Assembly: GCA_947493695.1 (NCBI GenBank)
Contig: CANLSF010000002.1
Span: 1,302,001 to 1,366,000 of the forward strand
DNA length: 64,000 nt
Source: an uncultured Kiloniellaceae bacterium
GTDB taxonomy: Bacteria; Pseudomonadota; Alphaproteobacteria; Kiloniellales; Kiloniellaceae
Direction of reading: 5' to 3'
Below the pieces are notes generated by a model, which had not been told where the DNA came from, made no database searches, and worked only from the letters and a program-made list of their open reading frames with translations. Each line of letters begins with the position of its first letter. Positions within the stretch are counted from its first letter, which is position 1. The position numbers and the translations under genes were made by a program. Of this stretch, positions 1 to 64,000 are shown piece after piece.

Positions 1-9
1 ACCTCCCAG

Positions 10-87
10 TTTCAGTTGAAAGGCTTGACATGAGCTTGAGTTTCATTCAATCAGAAAGAATTGAAATAAGTTTCAGAAAAACTGAAA
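10..87 (+). promoter_or_regulatory. Candidate LysR-type operator upstream of the first gene
   Basis: Three TTTCA-based repeats lie in 78 bases. They are TTTCA-GT-TGAAA at 10-21, a TTTCATTC...CAGAAA copy at 41-56, and a perfect inverted repeat TTTCAG-N5-CTGAAA at 71-87. A TTGACA hexamer at 25-30 could be a -35 box, but no convincing -10 follows. Dyads of this kind are typical of LysR autoregulatory sites. If translation actually starts at base 30, part of this block would be coding, so the assignment is an inference. Confidence 0.4.
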
Positions 88-971
88 TGATTAAAACAGA
101 GATGCTGCGCGTCTTCGTCGAGGTTGCCCGCGCAGGCAATCTGGTCAGCGCTGCCGAAACCCTGGGGCGCGCCCCTTCAGCGGTGTCTATGACCTTGAAA
201 CAGCTCGAAGCACACCTCGGTCAGCCGTTGTTCGAATCAGAGCGAAAATCCCGCCTGACCGCGCTGGGCGCTTATGTCTTCGAGATGGCAAACCGGGAAC
301 TGGCTCATTTCGACAGAACTATCTCCGCCCTCACCGATTTTGCCAGCGCACGCAGAGGCGAGGTCCGGATCGCAGTGGTGCCGTCATTCGCGATGACCAT
401 ACTCCCGGAACTCGTATTGGAATTCACGGCGAACTCCCCCAACGTCAGGCTCGATATCCACGATATGGACAGCGCCTCTATCCATCGGGAGCTGGACCGC
501 GAACGTATCGATCTGGGTATCGTCTCCGATGCCCGACCGAGCACCGAGGTTAAGTTGGTTGAACTTGCCTCTGATCACTTCGGCGTCGTAATGCGGTCGG
601 ACAACCCCCTTGCCGGTCGGAAGAAGATATCCTGGAAGGCTCTGTCCGAAGCAGAACTCATTGCCAATCCGCTCTGCGAACGGATCGACGAAGCCACGTT
701 GCACACGGCACTCGAAAGTGCCCGCTTACGCGTTCACAACACCACGACGCTGCTAACGATGGTGCGTGCAGGTCTCGGTGTGACGCTCCTGCCAGAACTG
801 GTGTGCCGGCAAGCAGACTCGCAGATTACCTTTCGCGAACTCGCAAGTTCTGTCGCGCCCCGAAGAATCGACCTGATCAGCCGTGCACGGGATACACCGA
901 GCCCGGCAACCGCAGCCTTCGCCGAGTTTCTGATTGAGCGTATGACCGAACGGGCTGGAGCCTTCCTCTGA
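87..971 (+). CDS. LysR-family transcriptional regulator
   Basis: The N-terminus (about residues 5-65) is a classic LysR winged helix-turn-helix, with the recognition region AAETLGRAPSAVSMTLKQLE followed by LGQPLFESERKSRLT. The rest is a two-lobed periplasmic-binding-like effector domain starting near residue 90 (GEVRIAVVPSFA). At 294 aa it is of normal family length. The ATG at 87 places the HTH at the usual distance from the N-terminus but has no good ribosome site. The ATG at 30 has GAAAGG upstream and would add 19 residues, so the start is open. The TTTCAG/CTGAAA dyads in front suggest autoregulation. The gene ends just before a strong terminator. Its targets cannot be told, since the next genes are convergent and unrelated. 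Confidence 0.88.
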   Translation: MIKTEMLRVFVEVARAGNLVSAAETLGRAPSAVSMTLKQLEAHLGQPLFESERKSRLTALGAYVFEMANRELAHFDRTISALTDFASARRGEVRIAVVPSFAMTILPELVLEFTANSPNVRLDIHDMDSASIHRELDRERIDLGIVSDARPSTEVKLVELASDHFGVVMRSDNPLAGRKKISWKALSEAELIANPLCERIDEATLHTALESARLRVHNTTTLLTMVRAGLGVTLLPELVCRQADSQITFRELASSVAPRRIDLISRARDTPSPATAAFAEFLIERMTERAGAFL

Positions 972-1010
972 TTAACGAAGCTTCCTGATCCATGACCGTC
1001 AGGAGAAAAG

Positions 1011-1047
1011 AAAAACGCCTTGGCGGGCATCGCCAAGGCGTTTTTTT
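1011..1047 (+). terminator. Strong rho-independent terminator of the LysR gene
   Basis: The stem AAAAACGCCTTGGCG pairs with CGCCAAGGCGTTTTT across the 5-base loop GGCAT, followed by more T residues. Because both A and T tracts are present, it may also work on the minus strand for the DUF4440 gene ending at 1141. Confidence 0.92.
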
Positions 1048-1140
1048 ATGAAAACACTGAGTGCTTCCCACAGGGCACATGCCGCTATGGTGAGTCTCAG
1101 GTGATCTTGCATTCTCTGACGCGTCTTAATGCGATGGGCG

Positions 1141-1512
1141 CTAGGTCGCCGGGTTCGAGCTATTCCAGATGTCACGATGCCATTTCCAGGCGCCGTCCTC
1201 CTGCTTCCAGATGACAATGTATTTCCCATTGTCGGCGACAGTTCCATCCGCCGTCTTCAATAGGAACTCTCCAACCTGGATAGCTGTATCGCCATGCTCC
1301 TCCAGCTCTACGGTTTTAAGTTCTGCGCTGGCGATCCCCATATCGATCGCCCCTTGCCAGAACGCCATTATACTTTCGCGTCCGGATATCATAGCGGCGT
1401 TGGGCGGAAGTGCTTGCCCGGTTCTGGTGTAGACATCTGTCAATCGTGAGGCACTTCCGGCGCGCATCGCGGCTTCGAATTCACGATCAACAGCTTCAAT
1501 ATCTTCTCGCAT
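1141..1512 (-). CDS. DUF4440/SnoaL-like (NTF2 fold) protein, cytoplasmic paralogue
   Basis: This 123-residue protein starts MREDIEAVDREFEAA and carries the NTF2-like pattern of a helical N-terminus, GQALPPN, a GRESIMAFWQ segment and a C-terminal strand ending WHRDIWNSSNP. Such proteins bind small ligands or catalyse simple isomerase/hydrolase steps, and no specific reaction can be assigned here. It has no signal peptide. A ribosome site AAAGGA precedes the ATG. It lies 52 bases downstream of a close paralogue on the same strand (roughly two thirds identical by eye), and the two are probably co-transcribed and arose by tandem duplication. The likely terminator is the bidirectional hairpin at 1011-1047. 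Confidence 0.8.
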   Translation of the reverse strand: MREDIEAVDREFEAAMRAGSASRLTDVYTRTGQALPPNAAMISGRESIMAFWQGAIDMGIASAELKTVELEEHGDTAIQVGEFLLKTADGTVADNGKYIVIWKQEDGAWKWHRDIWNSSNPAT

Positions 1513-1564
1513 GGCTTTTCCTTTCAGACTTCTGAGGCATGTGTTTCCCGCTCGCCCGCCGAAC

Positions 1565-2023
1565 CTAATTGGCAGGATTCGAGCTGTTCCAGATATCGCG
1601 GTGCCACCGCCATTCGCCGTCCTCTTTCTTCCAGAAGATCATGAGCTTGCCCACGTCAGCTGTCGTGCCGTCCGCTGTTTTGAGCAGGTAGCGACCGATC
1701 TGAACCGCGCTATCGCCGAACTCTTCCAACTCAACCGTTTCAAGTTCGGCGGAGGCGATACCCGCGTCGACGGCACCCTGCCAGAAGACTTCCAGCGCTT
1801 CCCGGCCAGTGACGATTGGGCCGTTCGGGGGCAATGCCTGACCATCTTTTGTGTAAACGGCCGCCAGGCGAGACGCGTTGCCGGCCTTCAGAGCAGCTTC
1901 GAATTCGGCATCCACCGCTTCAATAGCCACCTTTGTGCTGCCGTGATGATCGGCCAATGCGGCAGGAGCTGAAAATGCTGAAAAGGCGAGTAATACTGCC
2001 AGGGTTAGGGATGCTGCGTTCAT
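1565..2023 (-). CDS. Secreted DUF4440/SnoaL-like protein
   Basis: The start at 2023 (MNAASLTLAVLLAFSAFSAP) is chosen because AAGGA lies just upstream and it begins a clean signal peptide ending near APAALA-DHH. Starting further upstream would bury the signal. The mature part (about 128 aa) is an NTF2-like domain with VYTKDGQALPPN, GREALEVFWQG and the closing WHRDIWNSSNP, all shared with the gene just downstream. The pair therefore represents one exported and one cytoplasmic copy of the same fold. Function is unknown. The divergent neighbour is an azoreductase, so an oxidative or xenobiotic stress role is possible but not shown. Confidence 0.8.
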   Translation of the reverse strand: MNAASLTLAVLLAFSAFSAPAALADHHGSTKVAIEAVDAEFEAALKAGNASRLAAVYTKDGQALPPNGPIVTGREALEVFWQGAVDAGIASAELETVELEEFGDSAVQIGRYLLKTADGTTADVGKLMIFWKKEDGEWRWHRDIWNSSNPAN

Positions 2024-2252
2024 TTTTGTTCCTTTCTGATTGCTACAGAATGAACTTGGCGATGTATCCGGGGAAAACGACAGCCGCCAACCGCTGTCCG
2101 CGGGAAACTGTCTCGCTTTCGAGACACTCCAGAGGCCCCGCAGCAGCCGAATGGAAGAAAAGCGGCACAGGGAGAGCCACCTGAATTGCACGGCAGACGT
2201 GGCACCAAACACGGTCTGACCTCGAACTCTGTCACTATTTCAGGAACTGGTT

Positions 2253-2840
2253 ATGACGACGATTTTACACCTTAACTCCAGCGGTCGCAGAAATGGCTCG
2301 GCATCGCGCCAACTCAGTGCCGCGCTTGTTGAAAAACTCATCGCACAAAATCCGGGCGCACGTGTGATCGAACGGGATGCTGCAACGGATGCTGAGTTTC
2401 TGGACGAGGACTGGGTTGTTGCAAACTTCACGCAAGCGGAGGAGCGCAGCGCACAACAGGGGGCACGGCTGCAGTATTCGCAAACACTTGTCGAGGAAGT
2501 GCAGGTTGCCGATATCATCGTGATCGGGACACCGATCTACAACTTTTCGATCTCCGGTGCTTTAAAGGCCTGGATCGATCAGATCTGCCGTCCGGGTCTT
2601 ACGTTCCGCGCCGAGCCTGACGGCTTCGTCGGATTGCTAGAGAACAAGAAGGTTTTCCTGGTGGTGACATCAGGCGGTACAGAGGTCAATGGGCCCATCG
2701 ATTTTGCGACCGGTTACATGCTTCACATTCTCGGCTTTCTCGGAATCACGGACGTGACCGTCATTGCCGCCGATACGATGGTTATGAATCCCGAACGCGC
2801 ACTCACGCGCGCGATGCAACAGATCGACACTGCGGTATAG
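2253..2840 (+). CDS. azoR: FMN-dependent NADH azoreductase
   Basis: This flavodoxin-fold protein of 195 aa, the usual AzoR size, opens TTILHLNSSGRRNGSASRQL, which is the FMN phosphate-binding loop after strand 1. The second hallmark, PIYNFSISGALKAWIDQICR, lies near residues 92-111 and contacts flavin and the dimer partner. The later VVTSGG segment near 139-144 is also typical. The family reduces azo bonds and quinones with NADH through FMN in the cytoplasm. AGGA precedes the ATG. It is divergent from the SnoaL-like pair over about 230 bases and ends before a perfect hairpin. Confidence 0.9.
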   Translation: MTTILHLNSSGRRNGSASRQLSAALVEKLIAQNPGARVIERDAATDAEFLDEDWVVANFTQAEERSAQQGARLQYSQTLVEEVQVADIIVIGTPIYNFSISGALKAWIDQICRPGLTFRAEPDGFVGLLENKKVFLVVTSGGTEVNGPIDFATGYMLHILGFLGITDVTVIAADTMVMNPERALTRAMQQIDTAV

Positions 2841-2854
2841 TCATCCATAGAAAT

Positions 2855-2891
2855 CCGAGCGCGGTGCCTCAGCTTGAATCACCGCGCTCGG
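2855..2891. terminator. Convergent hairpin between azoreductase and GAF regulator
   Basis: A perfect 12-bp stem CCGAGCGCGGTG / CACCGCGCTCGG encloses a 13-base loop, between two convergent genes that end at 2840 and 2951. The T content after the stem is modest on both strands (TTCAAT; ATTTCT), so it is probably a bidirectional terminator of moderate strength. Confidence 0.7.
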
Positions 2892-2950
2892 TTCAATCAG
2901 TTGAAGGAAAATCCCGGTCCGAACCGCGTCTCAACGGCGGTGTAAAAGCG

Positions 2951-3916
2951 TCAGTTTTTCCTGGTTGATATATCGAGCTTGTTCATTCGGCGATACAGCG
3001 TTGCACGGCCAACCTTCAATCGGCTCGCAGCCTGAGAAACATTGTTTCCAGTTTGCGCAAGCGCCTGCAATACGGCTGTGCGTTCCGCCTTTGCAAACCC
3101 GATATCGCTTTTCCCGTCACAAAGCAGATCGGATACAAGGCAAGGATCAATCGTGCCGCCGACACCCAGCAGGTATCTGCGGCGCGCGCCGCGGCTTGCG
3201 CCAACGACCAGATCGTCCTGATCCACTGCCAGGAGAGAATTTGCCTCAGAGGTTTCGTTCGACAGCATCAGGATGCGGGACTTCGGATAGGCAGCGCGGA
3301 AATTTGAAACCTCGATGTTCTGCGCAATTTGTGAAACCAGCGCAGCAATCATCGCGTTAAGAGCCGGGCTCTGATCGTATCTGGCCGACGAAACGCCAAG
3401 TGCGCCGATCAGGTTTCCGTCAGGTCCGAAAATCGGCGCATCAATGCAGCTGATGCCTGTATTGCGCGCCAGAAAATGCTCATCGCGATGGATGACGACC
3501 CGCCTCTTTTCTGTAAGACAGGTGCCGACGCCGTTTGTACCTTCCTCTTCCTCGCTCCAGTTCGTGCCTTGCCAAAACCCCCATTGCTTGAAGGTGTGCT
3601 CATCGACATCATTCAGCCGCTGGTCCATCACAATGCCTTCGGCGTCCGTAAACAAAACCGCACAGCCCGGCTTGCCGACAATGTTGAACAAGCGGTCGAG
3701 CCAGGGTGAGGCCAAAGTCATTGCCTCACCAAAGGTGTCGTGCCGCTGTCGCAGTTGATGCGAGGTAATGCGTTCGGGTGCCCGGCGCTTACCCGGATGC
3801 AGGCCGTGTTTTGAGAGGGATCGGGACCAGGACGCCGCGAGTCGCGACATCGCCGCCGCTTTCGAAGACGCCGCTGTTTCCAGAACCCTGTCGATATGCT
3901 GGCTGTGTCCGATCAC
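2951..3916 (-). CDS. GAF-Fis transcriptional regulator (AcoR-like without the AAA+ domain)
   Basis: This is 321 aa from a GTG preceded by GAGGTGA. Residues about 75-200 form a GAF sensor of the AcoR type (FNIVGKPGCAVLFTDAEGIV; NGVGTCLTE; APIFGPDGNLIGALGVSS). The C-terminus (about 280-318) is a Fis helix-turn-helix, ALAQTGNNVSQAASRLKVGR then ATLYRRMNKL. AcoR proteins normally have a sigma-54-interacting AAA+ module between these parts, with GAFTGA and Walker motifs. None is present, so it cannot open sigma-54 promoters by the standard mechanism. It is the last gene of a sulfurtransferase operon (10 bases after the rhodanese), which suggests it senses or controls that function. Confidence 0.83.
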   Translation of the reverse strand: MIGHSQHIDRVLETAASSKAAAMSRLAASWSRSLSKHGLHPGKRRAPERITSHQLRQRHDTFGEAMTLASPWLDRLFNIVGKPGCAVLFTDAEGIVMDQRLNDVDEHTFKQWGFWQGTNWSEEEEGTNGVGTCLTEKRRVVIHRDEHFLARNTGISCIDAPIFGPDGNLIGALGVSSARYDQSPALNAMIAALVSQIAQNIEVSNFRAAYPKSRILMLSNETSEANSLLAVDQDDLVVGASRGARRRYLLGVGGTIDPCLVSDLLCDGKSDIGFAKAERTAVLQALAQTGNNVSQAASRLKVGRATLYRRMNKLDISTRKN

Positions 3917-3925
3917 GTCATCACC

Positions 3926-4336
3926 TCACTTCGCAGAATTGACTTCAGAAAACTCAACGGGACCGCCCGCTGCTTCCCACGACGAAAACCCGTCTTTCAA
4001 GTGGCTGGCCTCGAAACCCATTTTTTGCAGCGATTGCAGCGTAAGCGCCGAACGCCAACCCGAGGCACAATGAAACAGGAACTTCTTATCCGTCTGGCCA
4101 AAGACCTTCTTGAAATAAGGACTTTCCGGATCTACCCAGAATTCAATCATCCCTCGAGGACAGTGAACGCTGCCCGGTATGCATCCCTTTCGCTGTCGTT
4201 CGCGGACATCCCGGATATCGACAATCACCAGATCCGGGTCGCCGAACATCTCAATCGCCTCCGGGGTTCCGATTTCCTCGACACCATGGCGCGCCTGAGC
4301 AACGAGCTCAGCGGAATTCATCTTCAGTTTCCGCAT
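3926..4336 (-). CDS. Single-domain rhodanese-like sulfurtransferase
   Basis: Start at 4336 (MRKLKMNSAELVAQAR) follows the upstream stop in the pattern TGA-A-ATG, indicating translational coupling. The 136-aa protein has the rhodanese fold: an early VIVDIRDVRERQRKGCIPGS, HCPRGMIEFW, and the active-site loop HCASGWRSAL, where the cysteine carries the persulfide. Family members shuttle sulfane sulfur from thiosulfate or persulfides to cyanide, thiols or partner proteins. A closely related copy lies at 37833-38231 with the same length and architecture. The gene sits between a two-domain sulfurtransferase and a GAF regulator, so it belongs to a small sulfur-transfer operon. The physiological donor and acceptor are unknown. 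Confidence 0.88.
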   Translation of the reverse strand: MRKLKMNSAELVAQARHGVEEIGTPEAIEMFGDPDLVIVDIRDVRERQRKGCIPGSVHCPRGMIEFWVDPESPYFKKVFGQTDKKFLFHCASGWRSALTLQSLQKMGFEASHLKDGFSSWEAAGGPVEFSEVNSAK

Positions 4337-4337
4337 T

Positions 4338-5171
4338 TCAGCTTTGCTCAACCGGCCGCGATGGACCCTGTTTCCATTCGGAAAAGGACCCGTCATAGAG
4401 ACTTGCTTCCACCCCGAGGACGTTCAGAGCCATCATGGGAACAGTGCCGGCGTAACCGGAACCACAGGAAGTGATGACGGGACGTGTCCGCCAATCGGGC
4501 GCAAGCCGGTCGAAAGCTTTCTCCATGTCGTCAGCCTCCAGAAAGAGACCGGTATCCGGATCTAACAGTTCATTGAAATGCACATGCAACGCGCCGGGAA
4601 TATGACCGCTGCGCGGATCTTTTGCTGTGCCTGCGTAGCTGATCGGGCCGCGCGCATCCATGTGGCACGATAGCGCTTTCCGCTCCTGTAGTTCTGCGAG
4701 GCTGACACGCACAGCACTATTGATCTGCGGCTGGAATGAACCTTGAGTTACTTCGGGCACATCCGTTGAAACTGCTAAGCCCCGGGCCTTCCAATATCCC
4801 CAGCCGCCGTTCAAGACGCGTACATTCGCAAAGCCCCAGTAGCGCATTGCCCACCAGACCCGACCAGCGAGCATATGAGCATAGTCATCATAGAGAACAC
4901 AGAGATCTCCATCCTTAACCCCTAACGACTTGAAGGCTGCAGCCGCAGCCTCCTGATCGCAGACAGGTGCAAGCCCGAGTGGCTGCTCTTGCGTCAGAAA
5001 ATCTCTGGTCCAATCGACAAAGATGGCTCCGGGAATATGGCCGTCCAGATACTCATCATGCAACGCACCGGCAGGCGATTTCCAGGTGCCGCGCACGTCG
5101 AATATCCGTACATCCTCGCGTCCAAGGAGATCGTGTAGTCCACCAGCGGAGATAATCGGAGAGGGGTTCAT
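4338..5171 (-). CDS. Two-domain thiosulfate/3-mercaptopyruvate sulfurtransferase
   Basis: The 277-aa protein has two rhodanese repeats. The N-terminal one (about 1-135: VRIFDVRG, GHIPGAIFVDW) is non-catalytic. The C-terminal one (about 150-270) has SGHIPGALHVHFNELL and the catalytic loop ITSCGSGYAGTV, a variant of the CG(S/T)G(V)TA loop of mercaptopyruvate sulfurtransferases. The family transfers sulfur from 3-mercaptopyruvate or thiosulfate to a thiol or cyanide acceptor. The loop cannot fully decide the substrate. GGAAGG precedes the ATG. It is the first gene of an operon with a rhodanese and a GAF-Fis regulator, and is divergent from an AraC-family gene that may control it. Confidence 0.87.
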   Translation of the reverse strand: MNPSPIISAGGLHDLLGREDVRIFDVRGTWKSPAGALHDEYLDGHIPGAIFVDWTRDFLTQEQPLGLAPVCDQEAAAAAFKSLGVKDGDLCVLYDDYAHMLAGRVWWAMRYWGFANVRVLNGGWGYWKARGLAVSTDVPEVTQGSFQPQINSAVRVSLAELQERKALSCHMDARGPISYAGTAKDPRSGHIPGALHVHFNELLDPDTGLFLEADDMEKAFDRLAPDWRTRPVITSCGSGYAGTVPMMALNVLGVEASLYDGSFSEWKQGPSRPVEQS

Positions 5172-5362
5172 TCAATGCCTTCCATGATTTATTTCTTCGC
5201 ATAGAGTCTCACAATCCCCATCTGCAGCCCATACACAGTTCCGACGTTGACATGGACAAAACCTTCACAGGGATGTTTCTATGATACAAATTACGCAGGT
5301 ATTTGAGTACCTTGAGTTGCCCGAACAACACTGAATTTGCCCATTCAGAATGGATTGACCTG

Positions 5363-6235
5363 ATGCAAACCGAAGCTTGCCTGACGCTTTCAGCGGAAAC
5401 ATCCGGCACCGAGGACCTTCCAGGTCTCGTTATTCAGCCTGAGATAGGCCCGCCACCGGATTATGCGATAGAGCTCTATCGCTTGTATCTGGCCACGCAC
5501 GAGGGCACTGCGTTGACGCTGGAAGGGCAAGAGATCACCCTGGGAAACGGACAGCTGCTGACTTTATCTCCCGGCGAAGACGTGAAGTTTGCGCAAGGGA
5601 CAAGGCTCCTCTCACTTGGCTTCCATCACGATTTCTTCTGCATCAGGGTACAGCGCGATGAGGTCTATTGTGACGGTGTTGTCTTCAACCGACTGACAGG
5701 CCTGCCTGTCGTGCCGTTCCCGAAGTCGGAACATGGAATTGTCGATGGGCGCTTTAAGGAGCTGACCAGTATCCTGAGGAACCCCAGTCCCTTCAGTCAT
5801 GACCGCGCACTGAATGTGCTGCGCGCGCTGCTGCTGCATGCGGCCGACTTCAAGTCCAGGTCTGTCGACGTAGGATTGCATGAAGTTCAGCAGATAAAAC
5901 AGCTTTCGCCCTTAGTTCTGAAATTCCAGCATTTGGTGGAGGAGACCTTCGCGCAAAGGAAGGAGGCCGGGTTTTACAGTGAAGCGCTTGGTGTAACCCT
6001 GTCCAAGCTAAACAGGCACGTCAAAGAGGAGCTCGGAAAAACTGTGATGCAGGTGGTGAACGAACGCCTAGCAGTTGAAGCTCGTGTCGCTCTCAGATCA
6101 GGAAAACGCTCAATCAAAGAGGTTGCTTTTGATCTTGGGTTCATCGATCCGCTTTACTTCTCCCGCTTTTTTCGCAAACAGTTCGGCAGATCGCCGTCAC
6201 AGTATTTTCAATCACCCATCCAGAACGAAGCCTGA
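5363..6235 (+). CDS. AraC-family transcriptional regulator
   Basis: The C-terminal 100 residues hold the double helix-turn-helix of AraC/XylS proteins, with GFYSEALGVTLSKLNRHVKE and the second motif SIKEVAFDLGFIDPLYFSRF followed by FRKQFGRSPSQY. The N-terminal 180 residues look like a cupin-type sensor (PPDYAIELYRLYLATHEGTA, LTLEGQEITLGNGQLLTLSP). The ATG at 5363 gives 290 aa. A TTG at 5303 could add 20 residues, and neither has a strong ribosome site. The gene is divergent from the sulfurtransferase operon over about 190 bases, so that operon is the most likely target. It is followed by more than 1 kb without genes. Confidence 0.87.
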   Translation: MQTEACLTLSAETSGTEDLPGLVIQPEIGPPPDYAIELYRLYLATHEGTALTLEGQEITLGNGQLLTLSPGEDVKFAQGTRLLSLGFHHDFFCIRVQRDEVYCDGVVFNRLTGLPVVPFPKSEHGIVDGRFKELTSILRNPSPFSHDRALNVLRALLLHAADFKSRSVDVGLHEVQQIKQLSPLVLKFQHLVEETFAQRKEAGFYSEALGVTLSKLNRHVKEELGKTVMQVVNERLAVEARVALRSGKRSIKEVAFDLGFIDPLYFSRFFRKQFGRSPSQYFQSPIQNEA

Positions 6236-7418
6236 AGCCACCGCTCGTTGCAGATTTGACAGCTTTTCGCGATCCGCACTCGCAAGGAATGGTGAAGCGG
6301 CCCGTGCGAGGTCCGTACGTATGTGAGAGAGTTTCTTACCGATCGCATGGTACAGCTAAAACAAGGCCCAGGGCCGAAAGAAAAAACGACCATGATGGCC
6401 GGTTAGTCTCGGCAAGCTTTTTGGATTACAAACGGCTGTACATACATCCGTGCCATGACATGCGATTGGATCTTCAGAAGCATCAAGGACATGACGCTCT
6501 ATCGTTAGACCGACCCTACACTGCCACTACCACTTTGCAGGCAAAACACCTGATATCGGCAATGTGTGAGCGTCAGAGGATTCGACATCGATGCTCAGAT
6601 CGAGTATCGCAGCTAGCTCTCCCATACGACACAGAGCCTCCGAATGGTTTGAACCTGAGTGGCTCAAAGCGAAGAGTACTTAATGAGACAATAATCATGC
6701 CCAAATGGGAAAACATTGAGCTGCAATAGTTTGGGTATTCCAAAATTCGAAAACTACCAGTGCGTAAACTTTTTCGACACTCCGTTTCCACGGCGGTTCA
6801 CAGTGTAATCAATGATGAAGACCTCGATTTCTAAAGGAATGCTAAATCCCTCTTAGCGCATAAAAATTTACCATCTTTGACAAACTTTGAAGAGTTTTCT
6901 GCTCTGCATGAGCAAAAGCGAACAAAACGCATGCAACGCATGCATTGCAACTCTAAAATGCGATCGAGAACATCTGATCCATCAGAAACAGTTATCCAGC
7001 GAATGTCGCCAACCTGTATGCCAGACTGGTGAGCATTCTGATACTCGCCACGAACGCACTAAAGGCCGCTGGGTTACAACCACCTTTCTATGAAGCGCAC
7101 AAAGCTACCAGGCTACACGAGATCCACCTTCTCTCTTAACTGAATACTGAAACGGGAGTTGACTACTCGTCAACACTTTGGACGCTAACGCTGTTTGAAG
7201 CACCCTCCGACAGGAGCCTTAAGTGATTCACGCGCAATAAGCCTACCCTGCAGTCACATTGAAGAGTGGTGCGAGGTATCTTCGCATTCGAACTACAAAC
7301 GTGTCGAAATCCACTCCACCTCCTGCTGCGGTGACGTCAAGACGAAAGCTTATGGTGCCGCGTAGAATTGCGAGGCTATGATAGCAACCCTCAATGGCAA
7401 GGAGAGAATTGAATGACG
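6236..7418. other. 1.2-kb stretch without a recognisable gene
   Basis: Open frames here are short, overlap in all directions and show no domain, signal peptide or good ribosome site. The sequence from about 6650 to 7400 is visibly more A+T-rich than its surroundings. A tandem duplication of ACGCATGCA occurs near 6927-6945. No tRNA, transposase remnant or terminator was recognised. It marks the left edge of the YcaO/peroxidase locus and could be a decayed acquisition scar. Confidence 0.5.
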
Positions 7419-7919
7419 TTATCCGAACCAGATGTTTGAAATTCGCTTTGCAGCATCGTGCTCAATATTTACCCGATCAGGCACAAAATCTTCTTCTATA
7501 GAGTCACCTTGCGCGTAACATCGAACCGGACGCCCTATGAGGTCTCTGATCAACGCGGGCATCATGGAAACCGACATTAATGCGGCCGTTGGTATCGGTT
7601 GTGCATTTGATACGGACTCTTCTGTCCAGTCTAACTGGGGAACCGGCGCGCCTATCCAAAGTCTGAACCCAAGTGTTCCAACAATGCCATGACTAAGCGA
7701 TTGCCAATCTGGGTCAGAGATAGCAATCGCATTGACCTGAGAAGTCGGTGCTCCACACCATTGCGGAGCCATAATAGGCCCCAATACGTTCCCGCTCGCG
7801 CAAATGTTCTGAACACCGATTTTCCTAAGGTTCGCTTCGTCGTGCGATAGTGTTCTTGGCAGAATTTCAGGATGGCATTGCACCGTGCCGTCTTGTTTGT
7901 AAATCACCACGATATCCAC
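7419..7919 (-). CDS. Protein with peptidase-inhibitor I78-like C-terminus
   Basis: This 166-aa frame starts at a GTG with a strong GGAGG eight bases upstream. The last 40 residues fit the I78 inhibitor pattern: LIGRPVRCYAQGDSIEEDFV followed by PDRVNIEHD and a terminal I..IWFG, corresponding to the family's R-P-x-R...PG...D(Y/F)RPDR(L/V)N(I/V)..D...I...(C)G. The N-terminal 120 residues contain GVQNICASGNVLGPIMAPQW and are unfamiliar. There is no signal peptide, although most I78 proteins are exported. I78 proteins inhibit serine peptidases of the subtilisin and elastase types. It is divergent from the YcaO gene and is probably part of that locus, perhaps as an immunity- or protease-control protein. 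That role is speculation. Confidence 0.6.
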   Translation of the reverse strand: MDIVVIYKQDGTVQCHPEILPRTLSHDEANLRKIGVQNICASGNVLGPIMAPQWCGAPTSQVNAIAISDPDWQSLSHGIVGTLGFRLWIGAPVPQLDWTEESVSNAQPIPTAALMSVSMMPALIRDLIGRPVRCYAQGDSIEEDFVPDRVNIEHDAAKRISNIWFG

Positions 7920-8201
7920 TCGTTAATCCTCCACGAATAACCGCGACCTCAAACCTAGGCCGTATTCATCGATACCTGAGCAAGTGTGATTTAAACGTGA
8001 TCGCCCCCTACTACCCATGGAAGAAATTCCAAATCACAAAGAGTAAGAAAGTTTACCGTCTTGGTTTCAAAGCTGTGACGAGAACGACCGTAAAAGGTGA
8101 TTATCTTTTGCATATGCGATCTGATACTGCGAAAATATATGTGTTACCACAGCCAATGGTGACAGCCCGCTGCTCTAAACTATGTGCTTTGGGGGATGGC
8201 G

Positions 8202-9554
8202 ATGGGGACAGGCGACAAAAATACACACATTCTGGGCATGGCTTCACGCCTGCTGGACGGACAGGGCAACGAAGACAACAGGGACTCGAGCGCTGCTGAG
8301 GCCCTTTTGGAAGTCCTAGGTTACCGTTCGCTTAAGGGGTTGGAAAAAGCACAGGCCTCGCGACTACTGCGCGCAGGCACGAAAATTCGGCGCATTTTTC
8401 AATTCCAGTCTTCAGAAGCCCCGGGACTTTACATTCTTGGTGGCGAAGCGGATCCAGCGACAATAGGATTAAGCGGCAGTGGAATATCCATAGGTAGTTT
8501 GGCAGGCTCGGGCCCGACCTTCGGCGCCGCATTAGAAGCGTGCCTTGGCGAAGGCGTCGAATATCTCTCTCAGATCGAGCGTGATGACGATATCTTCAGC
8601 CAAAACGCTAATAGCGATATCGACTATCAAATCCCAGAAACCGAGGCCGACGCGCTCCTGCACAGATTGCACATGCCTGCCGGGATGCGATTCAGCGAAA
8701 TTGAATGCGTTGTCGGTCAGAAACTCGAGACGGACTCATCATGCATACTTCCCGCTGATCTGGTACTGAGACGCGGTTCCAATGGGTCCCCCACCTCTTG
8801 TCGTACCTCACTCAGCCTAGGCTGTGCTGCCGGGCGCACAATGAGCCACGCAAAGCTTAGCGCCTTGATGGAGCTTGTGGAACGGGATGCGGTCGCTCAC
8901 TGGTGGTTGGGCAATCAGCCTGGACGTCCAATCCGCCCTGACGTTATGGAACAGGCAGGCATCGAAGGTGTGATCAGCGCAACACGACAAGATGTAACCG
9001 ACAGGAACACCTGGTTTATCGATATCAGCACCGGTTTGAATTTGCCCGTTGTTGCGGCTGTGTCTCTTACTCCCGCAGGCAATAGCTTTGCCTTGGGTTT
9101 GGGTGCGCACCCCATCCTGTCAACCGCTGTCCAAAAAGCCTTCAACGAACTCTGCCAAACCGAAATGGCATACCAGATTGTCGACATGAAGGAAGAGGCT
9201 TACGGCTCCGAAAAACTGAATGCAGCAGACTTCAATCATCGAAAACGCCAAGGCTGGGTGGGAGCTAAAGATAGTCCCATTCTCAAACCACAAGGCAGCA
9301 GCCGATTGTCCGCTCCGATTCCAGACGGACAAACCATTGACGATTTGCTGTCCAAGGTCATCGATCGTTTCCAGGAACGTTCGATCTCAGTGTATGTCGT
9401 TGACCTCACGCGGCCGGAATTTCAGATCCCCGCAATTTGGGCAGGCTCCGCCGATTTAATTCCGTATCCATGCGAAGTGATAGACGGTTGCGTAACGGCA
9501 ACAGCGCAGCTGTCATCCAGTCAACGGCCGCAATACGGTTTTTCCTTAGTGTGA
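8202..9554 (+). CDS. Stand-alone YcaO-domain ATP-dependent cyclodehydratase/thioamidase
   Basis: The product is 450 aa from the ATG at 8202, with GGGGG six bases before it (a GTG at 8184 is possible). Two ATP-site half motifs are visible: SGPTFGAALEACLGEGVEYL near 102-121, and SLGCAAGRTMSHAKLSALME followed by LVERDAVAHWW near 203-235. Near residue 400 comes VYVVDLTRPEFQIPAIWAGS, matching the D-x-T-x-P-x-x-x-P strand of YcaO enzymes. YcaO proteins use ATP to activate backbone amides, forming azolines, thioamides or amidines in peptides. The C-terminus (RPQYGFSLV) lacks the PxPxP tail of azoline cyclodehydratases, and no TfuA or dehydrogenase partner is nearby. Only 30 bases separate it from a SARP regulator downstream. 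The substrate is unknown. Confidence 0.85.
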   Translation: MGTGDKNTHILGMASRLLDGQGNEDNRDSSAAEALLEVLGYRSLKGLEKAQASRLLRAGTKIRRIFQFQSSEAPGLYILGGEADPATIGLSGSGISIGSLAGSGPTFGAALEACLGEGVEYLSQIERDDDIFSQNANSDIDYQIPETEADALLHRLHMPAGMRFSEIECVVGQKLETDSSCILPADLVLRRGSNGSPTSCRTSLSLGCAAGRTMSHAKLSALMELVERDAVAHWWLGNQPGRPIRPDVMEQAGIEGVISATRQDVTDRNTWFIDISTGLNLPVVAAVSLTPAGNSFALGLGAHPILSTAVQKAFNELCQTEMAYQIVDMKEEAYGSEKLNAADFNHRKRQGWVGAKDSPILKPQGSSRLSAPIPDGQTIDDLLSKVIDRFQERSISVYVVDLTRPEFQIPAIWAGSADLIPYPCEVIDGCVTATAQLSSSQRPQYGFSLV

Positions 9555-9584
9555 TTCTGAACCCGTTCTTGGGAAGGAAACTAT

Positions 9585-11684
9585 ATGTCGACAACCGCTG
9601 TTTCTCTCCGAAATGAGCAGACCGACGCGGTAAGTGTTGAACCACGCCAGAGCAGCCGCTTCAGTCTGCTTCTATTTGGAGGCGCCAGCTTTCTCCATGA
9701 TGAAGCATTGGTTCAAATCAAAAACAAAAAAGCGATGGCACTATTTTGCTATTTGGCCTGGATCGCTCCGCGCGCCGAAACCCGTGAACGGTTGGCCGGG
9801 CTGCTTTGGGGGGAGTCCGACGAACAAAGCGCGCGAACCTCGTTACGGCAAACTCTTCGACATCTTCGGGTGGCACTGGAAGACTGCAGCTTTCCCGGCC
9901 TTCATGTCGGCCGAGTGGAAGTCAGAGTTGTCGACACCAGCCTGAACATCGATGTTGAACGAGCGCTTGAGGACGCGAAACGTGGTCGGATTGACAAGGA
10001 GTTGATGAGCGCCGATCGTCTCGGTGAGACAATCCTCTATGGTTTTGAAGACCTCGATCCGATGTTTCGCGGATGGTTAATGGTCCAGCGGAAAGTGTTT
10101 GAAGACCAGCTAACGTCCACCCTGGAAACACTACTATCAGATAGAGATTTTACGACCGGCAACCAAGGAAGAAGAGCCGCAACGGCTCTCAACAAGCTAG
10201 ATCCGACGAACGAACTCGCGTGCCGAAGCTTAATGCACAACTATGCCATGGCTGGCGATATTGCAGCGTCAATTCGTAACTACAACGACTTATGGGCTCT
10301 TCTGGACGAAGAGTTCGATATGCCGCCGTCACAAGAGACCCAAGAATTGGCGATTTCGATAAAAAGCGGTGCTTACGAAGAAACCATTAAGAAATCGAGA
10401 CACCCCACAGAAAACACCCTGTCACCATCGCAGCATACTGAAAGCCGGCGACTGATTATTCGTGTCCTCCCTTTCGATCGGGAGAATGCCGCGAAGGATC
10501 ATAGTCGCCTGGTGCAAGGCATGCGTATGGACCTGATTGCACGGCTGGTTCGTTTTCGGGAATGGTCGGTCGTGGAAGATGACGACTTGAAAGGCGAACA
10601 GGAATCCCTGTCGATCTCACGCCAACAGGATACCGACACTTATGAAGTTGATGGAACCGCATTCCCTGAAGGCAACCGCATCAGACTGGTGATTACGTTG
10701 AAAGACAAACAGCGCCGGCAATACATATGGAGCGATTGGTTTTACCTGGAACCGGAAAGCTGGTTCCAGACCCAGTCGGCGGTAGTGCGCAGATTGGCGA
10801 TTGCCGTGAATGTGCAGTTATCCGCAGAGCGTTTGGCGCAAATGGCTACATCCAACAGACTGCAACCGAAGCTGCATGATCGTTGGCTTTTAGGGCAGGA
10901 ATTAAGCTTTCGCTGGCAGTCGGATAGCGAGATGGAGGCCGAAAAGATCTTTCACGAGATCATTGAGGAAGCGCCGGACTTTGCGCCGGCCTTCAGCAGC
11001 CTGGTTCAGATTATCAATTCCCGTCACCTTATCTTTCCCGGTACCTTTCGGTCCCATGAAAGGTCGGTCGAATCCATTGGCCTGGCCAAGACTGCGGTAA
11101 TGCTGGATCCGCTCGATTCACGCTCGCATCTCTGCCTCGCATGGTCGAATGCCATGGTTCAGTACTTCGGCCAGGCGGAACTGAGTTTTCGGTTGGCATG
11201 CGATCTCAACGAAAATGATCCCTGGTCCCTTGTCTCGGCATCTCTGGGACTTGCATTCTGCGATGAATTGGCCTTAGCGGAGAAAATGGCTGACCAGGCC
11301 CTCGATGTCGGGCTTGGAGCGTCCCGACTGCATTGGGGCTATCAAACCTGCGTCCGCTTCCTGGCGGGCGACTACGAACTTGCCGTCAAGGCGGCCGATA
11401 GTGCTCAAGATATGATGCTTGGCTTGCCGGCGTGGAAAGCCGCGGCCCTGTTTCATCTCGGCCGCCAACGCGAAGCGTCCGTTGAAGTACAGCGTTTCCT
11501 GTCATTGGTCCGTAAGCAATGGGTCGGTGATCAACCCGGGAGCGACGCGGCCATCATCCGGTGGTTTCTGCAGCTCTACCCGATCCGCCGGCGGGAACAC
11601 TGGCAACGCCTGTACGATGGCCTGGCCGGCGCAGGCGCACCTATGCCGGGCATGGAAGAATTCGACGAGCGATACCCGGCATAG
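9585..11684 (+). CDS. SARP/BTAD-type regulator with TPR C-terminus
   Basis: This is 699 aa with AAGGA upstream of the ATG. Residues about 25-120 resemble an OmpR-like winged helix (FSLLLFGGASFLHDEALVQI, KKAMALFCYLAW, ETRERLAGLLWGESDEQSAR TSLRQTLRHLR). Residues about 125-265 form a bacterial transcriptional activation domain (DRLGETILYGFEDLDPMFRG, ALNKLDPTNELACRSLMHNY). A middle region near 290-400 resembles the adenylate-cyclase-associated segment of such regulators (RVLPFDRENAAKDHSRLVQG). TPR-like helices run from 420 to 640. There is no NB-ARC ATPase. SARPs switch on secondary-metabolite clusters. The position directly after the YcaO gene suggests it controls this locus. It converges with a minus-strand gene 16 bases away, with no clear terminator. 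Confidence 0.85.
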   Translation: MSTTAVSLRNEQTDAVSVEPRQSSRFSLLLFGGASFLHDEALVQIKNKKAMALFCYLAWIAPRAETRERLAGLLWGESDEQSARTSLRQTLRHLRVALEDCSFPGLHVGRVEVRVVDTSLNIDVERALEDAKRGRIDKELMSADRLGETILYGFEDLDPMFRGWLMVQRKVFEDQLTSTLETLLSDRDFTTGNQGRRAATALNKLDPTNELACRSLMHNYAMAGDIAASIRNYNDLWALLDEEFDMPPSQETQELAISIKSGAYEETIKKSRHPTENTLSPSQHTESRRLIIRVLPFDRENAAKDHSRLVQGMRMDLIARLVRFREWSVVEDDDLKGEQESLSISRQQDTDTYEVDGTAFPEGNRIRLVITLKDKQRRQYIWSDWFYLEPESWFQTQSAVVRRLAIAVNVQLSAERLAQMATSNRLQPKLHDRWLLGQELSFRWQSDSEMEAEKIFHEIIEEAPDFAPAFSSLVQIINSRHLIFPGTFRSHERSVESIGLAKTAVMLDPLDSRSHLCLAWSNAMVQYFGQAELSFRLACDLNENDPWSLVSASLGLAFCDELALAEKMADQALDVGLGASRLHWGYQTCVRFLAGDYELAVKAADSAQDMMLGLPAWKAAALFHLGRQREASVEVQRFLSLVRKQWVGDQPGSDAAIIRWFLQLYPIRRREHWQRLYDGLAGAGAPMPGMEEFDERYPA

Positions 11685-11700
11685 GAAAAGAAGACATTTC

Positions 11701-12210
11701 TTACTTACACATACTCATTGTGTAGTCCGCGACGCGGCACTTGAAAAAGTCACATTTGTTTACGGGTTGCGGTGGCGGTACATTAATCCGCTCTTCGTAA
11801 AATGGCGGTTCTTCATAGTCGCCCGAAGGCAATTCATTCCCATTGCTATCGCAAACACGGTCATGACCAGCCTGTCCAATTAGATTGTACGGGAATCTGA
11901 GCACAAATTCCGTCCAACTGGATTGCTCAATGCGAAAAGTATTAAGCCGGTGCTTCGGAAATGTAATGATTGGGAGTGGGCCGGTATATCCTGTCCCCCT
12001 TGCATTGTTGTTTATGTAGTCTTCAAGGACTTGAATATCGCCGGACTCAATTGGTGTACTAGTAGTAGGGTCCAAAGGACGATCTCCATTGACGATCATG
12101 TCAATCAGAACCGCACCGACAGCCTTCCACGCATCTGTGGTATCCAGTATGGTTGGAGTGTCGCGTTCGTGATCAACTTGCGAAACATGTGTTGGTTCGG
12201 GAACAGACAT
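11701..12210 (-). CDS. Unrecognised 169-aa protein with cysteine-rich tail
   Basis: AAGGAG stands seven bases before the ATG, so the frame is well supported. The sequence begins MSVPEPTHVSQVDHERD and contains ILDTTDAWKAVGAVLIDMIV, an acidic/proline-rich middle, and four cysteines all in the last 45 residues: one in DRVCDSNGN and three in KCDFFKC...MCK at the very end. There is no signal peptide or transmembrane segment. I recognise no family. It is 27 bases downstream of a heme peroxidase gene on the same strand and so is probably co-expressed with it. Position, size and tail make it a candidate substrate or partner of the peroxidase or the YcaO enzyme. This is inference only. Confidence 0.65.
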   Translation of the reverse strand: MSVPEPTHVSQVDHERDTPTILDTTDAWKAVGAVLIDMIVNGDRPLDPTTSTPIESGDIQVLEDYINNNARGTGYTGPLPIITFPKHRLNTFRIEQSSWTEFVLRFPYNLIGQAGHDRVCDSNGNELPSGDYEEPPFYEERINVPPPQPVNKCDFFKCRVADYTMSMCK

Positions 12211-12237
12211 CTTACATCTCCTTAAAAAATGTTGTTT

Positions 12238-13920
12238 TCAGATAAACGGGTCAACTGCGCCATTGACGATTTCGGCATCTGCCAGAAAAGAAATAAGATC
12301 AGACATAGATCTCGGCACAGCGACAGAGGGAGTCATATGATTGAAGAAAGACTCCACATCGGAACGAACTTCGCGATCTCTTTCAATTAAGTGAGCAGTT
12401 TGATCTCGGAATTTAAAGAGTGTCTCAGCCACAATTGCCGAGCCCATGACACCAAAACCGCCGTTTGCACTTGCCTTGTTTTCGAACATGACAAATAGAA
12501 GTAATGGAGGGTCCTGCAACAGAGGTTGGATATCTTCCTGCTTCAGTCGTCCATTGCTCTGAGAGCTCAATTTGCTTTCAAGCCAGGTTCTAAGTTCGGG
12601 CTCCCAATTTTGACGCTTGAGGGTATTTGCACCGGGCAGTTTTCGACTGATTATCTGGCCTATCAAAGAGTCCACGGAGCGAAGCCCAGAAAACGCACCT
12701 CGCTGCAGATCGGCGAACAACAGATCAGGACCCTCTGACTCGCCCTCTTGATGGAATGCGGGATGCTTAGTCAGTTTTTCTTCGATACTAGGCGATATTG
12801 CAGCCGCTCTCTGGGCTGTTGCCTTACCTTCGAAGTCGAAGAAATTTGACCACGCAACTAACCACTTCCCCACGTGAGGCACTCGTTTTGGCAGAGTGCT
12901 GCCGCGCCTATTGATGAGACCATCGATCGGCGCGGCTGTCTTCTTTCCGTTGAGATCATAATGTGCACGGACCATGGCATGGCCTGCACGGAACACAGCG
13001 TGCGCAAACTCAAGGGGCATCCTTCGATCAACACAATCCCGTTCCAAACGGAACCCCTCTCGGAAGTTCTCTAGGACCGACGGATCGAGTAGCCGCTCGA
13101 GAAGGTCTTCAAAAATGATCTGTCGATAGACGTAGGTAGTGACTCTACTGGCCCTGATGAACAACTGCCTGCTCGAGAGTCGCTCGCCAGTTGTCCTTAA
13201 GTAGTCGACGACCGAATTGTGCAACAGAGCGAAGAGGACCGTGAGCTGAGCGATGATCAAATGATCATCGTTGCGCGGATCGGCAATAAGAGTATCGCCC
13301 TTCCAGGAATGGTCACCTTCGATTTCGACACGCGGCAGGTCGCGAAAATCACCGCTTTGCAAATTCTGTGAAATGCTCAACGACGGTACGGCGACCGGCC
13401 CTCGCCCATTCGTAGGCTGATCGGGGATAAAGAGTAGCCTCAGTTTGTTTCTGCTAAGGGTTCCTGAGTGCTCTTTCCCCTCTCGGCGATACGCAAGTGG
13501 ACAGGCGCCTGGTCCTCCACCGTAGAGTGTTTCGAGCATGAGGCGCTGTTCCCGAAGATCATGCCGGGCTGTCATTTCATCATATAGGTTAGGGATACGT
13601 GTCGGGTTGTGTACCAGATCGTGCGCCAAGAGCTGGGCTAAATAGGTATAGCCGGCGGGTATCTTATTTGCTCCTGCGGTCTGCCCGGTCGAATCTTCTA
13701 CCAACGTCGCCCGTCGCATCGATTGCGCTAAACGACGCAGCATTTCCCGTGTGTGTTTTTTATTGCGTGTCCCCTTGTACTCTTCAGCGGGCTTTGGCTT
13801 ACCGAAGAGATTACGAAAGGATGCACTTGCATTCTTGTCAACCGGACACCCGGCTAGAACAAGCTCGATGGGTGCTTCAGCACTCTCAGAATTGAGTTTG
13901 TTCGGTGTACTATCTGGCAT
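12238..13920 (-). CDS. Animal-type heme peroxidase, divergent form
   Basis: Start is the ATG at 13920, five bases after GGGGGAGG, giving 560 aa. Core residues of the peroxidase-cyclooxygenase superfamily are visible: distal segment AGYTYLAQLLAHDLVHN (Gln96, His100, Asp101), catalytic-arginine segment IADPRNDDH near 218, and proximal histidine in FRAGHAMVRAHY near 316. In well-studied members the residue before the distal His is an Asp that esterifies heme. Here it is Ala99, whereas the second peroxidase at 15518 keeps Asp. No signal peptide is seen, unlike many secreted relatives. It is transcribed with the cysteine-tailed gene downstream. Likely activity is H2O2-dependent oxidation or halogenation of an unknown substrate. 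Confidence 0.85.
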   Translation of the reverse strand: MPDSTPNKLNSESAEAPIELVLAGCPVDKNASASFRNLFGKPKPAEEYKGTRNKKHTREMLRRLAQSMRRATLVEDSTGQTAGANKIPAGYTYLAQLLAHDLVHNPTRIPNLYDEMTARHDLREQRLMLETLYGGGPGACPLAYRREGKEHSGTLSRNKLRLLFIPDQPTNGRGPVAVPSLSISQNLQSGDFRDLPRVEIEGDHSWKGDTLIADPRNDDHLIIAQLTVLFALLHNSVVDYLRTTGERLSSRQLFIRASRVTTYVYRQIIFEDLLERLLDPSVLENFREGFRLERDCVDRRMPLEFAHAVFRAGHAMVRAHYDLNGKKTAAPIDGLINRRGSTLPKRVPHVGKWLVAWSNFFDFEGKATAQRAAAISPSIEEKLTKHPAFHQEGESEGPDLLFADLQRGAFSGLRSVDSLIGQIISRKLPGANTLKRQNWEPELRTWLESKLSSQSNGRLKQEDIQPLLQDPPLLLFVMFENKASANGGFGVMGSAIVAETLFKFRDQTAHLIERDREVRSDVESFFNHMTPSVAVPRSMSDLISFLADAEIVNGAVDPFI

Positions 13921-14678
13921 ATCTGCCTCCCCCAAAATTGACTATTCCTATTGTTTCGGCGTTTGGATTTTTAGTTGCGCCTGCCAGATCCATCAGTTTG
14001 GCTTTATGAGTTTGTATCTCTTCGCCGCAGACCTTGAGCTCTCCCCTCCCATTTGCGCGAACCGACAAAGACAACCGCCGCGGTTGTTGCTCTCCTGTCT
14101 GAAAAATTTAGCGATAGGACTTAGGCTCTTTTGAGTTTGAGCCCTATCGCCGAGTTCGGGAGGATCGACTTAAAACCAAACAGCAGTCTTCAAATCTGGC
14201 TCACTGGCACGACCCGGGTCTTGGTTTTTGCGCACAAGACTTAACGATACCCCCGATAAAGCCGGCCTCGCGGTGTTGGTTTCCATTGTCACTCCGTAAT
14301 CCCCCCTCACGCTTTCATACAAGTCTGTTTTTTCGACCTGCTGTGATGGACATCAGCTTTGCAGAACAATCGTGAGTCCATCGTGATTCTGTCTTGAGGC
14401 AACCCTTAACGAACTGGAGTTGGCGGTATGCAGCGCTGCGGGTCTGGCATTCTTGCGGGCGGCACAGAGCGCTTCAGAAGAAAAGCACGTCAACGACAGT
14501 TCACGTGCTGTGCCGCAATCGAGCGCGGCGGCCTCTTCCGGCTTTGCACAGGCAAGCCAGGCGCCCGGCTTCGGATTAGCACGAAGTCCGTACCTGCAAT
14601 TCCAAATCACGATGGGATCACGCGACGAATAGAGAATGCCTATCACCTGATCACAGCCGCACAATTGAGGAGAAAATC
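13921..14678. other. Divergent intergenic region of the peroxidase genes
   Basis: About 750 bases separate the two divergent peroxidase arms. At 14111-14150 a structured dyad has the outer stem GCGATAG/CTATCGC and inner stem GGCTC/GAGCC. A plus-strand frame at 14420-14632 (TTG start, Ala/Ser-rich, 70 codons) has no convincing ribosome site and no recognised family, and I do not call it a gene. Promoters for both directions should lie here, but I see no consensus pair that I trust. Confidence 0.4.
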
Positions 14679-15077
14679 ATGTGCGTGATGACTGCCGAAG
14701 CAACTGGCTTGGAGATTTTACAAAGCAATCCACCCAAGCCCTCAATCATCGCGTCAGGGTGCATTACTTTGCCAGGTTGGAGAAATCCGAAATTGGCGCT
14801 GCTTGAAATGAGTCTATCCAGGGATGACACACTCGGTTTCGAATTTGCTGCAGACCTAGCGAACGACACCTCTCTTCCAGAAATCACATCGATCGTTGGT
14901 CAGCCTGTTTGGAAACGAGCAGTTGAGGGCGTCGTCGGTGTCCGCGTCGTCACAGATCGCGAGCTGCGTGATTCGCCTCCATCATACGAGCGTACTTGTC
15001 AGCCTCAATGTGTCTCTCTGCCGCGGCCCGATCAAATCGCTGACGGCAGCACCAGAGGCGATCCGCGATTCATCTAG
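14679..15077 (+). CDS. Small protein of unknown function in the peroxidase cluster
   Basis: GGAG is well placed before the ATG. The 132-aa product reads MCVMTAEATGLEILQSNPPK, then a probable beta-rich core (IASGCITLPGWRNPKLALLE, LGFEFAADL, ITSIVGQPVW, GVVGVRV). From memory this G-W-x-N-P-x-L ... F-x-F-x-A-D ... W ... GVRV layout occurs in small uncharacterised bacterial proteins, but I cannot name the family. The last 35 residues (SPPSYERTCQPQCVSLPRPD) look atypical and could follow a frameshift. It is the first gene of the rightward arm leading to the second peroxidase. Confidence 0.5.
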   Translation: MCVMTAEATGLEILQSNPPKPSIIASGCITLPGWRNPKLALLEMSLSRDDTLGFEFAADLANDTSLPEITSIVGQPVWKRAVEGVVGVRVVTDRELRDSPPSYERTCQPQCVSLPRPDQIADGSTRGDPRFI

Positions 15078-15202
15078 AGCCGCGGCTTGAATCGTCGCGT
15101 CATTGATAGCAATGGCCACAGTGGATCCAGAGCCACCCGATGTTTCTCAGTAACCCGTCGAACAACATAGCAGCAAAACAAGTCAAGCATAGGAGACGAA
15201 AA

Positions 15203-15394
15203 ATGGCTGACGGAACAGTTCCCAAGCCCGGGACACGAAAGGTGACGGTCGGTGCGCTGAGCGGTGCAGTCGTAACCCTGCTCGCGTATCTCCTCAAAGA
15301 CACAGCATACGCGCTCTCGCCGGAAGTTACCGCCGCTGCCGGCACACTCGTAACCGCCATTCTTTTTTACCTGACACCGGAAACCTACCGCTAG
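15203..15394 (+). CDS. 63-aa holin-like membrane peptide
   Basis: The ATG at 15203 has GGAG ten bases upstream. The product is MADGTVPKPGTRKVTVGALS, then a hydrophobic helix (GAVVTLLAYLL), a short polar turn and a second hydrophobic stretch (TAAAGTLVTAILFYL) before a charged tail (TPETYR). This helical hairpin resembles small phage-type holins or membrane anchors. No lysin, spanin or phage gene is nearby, so a lysis role is not supported. It lies about 120 bases before the second peroxidase and points the same way, and may help release or anchor cluster products. The family assignment is by shape only. Confidence 0.55.
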   Translation: MADGTVPKPGTRKVTVGALSGAVVTLLAYLLKDTAYALSPEVTAAAGTLVTAILFYLTPETYR

Positions 15395-15517
15395 GCGCGA
15401 CGATCGCTAGGCGTTCGTTTCGCAATTGCACCATGTGGCAAGCCCAAGTGCTTGCCGCCGACGGTGGCCAAGCCTCCATAGCTCAGATTTGAAACCCAGT
15501 TACTTAGAGAGGACAAA

Positions 15518-17110
15518 ATGAAACACGGACAAGAACACTACTTCATCAAAGGTAACGGCTGGATTAGTGGTAGGCTCTTTCCATCCGCCAACCTCACACG
15601 GATCTTCTCCAAGTACGCACCCTTCTTTCCAACACCGAAGCCCGACCCAATTGACCGCGACCCACAGGATCCGCCGACCAAACCTCGACGCATCTTCTGC
15701 CGCCTGTTCGGCGAGGGAGGAGAACCGGACACGGAGGCCCTCATCGAACTTGGCATGGCTATGGAGACCGAGCGAAGCGGTAACTTGGAAGCGGATGGAG
15801 ACAGCGATATTCCCGCTGGTTTCACCTATTTCGGACAGTTTGTCGATCACGATATAACGGCAGATCCAACCCCACTGTCCGTGACTGAAAGTACTGATCC
15901 AAGCGACATCATGAATGGACGCAGCCCCGCACTCGACCTCGACAGCCTATACGGCAAAGGGCCAGTGGAGAGTCAGGAGCTCTATGAGAGTGATGGCCTT
16001 CACCTCAGAACCGGCCGTACCAGCCCCACAGTTGGCAGAGAGCCCGGCGCACCGATCCAAGGCGACTTTCCGAACGACCTTCCGCGCAGCCCTGACAAAA
16101 AGGCAATTATCGGGGATGCGCGCAATGACGAGAATCTCGCGGTCGCGCAGACACATCTCGCCTTCCTAAAGTTCCACAATAAAAAACTCGACGAGCTGGC
16201 TGCCTTGCCCGACGCACCGGCAGGACCGGGCCTCTTCGAAGCTGTCAGGCGGGAGGTCGTACTCCTCTACCAGGCGATCGTCTTGACCGACTTTCTGCCA
16301 CGCCTTGTCCAAGAGGACGTGCTAGCGGACGTCCTAGAGAACGGCAGAACCTTTTACACTGACGATCTGGTCGACTGCATGCCCATCGAGTTTTCGGTTG
16401 CCGCTTACCGACTCGGACATAGCATGATCCGGTCAGACTACGAGTGGAACCGTGTATTCAACTCCAAACAGACTATCGCGACTATGGAGCTGCTTTTCGA
16501 ATTCTCCGAGGTCAGCGGCAGCAGGGGACCAGGAGATGATCCCTTCTTTGGCAAGCCGACACTGCCATCAAACTGGATCATCGACTGGACGCGCTTTTAC
16601 GACTTCTCACAGCTTGAAGGCGTCCAAACCCACCCAGACCTGAACTTCGCCCGTGAGATCGACACGAGGCTATCCTTCGCATTGCAAAACCTGCCGGAGT
16701 TCCAGAAGGACGGCATGCCAGCCATGTTCCTGTCCCTTGCAACCCGCAACCTGCTGCGTGGCCGGATGTTAAGGCTGCCGACAGGCCAGCAGGTCGCAGA
16801 GTCGATGGAGCACACCGGCTTGAACTTCGCGCCCATCACAAGCGAAGAGATTGCTGCGGGCCCGCATGAGGAGATTCTGCGGCGCCATGGATTTCATGAG
16901 AACACACCGCTTTGGTACTACATACTCCGCGAAGCAAAGATCACGCACGATGGCAACAAACTGGGGCCGGTCGGCAGCCGAATCATGGCCGAGGTCTTTG
17001 TAGGCCTGATTCAGAATAGCCCGACATCGCTGCTCACGGAGAGTCCCGGCCGCACGTTCTCAATGGCCGAGATGCTGAACTACGTCGACGACCTCAACCC
17101 GCTCGGCTAG
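15518..17110 (+). CDS. Animal-type heme peroxidase, canonical form
   Basis: The protein is 530 aa, with GAGAGGACA upstream of the ATG. The distal segment AGFTYFGQFVDHDITADPT contains Gln107, Asp110, His111 and Asp112, the full Q-x-x-D-H-D set with the heme-esterifying Asp. The arginine segment GDARNDENLAVAQ (near 194) and proximal-histidine segment YRLGHSMIRSDY (near 294) are also intact. The body matches bacterial peroxinectin/cyclooxygenase-like enzymes (SPALDLDSLYGKG). No signal peptide is visible. It forms an arm with the 762-aa protein and flavoprotein downstream. Expected chemistry is H2O2-driven one- or two-electron oxidation; the substrate is unknown. Confidence 0.88.
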   Translation: MKHGQEHYFIKGNGWISGRLFPSANLTRIFSKYAPFFPTPKPDPIDRDPQDPPTKPRRIFCRLFGEGGEPDTEALIELGMAMETERSGNLEADGDSDIPAGFTYFGQFVDHDITADPTPLSVTESTDPSDIMNGRSPALDLDSLYGKGPVESQELYESDGLHLRTGRTSPTVGREPGAPIQGDFPNDLPRSPDKKAIIGDARNDENLAVAQTHLAFLKFHNKKLDELAALPDAPAGPGLFEAVRREVVLLYQAIVLTDFLPRLVQEDVLADVLENGRTFYTDDLVDCMPIEFSVAAYRLGHSMIRSDYEWNRVFNSKQTIATMELLFEFSEVSGSRGPGDDPFFGKPTLPSNWIIDWTRFYDFSQLEGVQTHPDLNFAREIDTRLSFALQNLPEFQKDGMPAMFLSLATRNLLRGRMLRLPTGQQVAESMEHTGLNFAPITSEEIAAGPHEEILRRHGFHENTPLWYYILREAKITHDGNKLGPVGSRIMAEVFVGLIQNSPTSLLTESPGRTFSMAEMLNYVDDLNPLG

Positions 17111-17195
17111 CGAGAACTATGCCTGGCGGTCGCGCGAGGCGCGGTAGAGCCGCGTCTCGTCTTGATACAAAATCAACGCTGAAGGAGTCCGAGAA

Positions 17196-19484
17196 ATGAG
17201 CTTAATCGACGATGTGAAAGCCCTGTGCGACCGGCTTGCGCCGCGTGGCTGGCGCGATCTTCTCCTATCCGTCACGGCTAACGGTCTGGATATCTCACAG
17301 GCGAATGCAGCGAGTCTGGCAGCCGCGCTGATCCAGCCCATCGGCACAATCAACCGTGGTCATGCCGGATTCGACGACTTTCATGGCACGAGTAATCTCG
17401 CGATTGATGCCGGACGACCCTCTCACAGCCTTTTGTACCACGCGCTTGCCTCACCCGCAGTCCATCCAACAACCAGCGGACAACCGTCAAGCAACCCACA
17501 GGACTATCCGACTCTACATGAGCTGGACACGCTCGAAAACTACATCTACAGCCTGATGGCTGACCGGTCCGACCTTGACGACACCTTCGTCGCCGTTTTT
17601 GCGTATCAATACCGGGCCGGCTCCCGAACACCGCACCTGCGGCATGCAGACATAGCGTATTCGCGCACCGGTATCGCGCGCGTCGGGACAGCCGATCCGC
17701 ACTACGATGCTTCACGCCGAAGCTTTTGGATTCTTCCGGAAAGCGGTACCGAGTCCCTGCCAGTCCTGCCGGCACGCTACGGTGCCTTTCTAGCTCGCCG
17801 CGGTAAGCCTGGTGCAAACGGCTCAGTTCAGCACGGGCACAACGGGCAACAGGACCAGGATTACATCTTTCCACTCCACAAGCTCTTCGATGGAACCGAA
17901 TGTCTCGCGGAGCACACTATCAGTCTCGATTATCTCGAATTCCACAGGAATGAAAAGTTGAGGATGACGCACAGGTTACCTATACGGCAAGGGGGGCTGC
18001 CGGTCCCTGCTGGCTTCGATATCTCGAAGGCACCCTATGTTCGAGACTCTCGCAATGGCGGTAATCTCACGTCGCTGCAGCCTGCCGGTTCATCGACCCT
18101 CGTCGTTCCAACACCCGCAAGGAGCCTGGTGCGAACCGCCTCGCAGAACAACACAGTCACGAACAGCGACAAGCTGGTTCATTTCATGGTTCCGGCGATC
18201 CGCCAGGTCGGTCTGCGCTCCACGCGTTTTGCCGGCTCGACTCTGGAAATACCGGCTTCCGGAAAAGATCGCTTGTCTCCTGAGTATGTGAACATAAGGC
18301 ACGAGATCGACCCGAACGGCCCAGTCAACCAGACACCAATCAATCTTAACACACTGGCAACTCCGGCTTTCGAAACCAAGATGAAAAACGGTGGCTATGC
18401 CGCCGCTCACTTCATCGATGACTCCTGCGATGGCTGTATCGAGGTGCTGGTCGACGGACTGCCGCCAGCACTTCAGGGCGTGGAGTCTGTTCCCGCATTT
18501 TCCTTGGTTACTGCGCCGGATTTCTTCCCGCTCGCCGATCAGAGTGAGGTAGAGACCGACCAGACGATCGTAAGAGTGTCACCACTTTCCAAAGGTCGCC
18601 TACCCGTCAATCCATCCTTGCCACGGCCAAGCGACCTAACCTCCTTCGCATTCGACCAGGAGGACAAGACTGTAACGGCAATTGTCGGCGCCTTCGCGAC
18701 AGGACAGAAGATCAGCATTGTGGGGCAGGTAAACAGAATGACCAGCTATCTACCAGACGCCGCATCAAATGTCTTCGCTCCGGGATGGGACGCCTCACGG
18801 AGTCGAAATAGGTTCGGACCTTTCCTGACCAGCTCAGGCCTCGGATCGCCCTTTCCAGAGGATGCCAAGCTTTGCGCCGCGCTTGCTTCATTCTGGCCCG
18901 CCGCCGCACCCGACAATGGACGCACCTTCGGCAACCAGGGTTTTGGTAATCAGCTCCCGATGCTCGACGAGGAGCTCGGCTTTCACCCGAACCATGACCA
19001 AGTCCTATCGGGCCACCAAGTTTCGAGGCCTGGCTGGGACGGCGAGTTCGGTCCCTTCTTTGAGACTTCCGGCCGTCAACTTCACGTCAACTTCGTCGCG
19101 ATCGAGCGTTCGGATTACGTAAACCACGCTCTGGCAGGTCAAGTCGACCTGTCACTGACTGCTAGTATTCAGAGCGAAGAGCTTATCAGTCGCCATCAGG
19201 CCCTGATCGCATGCGAGAGGATTTTGGAACTGGGGCCGCAGCCGGACCTATGCCTAGTGGTTTTCCGGACGATAATCGACTGGCAGGAGGCCGGACCTGG
19301 CAGGAGCGAGCTGCGAGGAGCCGGCTATCTGCTGGAGTTTGCAGAGCTTCGCGGCGGTCAAATGCCGACCGCCGACCTGCGGCGCGTCCACAAAGCTGTT
19401 CACAAGCGCCATGTTTGCCAGTTCGGAGAGAATGGGATTGCCTATAAGAATGGCGGGGCGGCATTCGAATTCAAACCAGCCTAG
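17196..19484 (+). CDS. Large protein of unrecognised family, possibly a distant LodA-type quinoprotein
   Basis: This is 762 aa with AAGGAG ahead of the ATG. There is no signal peptide, transmembrane helix or familiar domain. Visible landmarks are AYSRTGIARVGTA near 155, CDGC near 412, VFAPGWDASRSRN near 528, and PFPEDAKLCAALASFWPAAA near 552-571. Compared from memory with LodA/GoxA oxidases (a GIARVG opening, FFPGIE, then PED..L..FWPARVP around the tryptophan that becomes the quinone cofactor), several short blocks occur in the same order. The cofactor cysteine is not obvious, and the GIARVG block is internal rather than N-terminal. The following gene encodes a LodB-like flavoprotein, which is the known maturation partner of LodA. 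This is a hypothesis; otherwise it is simply unknown. Confidence 0.6.
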   Translation: MSLIDDVKALCDRLAPRGWRDLLLSVTANGLDISQANAASLAAALIQPIGTINRGHAGFDDFHGTSNLAIDAGRPSHSLLYHALASPAVHPTTSGQPSSNPQDYPTLHELDTLENYIYSLMADRSDLDDTFVAVFAYQYRAGSRTPHLRHADIAYSRTGIARVGTADPHYDASRRSFWILPESGTESLPVLPARYGAFLARRGKPGANGSVQHGHNGQQDQDYIFPLHKLFDGTECLAEHTISLDYLEFHRNEKLRMTHRLPIRQGGLPVPAGFDISKAPYVRDSRNGGNLTSLQPAGSSTLVVPTPARSLVRTASQNNTVTNSDKLVHFMVPAIRQVGLRSTRFAGSTLEIPASGKDRLSPEYVNIRHEIDPNGPVNQTPINLNTLATPAFETKMKNGGYAAAHFIDDSCDGCIEVLVDGLPPALQGVESVPAFSLVTAPDFFPLADQSEVETDQTIVRVSPLSKGRLPVNPSLPRPSDLTSFAFDQEDKTVTAIVGAFATGQKISIVGQVNRMTSYLPDAASNVFAPGWDASRSRNRFGPFLTSSGLGSPFPEDAKLCAALASFWPAAAPDNGRTFGNQGFGNQLPMLDEELGFHPNHDQVLSGHQVSRPGWDGEFGPFFETSGRQLHVNFVAIERSDYVNHALAGQVDLSLTASIQSEELISRHQALIACERILELGPQPDLCLVVFRTIIDWQEAGPGRSELRGAGYLLEFAELRGGQMPTADLRRVHKAVHKRHVCQFGENGIAYKNGGAAFEFKPA

Positions 19485-19497
19485 AGGTAAAAACGCA

Positions 19498-20556
19498 TTG
19501 ACCAAGTTCTCGCACACTCCTGAGTTCGACCTCATAGTTGTCGGAGCTGGTCCTGCTGGCTGCTCTGCTGCCATCACGGCGGCACAACGAGGTCTCTCCG
19601 TAATGTTGCTGGAACGGTCTGCAGTCCCCTGTGATCGTCCGGGCGAGACGCTACACCCCGGTGCTGAGGCTCTCTTTGAACAACTCGGTGTGGCAAAAGC
19701 GATCTCCGAAGCTGGCTTTCAACGTCATCGCGGCTGCCATCGAGTCAGCGCCGACGGCGATGTCTATCAGGCCTACGGGCAAGACGCCGATGGGCCCTGG
19801 CGGGGCTTTCAAGTGCAACGGAGCACGCTCGACCGATTACTGGCAAGGAAAGCCCGGAACTGTGGCGTCCAGGTCCGGAGCGGTATCGGAGCCCAGCGAG
19901 TTCTCATCAATAGCGCCGGGCGTGTTACAGGCGTGGAGACTGCACACCGGCGTCATCATGCCCGCTGGCTCGTGGATGCAACTGGCTCGGCTGGCTGGCT
20001 GAAAAGGCAGCTCGGCCTGACGATCACGCGCTGCTCTCCGCAGCTGACGGCTTGGTATGGCTATGTCGACGGCCGGCCAGCCTATTGCGATGGCGACCCA
20101 CGCCTGATTGTCGAGCCCAACGGCTGGACCTGGATTGCCCCCCTTGGCAACAGCATCAGTGCCTGGGTGCGGCTGGTCATCAATCAAGACCGGCGGCGCC
20201 CAGCAACAGCGCCAGAGCTCTTAGCAGGCCATCCAATCAGGGGGGCTATACGCGGTGCCGATGTCACTTGGAAGATTTTGGACAGTTTAGCGGGTCCTGG
20301 CTTTTTCGTTGCCGGCGATGCTGCGTCCGTCCTCGATCCAGCTTCCTCACATGGAGTCTTGAGGGCACTGATGACAGGTATTCTGGCGGGTGACAGCATC
20401 GCAAAGGTAGAGCAGAGCATTGTCACAGAAACCAGCTCATTCCTCGGATACGAAGCTTGGCTTCGAAATACCTTCGAATCTGACTTGGAGGCACTCTTGT
20501 CTCTCTACATAGAGATGGATTTGTACACGGATGCTTGGAAACGGGGTTCAGGTTGA
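19498..20556 (+). CDS. FAD-dependent oxidoreductase, LodB/tryptophan-halogenase-like
   Basis: Translation probably starts at TTG 19498 (LTKFSHTPEFDLIVVGAG), with AGAGG ten bases upstream, giving 352 aa. The FAD dinucleotide fold VVGAGPAGCSAAITAAQRG occupies residues 13-33. RPGETLHPGAEALFEQLGV follows, and the second FAD motif GDAASVLDPASSHGVLRALM lies near 275. These match flavin monooxygenases related to tryptophan halogenases, LodB and QhpG, which hydroxylate protein or free tryptophan. I do not see a clear halogenase WxWxIP motif. It starts 14 bases after the 762-aa protein, so the two are almost certainly coupled, as in lodA-lodB pairs. The substrate is inferred to be that neighbour. Confidence 0.8.
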   Translation: MTKFSHTPEFDLIVVGAGPAGCSAAITAAQRGLSVMLLERSAVPCDRPGETLHPGAEALFEQLGVAKAISEAGFQRHRGCHRVSADGDVYQAYGQDADGPWRGFQVQRSTLDRLLARKARNCGVQVRSGIGAQRVLINSAGRVTGVETAHRRHHARWLVDATGSAGWLKRQLGLTITRCSPQLTAWYGYVDGRPAYCDGDPRLIVEPNGWTWIAPLGNSISAWVRLVINQDRRRPATAPELLAGHPIRGAIRGADVTWKILDSLAGPGFFVAGDAASVLDPASSHGVLRALMTGILAGDSIAKVEQSIVTETSSFLGYEAWLRNTFESDLEALLSLYIEMDLYTDAWKRGSG

Positions 20557-20578
20557 GTATCAGCGCCAAAGATAGCTC

Positions 20579-21290
20579 TCAGTCCCACACCATGTGCGTT
20601 AGCTTGGTATTTTGATAGTTGCGAATAGCCTCGCGGCCACCCTCGCGCCCCATGCCGGAATGATCTATCCCTCCGAAAGGGGCTTGGGCATGAGCGACGA
20701 GAAACGTGTTCACCCCGACCATACCTGCATGCAACTCACGAAACAGACGCTCGGCTTTCTCGTGGTTTCCCGTGAACGCATAAGCCGAAAAGCCGAAGGG
20801 CCTGCTGTTCGACTTCTCAATGGCCTCGTCAAATGTGCTGAACCGTGCGATTGGTGCGACGTGACCAAAGGATTCCTCTTGCATGATGTCAGCCCGATCG
20901 GGAACATCCACGAGAACCGTAGGCTCAAGGAAAACCCGGGGGTTGCGCTCCTCTGGACGGCGCCCTCCCTGTGAGGATCTGCGTACCTTTCTCTGCAGCA
21001 TCCTCGATCAGGCATTCAACCTTATCCCTGCCAGCCTCCAACGTCAGAGGCCCCATAGAACTGGTCGGGTCCAGGCGGTCGCCCAACATCAGTGCTTTCG
21101 CCTCGGCAGCAAAACGCTCCGCGGATTGATCGGCCACGCTGGTGTGACGGAATCATGTCGCCAAACAGGCGCTCAGCTTCGCCAGCATGCCATTCGAACG
21201 GCTTAACTGCAGCACCACTCCCTCCTGCCGACTGAGAGATCGGACGACCGGTCTCAAGGGACGGTGCTTTGGCGATTGCCTCGCTTCGCG
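20579..21290 (-). pseudogene. Aldehyde dehydrogenase remnant (succinate-semialdehyde type)
   Basis: Pieces of one aldehyde dehydrogenase lie in three frames. SEAIAKAPSLETGRPISQSA through ERLFGDMIPS (about 21285-21156) is N-terminal. ADQSAERFAAEAKALMLGDR through TQILTG (about 21137-20965) and PEERNPRVFLEPTVLVDVPD to the end (about 20955-20579) are C-terminal. Between the first and second pieces some 200 residues are missing, including the catalytic glutamate and cysteine region, and there is a further frameshift near 20960. The gene cannot make an active enzyme. The C-terminal part is well preserved (GMGREGGREAIRNYQNTKLT), so decay looks recent. Confidence 0.85.
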
Positions 21291-21299
21291 ACCTACAGT

Positions 21300-21530
21300 T
21301 TTCCGTCATCCTTTGCACCGAATGCCTATCACCCGAACCTCCTGACGGTCGAAGACTCTATTTCAGATGAGGTCTTCGCCGAATTGCTGGCGCTTGGCCA
21401 CAAGGCGGAACGTTGGCCGGATGGCACCTGGAAAGCAGGCGGCGTGTTGGCCGTGCTTCGGCACCCGGAAACCGGACGTATCCTCGCCGGGGCCGACCCC
21501 AGGCGTGCCGGCACGGCGCGAGGTCGTTAA
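21300..21530 (+). pseudogene. Gamma-glutamyltransferase C-terminal fragment
   Basis: The frame SISDEVFAELLALGHKAERW followed by GTWKAGGVLAVLRHPETGRI and LAGADPRRAGTARGR matches the extreme C-terminus of gamma-glutamyltransferase-family proteins (GADPRR-x-G being the family's usual ending). The rest of the enzyme, including the autoprocessing threonine, is absent. Upstream the sequence runs directly into the aldehyde dehydrogenase remnant on the other strand, marking a deletion or rearrangement junction near 21300. Confidence 0.75.
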
Positions 21531-21534
21531 CATT

Positions 21535-22038
21535 ATGACGGCAAACAATACTTCTGACGTTCTCAATGCATTTGGACAGAGCGTATCCAGCGCATCGAAT
21601 CTGCGTGACGTGTTCGGCGCGGCGGAGACCGCGGCGCAGACATCGATAGGGCATCGCCTCTTCACGGTCATGCGGTTCGACGCGACGCGGATGATGGTGG
21701 AACGACTGTATTCGAGCAATCCAGAAGTCTATCCCATCGGCGGCCGCAAGCCGAAGGGCGACAGTGAATGGAGGAGACATGTTCTCGAAGAGGGCAAGGT
21801 TTTCATCGGCCATAACAGCGATGACATTAGATGGGTGTTCGACGACAGCGAACTGATCTTAAACCTGGGCCTTCACGCCGTTCTCAATGTACCGATAAAG
21901 TCCTCCGGCCGCATCGTCGGCACTATGAACCTGCTTGACCGAACAGCCCACTATACCGCCCAGGATGCCGAAACCGGCACAGAAATCGCGCATCAGCTGG
22001 CACATGTAATCGACAGCATATCCTCTGCCTCTGACTAA
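21535..22038 (+). CDS. GAF-domain protein
   Basis: The 167-aa protein starts at ATG 21535, four bases after the stop of the gamma-glutamyltransferase fragment, with GAGG upstream. Almost the whole length is a GAF domain: SIGHRLFTVMRFDATRMMVE, a VYPIGGRKPKGDSEWRRHVL segment, LGLHAVLNVPIKSSGRIVGT MNLLDRTAHY, and a closing helix. There is no output domain or signal peptide. GAF proteins of this size bind small ligands. The gene probably once followed an intact gamma-glutamyltransferase gene and may now be orphaned. Whether it still has a promoter is unclear. Confidence 0.78.
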   Translation: MTANNTSDVLNAFGQSVSSASNLRDVFGAAETAAQTSIGHRLFTVMRFDATRMMVERLYSSNPEVYPIGGRKPKGDSEWRRHVLEEGKVFIGHNSDDIRWVFDDSELILNLGLHAVLNVPIKSSGRIVGTMNLLDRTAHYTAQDAETGTEIAHQLAHVIDSISSASD

Positions 22039-22230
22039 GCTGGACGACACTGACCTTACCAAAGCTGTGTTTTGGTATCTTGAGGAGGCTTTTATATGGA
22101 ACAAGGACAAGCCTCACTATTGTAGAGGCGCCGAGGCATTGTCAGGTTGATCATTCAAAACGGATGTCATCGATGATTTAGCTTGTCGCTGCCCGATGCG
22201 TTCGACATTGGAAACCATCAGCCGACTGCT

Positions 22231-23769
22231 TCAGGCCTTGTCGTCTGATGAAAACATCCGGTTACTCCGGTACCTTTGAAGTGTCGCAACAGTTAGAGGT
22301 ACGGCGATAATGGTCAACAGGACGATCGACAATACGAGCGAGACCGGACGCTCCCAGAAGAGGCTCATCGTGCCGTCCGATATGATGTAGGATTGAAGAA
22401 ACGTCTCTTCGGCCATCGACCCTAGGACTAGAGCCAGAACGGTCGCTGCAGGCGAGTAGCCGTATGTCTTCATGGCAAAGCCGATCAATCCGCTGATGAC
22501 AAGAATCCAGGTCTCGACAATGCTTGCATTGATTGCAAATGCGCCGATGACGCAGAGAAGCACGATCACCGGAACGACATTGACATAAGGAACGTCGAGG
22601 AACTTTACGAAGAGCGGGATTGCAAAGATGCTCAGGAGGATCAGGATCATGTTACCAAGATACATGCTGGCGATCAGGCCCCAGACGAAACCTGGGTCGT
22701 TGACGATCAGAAGCGGACCTGGTTGGAGTCCCCACATCATGAACGCGCCAAGCAGAACGGCAGTCGCGCCCGAGCCGGGAATACCGAGCGAAAGGAGAGG
22801 CACCATCGCGCCCGCAGAGGCCGCATTGTTCGCAGTCTCCGGGGCGACAAGGCCGCGCATCTCGCCTTTCCCGAATTTTTCGGGGTCTTTCGCTATCTTC
22901 TTTTCTACCGAATAGCCGATAATCGAACCGAGCGTTGCCCCCGAGCCAGGAAGAACACCCGCAATGAACCCGATGATAGAGCCGCGCCAGAAGGTATAGC
23001 GGGACTCGTAGTAGTCCTGTTTCGAAGGCCAGAACTCCTTGTCTCTAAAGCTGATACGCAGTTTCTTTGCCGGTTCGCGATGCTGTCCGTTCAAAATACA
23101 ATGAAGCAGCTCGCCGACCCCAAAGAGACCGATAGCGACCGCAACGAAGTAGACACCGCCAATCAGCTCAGGCGACCCGAATGTGAAGCGTTGCTGACCG
23201 CTCATCACGTCAACGCCGACCGTTCCGACGGCGAAGCCGATCAGTGCCGAAATGAAGCCCTTGAACTTGTTGTCGCCCATCATCGTGGTCAGCATGAGCA
23301 GTCCGACCGCGATGATGAGAAAATACTCAGAAGGTCCGAATGACGCAGCCAGACTGGCCAACGAAGGCGCCAGAGCCGTGATCAGGATGACGCCAATCGT
23401 CCCGCCGAAGAACGATGCGACGGCCTGCATTACGAGTGCCGGCCCCGCCCGCCCCTTCTGCGCGAGGGGATAGCCGTCGAGGGTTGAAGCCACTGTCGCC
23501 GATTCACCCGGCGTGTTGATAAGGATAGACGTTATTGTCCCACCATACATAGAGCCGTAGTAGATGCCGGCCAGCATGATTATCGCGATGGTCGGCTCCA
23601 GCCCGAAGGTCAGCGGAATCAGTACCGCGATCCCGGCAGCCGGACCGAAGCCCGGGAAAAGGCCGACGATCATTCCGACGAATGCTCCAATCAGGAGAAA
23701 CAGGATGCCCTCTGGCGATGCAGCAATACTAAGACCGAGGGAGAGATTGGAAACGATGTCGGCAAACAT
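22231..23769 (-). CDS. tctA: Tripartite tricarboxylate transporter, large membrane subunit
   Basis: The 512-aa very hydrophobic protein carries the TctA signatures GMIVGLFPGFGPAAGIAVLI near 33-52 and a second, internally repeated loop FIAGVLPGSGATLGSIIGYS near 265-284. The many transmembrane helices are typical of the family. TctA forms the transport channel with TctB, using an ion gradient and a periplasmic binding protein TctC. All three genes are present in order C-B-A on the minus strand. Substrates of the family include citrate, tartrate and other carboxylates. The neighbouring dehydrogenase and kinase remnant point to a four-carbon acid sugar or tartrate-like compound. Confidence 0.92.
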   Translation of the reverse strand: MFADIVSNLSLGLSIAASPEGILFLLIGAFVGMIVGLFPGFGPAAGIAVLIPLTFGLEPTIAIIMLAGIYYGSMYGGTITSILINTPGESATVASTLDGYPLAQKGRAGPALVMQAVASFFGGTIGVILITALAPSLASLAASFGPSEYFLIIAVGLLMLTTMMGDNKFKGFISALIGFAVGTVGVDVMSGQQRFTFGSPELIGGVYFVAVAIGLFGVGELLHCILNGQHREPAKKLRISFRDKEFWPSKQDYYESRYTFWRGSIIGFIAGVLPGSGATLGSIIGYSVEKKIAKDPEKFGKGEMRGLVAPETANNAASAGAMVPLLSLGIPGSGATAVLLGAFMMWGLQPGPLLIVNDPGFVWGLIASMYLGNMILILLSIFAIPLFVKFLDVPYVNVVPVIVLLCVIGAFAINASIVETWILVISGLIGFAMKTYGYSPAATVLALVLGSMAEETFLQSYIISDGTMSLFWERPVSLVLSIVLLTIIAVPLTVATLQRYRSNRMFSSDDKA

Positions 23770-23807
23770 TGGGGGATACTCATTCGGTGCGTCGCAACGC
23801 AGGTTTG

Positions 23808-24335
23808 TCAGAAGCCGAGCGGGCCCTTAGGCAAGGAGGCGTTTAACAGGATCTTGAACAGCCAGTAGAGAAAGCCGGGCAAGGCCAGGCTGTAAATCAC
23901 ATTGCTGACGAGGTGCGACCTGTTGAAGGTGAAGAGAAACACCAACATGAACAGGATCATCGCAAGAAGCGCACCTGTGATCTTGAGAATGGCAACGAAG
24001 CCGCAAAGATACGCAAAGACGATACCAACGTCGCGCCCAAACTCAGGACCGCCGTCCAGAGCTTCAGTATCGAGGCCCATCGCTTCGGCAGTTCCCTCCG
24101 AGGCAGTATCCACCTGATGAATATGGGCGATGCCCGCAGCGTGCTCAGACAGCCATTCTCGGACATCGGTCCAGAGGTTCACGGCACAGGACACGATCAG
24201 AAGCAGGCCGATCACAAGGGGAAAGAATCCGGCGGCGGGACGACCAGACGACGTGAAAAGCGACTGGGTTGTCAGGCCATATGCAGTGTACCCCACCGCC
24301 AGAACAAAGAGTGCGGCTGCAAACCATTTTTTCAT
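23808..24335 (-). CDS. tctB: Tripartite tricarboxylate transporter, small membrane subunit
   Basis: Start at 24335 (MKKWFAAALFVLAVGYTAYG) is preceded by GGAGGACAGC. The 175-aa product has four hydrophobic helices: residues 3-20, SGRPAAGFFPLVIGLLLIVS near 32-52, IVFAYLCGFVAILKITGALL near 100-120, and a C-terminal pair ending LYWLFKILLNASLPKGPLG. The FP/G-x-F-P-L motif after the first helix and the terminal LP.G..GF are TctB hallmarks. An acidic loop of about 35 residues separates helices 2 and 3. It lies between TctC (behind a hairpin) and TctA (38 bases). Confidence 0.88.
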   Translation of the reverse strand: MKKWFAAALFVLAVGYTAYGLTTQSLFTSSGRPAAGFFPLVIGLLLIVSCAVNLWTDVREWLSEHAAGIAHIHQVDTASEGTAEAMGLDTEALDGGPEFGRDVGIVFAYLCGFVAILKITGALLAMILFMLVFLFTFNRSHLVSNVIYSLALPGFLYWLFKILLNASLPKGPLGF

Positions 24336-24363
24336 GCTGTCCTCCCAGGTGGTATTATTGGAA

Positions 24364-24393
24364 CGGGTGGGCGCGGCACTGAGCGCCCACCCG
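24364..24393 (-). other. Intercistronic hairpin between tctC and tctB
   Basis: A perfect 11-bp G+C-rich stem CGGGTGGGCGC / GCGCCCACCCG with an 8-base loop lies between the two genes. No T-run follows on the transcribed minus strand. It most likely stabilises the 3' end of the binding-protein message and lowers downstream expression, a usual arrangement for transporters needing excess binding protein. Confidence 0.7.
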
Positions 24394-24405
24394 TAACCTG
24401 GAAGC

Positions 24406-25368
24406 TCAATCGATCGCGCCGATGTCTTTAAGAACCGTCTCGTACTTGGTGCTGGTTTCTTTAAGGTAGACACCGAACTCCGCGCCCCAGATCGGGTTGC
24501 CGGACATCCCGTTGGTTACGAGGTAATCTTGCCATTCAGGCGTATCGACAGCCTTTTTCAACGCTGCGATCCACCAATCCTGCACGGCGGGATCAAGGTC
24601 CGGCGGCAGAACGACACCACGCGGAAGCGAGAAATTGAAATCATAGCCTAACTCGCGGAAGGTCGGTATTTCGGGGTGGTTTGTGCTGCGCTCGGTATCG
24701 GAGAAAGCAAGGGCTGTGAACGTGCCGGCTTCGATCTGCCCCGCAACCTCTGACGGGTTCGCGACGACCGCATCGACACTTCCCGACGTCAGTGCGGTCA
24801 CGAGTTCGCCGCCTGAACCGATCGGGACATACTCGTATTTGATCCCGGCCGCCTGCGCAAATAGGCTTGCCGTCACGCGCTCCGGTCCGGCCGAACCACT
24901 GCCGGCGATGGTGATACGGCCCTCATTCGCAGCGGCGACAACCTTGTCGAGCGATTTGAAATCGGAATCGGTTCGCACCACCAGGAACATCGCGTCACTG
25001 GCGAGAAGGGCAATGGGCGTGAAGTCAGCATACGTCCAATCGGTATCCGCGACGAGTGGAGTGCCGATGAAATTGCCGCTTGTAGAGGTCGCAGAATATG
25101 GGTTTCCGGCCTGACGTTTGACGTAACTAAAGCCGACCGCGCCGCTACCGCCCTCGCGGTTCTCGACGACAATGTTTCCCGGATAAAGTTCGTATTGCTT
25201 GAGAATGTCGACCAGCGTACGCGACATCCGGTCGTTGCCGCCGCCGGGCCCGAAGGCGATTGTGTAGGTCAACCTTTCGGCTGGATATTCTTCGGCAATG
25301 CCAGGAGTGGCGGAAAAAGACAGAGCTGCAACAGCGGCCATTGTCCCGAAGATCGCGCGCTTGATCAT
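24406..25368 (-). CDS. tctC: Tripartite tricarboxylate transporter, periplasmic binding protein
   Basis: ATG at 25368 follows GGAGGATACT. The signal peptide MIKRAIFGTMAAVAALSFSA ends near TPGIAEE. The mature protein shows the Bug/TctC pattern: YPAERLTYTIAFGPGGGNDR, VENREGGSGAVGF, then SGSAGPERVTASLFAQAAGI near residues 150-170 and a C-terminal domain with PTFRELGYDFN. The 320-aa length is normal. It captures a carboxylate and delivers it to TctAB. The gene heads the operon and is divergent from the dehydrogenase at 25653 across a 280-base A+T-rich control region with repeated sites. Confidence 0.92.
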   Translation of the reverse strand: MIKRAIFGTMAAVAALSFSATPGIAEEYPAERLTYTIAFGPGGGNDRMSRTLVDILKQYELYPGNIVVENREGGSGAVGFSYVKRQAGNPYSATSTSGNFIGTPLVADTDWTYADFTPIALLASDAMFLVVRTDSDFKSLDKVVAAANEGRITIAGSGSAGPERVTASLFAQAAGIKYEYVPIGSGGELVTALTSGSVDAVVANPSEVAGQIEAGTFTALAFSDTERSTNHPEIPTFRELGYDFNFSLPRGVVLPPDLDPAVQDWWIAALKKAVDTPEWQDYLVTNGMSGNPIWGAEFGVYLKETSTKYETVLKDIGAID

Positions 25369-25444
25369 AGTATCCTCCCATAGATCACTTTGCATTTTTG
25401 AGCTTTACAGTGCAATAATGACAGAAACTGCACTATGTCAATTA

Positions 25445-25615
25445 AAAAAGCAATTAACGCATATCATCTCTCGCCATCATAAAGCCAAGTCACACATTCC
25501 ATGAATAGGCCGGCATTATGGGTTAAATTGACCCAAAACACCCTGCAACACGGTTAGAAGAAGCATAGGTATTTTCTAATTGATTTTTGTATATTTAAAA
25601 CTTAAAAAGCAATTA
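25445..25615. promoter_or_regulatory. Repeated AAAAAGCAATTA sites in the tct divergent promoter region
   Basis: The 12-mer AAAAAGCAATTA occurs exactly at 25445-25456 and 25604-25615, and as an inverted copy with one mismatch (TAATTGATTTTT) at 25577-25588. A separate dyad AGTGCA-N14-TGCACT lies at 25409-25434. The sites sit between tctC and the divergent dehydrogenase gene. The GntR-family regulator at 27731-28648 is the obvious candidate to bind here. Confidence 0.45.
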
Positions 25616-25652
25616 TATAGACAACACTTAAGGATAGCTGGGGAGAATATGG

Positions 25653-26762
25653 ATGCGACTAATGGTTTTGCCGTGCGACGGAATCGGCCCTGAGATCATG
25701 GGTGCAACCCTCGAAGCCGTGAGCGCTGCCAACACGAAGTTCGATCTTGGCCTATCGTTCCACGAGGAGATCTCCGGCTTTGACAGCCTGAAGCGCTTCG
25801 GAACGACTCTCCGCGAGGACGTTCTGGATCGTGCCCGGGAAGACTATGACGGCGTCATTCTTGGCACTCAATCGCACATGGACTACCCGTCTGTCGCCGA
25901 GGGTGGCCGCAACGTCTCTGCCGGATTCCGGATTGGCCTTGATCTTTATGCCAATGTCCGCCCGGCCCGGTCGCGAGCCTTCCTGCCGAACAAGGCGCCC
26001 GACATGGATCTGGTAATCATGCGCGAAGCAACCGAAGGCTTTTATCCCGACCGGAACATGCACAAGGGCGTAGGCGAGATGATGCCCGACCCGGATATGG
26101 CTCTATCGGTACGCAAGATCACGCGTCATGGCTCGATGCGAATTTGCCGGGAAGCCTTCAAGCTTGCCATGCAGCGTAGAAAAAAAGTCGCAGCCATTCA
26201 CAAAGCCAACTCGTTTCTGATGACAGATGGGCTATTTCTTGAGTGCTTCCGGGAGGTCGCGAAAGAGTATCCCGAGGTTAAGACTGAGGAATTGATCGTC
26301 GACGCCTTCGCCGCGCTTCTTGTTCGAAAGCCGCAGGACTACGACGTTGTGGTCGCCACGAACTTCTATGGCGATATTCTTTCTGACTTAGCGTCCGAAT
26401 TATCGGGCTCGCTGGGACTCGCTGGCTCGATCAACGCGAACGCTCAGAAAGGGAGATGTTGCGCGCAGGCGCAGCACGGATCCGCGCCCGACATCGCAGG
26501 TCAGAATATCGCCAATCCGACCTCGTTGATCCTATCGGCGGCGATGATGCTGAGCTGGCTTGGCGAGCAGCGTAACGAAGCCCGTCTGTTCGCTGCGGGT
26601 GATGCGATTTCCAAAGCCGTCGATGACGTGATTGATGAACCTGCAAACCGGACAAGAGACATCGGTGGAACGGTAAACACCGATGCCTTCGGTCGTCTCG
26701 TCGCCAACCGGATCGGCGAGCTCAATATCGCTGTGCAACGTCCCTTCGCACACCAAGTCTGA
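25653..26762 (+). CDS. Isocitrate/isopropylmalate dehydrogenase-family enzyme (tartrate dehydrogenase-like)
   Basis: This is 369 aa with GGGGAG before the ATG. Family motifs are MRLMVLPCDGIGPEIMGATL at the start, IMREATEGFYPDRN near 130 (substrate arginines), KANSFLMTDGLF near 188, VVATNFYGDILSDLASELSG near 231-250 (Mg-binding aspartates) and HGSAPDIAGQNIANPTSLIL near 273-292. These enzymes oxidise and often decarboxylate malate-type 2-hydroxy acids with NAD. The motif REATEGFY differs from the RENTEGEY of true leucine-pathway enzymes, and the catabolic context (carboxylate transporter, racemase, acid-sugar kinase remnant) favours a tartrate or tetronate-type substrate. An exact substrate cannot be assigned. 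Confidence 0.85.
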   Translation: MRLMVLPCDGIGPEIMGATLEAVSAANTKFDLGLSFHEEISGFDSLKRFGTTLREDVLDRAREDYDGVILGTQSHMDYPSVAEGGRNVSAGFRIGLDLYANVRPARSRAFLPNKAPDMDLVIMREATEGFYPDRNMHKGVGEMMPDPDMALSVRKITRHGSMRICREAFKLAMQRRKKVAAIHKANSFLMTDGLFLECFREVAKEYPEVKTEELIVDAFAALLVRKPQDYDVVVATNFYGDILSDLASELSGSLGLAGSINANAQKGRCCAQAQHGSAPDIAGQNIANPTSLILSAAMMLSWLGEQRNEARLFAAGDAISKAVDDVIDEPANRTRDIGGTVNTDAFGRLVANRIGELNIAVQRPFAHQV

Positions 26763-26810
26763 GCAGGGATGGCCGCCTAAACCGGCAACCCTACGAAACC
26801 AGAAGTACCA

Positions 26811-27509
26811 ATGACCCGACAAAAACCACGCCTCGCCCTCATTCACGCAACACGGCTTGCCATCGCCCCTGTCGAACGGGCCGCGGCGGCGCTATGGCCA
26901 GAGGCAGAAATGATTTCGCTTCTCGACGAGAGTCTGGAGATTGATCGCGAGCGATCCGGACGTTTGTCCAATGACCTCGCAACACGCATCCTCGACCTCG
27001 CACGCTATGCGGAACGTGCAGAGGCGGACGGAATACTCTTTACGTGCTCCGCCTTTGGCGCCGCTGTAGAGACCGCGAACAAAGCGCTTGGCATACCCGT
27101 CCTGAAGCCAAACGAAGCCATGTTCGCAGACGCGCTATCCCACGGCGAAAGAATTGCGATGATCTATACCTTTCCACCGGCGGCCGCCGGTATGGAAGTG
27201 GAATTTGATACGCTGGTCGCCAGTCAGAAGGGATCGGCGCGTTTGACGAGCGTGCTCTGCGAAGGTGCGCTTAATGCACTAAAGGCCGGCGACCAAGAGA
27301 CCCATGATCATCTCATCGCGGAATGTGGCGAAGCGCTTCAGCACTATGACGCCATCCTGCTGGCCCAGTTCTCCATGGCCGGAGCCGCGCCGCTTTTAAG
27401 GGCCCGAACAGAGACCACGGTGAAAACGAGTCCTGAATCGGCAATCCACGAGCTTCGCCGCAGGGTCGACACCGCCCATCAGAAGGGTGCTACCTGCTCA
27501 TCGGCGTGA
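26811..27509 (+). CDS. Asp/Glu/hydantoin racemase-family protein
   Basis: The 232-aa protein follows the dehydrogenase by 48 bases. It has the two-domain racemase fold, with the first catalytic-cysteine loop DGILFTCSAFGAAVE near 74-88. In the mirrored loop (ILLAQFSMAGAAPLL near 185) the expected second cysteine is absent. It is therefore closer to arylmalonate decarboxylase/maleate isomerase-like members, or has altered chemistry, than to a standard two-base racemase. Relatives act in catabolic operons on hydroxy- or amino-dicarboxylates. Its end overlaps the start of a broken acid-sugar kinase frame, consistent with an operon that has partly decayed. Confidence 0.78.
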   Translation: MTRQKPRLALIHATRLAIAPVERAAAALWPEAEMISLLDESLEIDRERSGRLSNDLATRILDLARYAERAEADGILFTCSAFGAAVETANKALGIPVLKPNEAMFADALSHGERIAMIYTFPPAAAGMEVEFDTLVASQKGSARLTSVLCEGALNALKAGDQETHDHLIAECGEALQHYDAILLAQFSMAGAAPLLRARTETTVKTSPESAIHELRRRVDTAHQKGATCSSA

Positions 27510-27727
27510 TTGCAGACAACTTGACCGGTGCGAGCGTCATCGCCAATACGCTTGTCAAAGGCGTGCCGCCAAAGGTGAGCTCCGGACTGCGCAATTCGCC
27601 AGCATCCCGTCAACACCCACCTCCGCCGAGATCGAGGCTGGGGTGATTGCCCTGAAGAGCAGGGCGGCGCCGGCGTACAAAGCGGTGCGCGACATTCTTA
27701 CAGCACTCGATTGGCTTCGAAAGCTTG
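27495..27727 (+). pseudogene. Four-carbon acid-sugar kinase (OtnK/DUF1537) N-terminal remnant
   Basis: LIGVIADNLTGASVIANTLV KGVPP in one frame (27495-27570) continues as LRTAQFASIPSTPTSAEIEA and GVIALKSRAAPAYKAVRDIL TALDWLRK in another. Together they match the first ~75 residues of 3-oxo-tetronate kinases. A frameshift lies near 27575 and the remaining ~350 residues are gone. The break point abuts the stop of the GntR gene. It shows the operon once processed a tetronate-like acid sugar. Confidence 0.75.
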
Positions 27728-27730
27728 CTC

Positions 27731-28648
27731 TTAGCTGGCGGCTTCTGCTTGGGATTCTGCAGCCCAGTTCCAGGCGATCGGAGATTTGCGCTTCAGTGCG
27801 CCACTCAGGTGCTGGCGCATTCTGTAAGAAGCATCGACTAAGTTCCCATCCTCAAGGAGCGTCAATATCTCAAGATGCTCAGTGCATTGTTCGACGAGCC
27901 GGTCGTGATTGACCTCGGCACGATACTCCATCAACCTGCGCATCCGGTTGACCCTCTGGAGCGCCATCAGGAAGAAGGGGTTGCCAGAGAGCTTAATGAC
28001 CTCCTCATGAAAGAGTGCGCCATTTGCCAGGAGCGTCTCCGCCGGAACTGCCGAGAAATCCATCTTTAGCATGCCTTCCTGGATTCTCCGCTGTTCGCTG
28101 AGAACAGCCCGGTCGAGCTTGAAGGACGGTTCAAGCACTGCCGCCGGTTCGATAGCCATCCGAAAGCGGTAAATCTCGTCGAACGCCTCAGGCGTCTTTG
28201 CAACCGGCAACAACCGCCAGCCATAGCCTTCTTTACGTTCCGCCCATCCCTCTCGCGCCGCTCGGGCCAAGAGCTCGCCCGCCTTGGCCTTAGTCCAACC
28301 GTAGGTCTGGCGGAGAAGATGCTCGGTCACTTCCGAGGGTAGTTTGTTGACAAGCCAATCGTCTGCGAGACTCTGGTAATCGTCGGTGATTTCAGCAGTC
28401 TGTCTATCCAGCAAATCGCTGAGGCTTTCCGGTAGCGCGTCCGGCACGAAGTAACCCCGGTTGACGCGCCGAACCAGAATTCCGTGCTCTTCAAGTGTTT
28501 CAAGTGCTTCACGCACGGGCGTTCGGGAGACACCGTACTTGTCGGCAAGCTGTTGTGCAGCGACATGTTGCCCACAGGAGATTGCACCCACCGCAATCTC
28601 TTCGGCCAGACGTCTGGAGATCTTCTTCGATAGCTCGCTGGCGCGCAA
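27731..28648 (-). CDS. GntR-family (FCD) regulator with an extra winged-helix segment
   Basis: This is 305 aa. A GntR winged helix occupies residues 5-70 (AAQQLADKYGVSRTPVREAL, EEHGILVRRVNRGYFV). Unusually, residues 85-150 add another helical domain (LPSEVTEHLLRQTYGWTKAK, REGWAERKEGYGWRLLPV) that looks like a second winged helix, before the all-helical FCD ligand domain (about 155-295, with FRMAIEPAAVLEPSFKLD and GALFHEEVIKLSGNPFFLMA). FCD regulators sense organic acids. The gene is convergent with the catabolic operon and is likely to control the tct/dehydrogenase divergent promoters. A near-palindrome GTATAGCTGTAC at 28669-28680 may be its own operator. Confidence 0.87.
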   Translation of the reverse strand: MRASELSKKISRRLAEEIAVGAISCGQHVAAQQLADKYGVSRTPVREALETLEEHGILVRRVNRGYFVPDALPESLSDLLDRQTAEITDDYQSLADDWLVNKLPSEVTEHLLRQTYGWTKAKAGELLARAAREGWAERKEGYGWRLLPVAKTPEAFDEIYRFRMAIEPAAVLEPSFKLDRAVLSEQRRIQEGMLKMDFSAVPAETLLANGALFHEEVIKLSGNPFFLMALQRVNRMRRLMEYRAEVNHDRLVEQCTEHLEILTLLEDGNLVDASYRMRQHLSGALKRKSPIAWNWAAESQAEAAS

Positions 28649-28911
28649 TTTCTCTACCTTACTTTGACGTATAGCTGTACTTCGTCACCCATCGCACGTC
28701 AGAAGCGGGGGCGTTAAATTTGCACATTGGCAACAGATTTCAAGATTTTTTTGGTTTTTTACCTGTTCAAATTCATATTTTTTGCAGCCACACGGCTCAT
28801 CCTTCCATCACACTACTGGCTTGTCTGTACTGTCGCCTACGAAGGCGCTGCTGCAAACCTGTCGACGTATTGCGACTAGGCATTAGCTCATAATGAGCCA
28901 GTGTTTCCAGG

Positions 28912-29200
28912 AGTCTGTTTAAAGGTCGCCATTTCAGCGAAGAGGCCGTGTTGATGAGACTTACATCAAGTTCCGCGGCAAATGGATGTACCTCTACCGT
29001 ACCGCGGACAAGCTCGGGAATATCATCGACTTCTACCTCTCTGTCGCCCGAAACACCGAGGCAGCGAAGCGGTTCTTAGGCAAAGCCCTGAGGGACCTGA
29101 ATGACTGGGAAACGCCTCATACAATCAGCACCGACAAGGCGTTTATAAAAAATCTGATCATCCGACGAACCTATCGCCCTGATGTCAACGAGGCCAGTTA
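28912..29200 (+). pseudogene. IS6-family transposase remnant
   Basis: FKGRHFSEEA (from 28918) is the usual N-terminus of IS6 transposases. It runs, after a deletion and frame change, into VDETYIKFRGKWMYLYRTAD from 28950, then DFYLSVARNTEAAKRFLGKA and TISTDKA near the second catalytic aspartate. The DDE glutamate end and inverted repeats are missing, so the element is dead. It sits between the acid-sugar block and the amino-acid importer. Confidence 0.82.
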
Positions 29201-29241
29201 GTCGACCTGTCAAAGCGCTCTCACGCCTCCCCTCATCGAAG

Positions 29242-29305
29242 TTGACAATTTTCAGAATGTCAATATTGTATTCTATATAGAAACATATGTGCTGATATAC
29301 AGCAC
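29242..29305 (+). promoter_or_regulatory. Promoter/operator region of the amino-acid importer
   Basis: TTGACA at 29242-29247 is followed by an A+T-rich stretch with TGTCAATAT (29258-29266), the perfect palindrome TTCTATATAGAA (29271-29282) and the inverted repeat GTGCTG-N5-CAGCAC (29289-29305). TGTCAATAT, TTCTATATA and CAGCAC recur in the same order in the elements at 34589-34626 and 38243-38280, suggesting one shared regulator, most simply the IclR protein at 37041. Confidence 0.55.
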
Positions 29306-29333
29306 AAGAAAAATTGCAACGTGGGAGCAAATC

Positions 29334-30374
29334 ATGAAACAACACTTGAAGAAGATGGCGGGGCTGGCTGTGTTGGCTTGTATGGTGGCAACGCCTCAAT
29401 CAGCAGCAGCAAAAAGCGCGACTGTTCAAAAAATCGAAGACCGCGGCACCATGCTTTGCAGCGGACACAATGGAAGCTATTTCGGATTTGTCGAAGTGAA
29501 CGACAAAAACGAGTGGAAGGGTCTGGATATCGACCTCTGCCGCGCCCTCACCACAGCTATTCTCGGCGATCCCGACAAAGCGCAAATCGTTCCCTTGAGC
29601 TGGGCGCAGCGTTTCCCGGCCCTTCAGTCCGGGGATGTGGATGTCATCATCAAGGCAACAGGCTGGACCATGGGCCGCGATACAGAGCTTGGTCTTCAAT
29701 TTTCGCTCCCCTACTTTTTCGGCGGCACGCAGTTGATGGCACACGGCGAACTGGGTATCTCTGACGCCAAGGACCTCGAAGGCGGTACGGTTTGCGTGGA
29801 AGCAGGTACGACGATCGAACGGATCGTGGCCGACTACCTGAAAACCATCAACGTGCAGCACGAGATGGTGTCCTACGAAAAGGCGGCCGAGCTGCGGTCG
29901 GCCTATCTGGCGAACCGCTGTGACGCTTTCGCCGGCTGGGGTCCGAACCTCGCCGTCCTGCGCGCCACCGAGATCGAGAACCCGGAGTCACACAAGATTC
30001 TGAACGACCAGCTCTCGAGCGAACCGATCGCCGCGGCTATGCGCCAGGGCGACGAGGACTTCGTCGATGTGGTGAACTGGATGCTGGCGGCCTTGCTGCT
30101 GGCTGAAGAGCACGGCGTGACAAAGGCCAACGTGGAAGAGGTGGCTGCGACCCCGCCCAATCCAACCGTGGCGCGGCTGCTCGGTGTGACTCCCGGCATT
30201 GGCGAACGCCTTGGTCTCCGCGAAACCTGGGCCCGCGAAATGATTGCGGCCACGGGCAACTTCGCCGAGATCTACGATCGGAATCTGGGCAAGGATTCGC
30301 CCTATAAACTGGACCGTGGCCTGAACAACCTCTGGAGCCACGGCGGCGTTCTCTACGCCCCAATCCTCGACTGA
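29334..30374 (+). CDS. aapJ: Polar amino-acid ABC transporter, periplasmic binding protein
   Basis: ATG at 29334 has GGAG upstream and begins a signal peptide (MKQHLKKMAGLAVLACMVAT, cleavage near AAA-KS). The 346-aa protein is of AapJ/BztA type: RGTMLCSGHNGSYFGFVEVN near the start, GLDIDLCRALTTAI, PLSWAQRFPALQSGDVDVII and TVCVEAGTTIERIVADYL. These receptors bind a broad range of L-amino acids. It is followed by a hairpin and two permeases. The surrounding sulfur-related genes suggest the ligand may be a modified sulfur amino acid. That part is inference. Confidence 0.9.
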   Translation: MKQHLKKMAGLAVLACMVATPQSAAAKSATVQKIEDRGTMLCSGHNGSYFGFVEVNDKNEWKGLDIDLCRALTTAILGDPDKAQIVPLSWAQRFPALQSGDVDVIIKATGWTMGRDTELGLQFSLPYFFGGTQLMAHGELGISDAKDLEGGTVCVEAGTTIERIVADYLKTINVQHEMVSYEKAAELRSAYLANRCDAFAGWGPNLAVLRATEIENPESHKILNDQLSSEPIAAAMRQGDEDFVDVVNWMLAALLLAEEHGVTKANVEEVAATPPNPTVARLLGVTPGIGERLGLRETWAREMIAATGNFAEIYDRNLGKDSPYKLDRGLNNLWSHGGVLYAPILD

Positions 30375-30386
30375 TTTCCGAAACCA

Positions 30387-30420
30387 CAAGAAGGAGCTGT
30401 TCTCCGGCAGCTCCTTCTTG
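30387..30420 (+). other. Intercistronic hairpin after the binding-protein gene
   Basis: A perfect 13-bp stem CAAGAAGGAGCTG / CAGCTCCTTCTTG with an 8-base loop lies 12 bases after the stop codon. No T-run follows, so it fits a message-stabilising or partially attenuating structure that keeps binding protein in excess over the permeases. Confidence 0.75.
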
Positions 30421-30440
30421 CGCATTGGCGGGAGAGTCTG

Positions 30441-31577
30441 ATGACAGAGTCGGCGCCTATCAGAAAAGCAAACCCAAAAGATATCCTCATTCAGTCGGTT
30501 TTCCTGGTCGTGGTCGTGGTGTTGATCGTTTCGGCGGTCGAGAGCGCCCGCACCAATCTGAACGCCATGGGTATTTCCAGTGGGTTCGGCTTCCTCGATC
30601 GATCTACCGGCTGGTCTTACTCCTTCTCCCTTGTAGAGCGATCAATTGACGATCCCTACCGCTGGACTCTCTTTGTAGGATTTCTCAACACACTCTTCCT
30701 CGGTGTGGTCTCGATTATCCTCGCCACACTGCTCGGTTTCGCCGTTGGCGCTGCCCGAGACGCCCGCAACTTCGCGCTTGAAGGCGCGGCCATGGTTTTT
30801 GTTCAGATTTTCCGAAATATCCCGCTGATCCTGCAGCTTGTGTTCTGGTATGCCATCCTTATTCACATGCCGGGCCCTCGGCAGGCCATGTCGCTGCTCG
30901 ATATGGCATTTCTCTCGAATCGGGGATTTTATGCCCCGACCCTGACTCTGCCGCCGCTTGCCTCCTTAACGGCCTTCGCTTTTGCCATTGGCTCGGCCTT
31001 TGTCGCAGCCAAAGTCGTGCAAAGCCGTTTTACAAAACGCCTCCTGATTTGGCTGCTTGCGAACATCCTGCTGTTGGCCGTACTTCTGCTGTTCTCGAGT
31101 ACCGGTGACACCGCTGTTTTCTCTGTTCCCGCGCTTAAAGGCCTGCGGTTCACAGGTGGCGTCACCATTCCGGTCGAGTTGGTCGCGATGATCATCTCTA
31201 TCGTTCTCTACGGAGCAGCCTATATTGCAGAAGTCGTCAAGGGCGGCCTGCGTGCCGTCCCCAAAGGCCTGATCGAGGCCGGACGATCACTCGGTCTCTC
31301 CGAACGCGCCATCTGGTTCAAAATCACAATGCCTATGGCACTACGCTCGATCATCCCACCGCTCGGCAATCAGTGGATTTTCCTGATGAAAGCCACCACA
31401 ATCGGTGTTGCAATCGGGTTCAGCGACCTCTTCATGATTGTTTCGACCTCAATCACCCAATCAGGACAGACGCTCGAACTGATCGGGGTTTTGATGGCTG
31501 CTTTCCTCCTGATCAACTTCTCGCTGGCACAGATGATCAATCTCCTGAACAGCCGCCTGCAATTGGTCACCAACTGA
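30441..31577 (+). CDS. aapQ: Polar amino-acid ABC transporter permease, AapQ type
   Basis: The 378-aa membrane protein has an N-terminal helix (ILIQSVFLVVVVVLIVSAVE), the long AapQ-type periplasmic insertion with NLNAMGISSGFGFLDRSTGW, a core permease region from VGFLNTLFLGVVSIILATLL, and the cytoplasmic EAA loop VPKGLIEAGRSLGLSERAIW near 275-294, which docks the ATPase. It pairs with the next gene as a heterodimer. The ATPase subunit is not in this window. Confidence 0.9.
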   Translation: MTESAPIRKANPKDILIQSVFLVVVVVLIVSAVESARTNLNAMGISSGFGFLDRSTGWSYSFSLVERSIDDPYRWTLFVGFLNTLFLGVVSIILATLLGFAVGAARDARNFALEGAAMVFVQIFRNIPLILQLVFWYAILIHMPGPRQAMSLLDMAFLSNRGFYAPTLTLPPLASLTAFAFAIGSAFVAAKVVQSRFTKRLLIWLLANILLLAVLLLFSSTGDTAVFSVPALKGLRFTGGVTIPVELVAMIISIVLYGAAYIAEVVKGGLRAVPKGLIEAGRSLGLSERAIWFKITMPMALRSIIPPLGNQWIFLMKATTIGVAIGFSDLFMIVSTSITQSGQTLELIGVLMAAFLLINFSLAQMINLLNSRLQLVTN

Positions 31578-31604
31578 CGCCTTACACCGCGAGGGAGTCG
31601 TGCC

Positions 31605-32669
31605 ATGAGCGCACCTAAGTCTGATTGGCTTTTAAAACCTCTGAAACAACGCCTCTTCAGGTCGCCGTCCGATACGCTGCTCACACTCCTGCTCGGCGCC
31701 CTACTGCTATACGGTCTTTTCGTCACCTTGAACTGGGCGATTTTCGGTGCCGTGTGGTCAACTGAAGACGTTGCGGCCTGCCGTGAAGCTAAAGGCGCCT
31801 GTTGGTCGGTGATCGATGCACGGCACCGCCTGATTCTCTTTGGCCTCTATCCTTATGAACTACACTGGCGTTCGACACTGGCTTGCGCCGCGATCATTGC
31901 GACGGTCGTCTTTTCATGCCTTCCCTTCTTCTGGACAGCAAAACGGCTTACCAGTCTGTGGATCCTTGGCTTCGGCACTTACTACGCCCTCATGGAAGGA
32001 AGCCTGATTGGCTTGCAACAGGTGACGACGGATCAATGGGGCGGCCTGTCCCTGACGCTTTTCCTCTTCTCGTCGGTTGTGTTGATAGGAATGCCGATGG
32101 GTTTAGGACTTGCCCTCGCCCGGCGGTCAAAACTTCCGGTAATCAGCCGGGGCGTCTCGGTCCTAATCGACTTCATCCGGTCTTTGCCGTTGCTTACAAC
32201 TCTCTTCACGGCTGCGGTCGTGGTGCCGATCCTGCTGCCAAGCTGGCTGCAGGGCGACAAGATATGGCGCGTGATCCTGGCTTTTTCGCTTTTCTTCGCC
32301 TGTTATCAGGCGGAGGTTTTTCGGGGCGGGTTTCAGGCTGTGCCCAAGGGCCAGATGGAGGCTGGCCGAGCGCTGGGGCTCCGGCCATGGCAGATCCTGA
32401 GTCTGGTTCTGCTGCCACAGGTGTTCCGCCATGCTCTGCCCGGCACAATCAACATGGTGGTGATGACATTCAAGGAGACGGCAATCGTAATCATCATCGG
32501 CCTATTCGACGTGCTGGCCTCCGCCAACGCCGCCTTCGGGACCGGCGAATGGGCGCCCTACTACATGGAGGTTTACGCCTTTGTCGGGCTGATTTACTGG
32601 ACCTTTATCTTCTCGCTCGGCCAGTACGGCGCCTATCTCGAACGCCGCATGGCCGTGGTGTCGCATTAG
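31605..32669 (+). CDS. aapM: Polar amino-acid ABC transporter permease, AapM type
   Basis: The 354-aa partner permease begins 27 bases after AapQ. It has N-terminal membrane helices, an insertion with a cysteine pair (VAACREAKGACWSVIDAR near 57-74) typical of AapM/BztC, the core permease domain from SLTLFLFSSVVLIGMPMGLG, and the EAA loop VPKGQMEAGRALGLRPWQIL near 245-264. It closes the plus-strand operon and converges with the VOC-family gene just three bases away. No aapP-type ATPase follows, so the importer must borrow one encoded elsewhere. Confidence 0.9.
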   Translation: MSAPKSDWLLKPLKQRLFRSPSDTLLTLLLGALLLYGLFVTLNWAIFGAVWSTEDVAACREAKGACWSVIDARHRLILFGLYPYELHWRSTLACAAIIATVVFSCLPFFWTAKRLTSLWILGFGTYYALMEGSLIGLQQVTTDQWGGLSLTLFLFSSVVLIGMPMGLGLALARRSKLPVISRGVSVLIDFIRSLPLLTTLFTAAVVVPILLPSWLQGDKIWRVILAFSLFFACYQAEVFRGGFQAVPKGQMEAGRALGLRPWQILSLVLLPQVFRHALPGTINMVVMTFKETAIVIIIGLFDVLASANAAFGTGEWAPYYMEVYAFVGLIYWTFIFSLGQYGAYLERRMAVVSH

Positions 32670-32672
32670 ATC

Positions 32673-33314
32673 CTAGCTGATCTCGACGGTCTCTCCGTCG
32701 GGCCTGGACAGAACAAAGACGAGCGAGGGCTTGGCCGCCTGTTCGACGCGTGCAAGATGATCAACACCGAGAGTCTTGAGCAAATCAATAAGTTCGGATG
32801 GTTCGGGATGCCCCAGCCGGATAGCGGTTAGAGCAATACCGAGATCCTGCATGCCGCTGCTGGGATGAGCCCCGGGGGACCATTCGATGAAGGCGGGCAA
32901 CAGCCCCCCTTCAGGCAAAGATCCATCCCTGGGCACCGTCAGACGCCAAGACCTCTCGCCTCGCGTGAAATTCACCACTTCGCCGAGATCCACCGGACTT
33001 GCCGCGATGACCGCATCCAGATCATCCGTGCCGACAACCCAGCATAAGGCGCCTGGCCTATCTTTAAGCCGCGTCTGTGTTGCAGGATCATCCAGCGTAA
33101 ACCAGCGGGTTCGCCCCGGATCACCCGCATCGGGGTCGATCGCGATAATCTCCAGAAAGCTCTCGATGCCGGCCTGAGCAACACAGTTATGGGTGCTCAT
33201 GGCGTCATGCTTTCCCCCACGGGGAATTTCAACACCGATAAGATTCTTTAAGGCTGTAACACCCTGTTCCAGGCTTGTGGCGCCAATGGCAAAATGGTCG
33301 ATCTTGTTGTTCAT
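32673..33314 (-). CDS. VOC/glyoxalase-like domain protein
   Basis: The 213-aa protein opens KIDHFAIGATSLEQGVTALK NLIGVEIPRGGKHDAMSTHN, a glyoxalase-like strand-helix with the metal-ligand histidine position HFAIG, and includes SFLEIIAIDPDAG, the second ligand-type strand. This layout matches the larger glyoxalase-like family (PF13468 type) rather than classic glyoxalase I. Reaction unknown. It is 43 bases downstream of the PLP lyase gene on the same strand, so a role in processing the lyase product is plausible. Confidence 0.78.
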   Translation of the reverse strand: MNNKIDHFAIGATSLEQGVTALKNLIGVEIPRGGKHDAMSTHNCVAQAGIESFLEIIAIDPDAGDPGRTRWFTLDDPATQTRLKDRPGALCWVVGTDDLDAVIAASPVDLGEVVNFTRGERSWRLTVPRDGSLPEGGLLPAFIEWSPGAHPSSGMQDLGIALTAIRLGHPEPSELIDLLKTLGVDHLARVEQAAKPSLVFVLSRPDGETVEIS

Positions 33315-33357
33315 GTCTCTCGTCTTTGCTTTGGGTTTGGAATGGCGCGGCAGGCCT

Positions 33358-34554
33358 TCAGGCTAGATGCCGAAAGGCCTGCGCCAGATCCTCAATCAGA
33401 CTGTCCGGATCCTCGTGGCCAATATTGAAACGGACGAGCGGCCCCTCGCTTGACCATTCAGTTGCCGTGCGCATCGGCGATGGGTTCACGGGCAAAGCCA
33501 GGCTTTCAAAACCGCCCCAACTCAGGCCAACGGAAAACATCGTCAGTCCGTCAATAAAAGCCCGAAGCTGCCCCGCGCCGACCGGCTGCATGACAACGGA
33601 GAAAAGCCCACCCGCGCCCCTAAAGTCCCGCTGCCAGAAATTATGTCCCGTGCAATCCGCGAAGGCAGGGTGCAAGATCCGCGAGACCGAGGGCTGCTCC
33701 GCCAGCCAAGTCGCGATTTTCATGCCGCTTTCGTGATGATGGCGCATGCGCATTTCGAGCGTCCGCAAGCCACGCAGTGCCAGGAAGATGTCGTTCGCCC
33801 CGGCTCTATCGCCGAACGCCAGTGCCATCTTGCGCATTTCATCGTAGTGCGCCGATTTGCATACGATGAAGCCGATCATCGCATCGGCGTGCCCGCTGAT
33901 GTACTTCGAGCCGGAGTGCACAACCACGTCGACGCCGAGACTGAGGGGTTGGCAGAATACGGGCGTGGCCCAGGTCGCATCCAGGATCGATAATGCTCCC
34001 TGCGCATGCGCCGCTTGAGCGATTGCCGGAACGTCTGGAACCTCGAAGGTGCCGGATCCGGGAGCCTCGAAAACCACAGCCGAAGTGTTGTCTCGCATCA
34101 ATGCCGTAAGGCCACCGCCGATCATGGGATCGAAGTAACCGATCTCTACGCCATAGCGCGTCAGGACATTATCGCAGAACATCCGGGTCGGGCCGTAGAC
34201 ATTGTCGGCTACCAGAACATGGCTACCGGCCTTTGCCGCCGCCATGATCGCAACAGTCACCGCCGTCAAACCGGAAGAAAGAGAAATGCAGCCATCACCG
34301 CCTTCCAAGCGCGCCATCATCGCTTCCAGCTCGAAGCTCGCCGGATTGCCGTAGCGCCCGTAGTAAAGAACGCCTGGCTCGTAACGTTCCTCGCGTGCCT
34401 GCTCGAACTCGGCCAGAGTATCGAACAGCATCGTCGAACTCTGATAGATCGGCAGGTTGACAGCCCGCCCGCTGATGGCAGGATTGCGCCCGAGATGCGC
34501 GAGCGCGTTGGTCAGCTTGGTGTCGCCTGAGGACATCGTCTTCTCATCTTTCAT
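33358..34554 (-). CDS. PLP-dependent C-S lyase of the Cys/Met metabolism family
   Basis: This is 398 aa of fold-type I. Visible motifs are YYGRYGNPASFELEAMMARL (near 65-84), the phosphate-binding SLSSGLTAVTVAIMAAA and the cofactor lysine in VVHSGSKYISGHADAMIGF near 210-228. They fit cystathionine beta-lyase/gamma-synthase-type enzymes, which cleave or exchange the C-S bond of sulfur amino acids. The start may be the second ATG at 34536. It shares the control region at 34589-34626 with the divergent molybdoenzyme gene. Likely job is releasing a thiol from the imported compound, with 2-oxoacid and ammonia as other products. The exact substrate is inferred. Confidence 0.87.
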   Translation of the reverse strand: MKDEKTMSSGDTKLTNALAHLGRNPAISGRAVNLPIYQSSTMLFDTLAEFEQAREERYEPGVLYYGRYGNPASFELEAMMARLEGGDGCISLSSGLTAVTVAIMAAAKAGSHVLVADNVYGPTRMFCDNVLTRYGVEIGYFDPMIGGGLTALMRDNTSAVVFEAPGSGTFEVPDVPAIAQAAHAQGALSILDATWATPVFCQPLSLGVDVVVHSGSKYISGHADAMIGFIVCKSAHYDEMRKMALAFGDRAGANDIFLALRGLRTLEMRMRHHHESGMKIATWLAEQPSVSRILHPAFADCTGHNFWQRDFRGAGGLFSVVMQPVGAGQLRAFIDGLTMFSVGLSWGGFESLALPVNPSPMRTATEWSSEGPLVRFNIGHEDPDSLIEDLAQAFRHLA

Positions 34555-34588
34555 GGGGTGCTGACAAAGGTGACAGCCTCATCTAAGT

Positions 34589-34626
34589 GTGTCAATATAC
34601 GATATATTCGTTCTATATATCAGCAC
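34589..34626. promoter_or_regulatory. 38-bp conserved element before the molybdoenzyme gene
   Basis: The block opens GTGTCAATATA and closes GTTCTATATATCAGCAC. It is 32/38 identical by eye to the element at 38243-38280 read on the other strand. Both end exactly 11 bases before their ATG. TATATA near 34614 could be the -10 box of the plus-strand promoter. The element also lies just upstream of the divergent lyase gene. Confidence 0.65.
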
Positions 34627-34637
34627 AAAAGGTTGTT

Positions 34638-36968
34638 ATGTCATCAGGATCAAAACCTTCGAAGATCCGTCAGCTTACCGCGAGCCACTGGGGCACCGGT
34701 GTCGCTGAGATTGAAGATGGCATCTTGACATCGGTCGGCCCGCACCCCAGTGACCCCGATCCTTCGCGAATAAACGAGAACATCGTGGACGGCGTTTACG
34801 GACCGGCGCGCGTTCGTCGACCCGCCGTACGTAAAAGTTACCTTGAAAAGGGCCCCAAGGCCGCGCAAAAAGCCCGCGGCGAAGAGGTGTTTGTTGCGGT
34901 AAGCTGGGATCAGGCCCTGCAGTTGGTCGCTGACGAATTGGTTCGCGTGCGCGGGGCCTATGGCAATCAGGCCATTTACGGTGGATCTTATGGCTGGGCA
35001 AGCGCCGGCCGCTTTCACCATGCCCAAAGTCAGCTGAAGAGATTCCTGAATTGCGCTGGCGGTTTCGTCCGTTCCGAAGGCAACTACAGTTATCATGCCG
35101 CCCTGGTGCTGATGCCCCATATCGTCGGCAATTTCCGGGAACACGTAAAACAGGCGACACGCTGGACCACAGTCGCGAAGGAAGGCCGCCTGGTCGTGAT
35201 GTTCGGCGGCATCCCGATCCGTAATGCCCAGGTCGCCGGTGGAGGCGTTGCACAGCACAAGCTCCGGGACGATCTGAAAGCCTGCGCAGCCGCCGGTGTG
35301 CGTTTTATCAATTTCAGCCCCCTGCACGGGGATGCCATAGCAGACCTCAAGGCTGAATGGCTAGCGCCGCGTCCGGGATCCGATACCGCAATCATGATGG
35401 GACTCGCTCATTCCCTGATCGTCGAAGGACTCCACGACCGTAGTTTTCTCGAACGCTACACGGTGGGTTTCGAGAAGGTTGCGAGTTACCTTACAGGCGC
35501 AGATGATGGCATTGCCAAGGACGCGCAGTGGGCAGCCGAACGCTCTGGCATACCCGCCGAACGGCTGCGCAGCCTGGCCCGGCAAATGGCGGCAGAACGC
35601 ACTCTGATCTGCACCTCCGCCAGTCTGCAGCGGGCTGATTTTGGTGAGCAACCACTCTGGATGACCGTTACGCTGGCGGCGATGCTTGGGCAGATCGGTC
35701 TGCCGGGCGGCGGCTACGGTATCGGCTACGGCGCGGATTCGAGTATCGGAACAGTCGACCGGCCGATGCGTTGGCCCTCCTTTCCGATTGGGGACTATCC
35801 CGTGGAAGACTACATTCCCGTCGCTGCGATCGCAGACATGCTTCTGAACCCCGGCGGAAGCTATTCCTTCAATGGCGAGAAACGTGTCTACCCCGATATC
35901 CGAATGCTGTGGTGGGCCGGCGGCAATCCCTTTCATCACCATCAGGACCTCAATCGCCTACGCAGCGCGTTCCAGAAGCCCGAAACCATCATCGTCAACG
36001 AGATCAATTGGACCGCGACTGCGCGGCATGCGGACATCGTATTGCCCGCGACGTCGGCAATGGAACGAACGGACATCGGCGCAGGCACTCAGGACCGTGC
36101 GCTTGTGCCCATGCCACAAGCCGTCGCCCCGGTCGGCGACGCATGGGACGAATTCACGATCTATGCGGCGCTGGAGAAGAAGCTCGGTCTGGGAACTGCA
36201 TTCAGTCAAGGCAAAACCAGCCGGGAATGGCTGCAGGACATGTGGGGGCAACTTACCGATACTGCCCGTTCTCACGGCTATGACCTGCCCGGACTCAAGA
36301 CTTTTTTATCAGGCGACATCATTACCTTTGATGATCCTGCGCCAGACGCGGTCTTTCTAAGCAACTTCAGAGCAGACCCGCTTCGCCACCCCCTGAAGAC
36401 ACCAAGCGGTAAGATCGAACTCTTCTCCGAGGTCATTGCCGAGTTCGGTTACGACGACTGCCCCGGTCATGCGACCTGGTTGCCACCCCGGGAATGGTTG
36501 GGCGCCGAACAAGCGGCACGCTATCCATTGCATCTCATATCCGGTCAGCCGGAAACCCGACTTCACAGTCAGTTCGACAGCGGCGCGTTCAGTAAAAGCC
36601 GCAAGATAAAGGGCCGCGAACCGGTTCTGCTTCATCCCGCAGACGCTGCCAAACGGAGTATCACAGATGGCGATATCGTCTGCATCCGCAACGATCGCGG
36701 TCAGTGCCTGGCCGGAGCGGTCGTGACCGATCGCATTCGCGAAAATGTCGTGTTCCTCTGGACCGGCGCCTGGTTCACACCGGATTTTGCACATCCGCAC
36801 CACCGCGACATCCACGGCAACCCAAATGTACTAACGCACGATTTGCGGACCTCCAAACTATCACAGGGGCCTGCCGCTCAAAGTACGCTGGTCGAAGTCG
36901 AGAAGTTCGAGGGTGAGTTGCCACCGGTCACGGCATTTGAAGCGCCGCTCTCAAGTGCCGAAATCTGA
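34638..36968 (+). CDS. BisC/TorA-type molybdopterin oxidoreductase (S- or N-oxide reductase)
   Basis: ATG at 34638 follows AAAGG, giving 776 aa. The sequence is of the DMSO-reductase family lacking an N-terminal FeS cluster: SHWGTGVAEIEDGILTSVGP near 15, then YGGSYGWASAGRFHHAQSQL near 115-134, where the serine of GGSYGW ligates molybdenum. MGD-binding segments (WWAGGNPFHHHQDLNRLR; the C-terminal ISGQPETRLHSQFDSGAF) are present. No Tat signal is seen, so it is cytoplasmic like BisC rather than periplasmic like TorA. It should reduce a sulfoxide or N-oxide. Its divergent C-S lyase partner suggests a sulfoxide amino acid. Electron donor unknown. Confidence 0.88.
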   Translation: MSSGSKPSKIRQLTASHWGTGVAEIEDGILTSVGPHPSDPDPSRINENIVDGVYGPARVRRPAVRKSYLEKGPKAAQKARGEEVFVAVSWDQALQLVADELVRVRGAYGNQAIYGGSYGWASAGRFHHAQSQLKRFLNCAGGFVRSEGNYSYHAALVLMPHIVGNFREHVKQATRWTTVAKEGRLVVMFGGIPIRNAQVAGGGVAQHKLRDDLKACAAAGVRFINFSPLHGDAIADLKAEWLAPRPGSDTAIMMGLAHSLIVEGLHDRSFLERYTVGFEKVASYLTGADDGIAKDAQWAAERSGIPAERLRSLARQMAAERTLICTSASLQRADFGEQPLWMTVTLAAMLGQIGLPGGGYGIGYGADSSIGTVDRPMRWPSFPIGDYPVEDYIPVAAIADMLLNPGGSYSFNGEKRVYPDIRMLWWAGGNPFHHHQDLNRLRSAFQKPETIIVNEINWTATARHADIVLPATSAMERTDIGAGTQDRALVPMPQAVAPVGDAWDEFTIYAALEKKLGLGTAFSQGKTSREWLQDMWGQLTDTARSHGYDLPGLKTFLSGDIITFDDPAPDAVFLSNFRADPLRHPLKTPSGKIELFSEVIAEFGYDDCPGHATWLPPREWLGAEQAARYPLHLISGQPETRLHSQFDSGAFSKSRKIKGREPVLLHPADAAKRSITDGDIVCIRNDRGQCLAGAVVTDRIRENVVFLWTGAWFTPDFAHPHHRDIHGNPNVLTHDLRTSKLSQGPAAQSTLVEVEKFEGELPPVTAFEAPLSSAEI

Positions 36969-37040
36969 GCTGTGATTGCGCGTCACCGAAAGGACTGTTA
37001 CATCAATTGAAGAGCAGAAATTGACTTCGAGAGCCTGATT

Positions 37041-37826
37041 TTGACCGAGCATACGAAACAGCCTGAAAAAAGCAGCAAAGTTAAAGTTGATTCCACACTT
37101 GCAAAGGGCCTCAGCATTCTCGAAACCCTGGCTGGGTCGCCCCAGGGCAAAGGCGTTACCGAACTCTCCCGCGAACTCGATCTCAGCAAGTCAAACACTT
37201 TTCGCCTGCTGCAGTCGCTCACGACCCTGGGCTATGTGAAGCCATCAGACAGCAAAGCCTACTTCGCGACAATGAAAGCCTGGCAGGTCGGGCAAAAGGT
37301 GATCGGCAATCTGAACCTGCCCGAATTGGCGGCGCCTCAGATGAGGGCTCTATCCCGGGCCACTGGAGAAGCTATTTATCTCGCGGTTCCCGACGGTCTG
37401 TCAGTGCTTTATATCGACAAGGTCGAGAGCACTCAGCCCATTCGCTCCTTTACCCCCAAGGGGGGCAGTGCGCCCATCCATTGCGTCGCAACGGGCAAGG
37501 CCTTGCTGGCTGCCAATTATGACCTGCTGCGCGATCAGGTCAAAGACCACCTGGTCAAGTTCACACCCAAAACCATAACTTCAATCAAGAAACTGGACGC
37601 CGACGTCGCAAAGACTCAAAAACGCGGTTACGCAGTTGACAGCGGCGAATACCGGGAACGCATATACAGCTTCGGCGCTGCCATACGAGCCCCCAACACT
37701 GAAGCCGTTGCGGCCATTGGCGTTTCCGTTCCCGACGTCAATCTGAGTGGAAACCGGGCAGACGAAATCTGCGCGGCCGTTGCTGAAGCCGCCGCTGTCG
37801 TGTCGGAAAGACTTGCGGCGAGCTGA
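37041..37826 (+). CDS. IclR-family transcriptional regulator
   Basis: The TTG at 37041 (GAGAG eight bases upstream) is the only sensible start, since an in-frame stop lies at 37008. The 261-aa protein has an N-terminal winged helix (LAKGLSILETLAGSPQGKGV, TELSRELDLSKSNTFRLLQS) and the IclR effector domain (GEAIYLAVPDGLSVLYIDKV, CVATGKALLAA, GYAVDSGEYRERIYSFGAAI). IclR proteins bind palindromes near the promoters of catabolic genes and respond to a pathway metabolite. It is the best candidate to read the shared elements at 29242-29305, 34589-34626 and 38243-38280. It converges with the rhodanese gene six bases away. Confidence 0.9.
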   Translation: MTEHTKQPEKSSKVKVDSTLAKGLSILETLAGSPQGKGVTELSRELDLSKSNTFRLLQSLTTLGYVKPSDSKAYFATMKAWQVGQKVIGNLNLPELAAPQMRALSRATGEAIYLAVPDGLSVLYIDKVESTQPIRSFTPKGGSAPIHCVATGKALLAANYDLLRDQVKDHLVKFTPKTITSIKKLDADVAKTQKRGYAVDSGEYRERIYSFGAAIRAPNTEAVAAIGVSVPDVNLSGNRADEICAAVAEAAAVVSERLAAS

Positions 37827-37832
37827 CTTCTT

Positions 37833-38231
37833 TTATTTGGGATCAATCCGTTCAACCGGCCCGCCAGCCTCTTCCCAGGTTGAAAAGCCCTCTTTCAGGT
37901 GGGCGGCCTCGAAGCCCATATCCTTCAGGGTCGCAACGGTCAAAGCAGACCGCCATCCTGAAGCGCAATGGAAGACGAATTTCTTGTCTTCGCCAAAAAC
38001 CTCCTTGAAGTAAGGACTTTTCGGGTCCACCCAGAACTCCGCCATCCCGCGCGGACAATGAAAGCTGCCGGGGATAAAACCTGAGCGCTGCCGCTCGCGC
38101 ACGTCACGCAGATCGACAAAAACAACACTTTCCTTGCCCACCATTGCGATAGCGTCCTGGGTCTCAACCTCTTCTACGCGCTCCCGCGCCGCATCGACCA
38201 ACTCAGCCGCCGATATCTTCAGTTCTCTCAT
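37833..38231 (-). CDS. Rhodanese-like sulfurtransferase, second copy
   Basis: ATG at 38231 begins MRELKISAAELVDAARERVE. The 132-aa protein carries FVDLRDVRERQRSGFIPGSF, HCPRGMAEFW and the persulfide loop FHCASGWRSAL. It is clearly paralogous to the gene at 3926-4336, with the same length and most motif residues shared. The upstream 38-bp element is the same as that before the molybdoenzyme, so it should be co-induced with it. Within this block a rhodanese could dispose of or recycle sulfane sulfur released by the C-S lyase. The physiological acceptor is unknown. Confidence 0.88.
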   Translation of the reverse strand: MRELKISAAELVDAARERVEEVETQDAIAMVGKESVVFVDLRDVRERQRSGFIPGSFHCPRGMAEFWVDPKSPYFKEVFGEDKKFVFHCASGWRSALTVATLKDMGFEAAHLKEGFSTWEEAGGPVERIDPK

Positions 38232-38242
38232 GATTTTCTTTC

Positions 38243-38280
38243 GTGCTGATATATAGAACATATATTCTTTATATTGACAC
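38243..38280 (-). promoter_or_regulatory. 38-bp conserved element before the rhodanese gene
   Basis: Read on the minus strand it opens GTGTCAATATA and closes GTTCTATATATCAGCAC, and lies 11 bases before the rhodanese ATG. It is the twin of 34589-34626; the differences are confined to the middle. The palindromic core GAATATATGTTC is a plausible IclR-type half-site pair. It also lies in the region shared with the divergent oxidase gene at 38382. Confidence 0.65.
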
Positions 38281-38381
38281 AATTAGTTGATTCAGACAAG
38301 GTCGTCGGAAACAACAAACAACTGCTGTAAGCAAAAGCAAGCTTACCGCAACACCACCGCTGCAACGGAAAAAAGATCGTC

Positions 38382-39659
38382 ATGTCCGCCCATCAGGATT
38401 CGGCAATTTCACTTTGGGACAAGTCAGCCGAAGAGCGACCCGTCGATGAACCGATGACAGGTGACATCGTGACTGACGTTGCAATTGTCGGCGGTGGTTT
38501 CACCGGACTTTCGACGGCGTTGCATCTGGGTGAACGCGGCATCGACTGCCGGGTGCTGGAAGCAAAACAGATCGGGTTTGGCGGCTCGGGTCGTAATGTC
38601 GGTCTCGTCAATGCGGGGCTCTGGCTGCCACCGCAGGACGTCCGTACGCAACTGGGTGAAAAGCGGGGCTCACGCCTCATTCAAATACTCGGCGACGCCC
38701 CAGAGTATGTTTTCTCACTGATCGAGAGACATCAGATCCGTTGCGAGGCTACGCGTACGGGAACGATCCACGCCGCTCACTCTCCAAAGGGCTTCGAAGA
38801 TCTGTCACGGCGCGCACAGGAATGGCATCGGCTGGGCGCACCCGTCGATCTTCTCACCAAGGATCAGGCCGCTGAAAAGATCGGGACCACCGCCTTTCAC
38901 GGTGGGTTACTCGATCATCGCGCCGGTACGATCAATCCGATGGGTTACGTCCGCGGCCTGGCACGGGCGGCGAACGGCGCGGGCGCAAAACTGCATACCG
39001 GCATCACGATTACGAAACTGCATCGCCGTGACGGCAAGTGGGTCCTGGCCTCCCCGCGAGGCGAGATCACAGCGAATTCCGTGGTCCTGGCCACCAACGC
39101 CTATACCGATGAATTGTGGCCTGATCTGAAACGCGTTTTTACGCAGATCCACTACTTTCAACTGGCGACGAAACCCCTGGGTGACCGAGCCCGGCACATC
39201 CTCAAAGACGGACAGGGTCTGTGGGACACAGGCCAGATCATGTTCTCGCTAAGGCGCGACGCTTTCGGCCGCCTCATCATCGGCAGCATGGGAAAAGTCG
39301 TTGGCGGAGAGAAAGGCCTTTCGCAGCGATGGGCGACGCGACGCCTGCAGCGCCTCTTCCCTGACCTCGGCCCCGTCGAGTGGGAAAAATCCTGGCATGG
39401 ACAGATCGCCATGACCGGCGATCACCTGCCTCGTATTCACCGCCTCGCCGAGAATCTCTACACACCAATCGGCTACAATGGCCGTGGCATCACCCCCGGC
39501 ACGATTTTTGGCCAGGCCATTGCCACATTTCTGAATGACGGCGACGAAGAAAACCTGCCGCTGCCGATCACCGATCTGAAGCCGGTCACCTCCGCCCCGA
39601 TCATGTCGCGCCTCTATGAAACGGCCTTCAAGGCGAATCAATTGCTCGGCAGCCTCTAA
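38382..39659 (+). CDS. FAD-dependent amine/amino-acid oxidase (DAO family)
   Basis: This 425-aa protein has the FAD-binding Rossmann motif VAIVGGGFTGLSTALHLGER at about 29-48 and the DAO-type continuation IGFGGSGRNVGLVNAGLWLP. The C-terminus includes GYNGRGITPGTIFGQAIATF, the second FAD contact. It resembles gamma-glutamylputrescine oxidase and related secondary-amine oxidases, which turn an amine into an imine or aldehyde with H2O2 or quinone reduction. It is divergent from the rhodanese gene and upstream of the SDR and acyl-CoA ligase. It may oxidise the amine part of the imported compound. Exact substrate unknown. Confidence 0.85.
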   Translation: MSAHQDSAISLWDKSAEERPVDEPMTGDIVTDVAIVGGGFTGLSTALHLGERGIDCRVLEAKQIGFGGSGRNVGLVNAGLWLPPQDVRTQLGEKRGSRLIQILGDAPEYVFSLIERHQIRCEATRTGTIHAAHSPKGFEDLSRRAQEWHRLGAPVDLLTKDQAAEKIGTTAFHGGLLDHRAGTINPMGYVRGLARAANGAGAKLHTGITITKLHRRDGKWVLASPRGEITANSVVLATNAYTDELWPDLKRVFTQIHYFQLATKPLGDRARHILKDGQGLWDTGQIMFSLRRDAFGRLIIGSMGKVVGGEKGLSQRWATRRLQRLFPDLGPVEWEKSWHGQIAMTGDHLPRIHRLAENLYTPIGYNGRGITPGTIFGQAIATFLNDGDEENLPLPITDLKPVTSAPIMSRLYETAFKANQLLGSL

Positions 39660-39738
39660 GCCAGCCCCAACCCAATCATTGGCCGGCTGACGAAACCCGA
39701 TTGAGCTACAGGCGCACGAACACTTGGAAGAGAAAATA

Positions 39739-40491
39739 ATGGCCCACGAAACAGTTGCCCTCATTACCGGCGGCGCCCAGGGAATTGGATATGCCTGCGC
39801 TGAGGCCATTGCCGAAAGCGGCGCGAGGATTGTCCTGGCTGACATCAATACCGCCGGTGTGGAAACCGCTGCTGAGAAGCTCGGCAACGGCACACTGCCC
39901 GTCACCTGTGACATGGGCGACCCGGTCGCAATTGAGGCAATGTTCGATCGCGTTGAGAGGGAATGCGGGGCAGTCTCCGTACTGGTCAACAACGCCGGCA
40001 TTGCCTGCCCGGGAGATTTTCTGGAAACCTCTCTGGAGGAGTTTCAGGCTGTCCTTAATGTCAACCTGACGGGCACATTCGTCGCTTTGCAGAGGGCCGC
40101 AAAATCCATGGTCGCGCAGGGTATCAAGGGTTCCATAGTCAATATGTCGTCAATCAACGCACAGGTTGCGATCCCGAGTATCGCCGCCTACTGCGCCTCT
40201 AAAGGGGGTGTCATGCAGTTGACCAAGGCTTCAGCCCTCGCCCTTGCCCCGCACGGCATCCGCGTCAACGCAGTTGGTCCCGGTTCCATCAATACCGAGA
40301 TGATGGCTGGCGTAAACGCCAACCCGGAGGCTATGAAGATGGTTATGTCGCGCACGCCGCTGGGGCGTGTCGGTGGCCCGCGTGAAATCGGCGATGTGGT
40401 CGCTTTCCTGGCGAGCGATAAAGCGAGCTATGTTACAGGCGAGACCATCTATGTCGATGGCGGTCGTCTCGGCATGAACTATACCTGTTAG
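39739..40491 (+). CDS. Short-chain dehydrogenase/reductase
   Basis: ATG at 39739 with GGAAGAG just upstream gives 250 aa. It is a classical SDR: cofactor motif TGGAQGIGYACAEA near residues 10-23, ADINTAG giving an acidic residue after strand 2 (NAD preference expected), VNNAGIACPGD, catalytic Ser in NMSSINAQ near 140, and YCASKGG with Tyr and Lys near 154-158. The C-terminal YVTGETIYVDGGRLG is usual. Substrate not identifiable. The tight spacing to propionyl-CoA synthetase (21 bases) places it in one catabolic operon. Confidence 0.9.
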   Translation: MAHETVALITGGAQGIGYACAEAIAESGARIVLADINTAGVETAAEKLGNGTLPVTCDMGDPVAIEAMFDRVERECGAVSVLVNNAGIACPGDFLETSLEEFQAVLNVNLTGTFVALQRAAKSMVAQGIKGSIVNMSSINAQVAIPSIAAYCASKGGVMQLTKASALALAPHGIRVNAVGPGSINTEMMAGVNANPEAMKMVMSRTPLGRVGGPREIGDVVAFLASDKASYVTGETIYVDGGRLGMNYTC

Positions 40492-40512
40492 AAAAGTTGA
40501 GGAACCCCGCCG

Positions 40513-42420
40513 ATGGCGACGCGATATCATGAGGTTTACGGAGCGTGGCAGCTCGACCCGGAGGCATTCTGGGCCGAGGCAGCGCGCGAAATCGAATGGT
40601 TCTCGCCCTGGGAGAAAGTCTTCACGCCTGCGGCGGAGGGGTTTGGCCGCTGGTTCGACGGCGCGACTTGCAACACCTGTTACAACTGCGTTGATCGACA
40701 CGTAGAGGCAGGCCATGGAAATCGCGCCGCCCTGATTTATGACAGTCCGGTCACCGGCAACCAGAAGACCTACAGTTTTGCGGAAATGCAGAATGAAGTC
40801 TCCATGCTCGCTGCCGCCATGCGGAATCGAGGCGTCGAAAAAGGCGACCGGGTCATCATCTATATGCCGATGGTGCCGGAGGCGATCTTTGCCATGTTGG
40901 CGTCCGCCCGCCTGGGTGCCATCCACTCTGTGGTTTTCGGTGGCTTTGCAGCAAACGAACTGGCGACACGCATCGACGACGCAGCGCCTAAAGTAATTGT
41001 CTCCGCGTCCTGCGGCATCGAGCCAGGCAGGATTGTTGAGTACAAGCCTCTGCTGGACGAAGCCATCAACACTGCAGAATTCAAACCGCAGACCTGCATC
41101 ATTCTGCAACGCGAAGCCCATCGTTGCAGTTTGACCGAGGGCCGCGACGCAGACTACGCCGAAGTAGTGGCGACAGCCCGTGCGGAAGGTAATGGCACCG
41201 AATGTGTGGCGGTGGCGGCGACTGACCCACTTTACATCCTCTATACCTCAGGAACGACGGGGCAACCCAAAGGCGTTGTACGAGACAACGGCGGACACAT
41301 GGTCGCTCTGAAGTGGACTATGGAACATCATTACGGCATCGCTCCCGGCGAAGTCTTCTGGGCGGCTTCGGATGTTGGCTGGGTAGTCGGGCATTCCTAC
41401 ATTTGCTACGGGCCGCTGCTGCATGGCTGCGCCACTGTGCTCTACGAGGGGAAACCGGTGGGAACACCGGATGCCGGAGCCTTCTGGCGCGTGATCCAGG
41501 ACCACAAGGTCGCGGCTCTTTTCACGGCGCCTACAGCTTTCCGTGCCGTTAAAAAGGAAGATCCCTCCGGTGCGCTCATTGCCGACTACGATTTATCGCA
41601 TTTTCGGACTCTGTTTCTGGCCGGCGAGCGCGCGGACCCTGACACCATCAGATGGGCGCAGGAGAGATTGAATCGCCCGGTCATTGACCACTGGTGGCAA
41701 ACCGAAACCGGCTGGGCCATGGCCGGGAATCCGGTCGGGCTCGGAACGGTTCCGGTCAAGCTCGGTTCTCCCGCGGTCCCCATGCCCGGCTACAACATCA
41801 AAGTACTGGACGACGACGCTCGCCCGGTGCCCCCCGGCACACTCGGAAACATAGTCGTCAAACTCCCCCTGCCGCCCTCCTGCTTCCCGACATTATGGAA
41901 TGCGGAGGCGCGGTACCGAAGCGCCTATTTCGAAGAATTTCCCGGGTATTACGCAACTTCAGATGCCGGCATTATCGACGAAGACGGTTATGTTTTCATC
42001 ATGTCGCGCACCGACGATATCATCAATGTCGCAGGCCACCGGCTTTCTACCGGCGCGATGGAGGAAGTGATTGCGGCGCACGAAAGCATCGCTGAATGTG
42101 CCGTTATAGGGGTCGCTGATCCTCTTAAGGGTCAGATTCCGGTCGGATTCTACGTTCAAAACGATGGAACGAATCTAGGCGATGCAGCCCTCGAAAAGGA
42201 ACTCGTCGCGCTCGTTCGCCAGCAAATCGGTCCGGTCGCAGCCTTCAAAACAGCGATCAAAGTCCAGCGCCTGCCCAAAACGCGTTCGGGTAAGATTCTA
42301 CGCGGAACAATGCAAAAGATTGCTAACTCTGAAGACTGGAAGATGCCGGCGGCAATTGAGGACCCAGCCGCCCTCGACGAGATCAGCAAGATTCTGAAAG
42401 CTCGCCAAGATTCACGTTAA
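40513..42420 (+). CDS. prpE: Propionyl-CoA synthetase
   Basis: This is 635 aa with GAGG upstream of the ATG. The start RYHEVYGAWQLDPEAFWAEA is characteristic of PrpE. The AMP-forming ligase motifs are present: YILYTSGTTGQPKGVVRDNG near 243-262, HWWQTETGWAM near 394, the hinge/A8 region SRTDDIINVAGHRLSTGAME near 498-517, and the acetylatable lysine in KTRSGKILRG near 595. It converts propionate, and more weakly acetate or acrylate, to the CoA thioester using ATP. In this operon it likely captures a C3 acid from the sulfur-amino-acid route. It is the last gene of the plus-strand block. Confidence 0.92.
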   Translation: MATRYHEVYGAWQLDPEAFWAEAAREIEWFSPWEKVFTPAAEGFGRWFDGATCNTCYNCVDRHVEAGHGNRAALIYDSPVTGNQKTYSFAEMQNEVSMLAAAMRNRGVEKGDRVIIYMPMVPEAIFAMLASARLGAIHSVVFGGFAANELATRIDDAAPKVIVSASCGIEPGRIVEYKPLLDEAINTAEFKPQTCIILQREAHRCSLTEGRDADYAEVVATARAEGNGTECVAVAATDPLYILYTSGTTGQPKGVVRDNGGHMVALKWTMEHHYGIAPGEVFWAASDVGWVVGHSYICYGPLLHGCATVLYEGKPVGTPDAGAFWRVIQDHKVAALFTAPTAFRAVKKEDPSGALIADYDLSHFRTLFLAGERADPDTIRWAQERLNRPVIDHWWQTETGWAMAGNPVGLGTVPVKLGSPAVPMPGYNIKVLDDDARPVPPGTLGNIVVKLPLPPSCFPTLWNAEARYRSAYFEEFPGYYATSDAGIIDEDGYVFIMSRTDDIINVAGHRLSTGAMEEVIAAHESIAECAVIGVADPLKGQIPVGFYVQNDGTNLGDAALEKELVALVRQQIGPVAAFKTAIKVQRLPKTRSGKILRGTMQKIANSEDWKMPAAIEDPAALDEISKILKARQDSR

Positions 42421-42773
42421 TGTACTTAGGCTGCAACAAATCGGTCCGGGGTCGTCCTCCAATTCACAAGGGTCGGATTTTGAATACTGACCTCTTTTCC
42501 ACAAACGCCGACAGCACCGCTTGATAGCGAGGCTGATTTTTGGTTGCGGAGGTACGCAACCAACTTTGTGCAGTATTTTCGGCGAAAGGGCTGGTTACAG
42601 AGAAACATCTCTTATTATCTGTAACTTAGCATCATTTCTCGCGAAAGCTTCGTGCCGGATCAATTCAGAAAATCTGAACAAGGTCCTTCACACCTAGGCT
42701 TGCAGGCCCGGGGCCTAACCGCACGGGTATACTGCTTCTCGGTAAAGCAACAGAGGGTTGGTGCCGTGCTTCA
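42421..42773. other. Intergenic region with a TGGTTGCG hairpin and left copy of a 15-bp repeat
   Basis: GATTTTTGGTTGCGG at 42535-42549 recurs exactly at 58722-58736. Here it overlaps a perfect 9-bp hairpin TTGGTTGCG / CGCAACCAA (42540-42563, loop GAGGTA). On the minus strand CCGCAACCA resembles a tRNA 3' end. The region lies between convergent prpE and the outer-membrane gene, so the hairpin may also act as a terminator. Confidence 0.5.
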
Positions 42774-43913
42774 CTACTTCAGCAGGTTCGGAATGATTGG
42801 GGCGATAAAGACCTTCAGGTTCGCTTCGCGCCGGATTTCATCGGGCCCGGTCAGGTAGTATTGACCTTCGACACCCCATCGGACCGGGAGTTTTCCGACC
42901 CTGAACATGTCGATGTATCCAAGTCCGACAGGAAGGGCGACCTTGTCGTCGAAGCTGCCGCCCGCGTCCCAGTTGATAGAAATGTTCGGCGTCATGCCGA
43001 TCAACGCAGTCGCGTCGGCTTTCCAATTCAGAAAGTATTGAATGTCGGCCTGGTTTGTACCATCGCGATCGTCATCTCCGGCATAAGACCACCACTGCTG
43101 CGCCAGTGCGCCAACATTAAAACTGTCGAGATTAAACTTGCCATAGTCACTGCCCAGGCGTGCCAGCAAAGCAGCCGGACCGATCTGCCACTTGCCCTGC
43201 CCCAGCACGTCTTCGCTGGCCGTCGGAAAGATTTGAGAGATCCCGCCGGCGTAGATCCAACCATCGTCCGTGTTGGGCCCGAGCAAAGTCAGAAGCACCG
43301 TATCGCCCAGACCTGTCGTCCGTCCGAAAGGATCGGCAGCAATCTCGCTGAGGGAAGGATTGGCCACGATATCGTTAGGGCTCACTCCAAAGAGTTGCCC
43401 GACGTCGTCATCCAACGGCACTGAGTTAAACTGAAGTACTGGTCTAACAACAAAATTCCAGTCACCGCCGAACACCGGCGCGGATATGACCGGCTGGAAC
43501 TTAAAAGAATTGAGAACTTCGGTATCGTCGACCGCATCGCCTTCCAGAAAGGTCAGATCGTTTTGCGTAATCAGCAACCAGGCATCCGAGATCGGATTGT
43601 TGGCCTTCTTCGCAAGCGTTGCGAGATCAGCCTGTCCCGGTTTGGCATCAGGGTTTTGCGCCAGGGAGCCCGAAGTCTTGTCTGCTTTTTTCGCAAGGAG
43701 CTCAAACCGCTTTTGGTCCCAAAGCGGCCCTTTGGAGAAAGAAACAACCGGGGTCAGGACCTTTGCCGAATCAGTCTGTGCCGGTGCCGTGTCTGCTATA
43801 GCGGTCGGATCGCGCATTGACTCCGCCTTACTCAAGGAAATTCCGAGCAATGGCAAAATCATGATTGAGATCGAGAGAAGAGAAAGTGATTCGCGCGGAG
43901 ATCTGTTGAGCAT
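42774..43913 (-). CDS. Outer-membrane beta-barrel protein (phenol meta-pathway/neuromedin-U-like family)
   Basis: The 379-aa protein begins with a long signal region (SLLSISIMILPLLGISLSKA). After an Ala/Lys-rich linker, the C-terminal 270 residues alternate polar and aromatic strands and finish with a short strand. Segments such as FKFQPVISAPVFGGDWNFVV, GLGDTVLLTLLGP and ISQIFPTASEDVLGQGKWQI match the 'putative MetA-pathway of phenol degradation' outer-membrane family. These are thought to be porin-like. The cargo is unknown. A regulator remnant and an intact AraC gene follow upstream. Confidence 0.78.
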   Translation of the reverse strand: MLNRSPRESLSLLSISIMILPLLGISLSKAESMRDPTAIADTAPAQTDSAKVLTPVVSFSKGPLWDQKRFELLAKKADKTSGSLAQNPDAKPGQADLATLAKKANNPISDAWLLITQNDLTFLEGDAVDDTEVLNSFKFQPVISAPVFGGDWNFVVRPVLQFNSVPLDDDVGQLFGVSPNDIVANPSLSEIAADPFGRTTGLGDTVLLTLLGPNTDDGWIYAGGISQIFPTASEDVLGQGKWQIGPAALLARLGSDYGKFNLDSFNVGALAQQWWSYAGDDDRDGTNQADIQYFLNWKADATALIGMTPNISINWDAGGSFDDKVALPVGLGYIDMFRVGKLPVRWGVEGQYYLTGPDEIRREANLKVFIAPIIPNLLK

Positions 43914-44088
43914 GGTCCCATCCTTCTTGTTGGTTGGGTCATGGCGCGAATAGGTGAGCTTTCTGCCTCTCTGCTAGCGCTCAGATTTCTGCTCGATCCC
44001 AACCAAGTCTTCTGAATTCACAGGATAAAATTTCCGAGCCGTTGCTTCTTGTCATTCTATGCCAACGCATTTGAGAGCTTTCAGCCGC

Positions 44089-44469
44089 CTACCCGCTTTT
44101 CTGCAAAAACCTTCGGTAACGCGTCGGCGTCATACCGGTATTCTGACGAAAAGCGCGGGTAAAATTGGAAGCATCCGTGTAACCGACAAGCCCGGCAATC
44201 GTCTCGATCTTCTCCGCAGGATCCGCGAGCAGTTCACGGGCCAGGTCAAATCTGATTTCCGTCACAAGAACCGAGTAGCTGACGCCAAAGTTCGACAGTC
44301 TGCGTTGCAACGTACGCACCGGCATCTGCGCGCGGTCGGCGGCCAACGACAGGTCCGCATGCCCGGACAGAAGCAGATTCTTTACGATGAAACGGAATGC
44401 ACCGACAAAAGCCTGAGTCTGCAGCATCTCTGCATCAGGTTCGCGAGTATGAAGTTTGGAGCAAGACAT
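44089..44469 (-). pseudogene. Truncated AraC-family regulator (DNA-binding half)
   Basis: The 126-aa frame consists almost only of the AraC double helix-turn-helix: LSLAADRAQMPVRTLQRRLS near 60-79 and IETIAGLVGYTDASNFTRAF followed by RQNTGMTPTRYRRF at the end. The N-terminal effector domain of about 200 residues is missing, and the sequence immediately upstream does not continue it. Its DNA-binding half resembles that of the intact AraC gene 130 bases upstream, so it may derive from a duplicated copy. A stand-alone HTH product cannot be excluded. Confidence 0.6.
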
Positions 44470-44598
44470 CCAGTTGGGAACTCCAATTGGACAAAGCGCC
44501 GATCGTAGAAGGAAAGCTTGCCGATCCTTACCGCAATAATCTTGTCTTCGCGTGCCATATACCGGCAGAGCGTTTCGCCCTTTTGACTCTAGAGGCGC

Positions 44599-45636
44599 TC
44601 AGACTCTGACGTGCCGAAACGCACTTGGCGTCGTTCCGGTCCACTTCTTGAAAGCGCGGCTGAAATTAGCTGTATCGGCGTAGCCTAGCGACAAGGAAAC
44701 CTCGATCTGCCCCAGATCCGGATCCGCCAACAGCTCACAGGCAGCTTTCTGCCGAACGGCAGAAACTAGACCCGAGAAGGTCCAACCTTCATTGGAAAGG
44801 CGTCTTTGGAGGGTTCGAACACTCAAGCCGGTTGAGCGCGCCACCGAAGATATCTCGGGGTATCCGCCGTGTAACTGAGCACGGATGATCGCCTTCAACA
44901 GGAGTACGAAGGAATCGCGCGGGTTCAGCGCGGCCAAGCGATCAAAAACACCTTGCCGCTGACTTTCCGTCAACGGTCTTTGGCAGGTCATCGGCAGACC
45001 AAGTAGATCGCTCGGAAACACGAGGCCGTAGCTATCGTGTCTGCGGCAACACAGTGCAGCGATGCGAGACTGGAATTTACTGACATCGCGCGCCGTCGCC
45101 CGATCCAACATCACTTCCTGTGGCTGCCATGCAGCACCGGCCGCCAGACGCACCAGAGAGCGAAGCAGAACCAAAGTCAGCTCGCCATCAATCCGACGCC
45201 CCTCCAGACAAGTGAGGTCAAGGGCGCGGCACCGCCAATCCATCCGATAGCGCCAACAGGCAACACCCCTTTCGACTTCCAGCCAACTGCGTGCTGCAGA
45301 AGAATAATGGTGAATGAGACTGTTGGCGGTCGCAATCACCGCACCCAATGTCGGCGCGGCGGCAAGCAGCTGACCGAAAGGTCCAAGCTCGTAAATCTTA
45401 AGCTCTTCACCCAGCGCAACACCGAAGTGCGGGTCACTAATTTCCCGCGCCCCGGACTCCAGCAATGCAAGATAATCGGTCGCCGATAGAATCTGCCCCT
45501 TGGCAGCCGAAAGCTCAACAGGAACCCCCGCGCGCTGAAAGGCCTGGTCGTTATTGCCGCCATTGGCCGCAAGCAATTCTGCAATAGGCGATACGATACC
45601 CGCATGAATAAACGGGATTGAGTCTAGAGATCCCAT
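44599..45636 (-). CDS. AraC-family regulator with arabinose-binding-type N-terminal domain
   Basis: ATG at 45636 with GAGAGGACT upstream gives 345 aa (a GTG at 45675 is less likely). The N-terminal 190 residues match the OruR/ArgR-like sensor (PIAELLAANGGNNDQAFQRA GVP, FGVALGEELKIYELGPFGQL, SLIHHYSSAARSWLEVE). The C-terminal 100 residues form the AraC HTH pair (EISSVARSTGLSVRTLQRRL, EVSLSLGYADTANFSRAFKK WTGTTPSAFR). It is oriented toward the outer-membrane gene and divergent from the MipA/sulfatase block, and could control either. Confidence 0.87.
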   Translation of the reverse strand: MGSLDSIPFIHAGIVSPIAELLAANGGNNDQAFQRAGVPVELSAAKGQILSATDYLALLESGAREISDPHFGVALGEELKIYELGPFGQLLAAAPTLGAVIATANSLIHHYSSAARSWLEVERGVACWRYRMDWRCRALDLTCLEGRRIDGELTLVLLRSLVRLAAGAAWQPQEVMLDRATARDVSKFQSRIAALCCRRHDSYGLVFPSDLLGLPMTCQRPLTESQRQGVFDRLAALNPRDSFVLLLKAIIRAQLHGGYPEISSVARSTGLSVRTLQRRLSNEGWTFSGLVSAVRQKAACELLADPDLGQIEVSLSLGYADTANFSRAFKKWTGTTPSAFRHVRV

Positions 45637-46041
45637 TGCAAGTCCTCTCACACGCTCGCCGAAGAAGTAACCCACGGGTTTACAAATTATGAAAAATACA
45701 CGCTTAAGATGGGGTGCTTAAAAGAAAGATAGGGCGATGAAACAAAAGTCCAGGCGATACACGAGGATTTTTCTTTGCTACGAGCTGCAGCATCCATCCG
45801 GCAACCTCAAATTGCACCAGTAAACCGCACGCCCCTGACTCCTGGTCTAAATCTACAGTTGGGATTTGCGGTGACTTGGCGCGAGATGACAAGACGCACG
45901 CCATCATCTCGTGGTCCCGTTATGTCCTGATTTGTTGTCTTCAACCGCGTTGCGCCTGTACGAAAAACGCGATCGCCCCGCACTAACATGATGGATCCGC
46001 GTTTCTCCGTTGGCGGCTGAAGAGACCAGAAGAGGACGAGC
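45637..46041. other. Divergent control region between AraC and the sulfatase block
   Basis: About 400 bases carry no open frame with a domain or ribosome site. Promoters for the AraC gene and for the MipA/arylsulfatase operon should lie here. I see no strong consensus boxes and no terminator. Confidence 0.4.
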
Positions 46042-46086
46042 ATAATCACGACAACAGCCCCCGGATTTCTGCTTTTCTCTTGCCTC

Positions 46087-46863
46087 ATGTTTGCGATGCC
46101 GCAAGCAGCCGTGGCGCAGGACAGCTTGTCTTTTCCGCTGGCGTCAGATTCCATTCCCAACTACATCGGTATTGGTATCGGTGCGGCCCCAGATTACGTC
46201 GGTGCGGATGAATACATTCCAGGCGGTCTTCCGTTCGGACGTAAATCCTGGGGTCATCGTTATATCGCCCTGGAAGGCAACTATCTCGGCGCTAATCTCC
46301 TGGATCATCCCATTCTCAGGCTGGGACCCTCGGGACTCTATCGCTTCGGGCGTGAGGATCTCGATGACGAGGTGATCGATCAGCTCTCCTCAATTTCCGA
46401 CACGATCGAACTGGGTGTCTTCGCCGCTGCGGAATTCGTTGATCCGAAGGACATTAAAAAGCGTCTGCGCTTTTCGGTCGAAGTGCTTCAGGACGTCCTC
46501 GGCGAGCATGAAGGCTTCGTTGCAAGCGGCGCCGTCCGCGCCTGGCATCCGCTAGGTCAGTATTTTGAAATGGGTGTGGGCGTCGCGACCTCCTACGGCA
46601 GCATCGATTACATGTCGACTTTCTTCGGCATCGACGCGGCGGACACCACGAGCAGTGGTCTACCGGCCTTCGATCTGGAGGACGGTTTCCGGGACATGCG
46701 CTTTACGACAGTCCTGATGACCAGCCTCTCGCCGCAGTGGCACATCGGCGCGGGGCTTCTTTACGCCCGCCTGATTGATGACGCGGCCGACAGTCCTATC
46801 GTCGACGAACGTGGGTCGGCGGATCAATTCATCTTTGGCGCCGGTTTCGCCTACAGCTGGTGA
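46087..46863 (+). CDS. MipA/OmpV-family outer-membrane protein
   Basis: The mature part (from about residue 12) reads LSFPLASDSIPNYIGIGIGA APDYVGADEY and continues as an eight- to ten-strand barrel with GHRYIALEGNYLGANLLDHP, FGREDLDDEVIDQLSSI and the closing aromatic FAYSW, all typical of MipA/OmpV. The only ATG (46087) cuts the signal peptide short. In frame upstream lies ATAATC followed by a hydrophobic GFLLFSCL run, with GAGGACGA ahead of it, so the real start may be a non-ATG codon or a mutated ATG near 46042-46045. It precedes the arylsulfatase gene by 81 bases. Confidence 0.75.
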   Translation: MFAMPQAAVAQDSLSFPLASDSIPNYIGIGIGAAPDYVGADEYIPGGLPFGRKSWGHRYIALEGNYLGANLLDHPILRLGPSGLYRFGREDLDDEVIDQLSSISDTIELGVFAAAEFVDPKDIKKRLRFSVEVLQDVLGEHEGFVASGAVRAWHPLGQYFEMGVGVATSYGSIDYMSTFFGIDAADTTSSGLPAFDLEDGFRDMRFTTVLMTSLSPQWHIGAGLLYARLIDDAADSPIVDERGSADQFIFGAGFAYSW

Positions 46864-46944
46864 CGAAAACAATTTGGGAATGACGCGTTTTCAAGCTTGC
46901 AGCAGATCAACACGCTGCCACGCCTCGAACGAAAGGAAAAGGAG

Positions 46945-48495
<1,551 letters not shown>

Positions 48496-48507
48496 CCGAG
48501 TGAGTCA

Positions 48508-48535
48508 AGGCGGTGAGCAAACCAACTCACCGCCT
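48508..48535 (+). other. Intercistronic hairpin after the arylsulfatase gene
   Basis: AGGCGGTGAG pairs perfectly with CTCACCGCCT over an 8-base loop, 12 bases after the sulfatase stop codon. No T-run follows, so it probably protects the sulfatase message rather than ending transcription. Confidence 0.65.
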
Positions 48536-48605
48536 CGGGCCAATGGCACCCTCACCGCAACGAGTGTTGGAGAAAGTTCATTTCACGTAACCAGGTTCGA
48601 AACCT

Positions 48606-49589
48606 ATGCGCGCTCTACTGATTGCGGTCATTTTAATTGCATCGCAAGGTAACTCAGCTCTTGCCGTTGATCCTCTGCCGTCGTGGTACGAGAGCCCGTC
48701 GAAAGCCGCGATCACCGACTTCGTAACTCGCGTAACAGAACCCGGCGGGCCGGATTTCGTGCCGCCAGAAGACCGTGTTGCGACCTTCGACAACGACGGC
48801 ACGCTCTGGTCAGAGCAGCCGCTGTATTTTCAACTCTTTTACGCGATCGACCGGGTAAAGGCCCTCGCGCCGCAACATCCCGAATGGAAAACCCGGGAAC
48901 CCTTTAAGTCGGTTCTTGCCGACGACATGACCGGGTTGCTTTCGAGCGGGAAAAAAGGACTGCTGGAGATCATCGCGGCAACACACGCGGGCATGACAGA
49001 GGCTGAATTCCGGGAACGAGTGATCGAATGGATCAAAACCGCGCGCCATCCGCGGTTTGACAAACCTTTCAATGCCTTGGTTTATCAACCGATGCTGGAG
49101 CTGCTCAACTATCTGCGCAACAACGACTTTAAGACATATATCACATCCGGCGGCGGACTTTCATTCATGCGCCCCTGGGCTGAGGAAGCCTATGGTATTC
49201 CGCCGGAACAAATCATCGGCTCCTCGATAAAGCTGAAGTTCGAAATGCGCGACGGGCAACCGGTTCTGCTGCGGTTGCCGAAGATCGACTTCATCGACGA
49301 TAAGGCCGGGAAACCCGTCGGCATTCAGAAGTTCATCGGTCGGCGGCCAATCGCCGCCTTCGGCAACTCGGATGGCGACCTGCAGATGCTGCAGTGGACA
49401 ATGGCCGGTGAAGGCCCCCGCTTCGCGCTGATCGTCCGACATACCGATGCCGAGCGCGAATGGGCATATGACCGCAACTCACCCGTCGGCCATCTGGACA
49501 AGGCGCTGGACGAAGCCGTCGAGAAGGGCTGGACCATCGTCGACATGGCGAGGGAGTGGAAAGTTATATACCCTTTCCAGATGCGGTAG
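48606..49589 (+). CDS. Exported HAD-superfamily phosphatase-like protein
   Basis: This is a 327-aa protein with a short signal peptide (MRALLIAVILIASQGNSALA). HAD motif I is FDNDGTLW near 61-68, where the second Asp is replaced by Asn-Asp order (D-N-D-G-T). Motif II is TYITSGGG near 178-185, motif III a lysine in the SSIKLKFEMRDG region, and motif IV AFGNSDGDLQMLQW near 258. The family hydrolyses phosphomonoesters, and export suggests a periplasmic substrate. It follows the arylsulfatase, with which it commonly co-occurs, and is seven bases before the MoxR gene. Confidence 0.85.
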   Translation: MRALLIAVILIASQGNSALAVDPLPSWYESPSKAAITDFVTRVTEPGGPDFVPPEDRVATFDNDGTLWSEQPLYFQLFYAIDRVKALAPQHPEWKTREPFKSVLADDMTGLLSSGKKGLLEIIAATHAGMTEAEFRERVIEWIKTARHPRFDKPFNALVYQPMLELLNYLRNNDFKTYITSGGGLSFMRPWAEEAYGIPPEQIIGSSIKLKFEMRDGQPVLLRLPKIDFIDDKAGKPVGIQKFIGRRPIAAFGNSDGDLQMLQWTMAGEGPRFALIVRHTDAEREWAYDRNSPVGHLDKALDEAVEKGWTIVDMAREWKVIYPFQMR

Positions 49590-49595
49590 GCGATC

Positions 49596-50588
49596 ATGGC
49601 TGTTCGTGATGACATCCTCGAGCTTAAGACTCGCATGAGCCAGGCGATCATCGGCCAGGAGATGGTCGTCGAGCGCTTGGTCATCGGACTGCTTGCGAAC
49701 GGCAACCTTCTGGTCGAAGGGCTGCCCGGTCTCGCCAAGACCCGCGCCATCAAGTCACTCGCAGAGAACCTGGCCGCCGACTTCAGCCGCATACAATTCA
49801 CACCGGATCTCCTGCCCTCCGACGTGACCGGCACTGAAATCTATTACACGTCGGGCGGCGCAGGCGAGTTCCGCTTCGCGCCGGGACCGATCTTTGCCAA
49901 CATCGTTCTGGCCGACGAGATCAACCGGGCACCGGCAAAGGTTCAATCGGCCCTGCTGGAAGCCATGGAGGAGCGGCAGATAACCGTCGCCGGGAAGACT
50001 CATGCCATGGAACCCCTCTTCATGGTCATGGCAACACAGAACCCCATCGATCAGGAGGGCACCTACCCGCTGCCCGAAGCGCAGATGGATCGCTTTCTAA
50101 TGCATGTGAAGATCGGCTATCCCGCAAGCGCACACGAGGTCGAGGTGGTGCGCCTGGTCCGTGCAGAGGAAATCGCCGCAACAGCATCAGCGCATGCACA
50201 GGAAGTCGGAAGCGCGGCTCCGGAGCGCATACCGCAGGAAACCGTCTTTTCCGCGCGCCGGGAGATCGGTGGGATCTATGTTTCGGAGCCCATCGAACGT
50301 TACATGGTCGAACTGGTCTATGCGACACGGGCACCCGAAAACTATTCTCACGAACTGCGTCACTGGATCGAAGTCGGCGCGAGCCCGCGGGCATCGCTCG
50401 CGCTGGATAAATGCAGCCGGACCCACGCCTGGCTTCAGGGCCGGGACTATGTGGACCCGGTCGACGTGCAGGCGATCCTCCATGACGTTCTGCGTCATCG
50501 CCTGATGCTCACCTATCAGGCGCAAGGCGAAGGTACAGGACCGGATCGGGTTATCGACGAGGTCCTGGAACTCGTGGCCTTAACATGA
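49596..50588 (+). CDS. MoxR-type AAA+ ATPase
   Basis: The 330-aa cytoplasmic ATPase has Walker A VEGLPGLAKTRAIKSLAENL near 36-55, Walker B IVLADEINRAPAKVQSALLE near 101-120, sensor 1 FMVMATQNPIDQEGTYPLPE near 141-160, and the arginine-rich C-terminal lid region HWIEVGASPRASLALDKCSR. MoxR proteins work as chaperones that activate partner enzymes together with von Willebrand A proteins, several of which follow here. In this operon the client may be the sulfatase, the cytochrome or their cofactor assembly. That is an inference from position. Confidence 0.93.
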   Translation: MAVRDDILELKTRMSQAIIGQEMVVERLVIGLLANGNLLVEGLPGLAKTRAIKSLAENLAADFSRIQFTPDLLPSDVTGTEIYYTSGGAGEFRFAPGPIFANIVLADEINRAPAKVQSALLEAMEERQITVAGKTHAMEPLFMVMATQNPIDQEGTYPLPEAQMDRFLMHVKIGYPASAHEVEVVRLVRAEEIAATASAHAQEVGSAAPERIPQETVFSARREIGGIYVSEPIERYMVELVYATRAPENYSHELRHWIEVGASPRASLALDKCSRTHAWLQGRDYVDPVDVQAILHDVLRHRLMLTYQAQGEGTGPDRVIDEVLELVALT

Positions 50589-50659
50589 GGCTGCTCGAGC
50601 CCGAAACAAAGGACAAGAATAACGTTTTCTGTGGGTAAATTTTTGAACGGGGAAAGCAA

Positions 50660-50878
50660 ATGATCGCATTTCGGACAGTCGCAAAGGCTTTATTGATTGT
50701 TGGTGGATTGGCCCTCGTCGGTGGTTGCAGCGGCGGCGGCGGCGCGGACTCTGAGACCAACGTCAAAACCACCACGCAAGGCCAGGAGCTGCTGGATCTG
50801 AAGGCAGCCCTCGATGCCGGTGCTCTTACGCAGAAAGAATACGACGAGCAGCGCGAGAAAATCTTAGATCGCGATTGA
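50660..50878 (+). CDS. Small SHOCT-domain lipoprotein
   Basis: The 72-aa protein follows GGGGAAAG. It has a lipoprotein signal (MIAFRTVAKALLIVGGLALV) with lipobox LVGGC, cleavage before Cys24, a Gly/Ser linker, and a C-terminal SHOCT helix pair, ELLDLKAALDAGALTQKEYD EQREKIL. SHOCT segments mediate oligomerisation. It is anchored by lipid, probably in the periplasm, and lies between MoxR and DUF58 in the operon, so it may tether part of the Bat complex. Confidence 0.82.
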   Translation: MIAFRTVAKALLIVGGLALVGGCSGGGGADSETNVKTTTQGQELLDLKAALDAGALTQKEYDEQREKILDRD

Positions 50879-50905
50879 CTTTGTCGGCAATGAAGGAAGG
50901 GATGG

Positions 50906-51865
50906 ATGCCGCAGGCCCCCACCGTGCCTGATGACCGTGTCTATTCGACTCTCGCCCGGCTGCGGGAGCTCGAAGGTCATGCGCGCGCCATGACCTTTCT
51001 GCCGCGCCAACCGGTCGGGAGTGCCCTCAACGGGCGCCATGCCTCGCACATGCGCGGCCGCGGTCTGAACTTCGAGGAGTTGCGCGGTTACCTACCTGGC
51101 GACGATGTTCGGAGCATCGACTGGAAGGTGACGGCCCGCACGGGGAAACCTCACGTCCGCATCTACAGCGAAGAGCGGGACCGGCCAGCGCTGCTGCTGA
51201 TCGACCAACGCCAGTCGATGTTTTTCGGATCACGCCTCAACATGAAGTCAGTCACGGCCGCCGAGACCGCCGCCTTGGCGGCATTTCGTATTCTGGATGT
51301 TGGAGACCGTGTAGGTGGCATCGTCTTCAACGATCACGGCATGACGGAAGTAAAGCCGCAACGCAGCCGGCGGGCGCTGCACGCACTGATCGCTGCCATT
51401 GCCGAACAGAACCAAGTCTTGCAGGCAGATACACAGCCCATGCTCGAGGCAAGTCCGCTCAATGCTCCACTCCAGGCAGCGGCACAGTTAGCGCGGCACG
51501 ATCATTTGGTCATCGTGATCAGCGACTTCGACGGTATTGACGGGCAAACCCAAGAGCTGATCAGCGGCATCGCCCGGCACAACGATGTAATTTCAGTGCT
51601 GATTGAAGACCCCATCGCCCGGGAGCCGCCAAAAGATCTACAAATGGTGGCCAGTGACGGCCGGATGCAGATGACTATTGATACAGGCACCAGCGGCGCC
51701 TTTTCCAAATTGCGCGACGCAACGGCACGACGGCTCGAAGATATCCTCTCCTGGCAGCAATCCCTGGGCATACCGGTCCTATCCCTGAGTTCCGGCGAGA
51801 AGACCGTTGCACAAGTGCGGCGCCTGATGGGGCGTCTGCCGGCTCGGCGGAAGTATTCAAGATGA
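50906..51865 (+). CDS. DUF58 protein (MoxR partner)
   Basis: This is 319 aa with GAAGGAAGGGATGG at the start. The central DUF58 signature GRGLNFEELRGYLPGDDVRS IDWKVTARTGKPHVRIYSEE RDRPALLLIDQRQSM occupies about residues 50-105, followed by a von Willebrand A-like fold with VVISDFDGIDG near 195. DUF58 proteins accompany MoxR ATPases in almost all such operons and are thought to couple ATPase action to metal- or cofactor-enzyme maturation. Its 3' end overlaps the next gene (ATGA). Confidence 0.9.
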   Translation: MPQAPTVPDDRVYSTLARLRELEGHARAMTFLPRQPVGSALNGRHASHMRGRGLNFEELRGYLPGDDVRSIDWKVTARTGKPHVRIYSEERDRPALLLIDQRQSMFFGSRLNMKSVTAAETAALAAFRILDVGDRVGGIVFNDHGMTEVKPQRSRRALHALIAAIAEQNQVLQADTQPMLEASPLNAPLQAAAQLARHDHLVIVISDFDGIDGQTQELISGIARHNDVISVLIEDPIAREPPKDLQMVASDGRMQMTIDTGTSGAFSKLRDATARRLEDILSWQQSLGIPVLSLSSGEKTVAQVRRLMGRLPARRKYSR

Positions 51866-52371
51866 CTGAGCTGGAGAGTCTGACCCTGCCCGAATTGCTG
51901 GCGCGCCTGGATGACATCACCACGCCCGAACCAGTATCCTACATACCGCAAACCACCGCATGGTATCTGCTGGCAGCACTCCTTTTGCTGATCCTTGCCG
52001 CGACCTTATGGCGCTGCGTGGCGCGCTACCGGGTAAACCACTACCGGCGAGAAGCCCTCGCGGCACTCATCGAGATCGAACGGCAATCCGCGACGAACAA
52101 TCATTCCGAAGCTCAGATTGCTGCCCTCCTGCGCCGCGCGGCCCTTTCCGTCTATCCGCGCGCAAGCGTCGCGTCGCTGCATGGCGAGGCATGGCTCGTG
52201 TTTCTAGACAAGAGTTACGGTGGTAAGGATTTCTCGGACGGTCCCAGGCGGGTTATCGCAGACGCGCCTTATCTGCCCGCGCACCTCCTGTCGGCCTCAG
52301 ATCGAGCTGGCTTGCTGCGGGTCGCGCGAAGCTGGGTCCGCAGACACAGAACCGGTGACGGGCATGCTTGA
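51862..52371 (+). CDS. DUF4381 membrane protein
   Basis: The 169-aa protein overlaps the DUF58 gene by four bases. A short N-terminal helix (LTLPELLARLDDITTPEPVS) precedes one transmembrane segment (TAWYLLAALLLLILAATLWR, about 33-52) and a cytoplasmic helical domain with YRREALAALIEIERQSATNN and LRRAALSVYPRASVASLHGE AWLVFLDK. This matches the small membrane component of MoxR/Bat operons. Function unknown. Confidence 0.85.
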   Translation: MTELESLTLPELLARLDDITTPEPVSYIPQTTAWYLLAALLLLILAATLWRCVARYRVNHYRREALAALIEIERQSATNNHSEAQIAALLRRAALSVYPRASVASLHGEAWLVFLDKSYGGKDFSDGPRRVIADAPYLPAHLLSASDRAGLLRVARSWVRRHRTGDGHA

Positions 52372-53344
52372 GTTCGCAAATACTTGGGCATTTTTGCTCC
52401 TGCCCCTGCCGCTTCTCGTCACATGGCTGGCGCCGCCGCATCGCGAAAGCCTCTCCGCCGTGCGGGTTCCCTTCTTTGCGCAACTCGCCGCTGCTCTCAA
52501 CCAACAGCCGCGCGAAGGATCGGTCATCCTCAATCGCCGCACGCTTCAAGTCGCGTCGGCAGGCCTGATCTGGGTCCTTCTGGTCGCCGGCCTCGCAAAG
52601 CCGCAGTGGGTCGGACCGCCGGTGGAAAACCCTCAAGCCGCACGGGACATCATTTTGGCCGTCGATATCTCGGACTCCATGGACCGGCGGGATTTCGCAT
52701 CGGAAAACAGCGCCCCTGTTCAGCGATTGGCAGCTGTAAAGAAGGTGGTCAGCCGGTTCATTGACGACCGCCGGGATGACCGGGTCGGCTTGATCGTTTT
52801 CGGCACCCGGCCTTTCCTGCAGGTACCGCTTACCCAGGATCTGGAAACGGCAAAGGCTTTGCTGAATAGCATCGAAGCCGGAATGGCCGGCCCCCACACC
52901 ACTCTGGGCGATGCCATCGGTCTCGCCATCCGAGTCTTCGAAACCAGTGAGGTAGAGGAACGTCTGCTAATTCTGTTGACCGACGGCAGCGATACCGGCA
53001 GCCGCATGACACCCTTGAATGCCGCCGAAATCGCCCGGCAAAACCGCGTTACAATCTTCACGGTCGGCGCGGGCGACCCTGAAGCGCGGGGCGAAGACAG
53101 GGTCGACTTCGAAACCCTGCAGCGAATCGCCTCGATCACGGGCGGCACCTTCTTTACGGCGGAGAATCAAAAGGCTTTAGACGATGTTTATGACCAGATC
53201 GCTGCTCTGGTTCCGCGCATTATCAAAACCAGCAGCTACCGCCCGCGCCTCAGCCTCGTGCATTGGCCAGCGGCGGCTGCGCTGCTGCTGGGTCTGCTTA
53301 CCTATGTCATCCTCCTGATAACAGCCCACCGGCGCGCGGCATGA
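52364..53344 (+). CDS. BatA-like von Willebrand A membrane protein
   Basis: ATG at 52364 overlaps the upstream stop by eight bases; the product is 326 aa. Two N-terminal membrane helices (AFLLLPLPLLVTWL; VASAGLIWVLLVAGLA) flank the start, and a VWA domain follows with the intact metal site DISDS in ILAVDISDSMDRRDF near 87-101 plus LLILLTDGSDTGS near 200. A C-terminal helix (AAALLLGLLTYVILLITA) ends the protein. BatA-type proteins are the membrane VWA partners of MoxR. It overlaps the next gene in the pattern ATGA. Confidence 0.9.
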   Translation: MLEFANTWAFLLLPLPLLVTWLAPPHRESLSAVRVPFFAQLAAALNQQPREGSVILNRRTLQVASAGLIWVLLVAGLAKPQWVGPPVENPQAARDIILAVDISDSMDRRDFASENSAPVQRLAAVKKVVSRFIDDRRDDRVGLIVFGTRPFLQVPLTQDLETAKALLNSIEAGMAGPHTTLGDAIGLAIRVFETSEVEERLLILLTDGSDTGSRMTPLNAAEIARQNRVTIFTVGAGDPEARGEDRVDFETLQRIASITGGTFFTAENQKALDDVYDQIAALVPRIIKTSSYRPRLSLVHWPAAAALLLGLLTYVILLITAHRRAA

Positions 53345-54879
53345 ATGCATTCGCTGAATCTCTTGCACAGCTGCACCTCCTCCGGCCGTTCTGGCTGGCC
53401 GCTCTGCCCTGCATCTCGGTGATCTGGTGGCTGGTGCGAGACAGAGGACGCACGGAACAAGGTTGGCGGACCCACATCGCGCCACACCTTCTTGAAGCCC
53501 TGACCATCAACAGCGCCAACACCGCCCGCTTGCGGCCCGTGGATCTAGTTGCAGTGGTTTTGCTTTGCCTAAGCCTCGCCGCGGCCGGTCCTACCTGGAG
53601 GACAGCCCCCAACCCCTTCCTAAGTGAAACAGCTCCGCTCGTGATCGCGATCGAGATTTCTGACTCCATGTTAGCGAACGACCTGAAACCTAACCGGCTG
53701 GAACGCGCCAAACTCAAGCTTCTGGATCTCATAACCTCTCGGCCCGGTGCGCGGCATGCGCTGATCGCATACGCCGGCTCCGCTCATCTGGTTCTGCCCT
53801 TGACCGAAGACCCCGAGGTGCTGAAACCCTTCCTGGAGAGCCTGGATCCCAAAATCATGCCGCGATCCGGGCAGGATGCAGCAGCAGCGCTCAAACTGGC
53901 CGGTGAAATTCTGGAGAGTGACGAAACACCTGGGAGTCTCCTCCTGGTAACCGACGGCATCGATCCAGAGGATGTATCTGCCTTTGCCGCTTACAACGCA
54001 GCGGATCATCCGCATCACGTGGTCGCCCTGATCCTCGCCACAGACGAGCAGGGCGCGGTCCGGCGTTTGGAGCAGGAAGGCGGCGTCTCGATTATCGAGG
54101 CGACACCGGAAGATACCGATATCAGACTCGTCGAGCATCAACTCCTATCGAACCTGCGCGCAACCCTTGAAGCCTCCAAGGAAACCCTGTGGGAGGATCA
54201 GGGCTGGCTCCTGCTATGGCCGGCAGCCATCCTTACCCTCCTTTGGTTTCGACGAGGCTGGACCATGCCGTGGGTCTGGCTTTTGGTCCTGGTTGGTAAC
54301 ATGAGCACGCCTGGGAATGCCCGCGCAGAGAGCTTTGCGGATCTCTGGTTCACGCCGGATCAACAGGGCCGTTATGCCTATGAGCACAAGCGTTACGTTG
54401 AAGCTGCGGAACTCTTCGAAGACCCTCAATGGAAGGCAATTGCCGCCTACCGGTCCGGTCGCTATCAGGAAGCTGCGGAAATCTATGCCCAGGTGCCGAC
54501 GGCAGAGGCAGCTTTCAGTCAAGGCACTGCTTTGGTCAAGGCCCGCGCGTACAACGACGCCCTCGCCGCCTTTCACCGAGCGCTCGACCGCGAACCGGAC
54601 CACGAAGGCGCACAGCAGAATCTCGCCGTCACCAAAGCCATCATCGCTTACCTCGATAGACTTCGTATGGCGGAAGATACCGGCGAGCAAAACGAATTGG
54701 GCGCGGACGACTTTGCATTCGATGATACCAGTGGCGAAGGCAAGGAGATCGTCATTACCGGCGACAGCGCGTTAAAGCTGGACTCCGCCGAACAATGGAT
54801 GCGCTCGGTCGACAGTGGTCCGCAAGACTTCCTGAAAACCAGGTTCGCGCTTGAGGCAGCCAAGGCCGGTGAAGAATGA
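53341..54879 (+). CDS. BatB/BatC-like von Willebrand A protein with TPR
   Basis: ATG at 53341 overlaps the BatA stop; the product is 512 aa. It has two N-terminal helices, a VWA domain with PLVIAIEISDSMLANDLKPN near 100-119 and GSLLLVTDGIDPED near 200, two more membrane helices near 285-325, then a periplasmic TPR-like stretch (RYAYEHKRYVEAAELFEDPQ, AEAAFSQGTALVKARAYNDA LAAFHRALDREPDHEGAQQN). It combines the usual BatB and BatC in one chain. The first metal-site residue is Glu (EISDS) instead of Asp, which may alter cation binding. Confidence 0.88.
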   Translation: MNAFAESLAQLHLLRPFWLAALPCISVIWWLVRDRGRTEQGWRTHIAPHLLEALTINSANTARLRPVDLVAVVLLCLSLAAAGPTWRTAPNPFLSETAPLVIAIEISDSMLANDLKPNRLERAKLKLLDLITSRPGARHALIAYAGSAHLVLPLTEDPEVLKPFLESLDPKIMPRSGQDAAAALKLAGEILESDETPGSLLLVTDGIDPEDVSAFAAYNAADHPHHVVALILATDEQGAVRRLEQEGGVSIIEATPEDTDIRLVEHQLLSNLRATLEASKETLWEDQGWLLLWPAAILTLLWFRRGWTMPWVWLLVLVGNMSTPGNARAESFADLWFTPDQQGRYAYEHKRYVEAAELFEDPQWKAIAAYRSGRYQEAAEIYAQVPTAEAAFSQGTALVKARAYNDALAAFHRALDREPDHEGAQQNLAVTKAIIAYLDRLRMAEDTGEQNELGADDFAFDDTSGEGKEIVITGDSALKLDSAEQWMRSVDSGPQDFLKTRFALEAAKAGEE

Positions 54880-56198
54880 TCCGCTCTATCCTTCTCATAG
54901 CCTTGTTGTCTGTGTCTTCTGGCGTGCTCGAGGCGCAAGACGTTCAGCGCGCTATCGTACGCGCCGAGATCGAGCCCGAAAGTGCCCCCCCTGGTCAGCC
55001 TCTTCGCCTCCGGGTCACTGTCCTGGTGCCCACCTGGTTTGTGAAGCCCTCTATCTATCCTGCGTTCGAGCTCCCCAATGCCGTCATCCGCCTGCCCTCT
55101 GGCAGTTCCTTCAACATCACAGAACGCATAGCGGGCGCGAACTGGAGCGGAATCGTCAGAGACTATGTCGTCTATCCGCAAACCGCCGCACGCTATGCAC
55201 TGAGCGGAGAGAGCATTGAAGTCAGTTATGCAGATCCGGCAACAAACGAAGCTGTAACCGAGGGTGTTGTCGTTCCGGACGTCACCTTTGCAGCTCGTAT
55301 CCCGGCGGGCGCAGAAAGTCTCTCGCCCTTCCTTGCAGGCACGTCACTTACTCTTGAGCAGTCGACATCGCCAAGCCAGGGCATCCTTCAAGTAGGCGAT
55401 GCGATCGAGCGGCGGGTAACCGCAAGGATTGAAGGCACACCGGCAATGTTCCTGCCCCCCTTATTCGATGCGCCATCAATTGACGGCATCACGTTCTATC
55501 CAAGAGAGTCTCAAATCTCCGATAAGCCGGGTGCACGCAGTGGGCCGATCGCCGGCCAGCGCGAAGAGAGTGCACTCTACGTCTTTCAGCGCGGTGGCAT
55601 CTTCGAGCTTCCCGAGATCGAACTGCGCTGGTGGAACAGCAAAACGCAAGCTGTTGAAACCACGCAACTGCCCGCCATCATCCTGAAGGTGGAAACAGCG
55701 CCTGGCGCCAAAAACCAAGCCGGCCGGTCACTGTTAGAAGCAACTCTATTGAAGTGGTTGACTGGCTCTGCAGCCATAGGTCTGCTCTTGGCCGCCGCGC
55801 TCTGGCATTTCAGAGCCGTCTTGAAGAGTTGGTCTTTAGCTCGGTGGCGCGATTGGCACGCGTCCGAAGCTTATGCATTCCGAAAGCTTCAGAGCAGTCT
55901 GAAAAAGCACGATGTTGGAACCTTCTATCCAGCGCTTCGTATCTGGCGTGACCGCATCGCACCCGATGTCACGATGACATCCCTATTCACTCTTATACCC
56001 GAACTCAATGCTGTGGGGCGCAGTCACTTCGGACCGGAAAATGCCGCAACGACCTTCACCCGAACCCGGCAACGCAAACTTCGCGTTGAACTTAAGGCTA
56101 TGCGTCGGAAACTTCTCGACAAACAAAACTTAGTCACTGGACACCTTGGACTTGTCCCGCTCTATCCCCGGTCTGAAACGGACACCGCTTCACCATGA
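54876..56198 (+). CDS. BatD-like protein
   Basis: This is 440 aa, overlapping BatB/C by ATGA. A signal peptide (MIRSILLIALLSVSSGVLEA) leads into immunoglobulin-like beta-rich repeats (SAPPGQPLRLRVTVLVP; LQVGDAIERRVTARIEGTPA; ALYVFQRGGIFELPEIELRW W), a membrane helix near 295-313 (GSAAIGLLLAAALWHFRA) and a cytoplasmic tail. This matches BatD 'oxygen tolerance' proteins. It completes the MoxR-DUF58-DUF4381-VWA-VWA-BatD set, thought to act as a periplasmic/membrane maturation machine, and overlaps the cytochrome gene by four bases. Confidence 0.87.
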   Translation: MIRSILLIALLSVSSGVLEAQDVQRAIVRAEIEPESAPPGQPLRLRVTVLVPTWFVKPSIYPAFELPNAVIRLPSGSSFNITERIAGANWSGIVRDYVVYPQTAARYALSGESIEVSYADPATNEAVTEGVVVPDVTFAARIPAGAESLSPFLAGTSLTLEQSTSPSQGILQVGDAIERRVTARIEGTPAMFLPPLFDAPSIDGITFYPRESQISDKPGARSGPIAGQREESALYVFQRGGIFELPEIELRWWNSKTQAVETTQLPAIILKVETAPGAKNQAGRSLLEATLLKWLTGSAAIGLLLAAALWHFRAVLKSWSLARWRDWHASEAYAFRKLQSSLKKHDVGTFYPALRIWRDRIAPDVTMTSLFTLIPELNAVGRSHFGPENAATTFTRTRQRKLRVELKAMRRKLLDKQNLVTGHLGLVPLYPRSETDTASP

Positions 56199-58501
56199 CT
56201 TTTGCCCCGGGCTTCAAAAGCGTCGCACGCCTCACCTTGCCGGCGCTGGCTCTCTGCCTCCTGACCGGTGTAACGATGCATTTCGCCGACGCTACCTCCC
56301 AGCGCAAAGCAGATTTCGCCGGTTCACAGAGCTGTGTGACCTGTCACAGGGAGGCCACAGAAGCCTGGAAAGACTCCCATCACGCCTGGGCATGGCGCGC
56401 TCCGACGGAAGGCAACGTGTTTGGCGACTTCGGGGACACGACCTTTCTACATGGTGGCTTCGAAACGCGGTTCAGCAAACAGGGCGACCGCTTCCTGGTG
56501 GAGACCGAAGGCCCTTCCGGCAAAACTGAACAATATGAAGTGCACTCAACCGTCGGCGTGACACCGCTACAACAGTATCTGCTGGAGACCGCACCCGGAC
56601 AACTACAGTCGTTCGATGTGGCCTGGGACAGCGAAAAACGGCAGTGGTATCACCTCTACCCCAATCAGGAGCTTGCGGCGAAGGACGGCTTTCATTGGAC
56701 CGGCCCTTATAAAAACTGGAATGCGCGCTGTGCGGATTGTCACGCCACCGGTTACGTAAAAAACTACGACCCTCGTAGCAAGACCTACCAAAGCCATCAG
56801 TCGGAAATCGGTGTCACCTGCGAAGCCTGTCATGGCCCCGCAAAAGCCCATGTTACCTGGGCGAAAGATCCCGGGTCCTTTAAGGCCGCGGCCTGGCAAG
56901 GGGTTGACGCTCAGGGATTGACCTTCAATTTCCAACCCGAACACGCGCAGATCGAAATCGAACTCTGCGCCGCCTGCCATGCCCGGCGTAGCCAGCTTAC
57001 CGACAGCAGCCCGCTTGCCGGCACCCCGTTCGACGACAGTTACCGCCTCGCCCTGCTGCGCGAGGGTCTTTACTTCGCCGACGGACAAATACAGGACGAG
57101 GTCTATGTCGCCGGTTCATTCCTGCAGTCGAAGATGTATGACCGTGGCGTGCGTTGCACGAACTGTCACGAGCCCCACTCGGGCCAATTGAGGGCGCAAG
57201 GCGACGCCATTTGCACCCAGTGCCACAACCCGCTGGGGAATACAGACTTTCCGACTCTCCCCAAGGCTCAATACGATTCGGCTGAACACCATTTTCACGA
57301 CGTAGACAGTGAGGCTGCGCGTTGCACTTCCTGCCATATGCCTGAACGTCTTTACATGGTCGTCGACGGTCGCCGCGATCACAGTTTCCGCGTGCCTCGC
57401 CCGGACCTTTCGGACAAGTTGGGCACCCCCAATGCCTGTAGCACTTGCCACCGCGGCAAAAGCAACGACTGGGCGGCCCGGGAGATTGAAAGCCGTTATC
57501 CAAAAGGCAGAATGGGTACGGCACACTACGGCGAGGATCTGGCTGCGGCGCGAAGCGGCGATCCACTCGCCTCTCTCAAGCTGCTGCGCCTGGCACTGGA
57601 CCGCATTCAACCGGCCATCGTGCGCGCAACTGCCCTGGACCTCATGCGCATAGCCGACACTTCAGGCGCAGGAGGATTGAATGCGGATGCCATCACCGAT
57701 CTTCTTTCCGATCCTAATCCTCTGATCCGCAGTTCTGCCGCCCGGCTGCAGGCGGCAGTTGACCCTGACCGCAGAACCAGCCGCCTTCTTCCGCTGCTCG
57801 AGGATCCACGTCGCTCAGTCAGGATCGCAGCAGCACAGTCCCTGGTCGACGTCGACGGCCGTCTGATCCCGCAGAAAAAACTGCCTGCTCTACGTGCAGC
57901 TCTCGGAGAGTATCGGGCCTCGCTTGTAGCCACCGCCGATTTTCCGGAAACGCAGATGAACCTGGCGTCGCTCGCATCCCGTACCGGCCATCAGCAAGCA
58001 GCAATTGCTGCACTCAAGACAGCGCTGGAAATGGATTCCCAGCTGCTCGAAGCTTGGCAATCGCTTGGGGCACTGCAAAACGCCATGGGCCAGTCCGCAC
58101 AGGCGGAAGAAACCTTCCTCAGGGCCACGGAAGAACTGCCGGAAGCCGGCGGTCTCCATACACTGCTTGGCCTTCTCTATGCCGAACGTGGAGACTTCGA
58201 ACAGGCTTCAATGTCGCTGGAACAAGCAGCCCGCTTGCAGCCGGAAGACGCTAGGGTGCATTATAATTTGAGTCTTTCTCTTCAGCGCGAGGGCCGCCAG
58301 GACGCAGCAAAAACCACGATGCGCAGGGCAGCGGCATTAGCGCCCGAGGACCCGGACATTCTCTATGCATTTGCAGCTCAGTTATCGGATGGGGGTCAGC
58401 CGGACGAAGCACGGGAAATACTGAAGCAGTTGCTCGAGCTATACCCCAATCACCCAAAAGCTCGTGATTTTTTGAATAACATCCCTGCGATACGACCATA
58501 G
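56195..58501 (+). CDS. Octaheme c-type cytochrome with HEAT/TPR C-terminus
   Basis: This is a 768-aa exported protein with an N-terminal hydrophobic segment (LTLPALALCLLTGVTMHFAD). Eight CXXCH heme sites are present: CVTCH, CADCH, CEACH, CAACH, CTNCH, CTQCH, CTSCH and CSTCH, between residues about 46 and 415. The rest has HEAT-like repeats (AVDPDRRTSRLLPLLEDPRR) and TPR helices (GLLYAERGDFEQASMSLEQA, YNLSLSLQREGRQDAAKTTM). Such cytochromes carry electrons or act as periplasmic oxidoreductases. The gene is translationally coupled to BatD, so it is probably the client or redox partner of the Bat machinery. Its relation to sulfatase activity is unclear. Confidence 0.9.
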   Translation: MTFAPGFKSVARLTLPALALCLLTGVTMHFADATSQRKADFAGSQSCVTCHREATEAWKDSHHAWAWRAPTEGNVFGDFGDTTFLHGGFETRFSKQGDRFLVETEGPSGKTEQYEVHSTVGVTPLQQYLLETAPGQLQSFDVAWDSEKRQWYHLYPNQELAAKDGFHWTGPYKNWNARCADCHATGYVKNYDPRSKTYQSHQSEIGVTCEACHGPAKAHVTWAKDPGSFKAAAWQGVDAQGLTFNFQPEHAQIEIELCAACHARRSQLTDSSPLAGTPFDDSYRLALLREGLYFADGQIQDEVYVAGSFLQSKMYDRGVRCTNCHEPHSGQLRAQGDAICTQCHNPLGNTDFPTLPKAQYDSAEHHFHDVDSEAARCTSCHMPERLYMVVDGRRDHSFRVPRPDLSDKLGTPNACSTCHRGKSNDWAAREIESRYPKGRMGTAHYGEDLAAARSGDPLASLKLLRLALDRIQPAIVRATALDLMRIADTSGAGGLNADAITDLLSDPNPLIRSSAARLQAAVDPDRRTSRLLPLLEDPRRSVRIAAAQSLVDVDGRLIPQKKLPALRAALGEYRASLVATADFPETQMNLASLASRTGHQQAAIAALKTALEMDSQLLEAWQSLGALQNAMGQSAQAEETFLRATEELPEAGGLHTLLGLLYAERGDFEQASMSLEQAARLQPEDARVHYNLSLSLQREGRQDAAKTTMRRAAALAPEDPDILYAFAAQLSDGGQPDEAREILKQLLELYPNHPKARDFLNNIPAIRP

Positions 58502-58683
58502 CAGATACAGGTCTTTTAGCTACAGATTGGCTTGATGTTGGCAATTTCGGGAATTAATCCCACACCTTAGCGACCTGGTATCTCTTTTCGTAGTCACTGC
58601 GGGATGCGCAATTGGCTGCGGGTGATTTGAACCTACGAGATTAAGCTATTGATTCTATGGGGATATAATTTTAGCAAAAATAT

Positions 58684-58716
58684 AAGCCCTGTAACCTGTT
58701 GAGGTTGCGGGGCTTT
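58684..58716 (+). terminator. Terminator downstream of the cytochrome operon
   Basis: A 14-bp stem AAGCCCTGTAACCT / AGGTTGCGGGGCTT (two G-T pairs) with loop GTTG is followed by TATTTGGATTTTT. It is placed to end the long sulfatase-cytochrome operon. The A-rich 5' flank could also serve the minus strand. Confidence 0.75.
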
Positions 58717-58721
58717 ATTTG

Positions 58722-58736
58722 GATTTTTGGTTGCGG
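58722..58736. repeat. Right copy of a 15-bp direct repeat
   Basis: GATTTTTGGTTGCGG is identical to 42535-42549 and in the same orientation. The two copies bracket 16.2 kb containing the outer-membrane genes, both AraC-type genes and the entire arylsulfatase-cytochrome operon. Overlap with a tRNA 3'-like sequence suggests att sites, but no integrase is present. Confidence 0.55.
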
Positions 58737-58749
58737 GGGCAGGATTTGC

Positions 58750-59125
58750 GCTTTGCGACATTTTCTCAGTCATGGGACTTTCAAGGAATTATCGCCCTCT
58801 GGGCAGTTGAAATCCCGGACCGGATTTGGTCTTTGTAGACTCTTTCCAGTTAATGGACTTCGAGGCAGAAACCGCGGATGATAACCGGCTGCGGATACCA
58901 CAGCCGCTGAAGTCTGTAAGGTTTTTTCCTGCCTCTAGGAACCAAAAACAAACTCTGAACAAACACCGATACACTTCCGCGATAACATCCTGCCCATTAC
59001 CCCAGTTCCGCTCCGCCGGCTTCAAAGTCGGTCGCATGCCAACGTTGTACTGCAGCTCAAGTCCGTTCGTTCCAGCAGATCTAAACCCCACCGGCGATCC
59101 ACCACACCCAGCATTGCCATCCCGT
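58750..59125. other. Intergenic region after the tRNA-like remnant
   Basis: No gene, ribosome site or strong hairpin was recognised between the tRNA-like fragment and the end of the convergent M81 peptidase gene. The frame 58826-59629 runs antisense to the peptidase and is treated as a shadow. Confidence 0.4.
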
Positions 59126-60613
59126 TCAACCATCCAAAGGAAAGATCGGCCTTGGCACCCGGTGATAGGTAAGCCGACGGAGGTCCGGTGTGCAAAGAGC
59201 GCCGCAGTCACACACGATTACCCGGGCTGCAATCGGCTCGAAGGCGGCACGAAAGTGCTGCATCGACTTCAGAGCCACAATACTTTTAGAGGCGGGCTCA
59301 ATGCCGAAGGCACGGAACTGTTCAAGATCGAGGAGTTGGGATCCATTGCTTACGATCAGGATCTCAATCCCGGCAACGGCGAAAACCGCGGTCGGACCCC
59401 AACTCCGCTCGAGGCCACCCAGGATCGGACCCGATCCGATATAGGCCCCGTCGCTCAACAGCTTCAGTGTGCCTGTGAGCGTAAGCGGCCCACCGCCCAT
59501 GCTGGGTTCAGACTTGCCGCCGAGCAAGAGGGTTACTGTATCACCGACCGTATAGGATTCGAGATCGCGCACAGCCTCCGCGTCGACCATCGGCCCGAAG
59601 CAGGCGTTGCTCACACCTGCGTCGAGTAGGGCCGCAAGCAGGTCCGTGGCATCGCCGTACGCCCCTCCCCCCGGATTATCAGCATAGTCAGCAACGACAA
59701 GCGGGCCCTGCGTGCTGCCAACAGTCTGCGTGTGAGCCACGGCTTGAACAGCGGCCTCCTCGACGCTGAGATAGTCGTTCAAGACCTCTGTCCTGCGGTT
59801 CCAGATATCGTCGGCAATAGCATCCGCAAGTTTCTGGTGAGGTTCGGGGTCACCCTCATAAGTTACCAGAACCGTCGGACCGACCTCGACGATATCAGCG
59901 TTACCAAACCCGGCATTGATGCTGACAGCAAAGGCATCCGGGCGCTGTTCATGCGCGCAGGCCATGACGAGGCGTTCGATCATCGGGCCCACATCGGTGC
60001 GTCCGCCATTGACTTCCTCCAGCATCGGGCAACCGACGCAAAGCGTGCGGGGCGCAATCTCGCCGGCCATGGCACGATGCAGGATTTGACCCGCCTGAAC
60101 AGCGCACTCGCGCATGTCAACATGAGGATAGGTCTTGAAGGAAACCACTATATTCGCCAATTCTACCATCCGCTCCGTGACGTTCGCATGGGGATCCAGA
60201 GTAATGGCGATTGGGATATCCGAGCCAACGACGGCGCGAAGACGAGCGAGAAGCTCGCCTTCGCCATCGTCGCTCTCTTCGATCACCATCGCGCCATGGA
60301 GCGCCAGCAGGATGCCATCGAAGGGCTGTGCGCGCGCAAGCGCAAGAAGAGGTTCGATGAGTGCAGCGAATGTGACCGACGTCACCCGACCGCCCGGTCG
60401 TGCCGAGGCGCTTACGGCGTGTGTCACCTGCCAATGATGCGCCTGCGAGACATCAAGAAAACCCGCAAGTTCGGTGTTCGCCTGCCCGCACGCGCGGATC
60501 GCCTCCTCACCAAAAAGAAAGTACCGCTCCTTGAAAGCGGAGAGATCGGTTGGGCGGATTGAGAAAGGATTCGTCTCGTGGCTGATCTCAGCCGTCAAAA
60601 CGCGGAATGTCAT
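59126..60613 (-). CDS. M81-family metallopeptidase (MlrC/microcystinase-like)
   Basis: The 495-aa protein opens FRVLTAEISHETNPFSIRPT, the standard M81/DUF1485 N-terminus. It contains FDGILLALHGAMVIEESDDG EGELL near 100-125, ITLDPHANVTERMVELANIV VSFKTYPHVDMRE near 140-172, and VVADYADNPGGGAYGDATDL near 310-329, which hold the likely zinc ligands. MlrC-type enzymes hydrolyse small, often cyclic or modified, peptides in the cytoplasm. It lies 24 bases downstream of an oligopeptide ABC transporter on the same strand, a common pairing that fits peptide uptake followed by hydrolysis. Confidence 0.9.
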   Translation of the reverse strand: MTFRVLTAEISHETNPFSIRPTDLSAFKERYFLFGEEAIRACGQANTELAGFLDVSQAHHWQVTHAVSASARPGGRVTSVTFAALIEPLLALARAQPFDGILLALHGAMVIEESDDGEGELLARLRAVVGSDIPIAITLDPHANVTERMVELANIVVSFKTYPHVDMRECAVQAGQILHRAMAGEIAPRTLCVGCPMLEEVNGGRTDVGPMIERLVMACAHEQRPDAFAVSINAGFGNADIVEVGPTVLVTYEGDPEPHQKLADAIADDIWNRRTEVLNDYLSVEEAAVQAVAHTQTVGSTQGPLVVADYADNPGGGAYGDATDLLAALLDAGVSNACFGPMVDAEAVRDLESYTVGDTVTLLLGGKSEPSMGGGPLTLTGTLKLLSDGAYIGSGPILGGLERSWGPTAVFAVAGIEILIVSNGSQLLDLEQFRAFGIEPASKSIVALKSMQHFRAAFEPIAARVIVCDCGALCTPDLRRLTYHRVPRPIFPLDG

Positions 60614-60637
60614 AGGTTAATCGGTCCTTGGAGCGTT

Positions 60638-61624
60638 CTAATTCTTGGGATGATGGCACGCGATCATGTGCCCCCCGCCCAGATCCTCGAGGGCCGGCCG
60701 CTCGCGGCGGCAAAGGTCGCTCGCCGCCGGGCAGCGGGCCGCAAAGGCACAGCCGGGGATCATCGCAAAGGGACTAGGAATTTCGCCGGCTAACATAGTG
60801 ATAACTTTGCGCTGCGTGGGGTCCGGTTCGAAGTTGCTATCGAGGAGCGCATGAGCGTAGTGGTGGCGCGGTTGCGCCTTAGCGCCCGGCAATATCTCCA
60901 TCGCACGCCCCAGATACATCACCACAACCCGGTCGCAGAAATACCGCACCAAACTGAGATCGTGGCTGATGAAGAGATACGTGAGGCCCAGCTCTTCCTT
61001 CAGAGACTCAAGCAAGTCGATGATCTGAGCCTGGATCGATACGTCAAGCGACGCGGTTGGCTCGTCCAGTACCAGAAACGATGGCCTGAGAGCCAGCGCC
61101 CTCGCAATGCCGACCCGCTGCTTCTGTCCGCCGGAGAGCTGATGGGGAAAGCTCGACAGCATACGCGGGCTAAGCCCCACCATGGAGATCAACTCGTCGA
61201 CCGTCGCACGCGCCTCGGCGGCGGTCTGGACAACGCCCTGCACCTGAAACGGTTCAAGCAGAGCGCGGCGGATCGTATAACGCGGGTCTATCGCGGAATA
61301 GGGATCCTGGAAGACCATCTGCATCCGGCGGCGCAGCTTGCGCATCTGACCCGGAGACAGGCTGGCAAGATCAATTCCGTCAAAGGTCACCGTGCCGGCG
61401 GTCGCGTCGAGCAGCCGCAGCACCAGACGTGCGAGCGTAGATTTTCCGCAACCGCTCTCGCCCACAACACCCGTAACCTTACCGCGCGGCACATCGAGCG
61501 AGACCTCGTTGACGGCGCGCATGGTCCGGCGTGGTGTCATCAGGCCGCCACCGGACGAGAATTCGCGGGTCAGTCCCGTGATTCTGACGAGGTCGCCCTC
61601 GCGCATGGCTGCTGCGCTTTCCAT
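60638..61624 (-). CDS. Oligopeptide ABC transporter ATPase, DppF/OppF type
   Basis: The start at 61624 (MESAAAMREGDLVRITGLTR) follows the preceding stop by four bases; 328 aa. It has Walker A VVGESGCGKSTLARLVLR near 51, signature HQLSGGQKQRVGIARAL near 159-175, Walker B LVLDEPTASLD, the switch His in ISHDLSLVRY, and the C-terminal oligopeptide-transporter extension PGCAFAARCPAASDLCRRER PAL with its Cys cluster. It pairs with the DppD-type ATPase upstream to power peptide import. Confidence 0.92.
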   Translation of the reverse strand: MESAAAMREGDLVRITGLTREFSSGGGLMTPRRTMRAVNEVSLDVPRGKVTGVVGESGCGKSTLARLVLRLLDATAGTVTFDGIDLASLSPGQMRKLRRRMQMVFQDPYSAIDPRYTIRRALLEPFQVQGVVQTAAEARATVDELISMVGLSPRMLSSFPHQLSGGQKQRVGIARALALRPSFLVLDEPTASLDVSIQAQIIDLLESLKEELGLTYLFISHDLSLVRYFCDRVVVMYLGRAMEILPGAKAQPRHHYAHALLDSNFEPDPTQRKVITMLAGEIPSPFAMIPGCAFAARCPAASDLCRRERPALEDLGGGHMIACHHPKN

Positions 61625-61628
61625 GTGG

Positions 61629-62579
61629 TCAAACCTCACTGAAATGACAGGCCGCAAGGCCCGACGTCTTGCGCTCGAGCGCTGGCACAGTGTTGCGGCA
61701 GAGATCTTCCGCCGCTCCACAGCGCGAATTGAAGCGGCAGCCGGCGGGATAGTCGACCACGCTCGGCACCGCGCCGGGGATGCCCTTGAGACTGCCCGGT
61801 GCCTGGCCCAGACGCGGGATACAGCGGATCAGTTCACGGGTATAGGGGTGATGGGGCTCAGCAAAGATAGCCTCCACTGTATTGGTCTCGGCCACCCGGC
61901 CGGCATAGAGCACCACGACCCGGTCGCAGGCCTGCGCCACCACGCCCATGTCATGGGTGATCAGCATCAAAGCGAGCCCTCGGTCGCGCACCAACTCGAC
62001 CATAATCTGAATGATCTGCGCCTGAATGGTGACGTCGAGCGCCGTGGTCGGTTCATCTGCCACGATCAGATCAGGGTCGGCGGCCAGCGCCATGGCGATG
62101 ACGATCCGCTGTTTCATTCCACCGGACAGCTGATGGGGATAGGCCCCGTGGATCGCCTCCGGTTCGGGAATGCGAAGCTGGGCGATTAGGTCAAGGCTGC
62201 GGGCCTTGGCGGCCTCGGCGCTGAGTCCCAGATGTAGCGTCGAAACCTGGTCGATCTGGGCACCGATGCGGATGATCGGATCGAGCGAGGTCATTGGATT
62301 CTGACTGATCAGGGCAATCCGCTTGCCGCGCAGATGGCGGAGTTCTACCTCAGGCAGGCCAATCATCTCGCGGCCATCAAAAATGATCGAGCCCTCGGTG
62401 ATCCTTCCCCCGATGCGGGGTAAGAGCCCCATTACGCACATCGCCGTCAGCGACTTGCCCGACCCCGATTCACCCACCAGTCCCAGGATCTCGCCGGCAC
62501 CTATGTCGAACGCGACGCCGTCCAGCAGATTGAGTTTGCCGATGGTGACCGAGATGTCCTTAACCGATAGAAGCGCCAT
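61629..62579 (-). CDS. Oligopeptide ABC transporter ATPase, DppD/OppD type
   Basis: This is 316 aa. Walker A LVGESGSGKSLTAMCVMGLL is near 33-52, the signature YPHQLSGGMKQRIVIAMALA near 148-167, Walker B LIVADEPTTALDVTIQAQII near 170-189, switch His in LITHDMGVVAQ, and the C-terminal Cys-containing oligopeptide extension CRFNSRCGAAEDLCRNTVPA. It is one base after the DppC stop and four before the DppF start, in a tight operon. Confidence 0.93.
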   Translation of the reverse strand: MALLSVKDISVTIGKLNLLDGVAFDIGAGEILGLVGESGSGKSLTAMCVMGLLPRIGGRITEGSIIFDGREMIGLPEVELRHLRGKRIALISQNPMTSLDPIIRIGAQIDQVSTLHLGLSAEAAKARSLDLIAQLRIPEPEAIHGAYPHQLSGGMKQRIVIAMALAADPDLIVADEPTTALDVTIQAQIIQIMVELVRDRGLALMLITHDMGVVAQACDRVVVLYAGRVAETNTVEAIFAEPHHPYTRELIRCIPRLGQAPGSLKGIPGAVPSVVDYPAGCRFNSRCGAAEDLCRNTVPALERKTSGLAACHFSEV

Positions 62580-62580
62580 G

Positions 62581-63426
62581 TCACGAACTCCTCAGCCGAT
62601 TGCGGATATCCAGCGCTTCGATCAACGCATCGCCAAAGAGGTTGATGGCGATCACTGTCAGCGCGATAGCGAGGCCGGGGAAGATGATGATCCAGGGAGC
62701 GATGAAAATCTGAGCCGTCCCGCTACTCATCATCGCACCCCAGCTTGGGGTCGGCGGCTGCGCGCCGAGGCCGAAGAAGCCGAGCGTCGCCTCAAGGATA
62801 ATCGCATCGCCCGTGGCCAGCATGCCCGCTACGATCACCGGCGTCAGCGCATTGGGCAGCAGATGACGGAATATAATGTGGAAGTGGCCGGCGCCGAGAT
62901 TGGCCGTCGCCTCCACATAGGTCTCGTTCTTCAGCGCCATGATCTGGGCGCGGGTCAGCCGGGTGAACTGCGCGAGATAGGCGATCGAGATCGCCACCAT
63001 CGTGCTTTCCAGTCCAGGACCGATGATGGCGATCAGGATCAAGGCGATCAGGATCTCAGGGAAGGACCAGGTGAGGTCCACCACCGCGGTCACAGCGCGG
63101 TCGAAAGGTCCGCCGAAGTATCCGGCCATTGCCCCAAGCGTCAGCCCGGCCGCAACCGAAATCGAGATCGCGCTGATGGCAACGGTCAGCGATGTGCGCG
63201 CACCGTAGACAATGCGCGAAAAGAGATCGCGCCCGAACTCGTCGGTACCCATCCAGTGCGCCCAGCCGGGCTCGGTGTTGGCGCCGGGCAGGTTCTGAAT
63301 GTCGTAAGCATAGGGTGCGAGCAGCGGCGCGAAGACCGCGCAGGCCACGACCAGCACGAGGACCGCTGCCGATCCTGCCCCCCTGGGCGAGCGGATGGCT
63401 TTCCTGATCGGGTCGAGAGCGGCCAT
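62581..63426 (-). CDS. Oligopeptide ABC transporter permease, DppC/OppC type
   Basis: This is a 281-aa membrane protein. The N-terminal helix (AAVLVLVVACAVFAPLLAPY) is followed by the DppC marker HWMGTDEFGRDLFSRIVYGA RTSL near 57-80, helices through the core, and the EAA loop NETYVEATANLGAGHFHIIF RHLLPNALTP near 167-196. Its ATG overlaps the DppB stop (TAATG). Confidence 0.93.
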   Translation of the reverse strand: MAALDPIRKAIRSPRGAGSAAVLVLVVACAVFAPLLAPYAYDIQNLPGANTEPGWAHWMGTDEFGRDLFSRIVYGARTSLTVAISAISISVAAGLTLGAMAGYFGGPFDRAVTAVVDLTWSFPEILIALILIAIIGPGLESTMVAISIAYLAQFTRLTRAQIMALKNETYVEATANLGAGHFHIIFRHLLPNALTPVIVAGMLATGDAIILEATLGFFGLGAQPPTPSWGAMMSSGTAQIFIAPWIIIFPGLAIALTVIAINLFGDALIEALDIRNRLRSS

Positions 63427-64000
63427 TACTTGATCCTTTCGCGGACACGCGGGTCCATGGCGGCTTGCACCACATCACCCAAGAGCGTACCGAGCATTAC
63501 GGCGATGGCGAGCATCAAGAGCGAGCCCTGGACGACCGGATAGTCGCGTTGATTGAGCGAGGTGATCAAAAGCGAGCCCAGCCCGGGGCGGGCGAACACG
63601 AACTCTACCGTCACGGCACCGCCCAGGATCCAGCCGATGCGTAAAGACAGGATGGTGACCACTGGCAAGAGCGCATGGCGCAGCACGTGGCGTAGCTCAA
63701 TCTGCCAGGGCGGCACCCCTTTGGCATGGAGCATCATCACGAAATCTTTGCGGGCGGTCTCCATCATTGCAACGCGGGTGACGCGGGCAACCAGTGCGAC
63801 ACCGCCGAGTCCGACAGTCAGCACCGGCAGAACCAGCGCATCCCAACTTCTGGCGCCGGAGACCGGGAACCAGCCGAGCTGCACCGCAAAGAGCATGATC
63901 AGAAGCAAGCCCAACCAGAACCCAGGTACGGTCGAGCCAAGCAGGATCAGCGTCATTGTCGTGCGGTCAATCAAGCTGTCTTTGTAGATTGCGGCCAGTG
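63426..64000 (-). CDS. Oligopeptide ABC transporter permease, DppB/OppB type (partial)
   Basis: The reading frame runs off the right edge of the window (LAAIYKDSLIDRTT at the edge), so the N-terminal part is missing here. The visible 190 residues hold several membrane helices (LILLGSTVPGFWLGLLLIML F), the EAA loop TARKDFVMMLHAKGVPPWQI ELRHVLRHALLP, and the family ending LLGDVVQAAMDPRVR. It forms the channel with DppC. A peptide-binding protein gene is expected further upstream, outside the window. Confidence 0.9.
   Translation of the reverse strand, partial: LAAIYKDSLIDRTTMTLILLGSTVPGFWLGLLLIMLFAVQLGWFPVSGARSWDALVLPVLTVGLGGVALVARVTRVAMMETARKDFVMMLHAKGVPPWQIELRHVLRHALLPVVTILSLRIGWILGGAVTVEFVFARPGLGSLLITSLNQRDYPVVQGSLLMLAIAVMLGTLLGDVVQAAMDPRVRERIK

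Follow-up and report, generated by a model that had tools for sequence, protein, structure and literature searches.

Does the run of genes between positions 7,419 and 20,556 of the stretch analysed here (64,000 nucleotides from an uncultured Kiloniellaceae bacterium, hereafter the window) serve one oxidative pathway, or do distinct systems lie next to each other? An earlier note had read the whole locus as a single pathway that makes or matures an oxidatively modified protein or peptide, and had named independent occurrence of its genes as what would speak against that reading. The genes that it listed are all present as open reading frames where it had placed them, with YcaO and SARP 30 bases apart, and YcaO, SARP, peroxidase 1 and the cysteine-tailed protein do form a recurrent set in relatives. 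The two halves of the locus, however, occur independently of each other, and because of this we reject the single pathway: two separately conserved gene sets, modules A and B, adjoin here (Table 1). Gene content, conservation, residue patterns and module boundaries are matters of direct observation in what follows.

Table 1. Genes, modules and sites of the locus, in window coordinates.
Feature	Position	Strand	Remarks
I78-like gene	7419-7919		14.5 bits, below cut-off 23.6; outside both modules
Module A	8184-13935		YcaO, SARP regulator, 169-aa protein, peroxidase 1
Stand-alone YcaO, 456 aa	8184..9554	+	PF02624 147 bits, cut-off 25.7
SARP-type (BTAD) regulator, 699 aa	9585..11684	+	BTAD 41.5 bits, cut-off 22.1
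Small cysteine-tailed protein, 169 aa, candidate YcaO substrate	11701..12210	-	family A6
Conserved C-terminal tail RVADYTMSMCK	11704..11736	-	Cys168 coded at 11707-11709
Animal-type heme peroxidase 1, 565 aa	12238..13935	-	PF03098 52.3 bits, cut-off 25
132-aa protein	14679..15077	+	loosely linked to module B
Membrane peptide, 63 aa, holin-like	15203..15394	+	start ATG 15203 most likely
Module B	15518-20556		peroxidase 2, 762-aa protein, flavoprotein
Animal-type heme peroxidase 2, 530 aa	15518..17110	+	PF03098 87.7 bits, cut-off 25
Divergent LodA/GoxA-like protein, 762 aa, candidate CTQ oxidase	17196..19484	+	
Candidate CTQ site	18861..18896	+	Asp556 18861-18863, Cys560 18873-18875, Trp567 18894-18896
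Flavoprotein, 352 aa, LodB/GoxB/QhpG-like candidate maturase	19498..20556	+	above Pfam cut-off

That everything encoded between 7.4 and 20.6 kb works together to make or mature one oxidised protein or peptide is, in our judgment, highly improbable. The two halves do stand side by side, each with its own animal-type peroxidase and no third one found in the genome (peroxidases 1 and 2 being the only PF03098 matches at E 1e-5); yet the 762-aa family occurs in 0 of 10 other genomes with module A, the available flanks of the 80 module-B loci contain no homologue of the YcaO, SARP or 169-aa genes and, among module-A genes, show peroxidase homologues only, and third-position GC differs somewhat between the halves (0.46-0.59 vs 0.60-0.68). 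GC content is 0.545 in the locus and 0.571 elsewhere in the window; the window as a whole contains no tRNA. Since none of the other loci searched has a homologue of the gene at 7419-7919, we left it out of both sets.

Module A is found again in further alphaproteobacteria. Among 289 alphaproteobacterial genomes, relatives of the YcaO (E<=1e-15) were found in 4 others, with an animal-type peroxidase close to the YcaO in 4 of 4 and both SARP and small protein in 3 of 4, the locus of the fourth genome (L126) having a cyclase-TPR protein; the set also resides on plasmids of Mesorhizobium huakuii and Paroceanicella profunda, and in one locus (L111) the YcaO is in pieces. The SARP gene adjoins the YcaO gene in relatives too; its DNA-binding part (Trans_reg_C, winged helix) scores 18.0 bits, below the cut-off of 26.2. 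The core Q, H, R and H of the peroxidases are invariant in 16 sequences, the roles of distal His, Arg and proximal His being ones that we assign from myeloperoxidase. Both peroxidases of the locus share PF03098 and conserved core residues with bacterial animal-type heme peroxidases in general, but they differ in detail, the distal site being xHD with mostly RNDD in module A and DHD with RNDE in module B.

The YcaO itself, the only one detected in the genome (E 0.001), has LynD and TruD as its best solved matches, and an E..ERD motif, which we take to be the ATP-binding motif, is kept in 12 of 13 module-A YcaOs when the alignment is read by eye, L144 being the one that deviates. With the azol(in)e RiPP systems (LynD, TruD and the SagD family) module A thereby shares a YcaO domain whose closest solved relatives belong to that group, although the score against the SagD-type TOMM domain, 102.5 bits, lies below the cut-off of 219. 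Module A differs from these systems in that the locus encodes no partner protein (no Pfam match to an E1-like or leader-binding partner among the 10 locus proteins scanned), in that its candidate substrate is 169 aa long with one conserved cysteine, and in that a heme peroxidase is found where a flavin dehydrogenase, the usual oxidising enzyme of YcaO azol(in)e systems, would stand. A YcaO without an E1-like partner also recalls YcaO-TfuA thioamidation; this reading was rejected since the genome gave no TfuA match (PF07812, 0 matches at E 0.01).

The candidate substrate is encoded 27 bases downstream of peroxidase 1 and has no Pfam match up to E 1. Its family is found in 4 of 289 genomes, always inside a module-A locus, a count in which all four sequences had themselves built the profile; a tblastn search of the plasmids with the small protein of L112 gave no match, though more distant members exist there. 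R159, D162, Y163 and C168 are invariant in 9 aligned members and present also in L141, L144 and L153, and the tail can be written R-h-[GA]-D-Y-[TV]-h-x-x-C plus one or two residues, its Thr being Val in L141 and L144. The family has a single invariant cysteine, and the core of several Cys, Ser and Thr residues known from short azol(in)e precursors is absent. Because 12 of 12 clear members share the tail motif, the terminal cysteine appears, as judged from sequence, to be the best candidate for the YcaO target.

A different role for the small protein deserves consideration, for its gene directly follows that of the peroxidase, its family, at about 130-190 aa, is large for a RiPP precursor, and its R..DY....C tail might form a binding site. 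It might accordingly serve peroxidase 1 as subunit, chaperone or electron partner, its cysteine binding a metal or forming a thioester or disulfide while the YcaO acts elsewhere. We hold this to be possible but somewhat unlikely: in locus L155, whose YcaO was identified by blastp alone, YcaO and SARP occur with a family member whose Cys tail is different, but the 17-kb stretch read yielded no peroxidase; moreover, small proteins without clear similarity in L115, L142 and L126 also end in Cys, although these, likewise the L155 protein, were found by looking for Cys. Our preferred reading is that module A probably marks, by chemical modification, the cysteine tail of a small protein beside a heme peroxidase.

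Module B is centred on the 762-aa protein, for which a single-sequence query found no relatives whereas a 4-sequence alignment used in a contig scan found 102, of which 80 were kept. Their hosts belong to many phyla and include Pseudomonas, Burkholderia, cyanobacteria, Nitrospira and Planctomycetes. D556, C560 and W567 are present in 66 of 66 aligned members and the motif in 81 of 81 family sequences available, the conservation of Cys560 being partly selected because one scan pattern, ED[ATI]KLCAA, contained that Cys. These residues were matched by eye, by position and motif, to D512, C516 and W581 of the cysteine tryptophylquinone (CTQ) site of LodA (PMC4417212), with identical D-x3-C spacing. 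The family further resembles LodA and GoxA in its P-aromatic-x-x-D-x-x-x-C followed by W-P, its DxxDG...PDFxP motif and its size of about 700-800 aa, and the order of oxidase gene then flavoprotein gene is that of LodA/LodB and GoxA/GoxB; it differs in the Cys-Trp spacing, 7 residues vs 65 by LodA numbering, and in the peroxidase gene that occasionally lies upstream. A short spacing is known from the quinohemoprotein amine dehydrogenase, where QhpC has Cys37-Trp43 with Asp33 four before the Cys (PMC7876137), and a QhpG-like flavoprotein, scoring below the QhpG cut-off, occurs in module B as well; QhpC, however, is a small subunit that receives its crosslinks from a radical SAM enzyme, whereas the window protein counts 762 residues and the 10 locus proteins scanned included no radical SAM match.

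Any kinship with LodA would be distant. The 762-aa protein has no Pfam match up to E 1 and no NCBIfam match; LodA_N and LodA_C are absent from it, while a LodA relative taken for comparison scored 210 and 164 bits with them. Only 1 of 43 members scanned gave a weak LodA_N match (E 0.0093), with no Pfam match at E below 0.009 in any of the 43, and a PDB sequence search with the protein alone or a 66-sequence profile found nothing up to E 10. Compared profile to profile, the family scores 42.5 against LodA, with at most 22.5 in 30 shuffles and at most 18.3 for 4 unrelated families. The probability given by hhalign is 28%, or 54% when the C-terminal half is compared by itself, and the columns aligned with confidence lie over DxxDG...PDFxP; the Cys/Trp region alone reaches 2% (E 0.022), and global mode gave no meaningful alignment. 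Of the matches of its AlphaFold model (pLDDT 92.5) in the PDB, the 16 best are all GoxA (E 4.8e-4 to 6e-3, one below 0.001; the next match, E 0.31), and they superpose badly (TM 0.11-0.15, rmsd 10-17 A). We read the 762-aa protein as, most likely, a diverged CTQ oxidase that has the flavoprotein as its maturase and provides the peroxidase with peroxide. It has the residues that an oxidised tryptophan calls for; the earlier note took it for a product to be matured, but it looks, more precisely, like an enzyme that builds CTQ as its own cofactor.

The LodB/QhpG-type flavoprotein that the note had recognised accompanies the 762-aa family in 78 of 80 loci, the 762-aa gene lacking a flavoprotein homologue nearby in L010/L033 and L013. 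Its length has to be corrected from 405 to most likely 352 aa, with a TTG start, chosen by eye, 13 bases past the 762-aa stop and preceded by AGAGG. Its NCBIfam scores all fall under the cut-offs (QhpG 99.7 against 240, GoxB 82.1 against 400, LodB 68.5 against 400), and QhpG ranks first or second in the 4 flavoproteins scanned. Trp_halogenase Pfam matches, together with halogenases as its nearest structures, might instead point to a halogenase or small-molecule monooxygenase, the 762-aa protein then being a substrate carrier or non-enzymatic partner devoid of CTQ. This we consider unlikely: Asp-x3-Cys...Trp, as a CTQ protein needs, is kept in all 81 family sequences available, and the closest structure of QhpG itself is the halogenase CmlS (PMC7876137), so that structural matches, among the best 50 of which QhpG is missing, do not separate maturase from halogenase.

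As for peroxidase 2, a strong peroxidase match occurs in only 4 of 80 module-B loci: in L017, L020 and L053 the peroxidase gene is upstream of that for the 762-aa protein, and in L025 it is too, with one gene in between; across 142 genomes PF03098 has 14 matches. In L095 the 132-aa protein, itself without Pfam match up to E 1, has a homologue (E 7e-21) encoded about 2 kb upstream of a gene of the 762-aa family; weak similarity appears in L081 (3e-4), where the matching gene immediately precedes that of the 762-aa family, and in the module-A locus L012 (0.005). The membrane peptide has a weak holin-like PHROG match (phrog_9284, E 2.8e-5), and the other loci searched lack a homologue of it.

We propose, with even confidence for and against, that the locus comprises two independent oxidative modules, in which A modifies a Cys tail and B consists of a CTQ oxidase and its maturase feeding peroxidase 2. 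All chemical steps, the substrates and the hand-over of peroxide are inferred. The SARP would control the YcaO, and the YcaO would spend ATP on a backbone modification where the small protein has its C-terminal Cys, in the simplest case to a thiazoline, otherwise to a thioamide or amidine; peroxidase 1, encoded in a two-gene unit with the small protein, might then oxidise or use the modified tail. In module B, Cys560 and Trp567 would be joined into cysteine tryptophylquinone with Asp556 and the neighbouring flavoprotein assisting; once mature, the enzyme may oxidise an amine or amino acid and release hydrogen peroxide, which peroxidase 2 would consume. A bolder scheme, decidedly unlikely to our mind, would have YcaO and heme peroxidase turn the C-terminal Cys, perhaps with the Tyr, into a heterocyclic or crosslinked redox tail, the adjoining CTQ oxidase supplying the peroxide; if true, this would be a new protein modification and a self-fuelled oxidative maturation system.

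In the open-licence papers searched, nothing was found on YcaO with SARP and peroxidase, on YcaO with heme peroxidase, or on animal heme peroxidase with LodA. Module A offers a concrete YcaO substrate candidate in the form of one conserved Cys at the extreme end of a protein encoded by a neighbouring gene. The module-B family, in turn, offers an Asp/Cys/Trp site with short Cys-Trp spacing and a candidate maturase alongside; roughly a hundred proteins, spread over many phyla, probably bear a quinone of their own making. Module B looks like an overlooked and widespread branch of the enzymes that make their own quinone and release hydrogen peroxide.

The region holding the YcaO and peroxidase genes consists of two modules rather than one, module A comprising the YcaO, SARP, 169-aa protein and peroxidase 1 genes and module B those of peroxidase 2, the 762-aa protein and the flavoprotein. 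Reading frames and domain calls agree with the gene list of an earlier note, and its proposal of a single pathway for the whole locus is not supported, since outside the window's genome the two gene sets, peroxidases apart, were not found together in the genomes and loci searched. The 762-aa protein matches 2 of 289 alphaproteobacterial genomes and the YcaO protein (at E<=1e-15) 5, own genome included in both cases, and the genome holding the window (6.46 Mb, 20 contigs, window in contig C2) is the one genome common to the two lists. The 762-aa family was found in 0 of 10 other module-A genomes searched with its profile, A2, and the 762-aa gene in none of 77 others sampled at genus, family, order and class level; the flanks of 80 762-aa-family loci, some of them cut short by contig ends, contained no YcaO, SARP or 169-aa homologue at E<=1e-4, nor a 169-aa family member by profile. 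Third-position GC is 0.46-0.59 in the four module-A genes and 0.60-0.68 in the three of module B. One YcaO gene, one 762-aa family gene and two animal-type peroxidases, both at this locus, were found in the window's genome. Searches of open-licence papers yielded none on YcaO with SARP and peroxidase, on YcaO with a heme peroxidase, or on an animal heme peroxidase with LodA.

Features of the two modules and their surroundings in the window
Feature	Positions	Strand	Remark
I78 peptidase inhibitor-like gene	7419-7919	-	below cut-off (14.5 bits); lies upstream of YcaO; other module-A loci searched gave no homologue
YcaO	8184-9554	+	module A
SARP	9585-11684	+	module A
169-aa protein	11701-12210	-	module A
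Peroxidase 1	12238-13935	-	module A
Holin-like membrane peptide, 63 aa	15203-15394	+	precedes peroxidase 2; no homologue in loci searched
Peroxidase 2	15518-17110	+	module B
762-aa protein	17196-19484	+	module B
Flavoprotein	19498-20556	+	module B
C-terminal piece of aldehyde dehydrogenase	20579-21001	-	directly after flavoprotein gene; recognised by eye, possibly a remnant

Module A recurs in other genomes. The YcaO search of the 289 genomes led to four further neighbourhoods (L011, L012, L125, L126), all with an animal-type peroxidase near YcaO and three with SARP and the 169-aa family as well; the exception, L126, carries a cyclase-TPR protein instead, and in L125 the contig stops within the YcaO gene. 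Searching 398 genomes with the SARP gave 13 others at E<=1e-40, the seven best of which (E below 1e-140, a line set after inspection) lie in loci with a peroxidase (6/7), an intact YcaO gene (5/7; fragmented in L111 and missing from L117) and the 169-aa family (5/7), the SARP gene of L115 having one internal stop; the stretches read around the six weaker ones (L118-L123) showed no other module-A gene. Plasmids of Mesorhizobium huakuii NZP2235 and Paroceanicella profunda D4M1 each have a single block of peroxidase, small protein, SARP and YcaO genes, and in Rhodobacteraceae QY30 the YcaO, SARP and peroxidase genes are accompanied by a small protein of another kind. Among genomes of the same order as the window's, four were chosen from 21 others whose YcaO matches varied in strength, and the neighbourhoods read are those of these four: L153 holds the complete set; L155 has YcaO, SARP and a 169-aa family member, no peroxidase being found; L154 and L156 showed none of the remaining module-A genes. 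The two YcaO genes of L154 (7860-10830) are a tandem pair near a DUF1858 protein, with no module-A SARP, peroxidase or small protein found. Other peroxidase-type genes were also noted: a second peroxidase beside YcaO, of module-B (DHD/RNDE) type, in the module-A locus L114 (11611-13455, +); a vanadium-chloroperoxidase-type protein (PAP2, VCPO_N) adjoining that of L011 (6513-8165, +); and, on a Rhizobium sophoriradicis plasmid (L147), an animal-type peroxidase whose gene neighbours include a Dyp-type peroxidase, a C25 cysteine peptidase and a ferritin-like protein.

On sequence grounds we propose the Cys-bearing tail of the small protein (RVADYTMSMCK in the window, with Cys168) as a candidate YcaO target, because the neighbour of YcaO is a dedicated protein that is most densely conserved over the final eleven residues, one of them Cys. 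The family occurs in 4 of the 289 genomes, always within the YcaO locus; all four sequences helped to build the profile, so that this result shows absence elsewhere in that sample. Its 12 clear members (window, L011, L012, L111-L114, L116, L125, L141, L144, L153) end in R-h-[GA]-D-Y-[TV]-h-x-x-C plus one residue (two in L012). The small protein of L155 is recognised by a profile lacking the tail (E 1.4e-6 among 16 sequences) but ends in SCSQCG, and those of L115, L142 and L126, without clear similarity to the family, end in LLRRCR, FTRCR and SCASC, the genes of L115 and L142 lying directly after the peroxidase gene. A Cys is present within the last three residues in 16/16 small proteins and is penultimate in 14/16; L012, L155, L115, L142 and L126 were first selected by a near-end Cys filter and are therefore weaker evidence for the residue. 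Of 11,926 reading frames between 60 and 260 aa long, the majority of them not genes, 459 have a penultimate Cys. An EF-hand match to the L142 protein (3337-3900, -) is weak and falls below cut-off. The locus showed no E1-like partner, and TfuA had no match in the window's genome.

The 762-aa family is widespread, a scan with a four-sequence alignment having found 102 relatives in genomes of many phyla, of which 80 loci were kept. A flavoprotein homologue accompanies it in 78/80, mostly within tens of bases, and is missing in L033 (Rhodospirillaceae bacterium SYSU D60007) and L067, whose contig ends ~1.6 kb after the 762-aa gene. In NCBIfam, the maturase QhpG is the best match for the flavoproteins of L016, L059 and L024 and the second for the window's, all below the QhpG cut-off; the window's model (pLDDT 94.7) has halogenases as nearest structures, and QhpG likewise resembles halogenases first, according to PMC7876137. 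The peroxidase is an occasional, not an obligatory, partner of the family: in 4/80 loci (L017 Prochloraceae, L020 Archangium, L025 Gloeocapsopsis, L053 uncultured) it precedes the 762-aa gene in the same orientation, with a gap of ~0.5 kb in L017 and one intervening gene in L025, and in a fifth, L047, the sole match is weak and more distant. PF03098 gave 14 matches in 142 genomes, two being the window's own, so that chance would give roughly 0.05 in the 1.42 Mb of the 80 loci, a rough figure that assumes genomes averaging 3 Mb and comes from an alphaproteobacterial background only. Two arrangements were noted separately: on Acaryochloris marina plasmid pREC1 (L013) a 762-aa family gene, with no flavoprotein homologue nearby, has a peroxidase family gene at a distance of ~8 kb and a Dyp-type peroxidase at 2.6 kb, a lipase gene between, and an Edaphobacter MAG (L022, 10001-14928) has two tandem family genes followed by one flavoprotein gene.

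Conservation in this family points toward enzymes carrying cysteine tryptophylquinone. Invariant among the window and 65 aligned relatives are, among others, W19, D408, D521, P529-W531, P552, E555, D556, K558, C560, W567, P572, D573, D591, W614-G616 and D640, and P-x-x-E-D-x-K-x-C-x6-W is present in 81/81 sequences (window plus 80 relatives with >500 aligned residues). The conservation of Cys560 is partly selected, ED[ATI]KLCAA being one of the two scan patterns; Trp567 is in neither, and the motif recurs in L010, L013, L014 and L015, which separate searches had turned up. The LodA cofactor is made from C516 and W581, as PMC4417212 states; in our alignment D512 and C516 fall in PWQADFFNC and W581 in WWP, and the 762-aa protein reads PFPEDAKLC...FWP, with D556, C560 and W567. 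PMC7876137 calls the Asp at this place strictly conserved in tryptophylquinone enzymes and gives Asp33, Cys37 and Trp43 for QhpC, a spacing close to that of D556, C560 and W567. When the AlphaFold model (mean pLDDT 92.5) was searched against the PDB, the 16 best matches were all GoxA (E 4.8e-4 to 6e-3; next 0.31), with TM-scores of 0.11-0.15 that make this a lead rather than a demonstration of a shared fold. Comparison at profile level to seven members of the LodA/GoxA family scored 42.5 (E 6e-4, probability 28%), against at most 22.5 for thirty column shuffles and 18.3 for four unrelated profiles, the confident part being the motif DxxDG...PDFxP; probability was 54% for the C-terminal half alone and 2% (E 0.022) for the Cys/Trp region alone, where D556/C560 pair with the PWQAD...C of LodA and WPA with WWP. 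Pfam recognises no LodA domain in the 762-aa protein, whereas it does so in a LodA relative. Given these structure, profile and Pfam results, we call the 762-aa protein LodA-like rather than filing it as LodA or GoxA.
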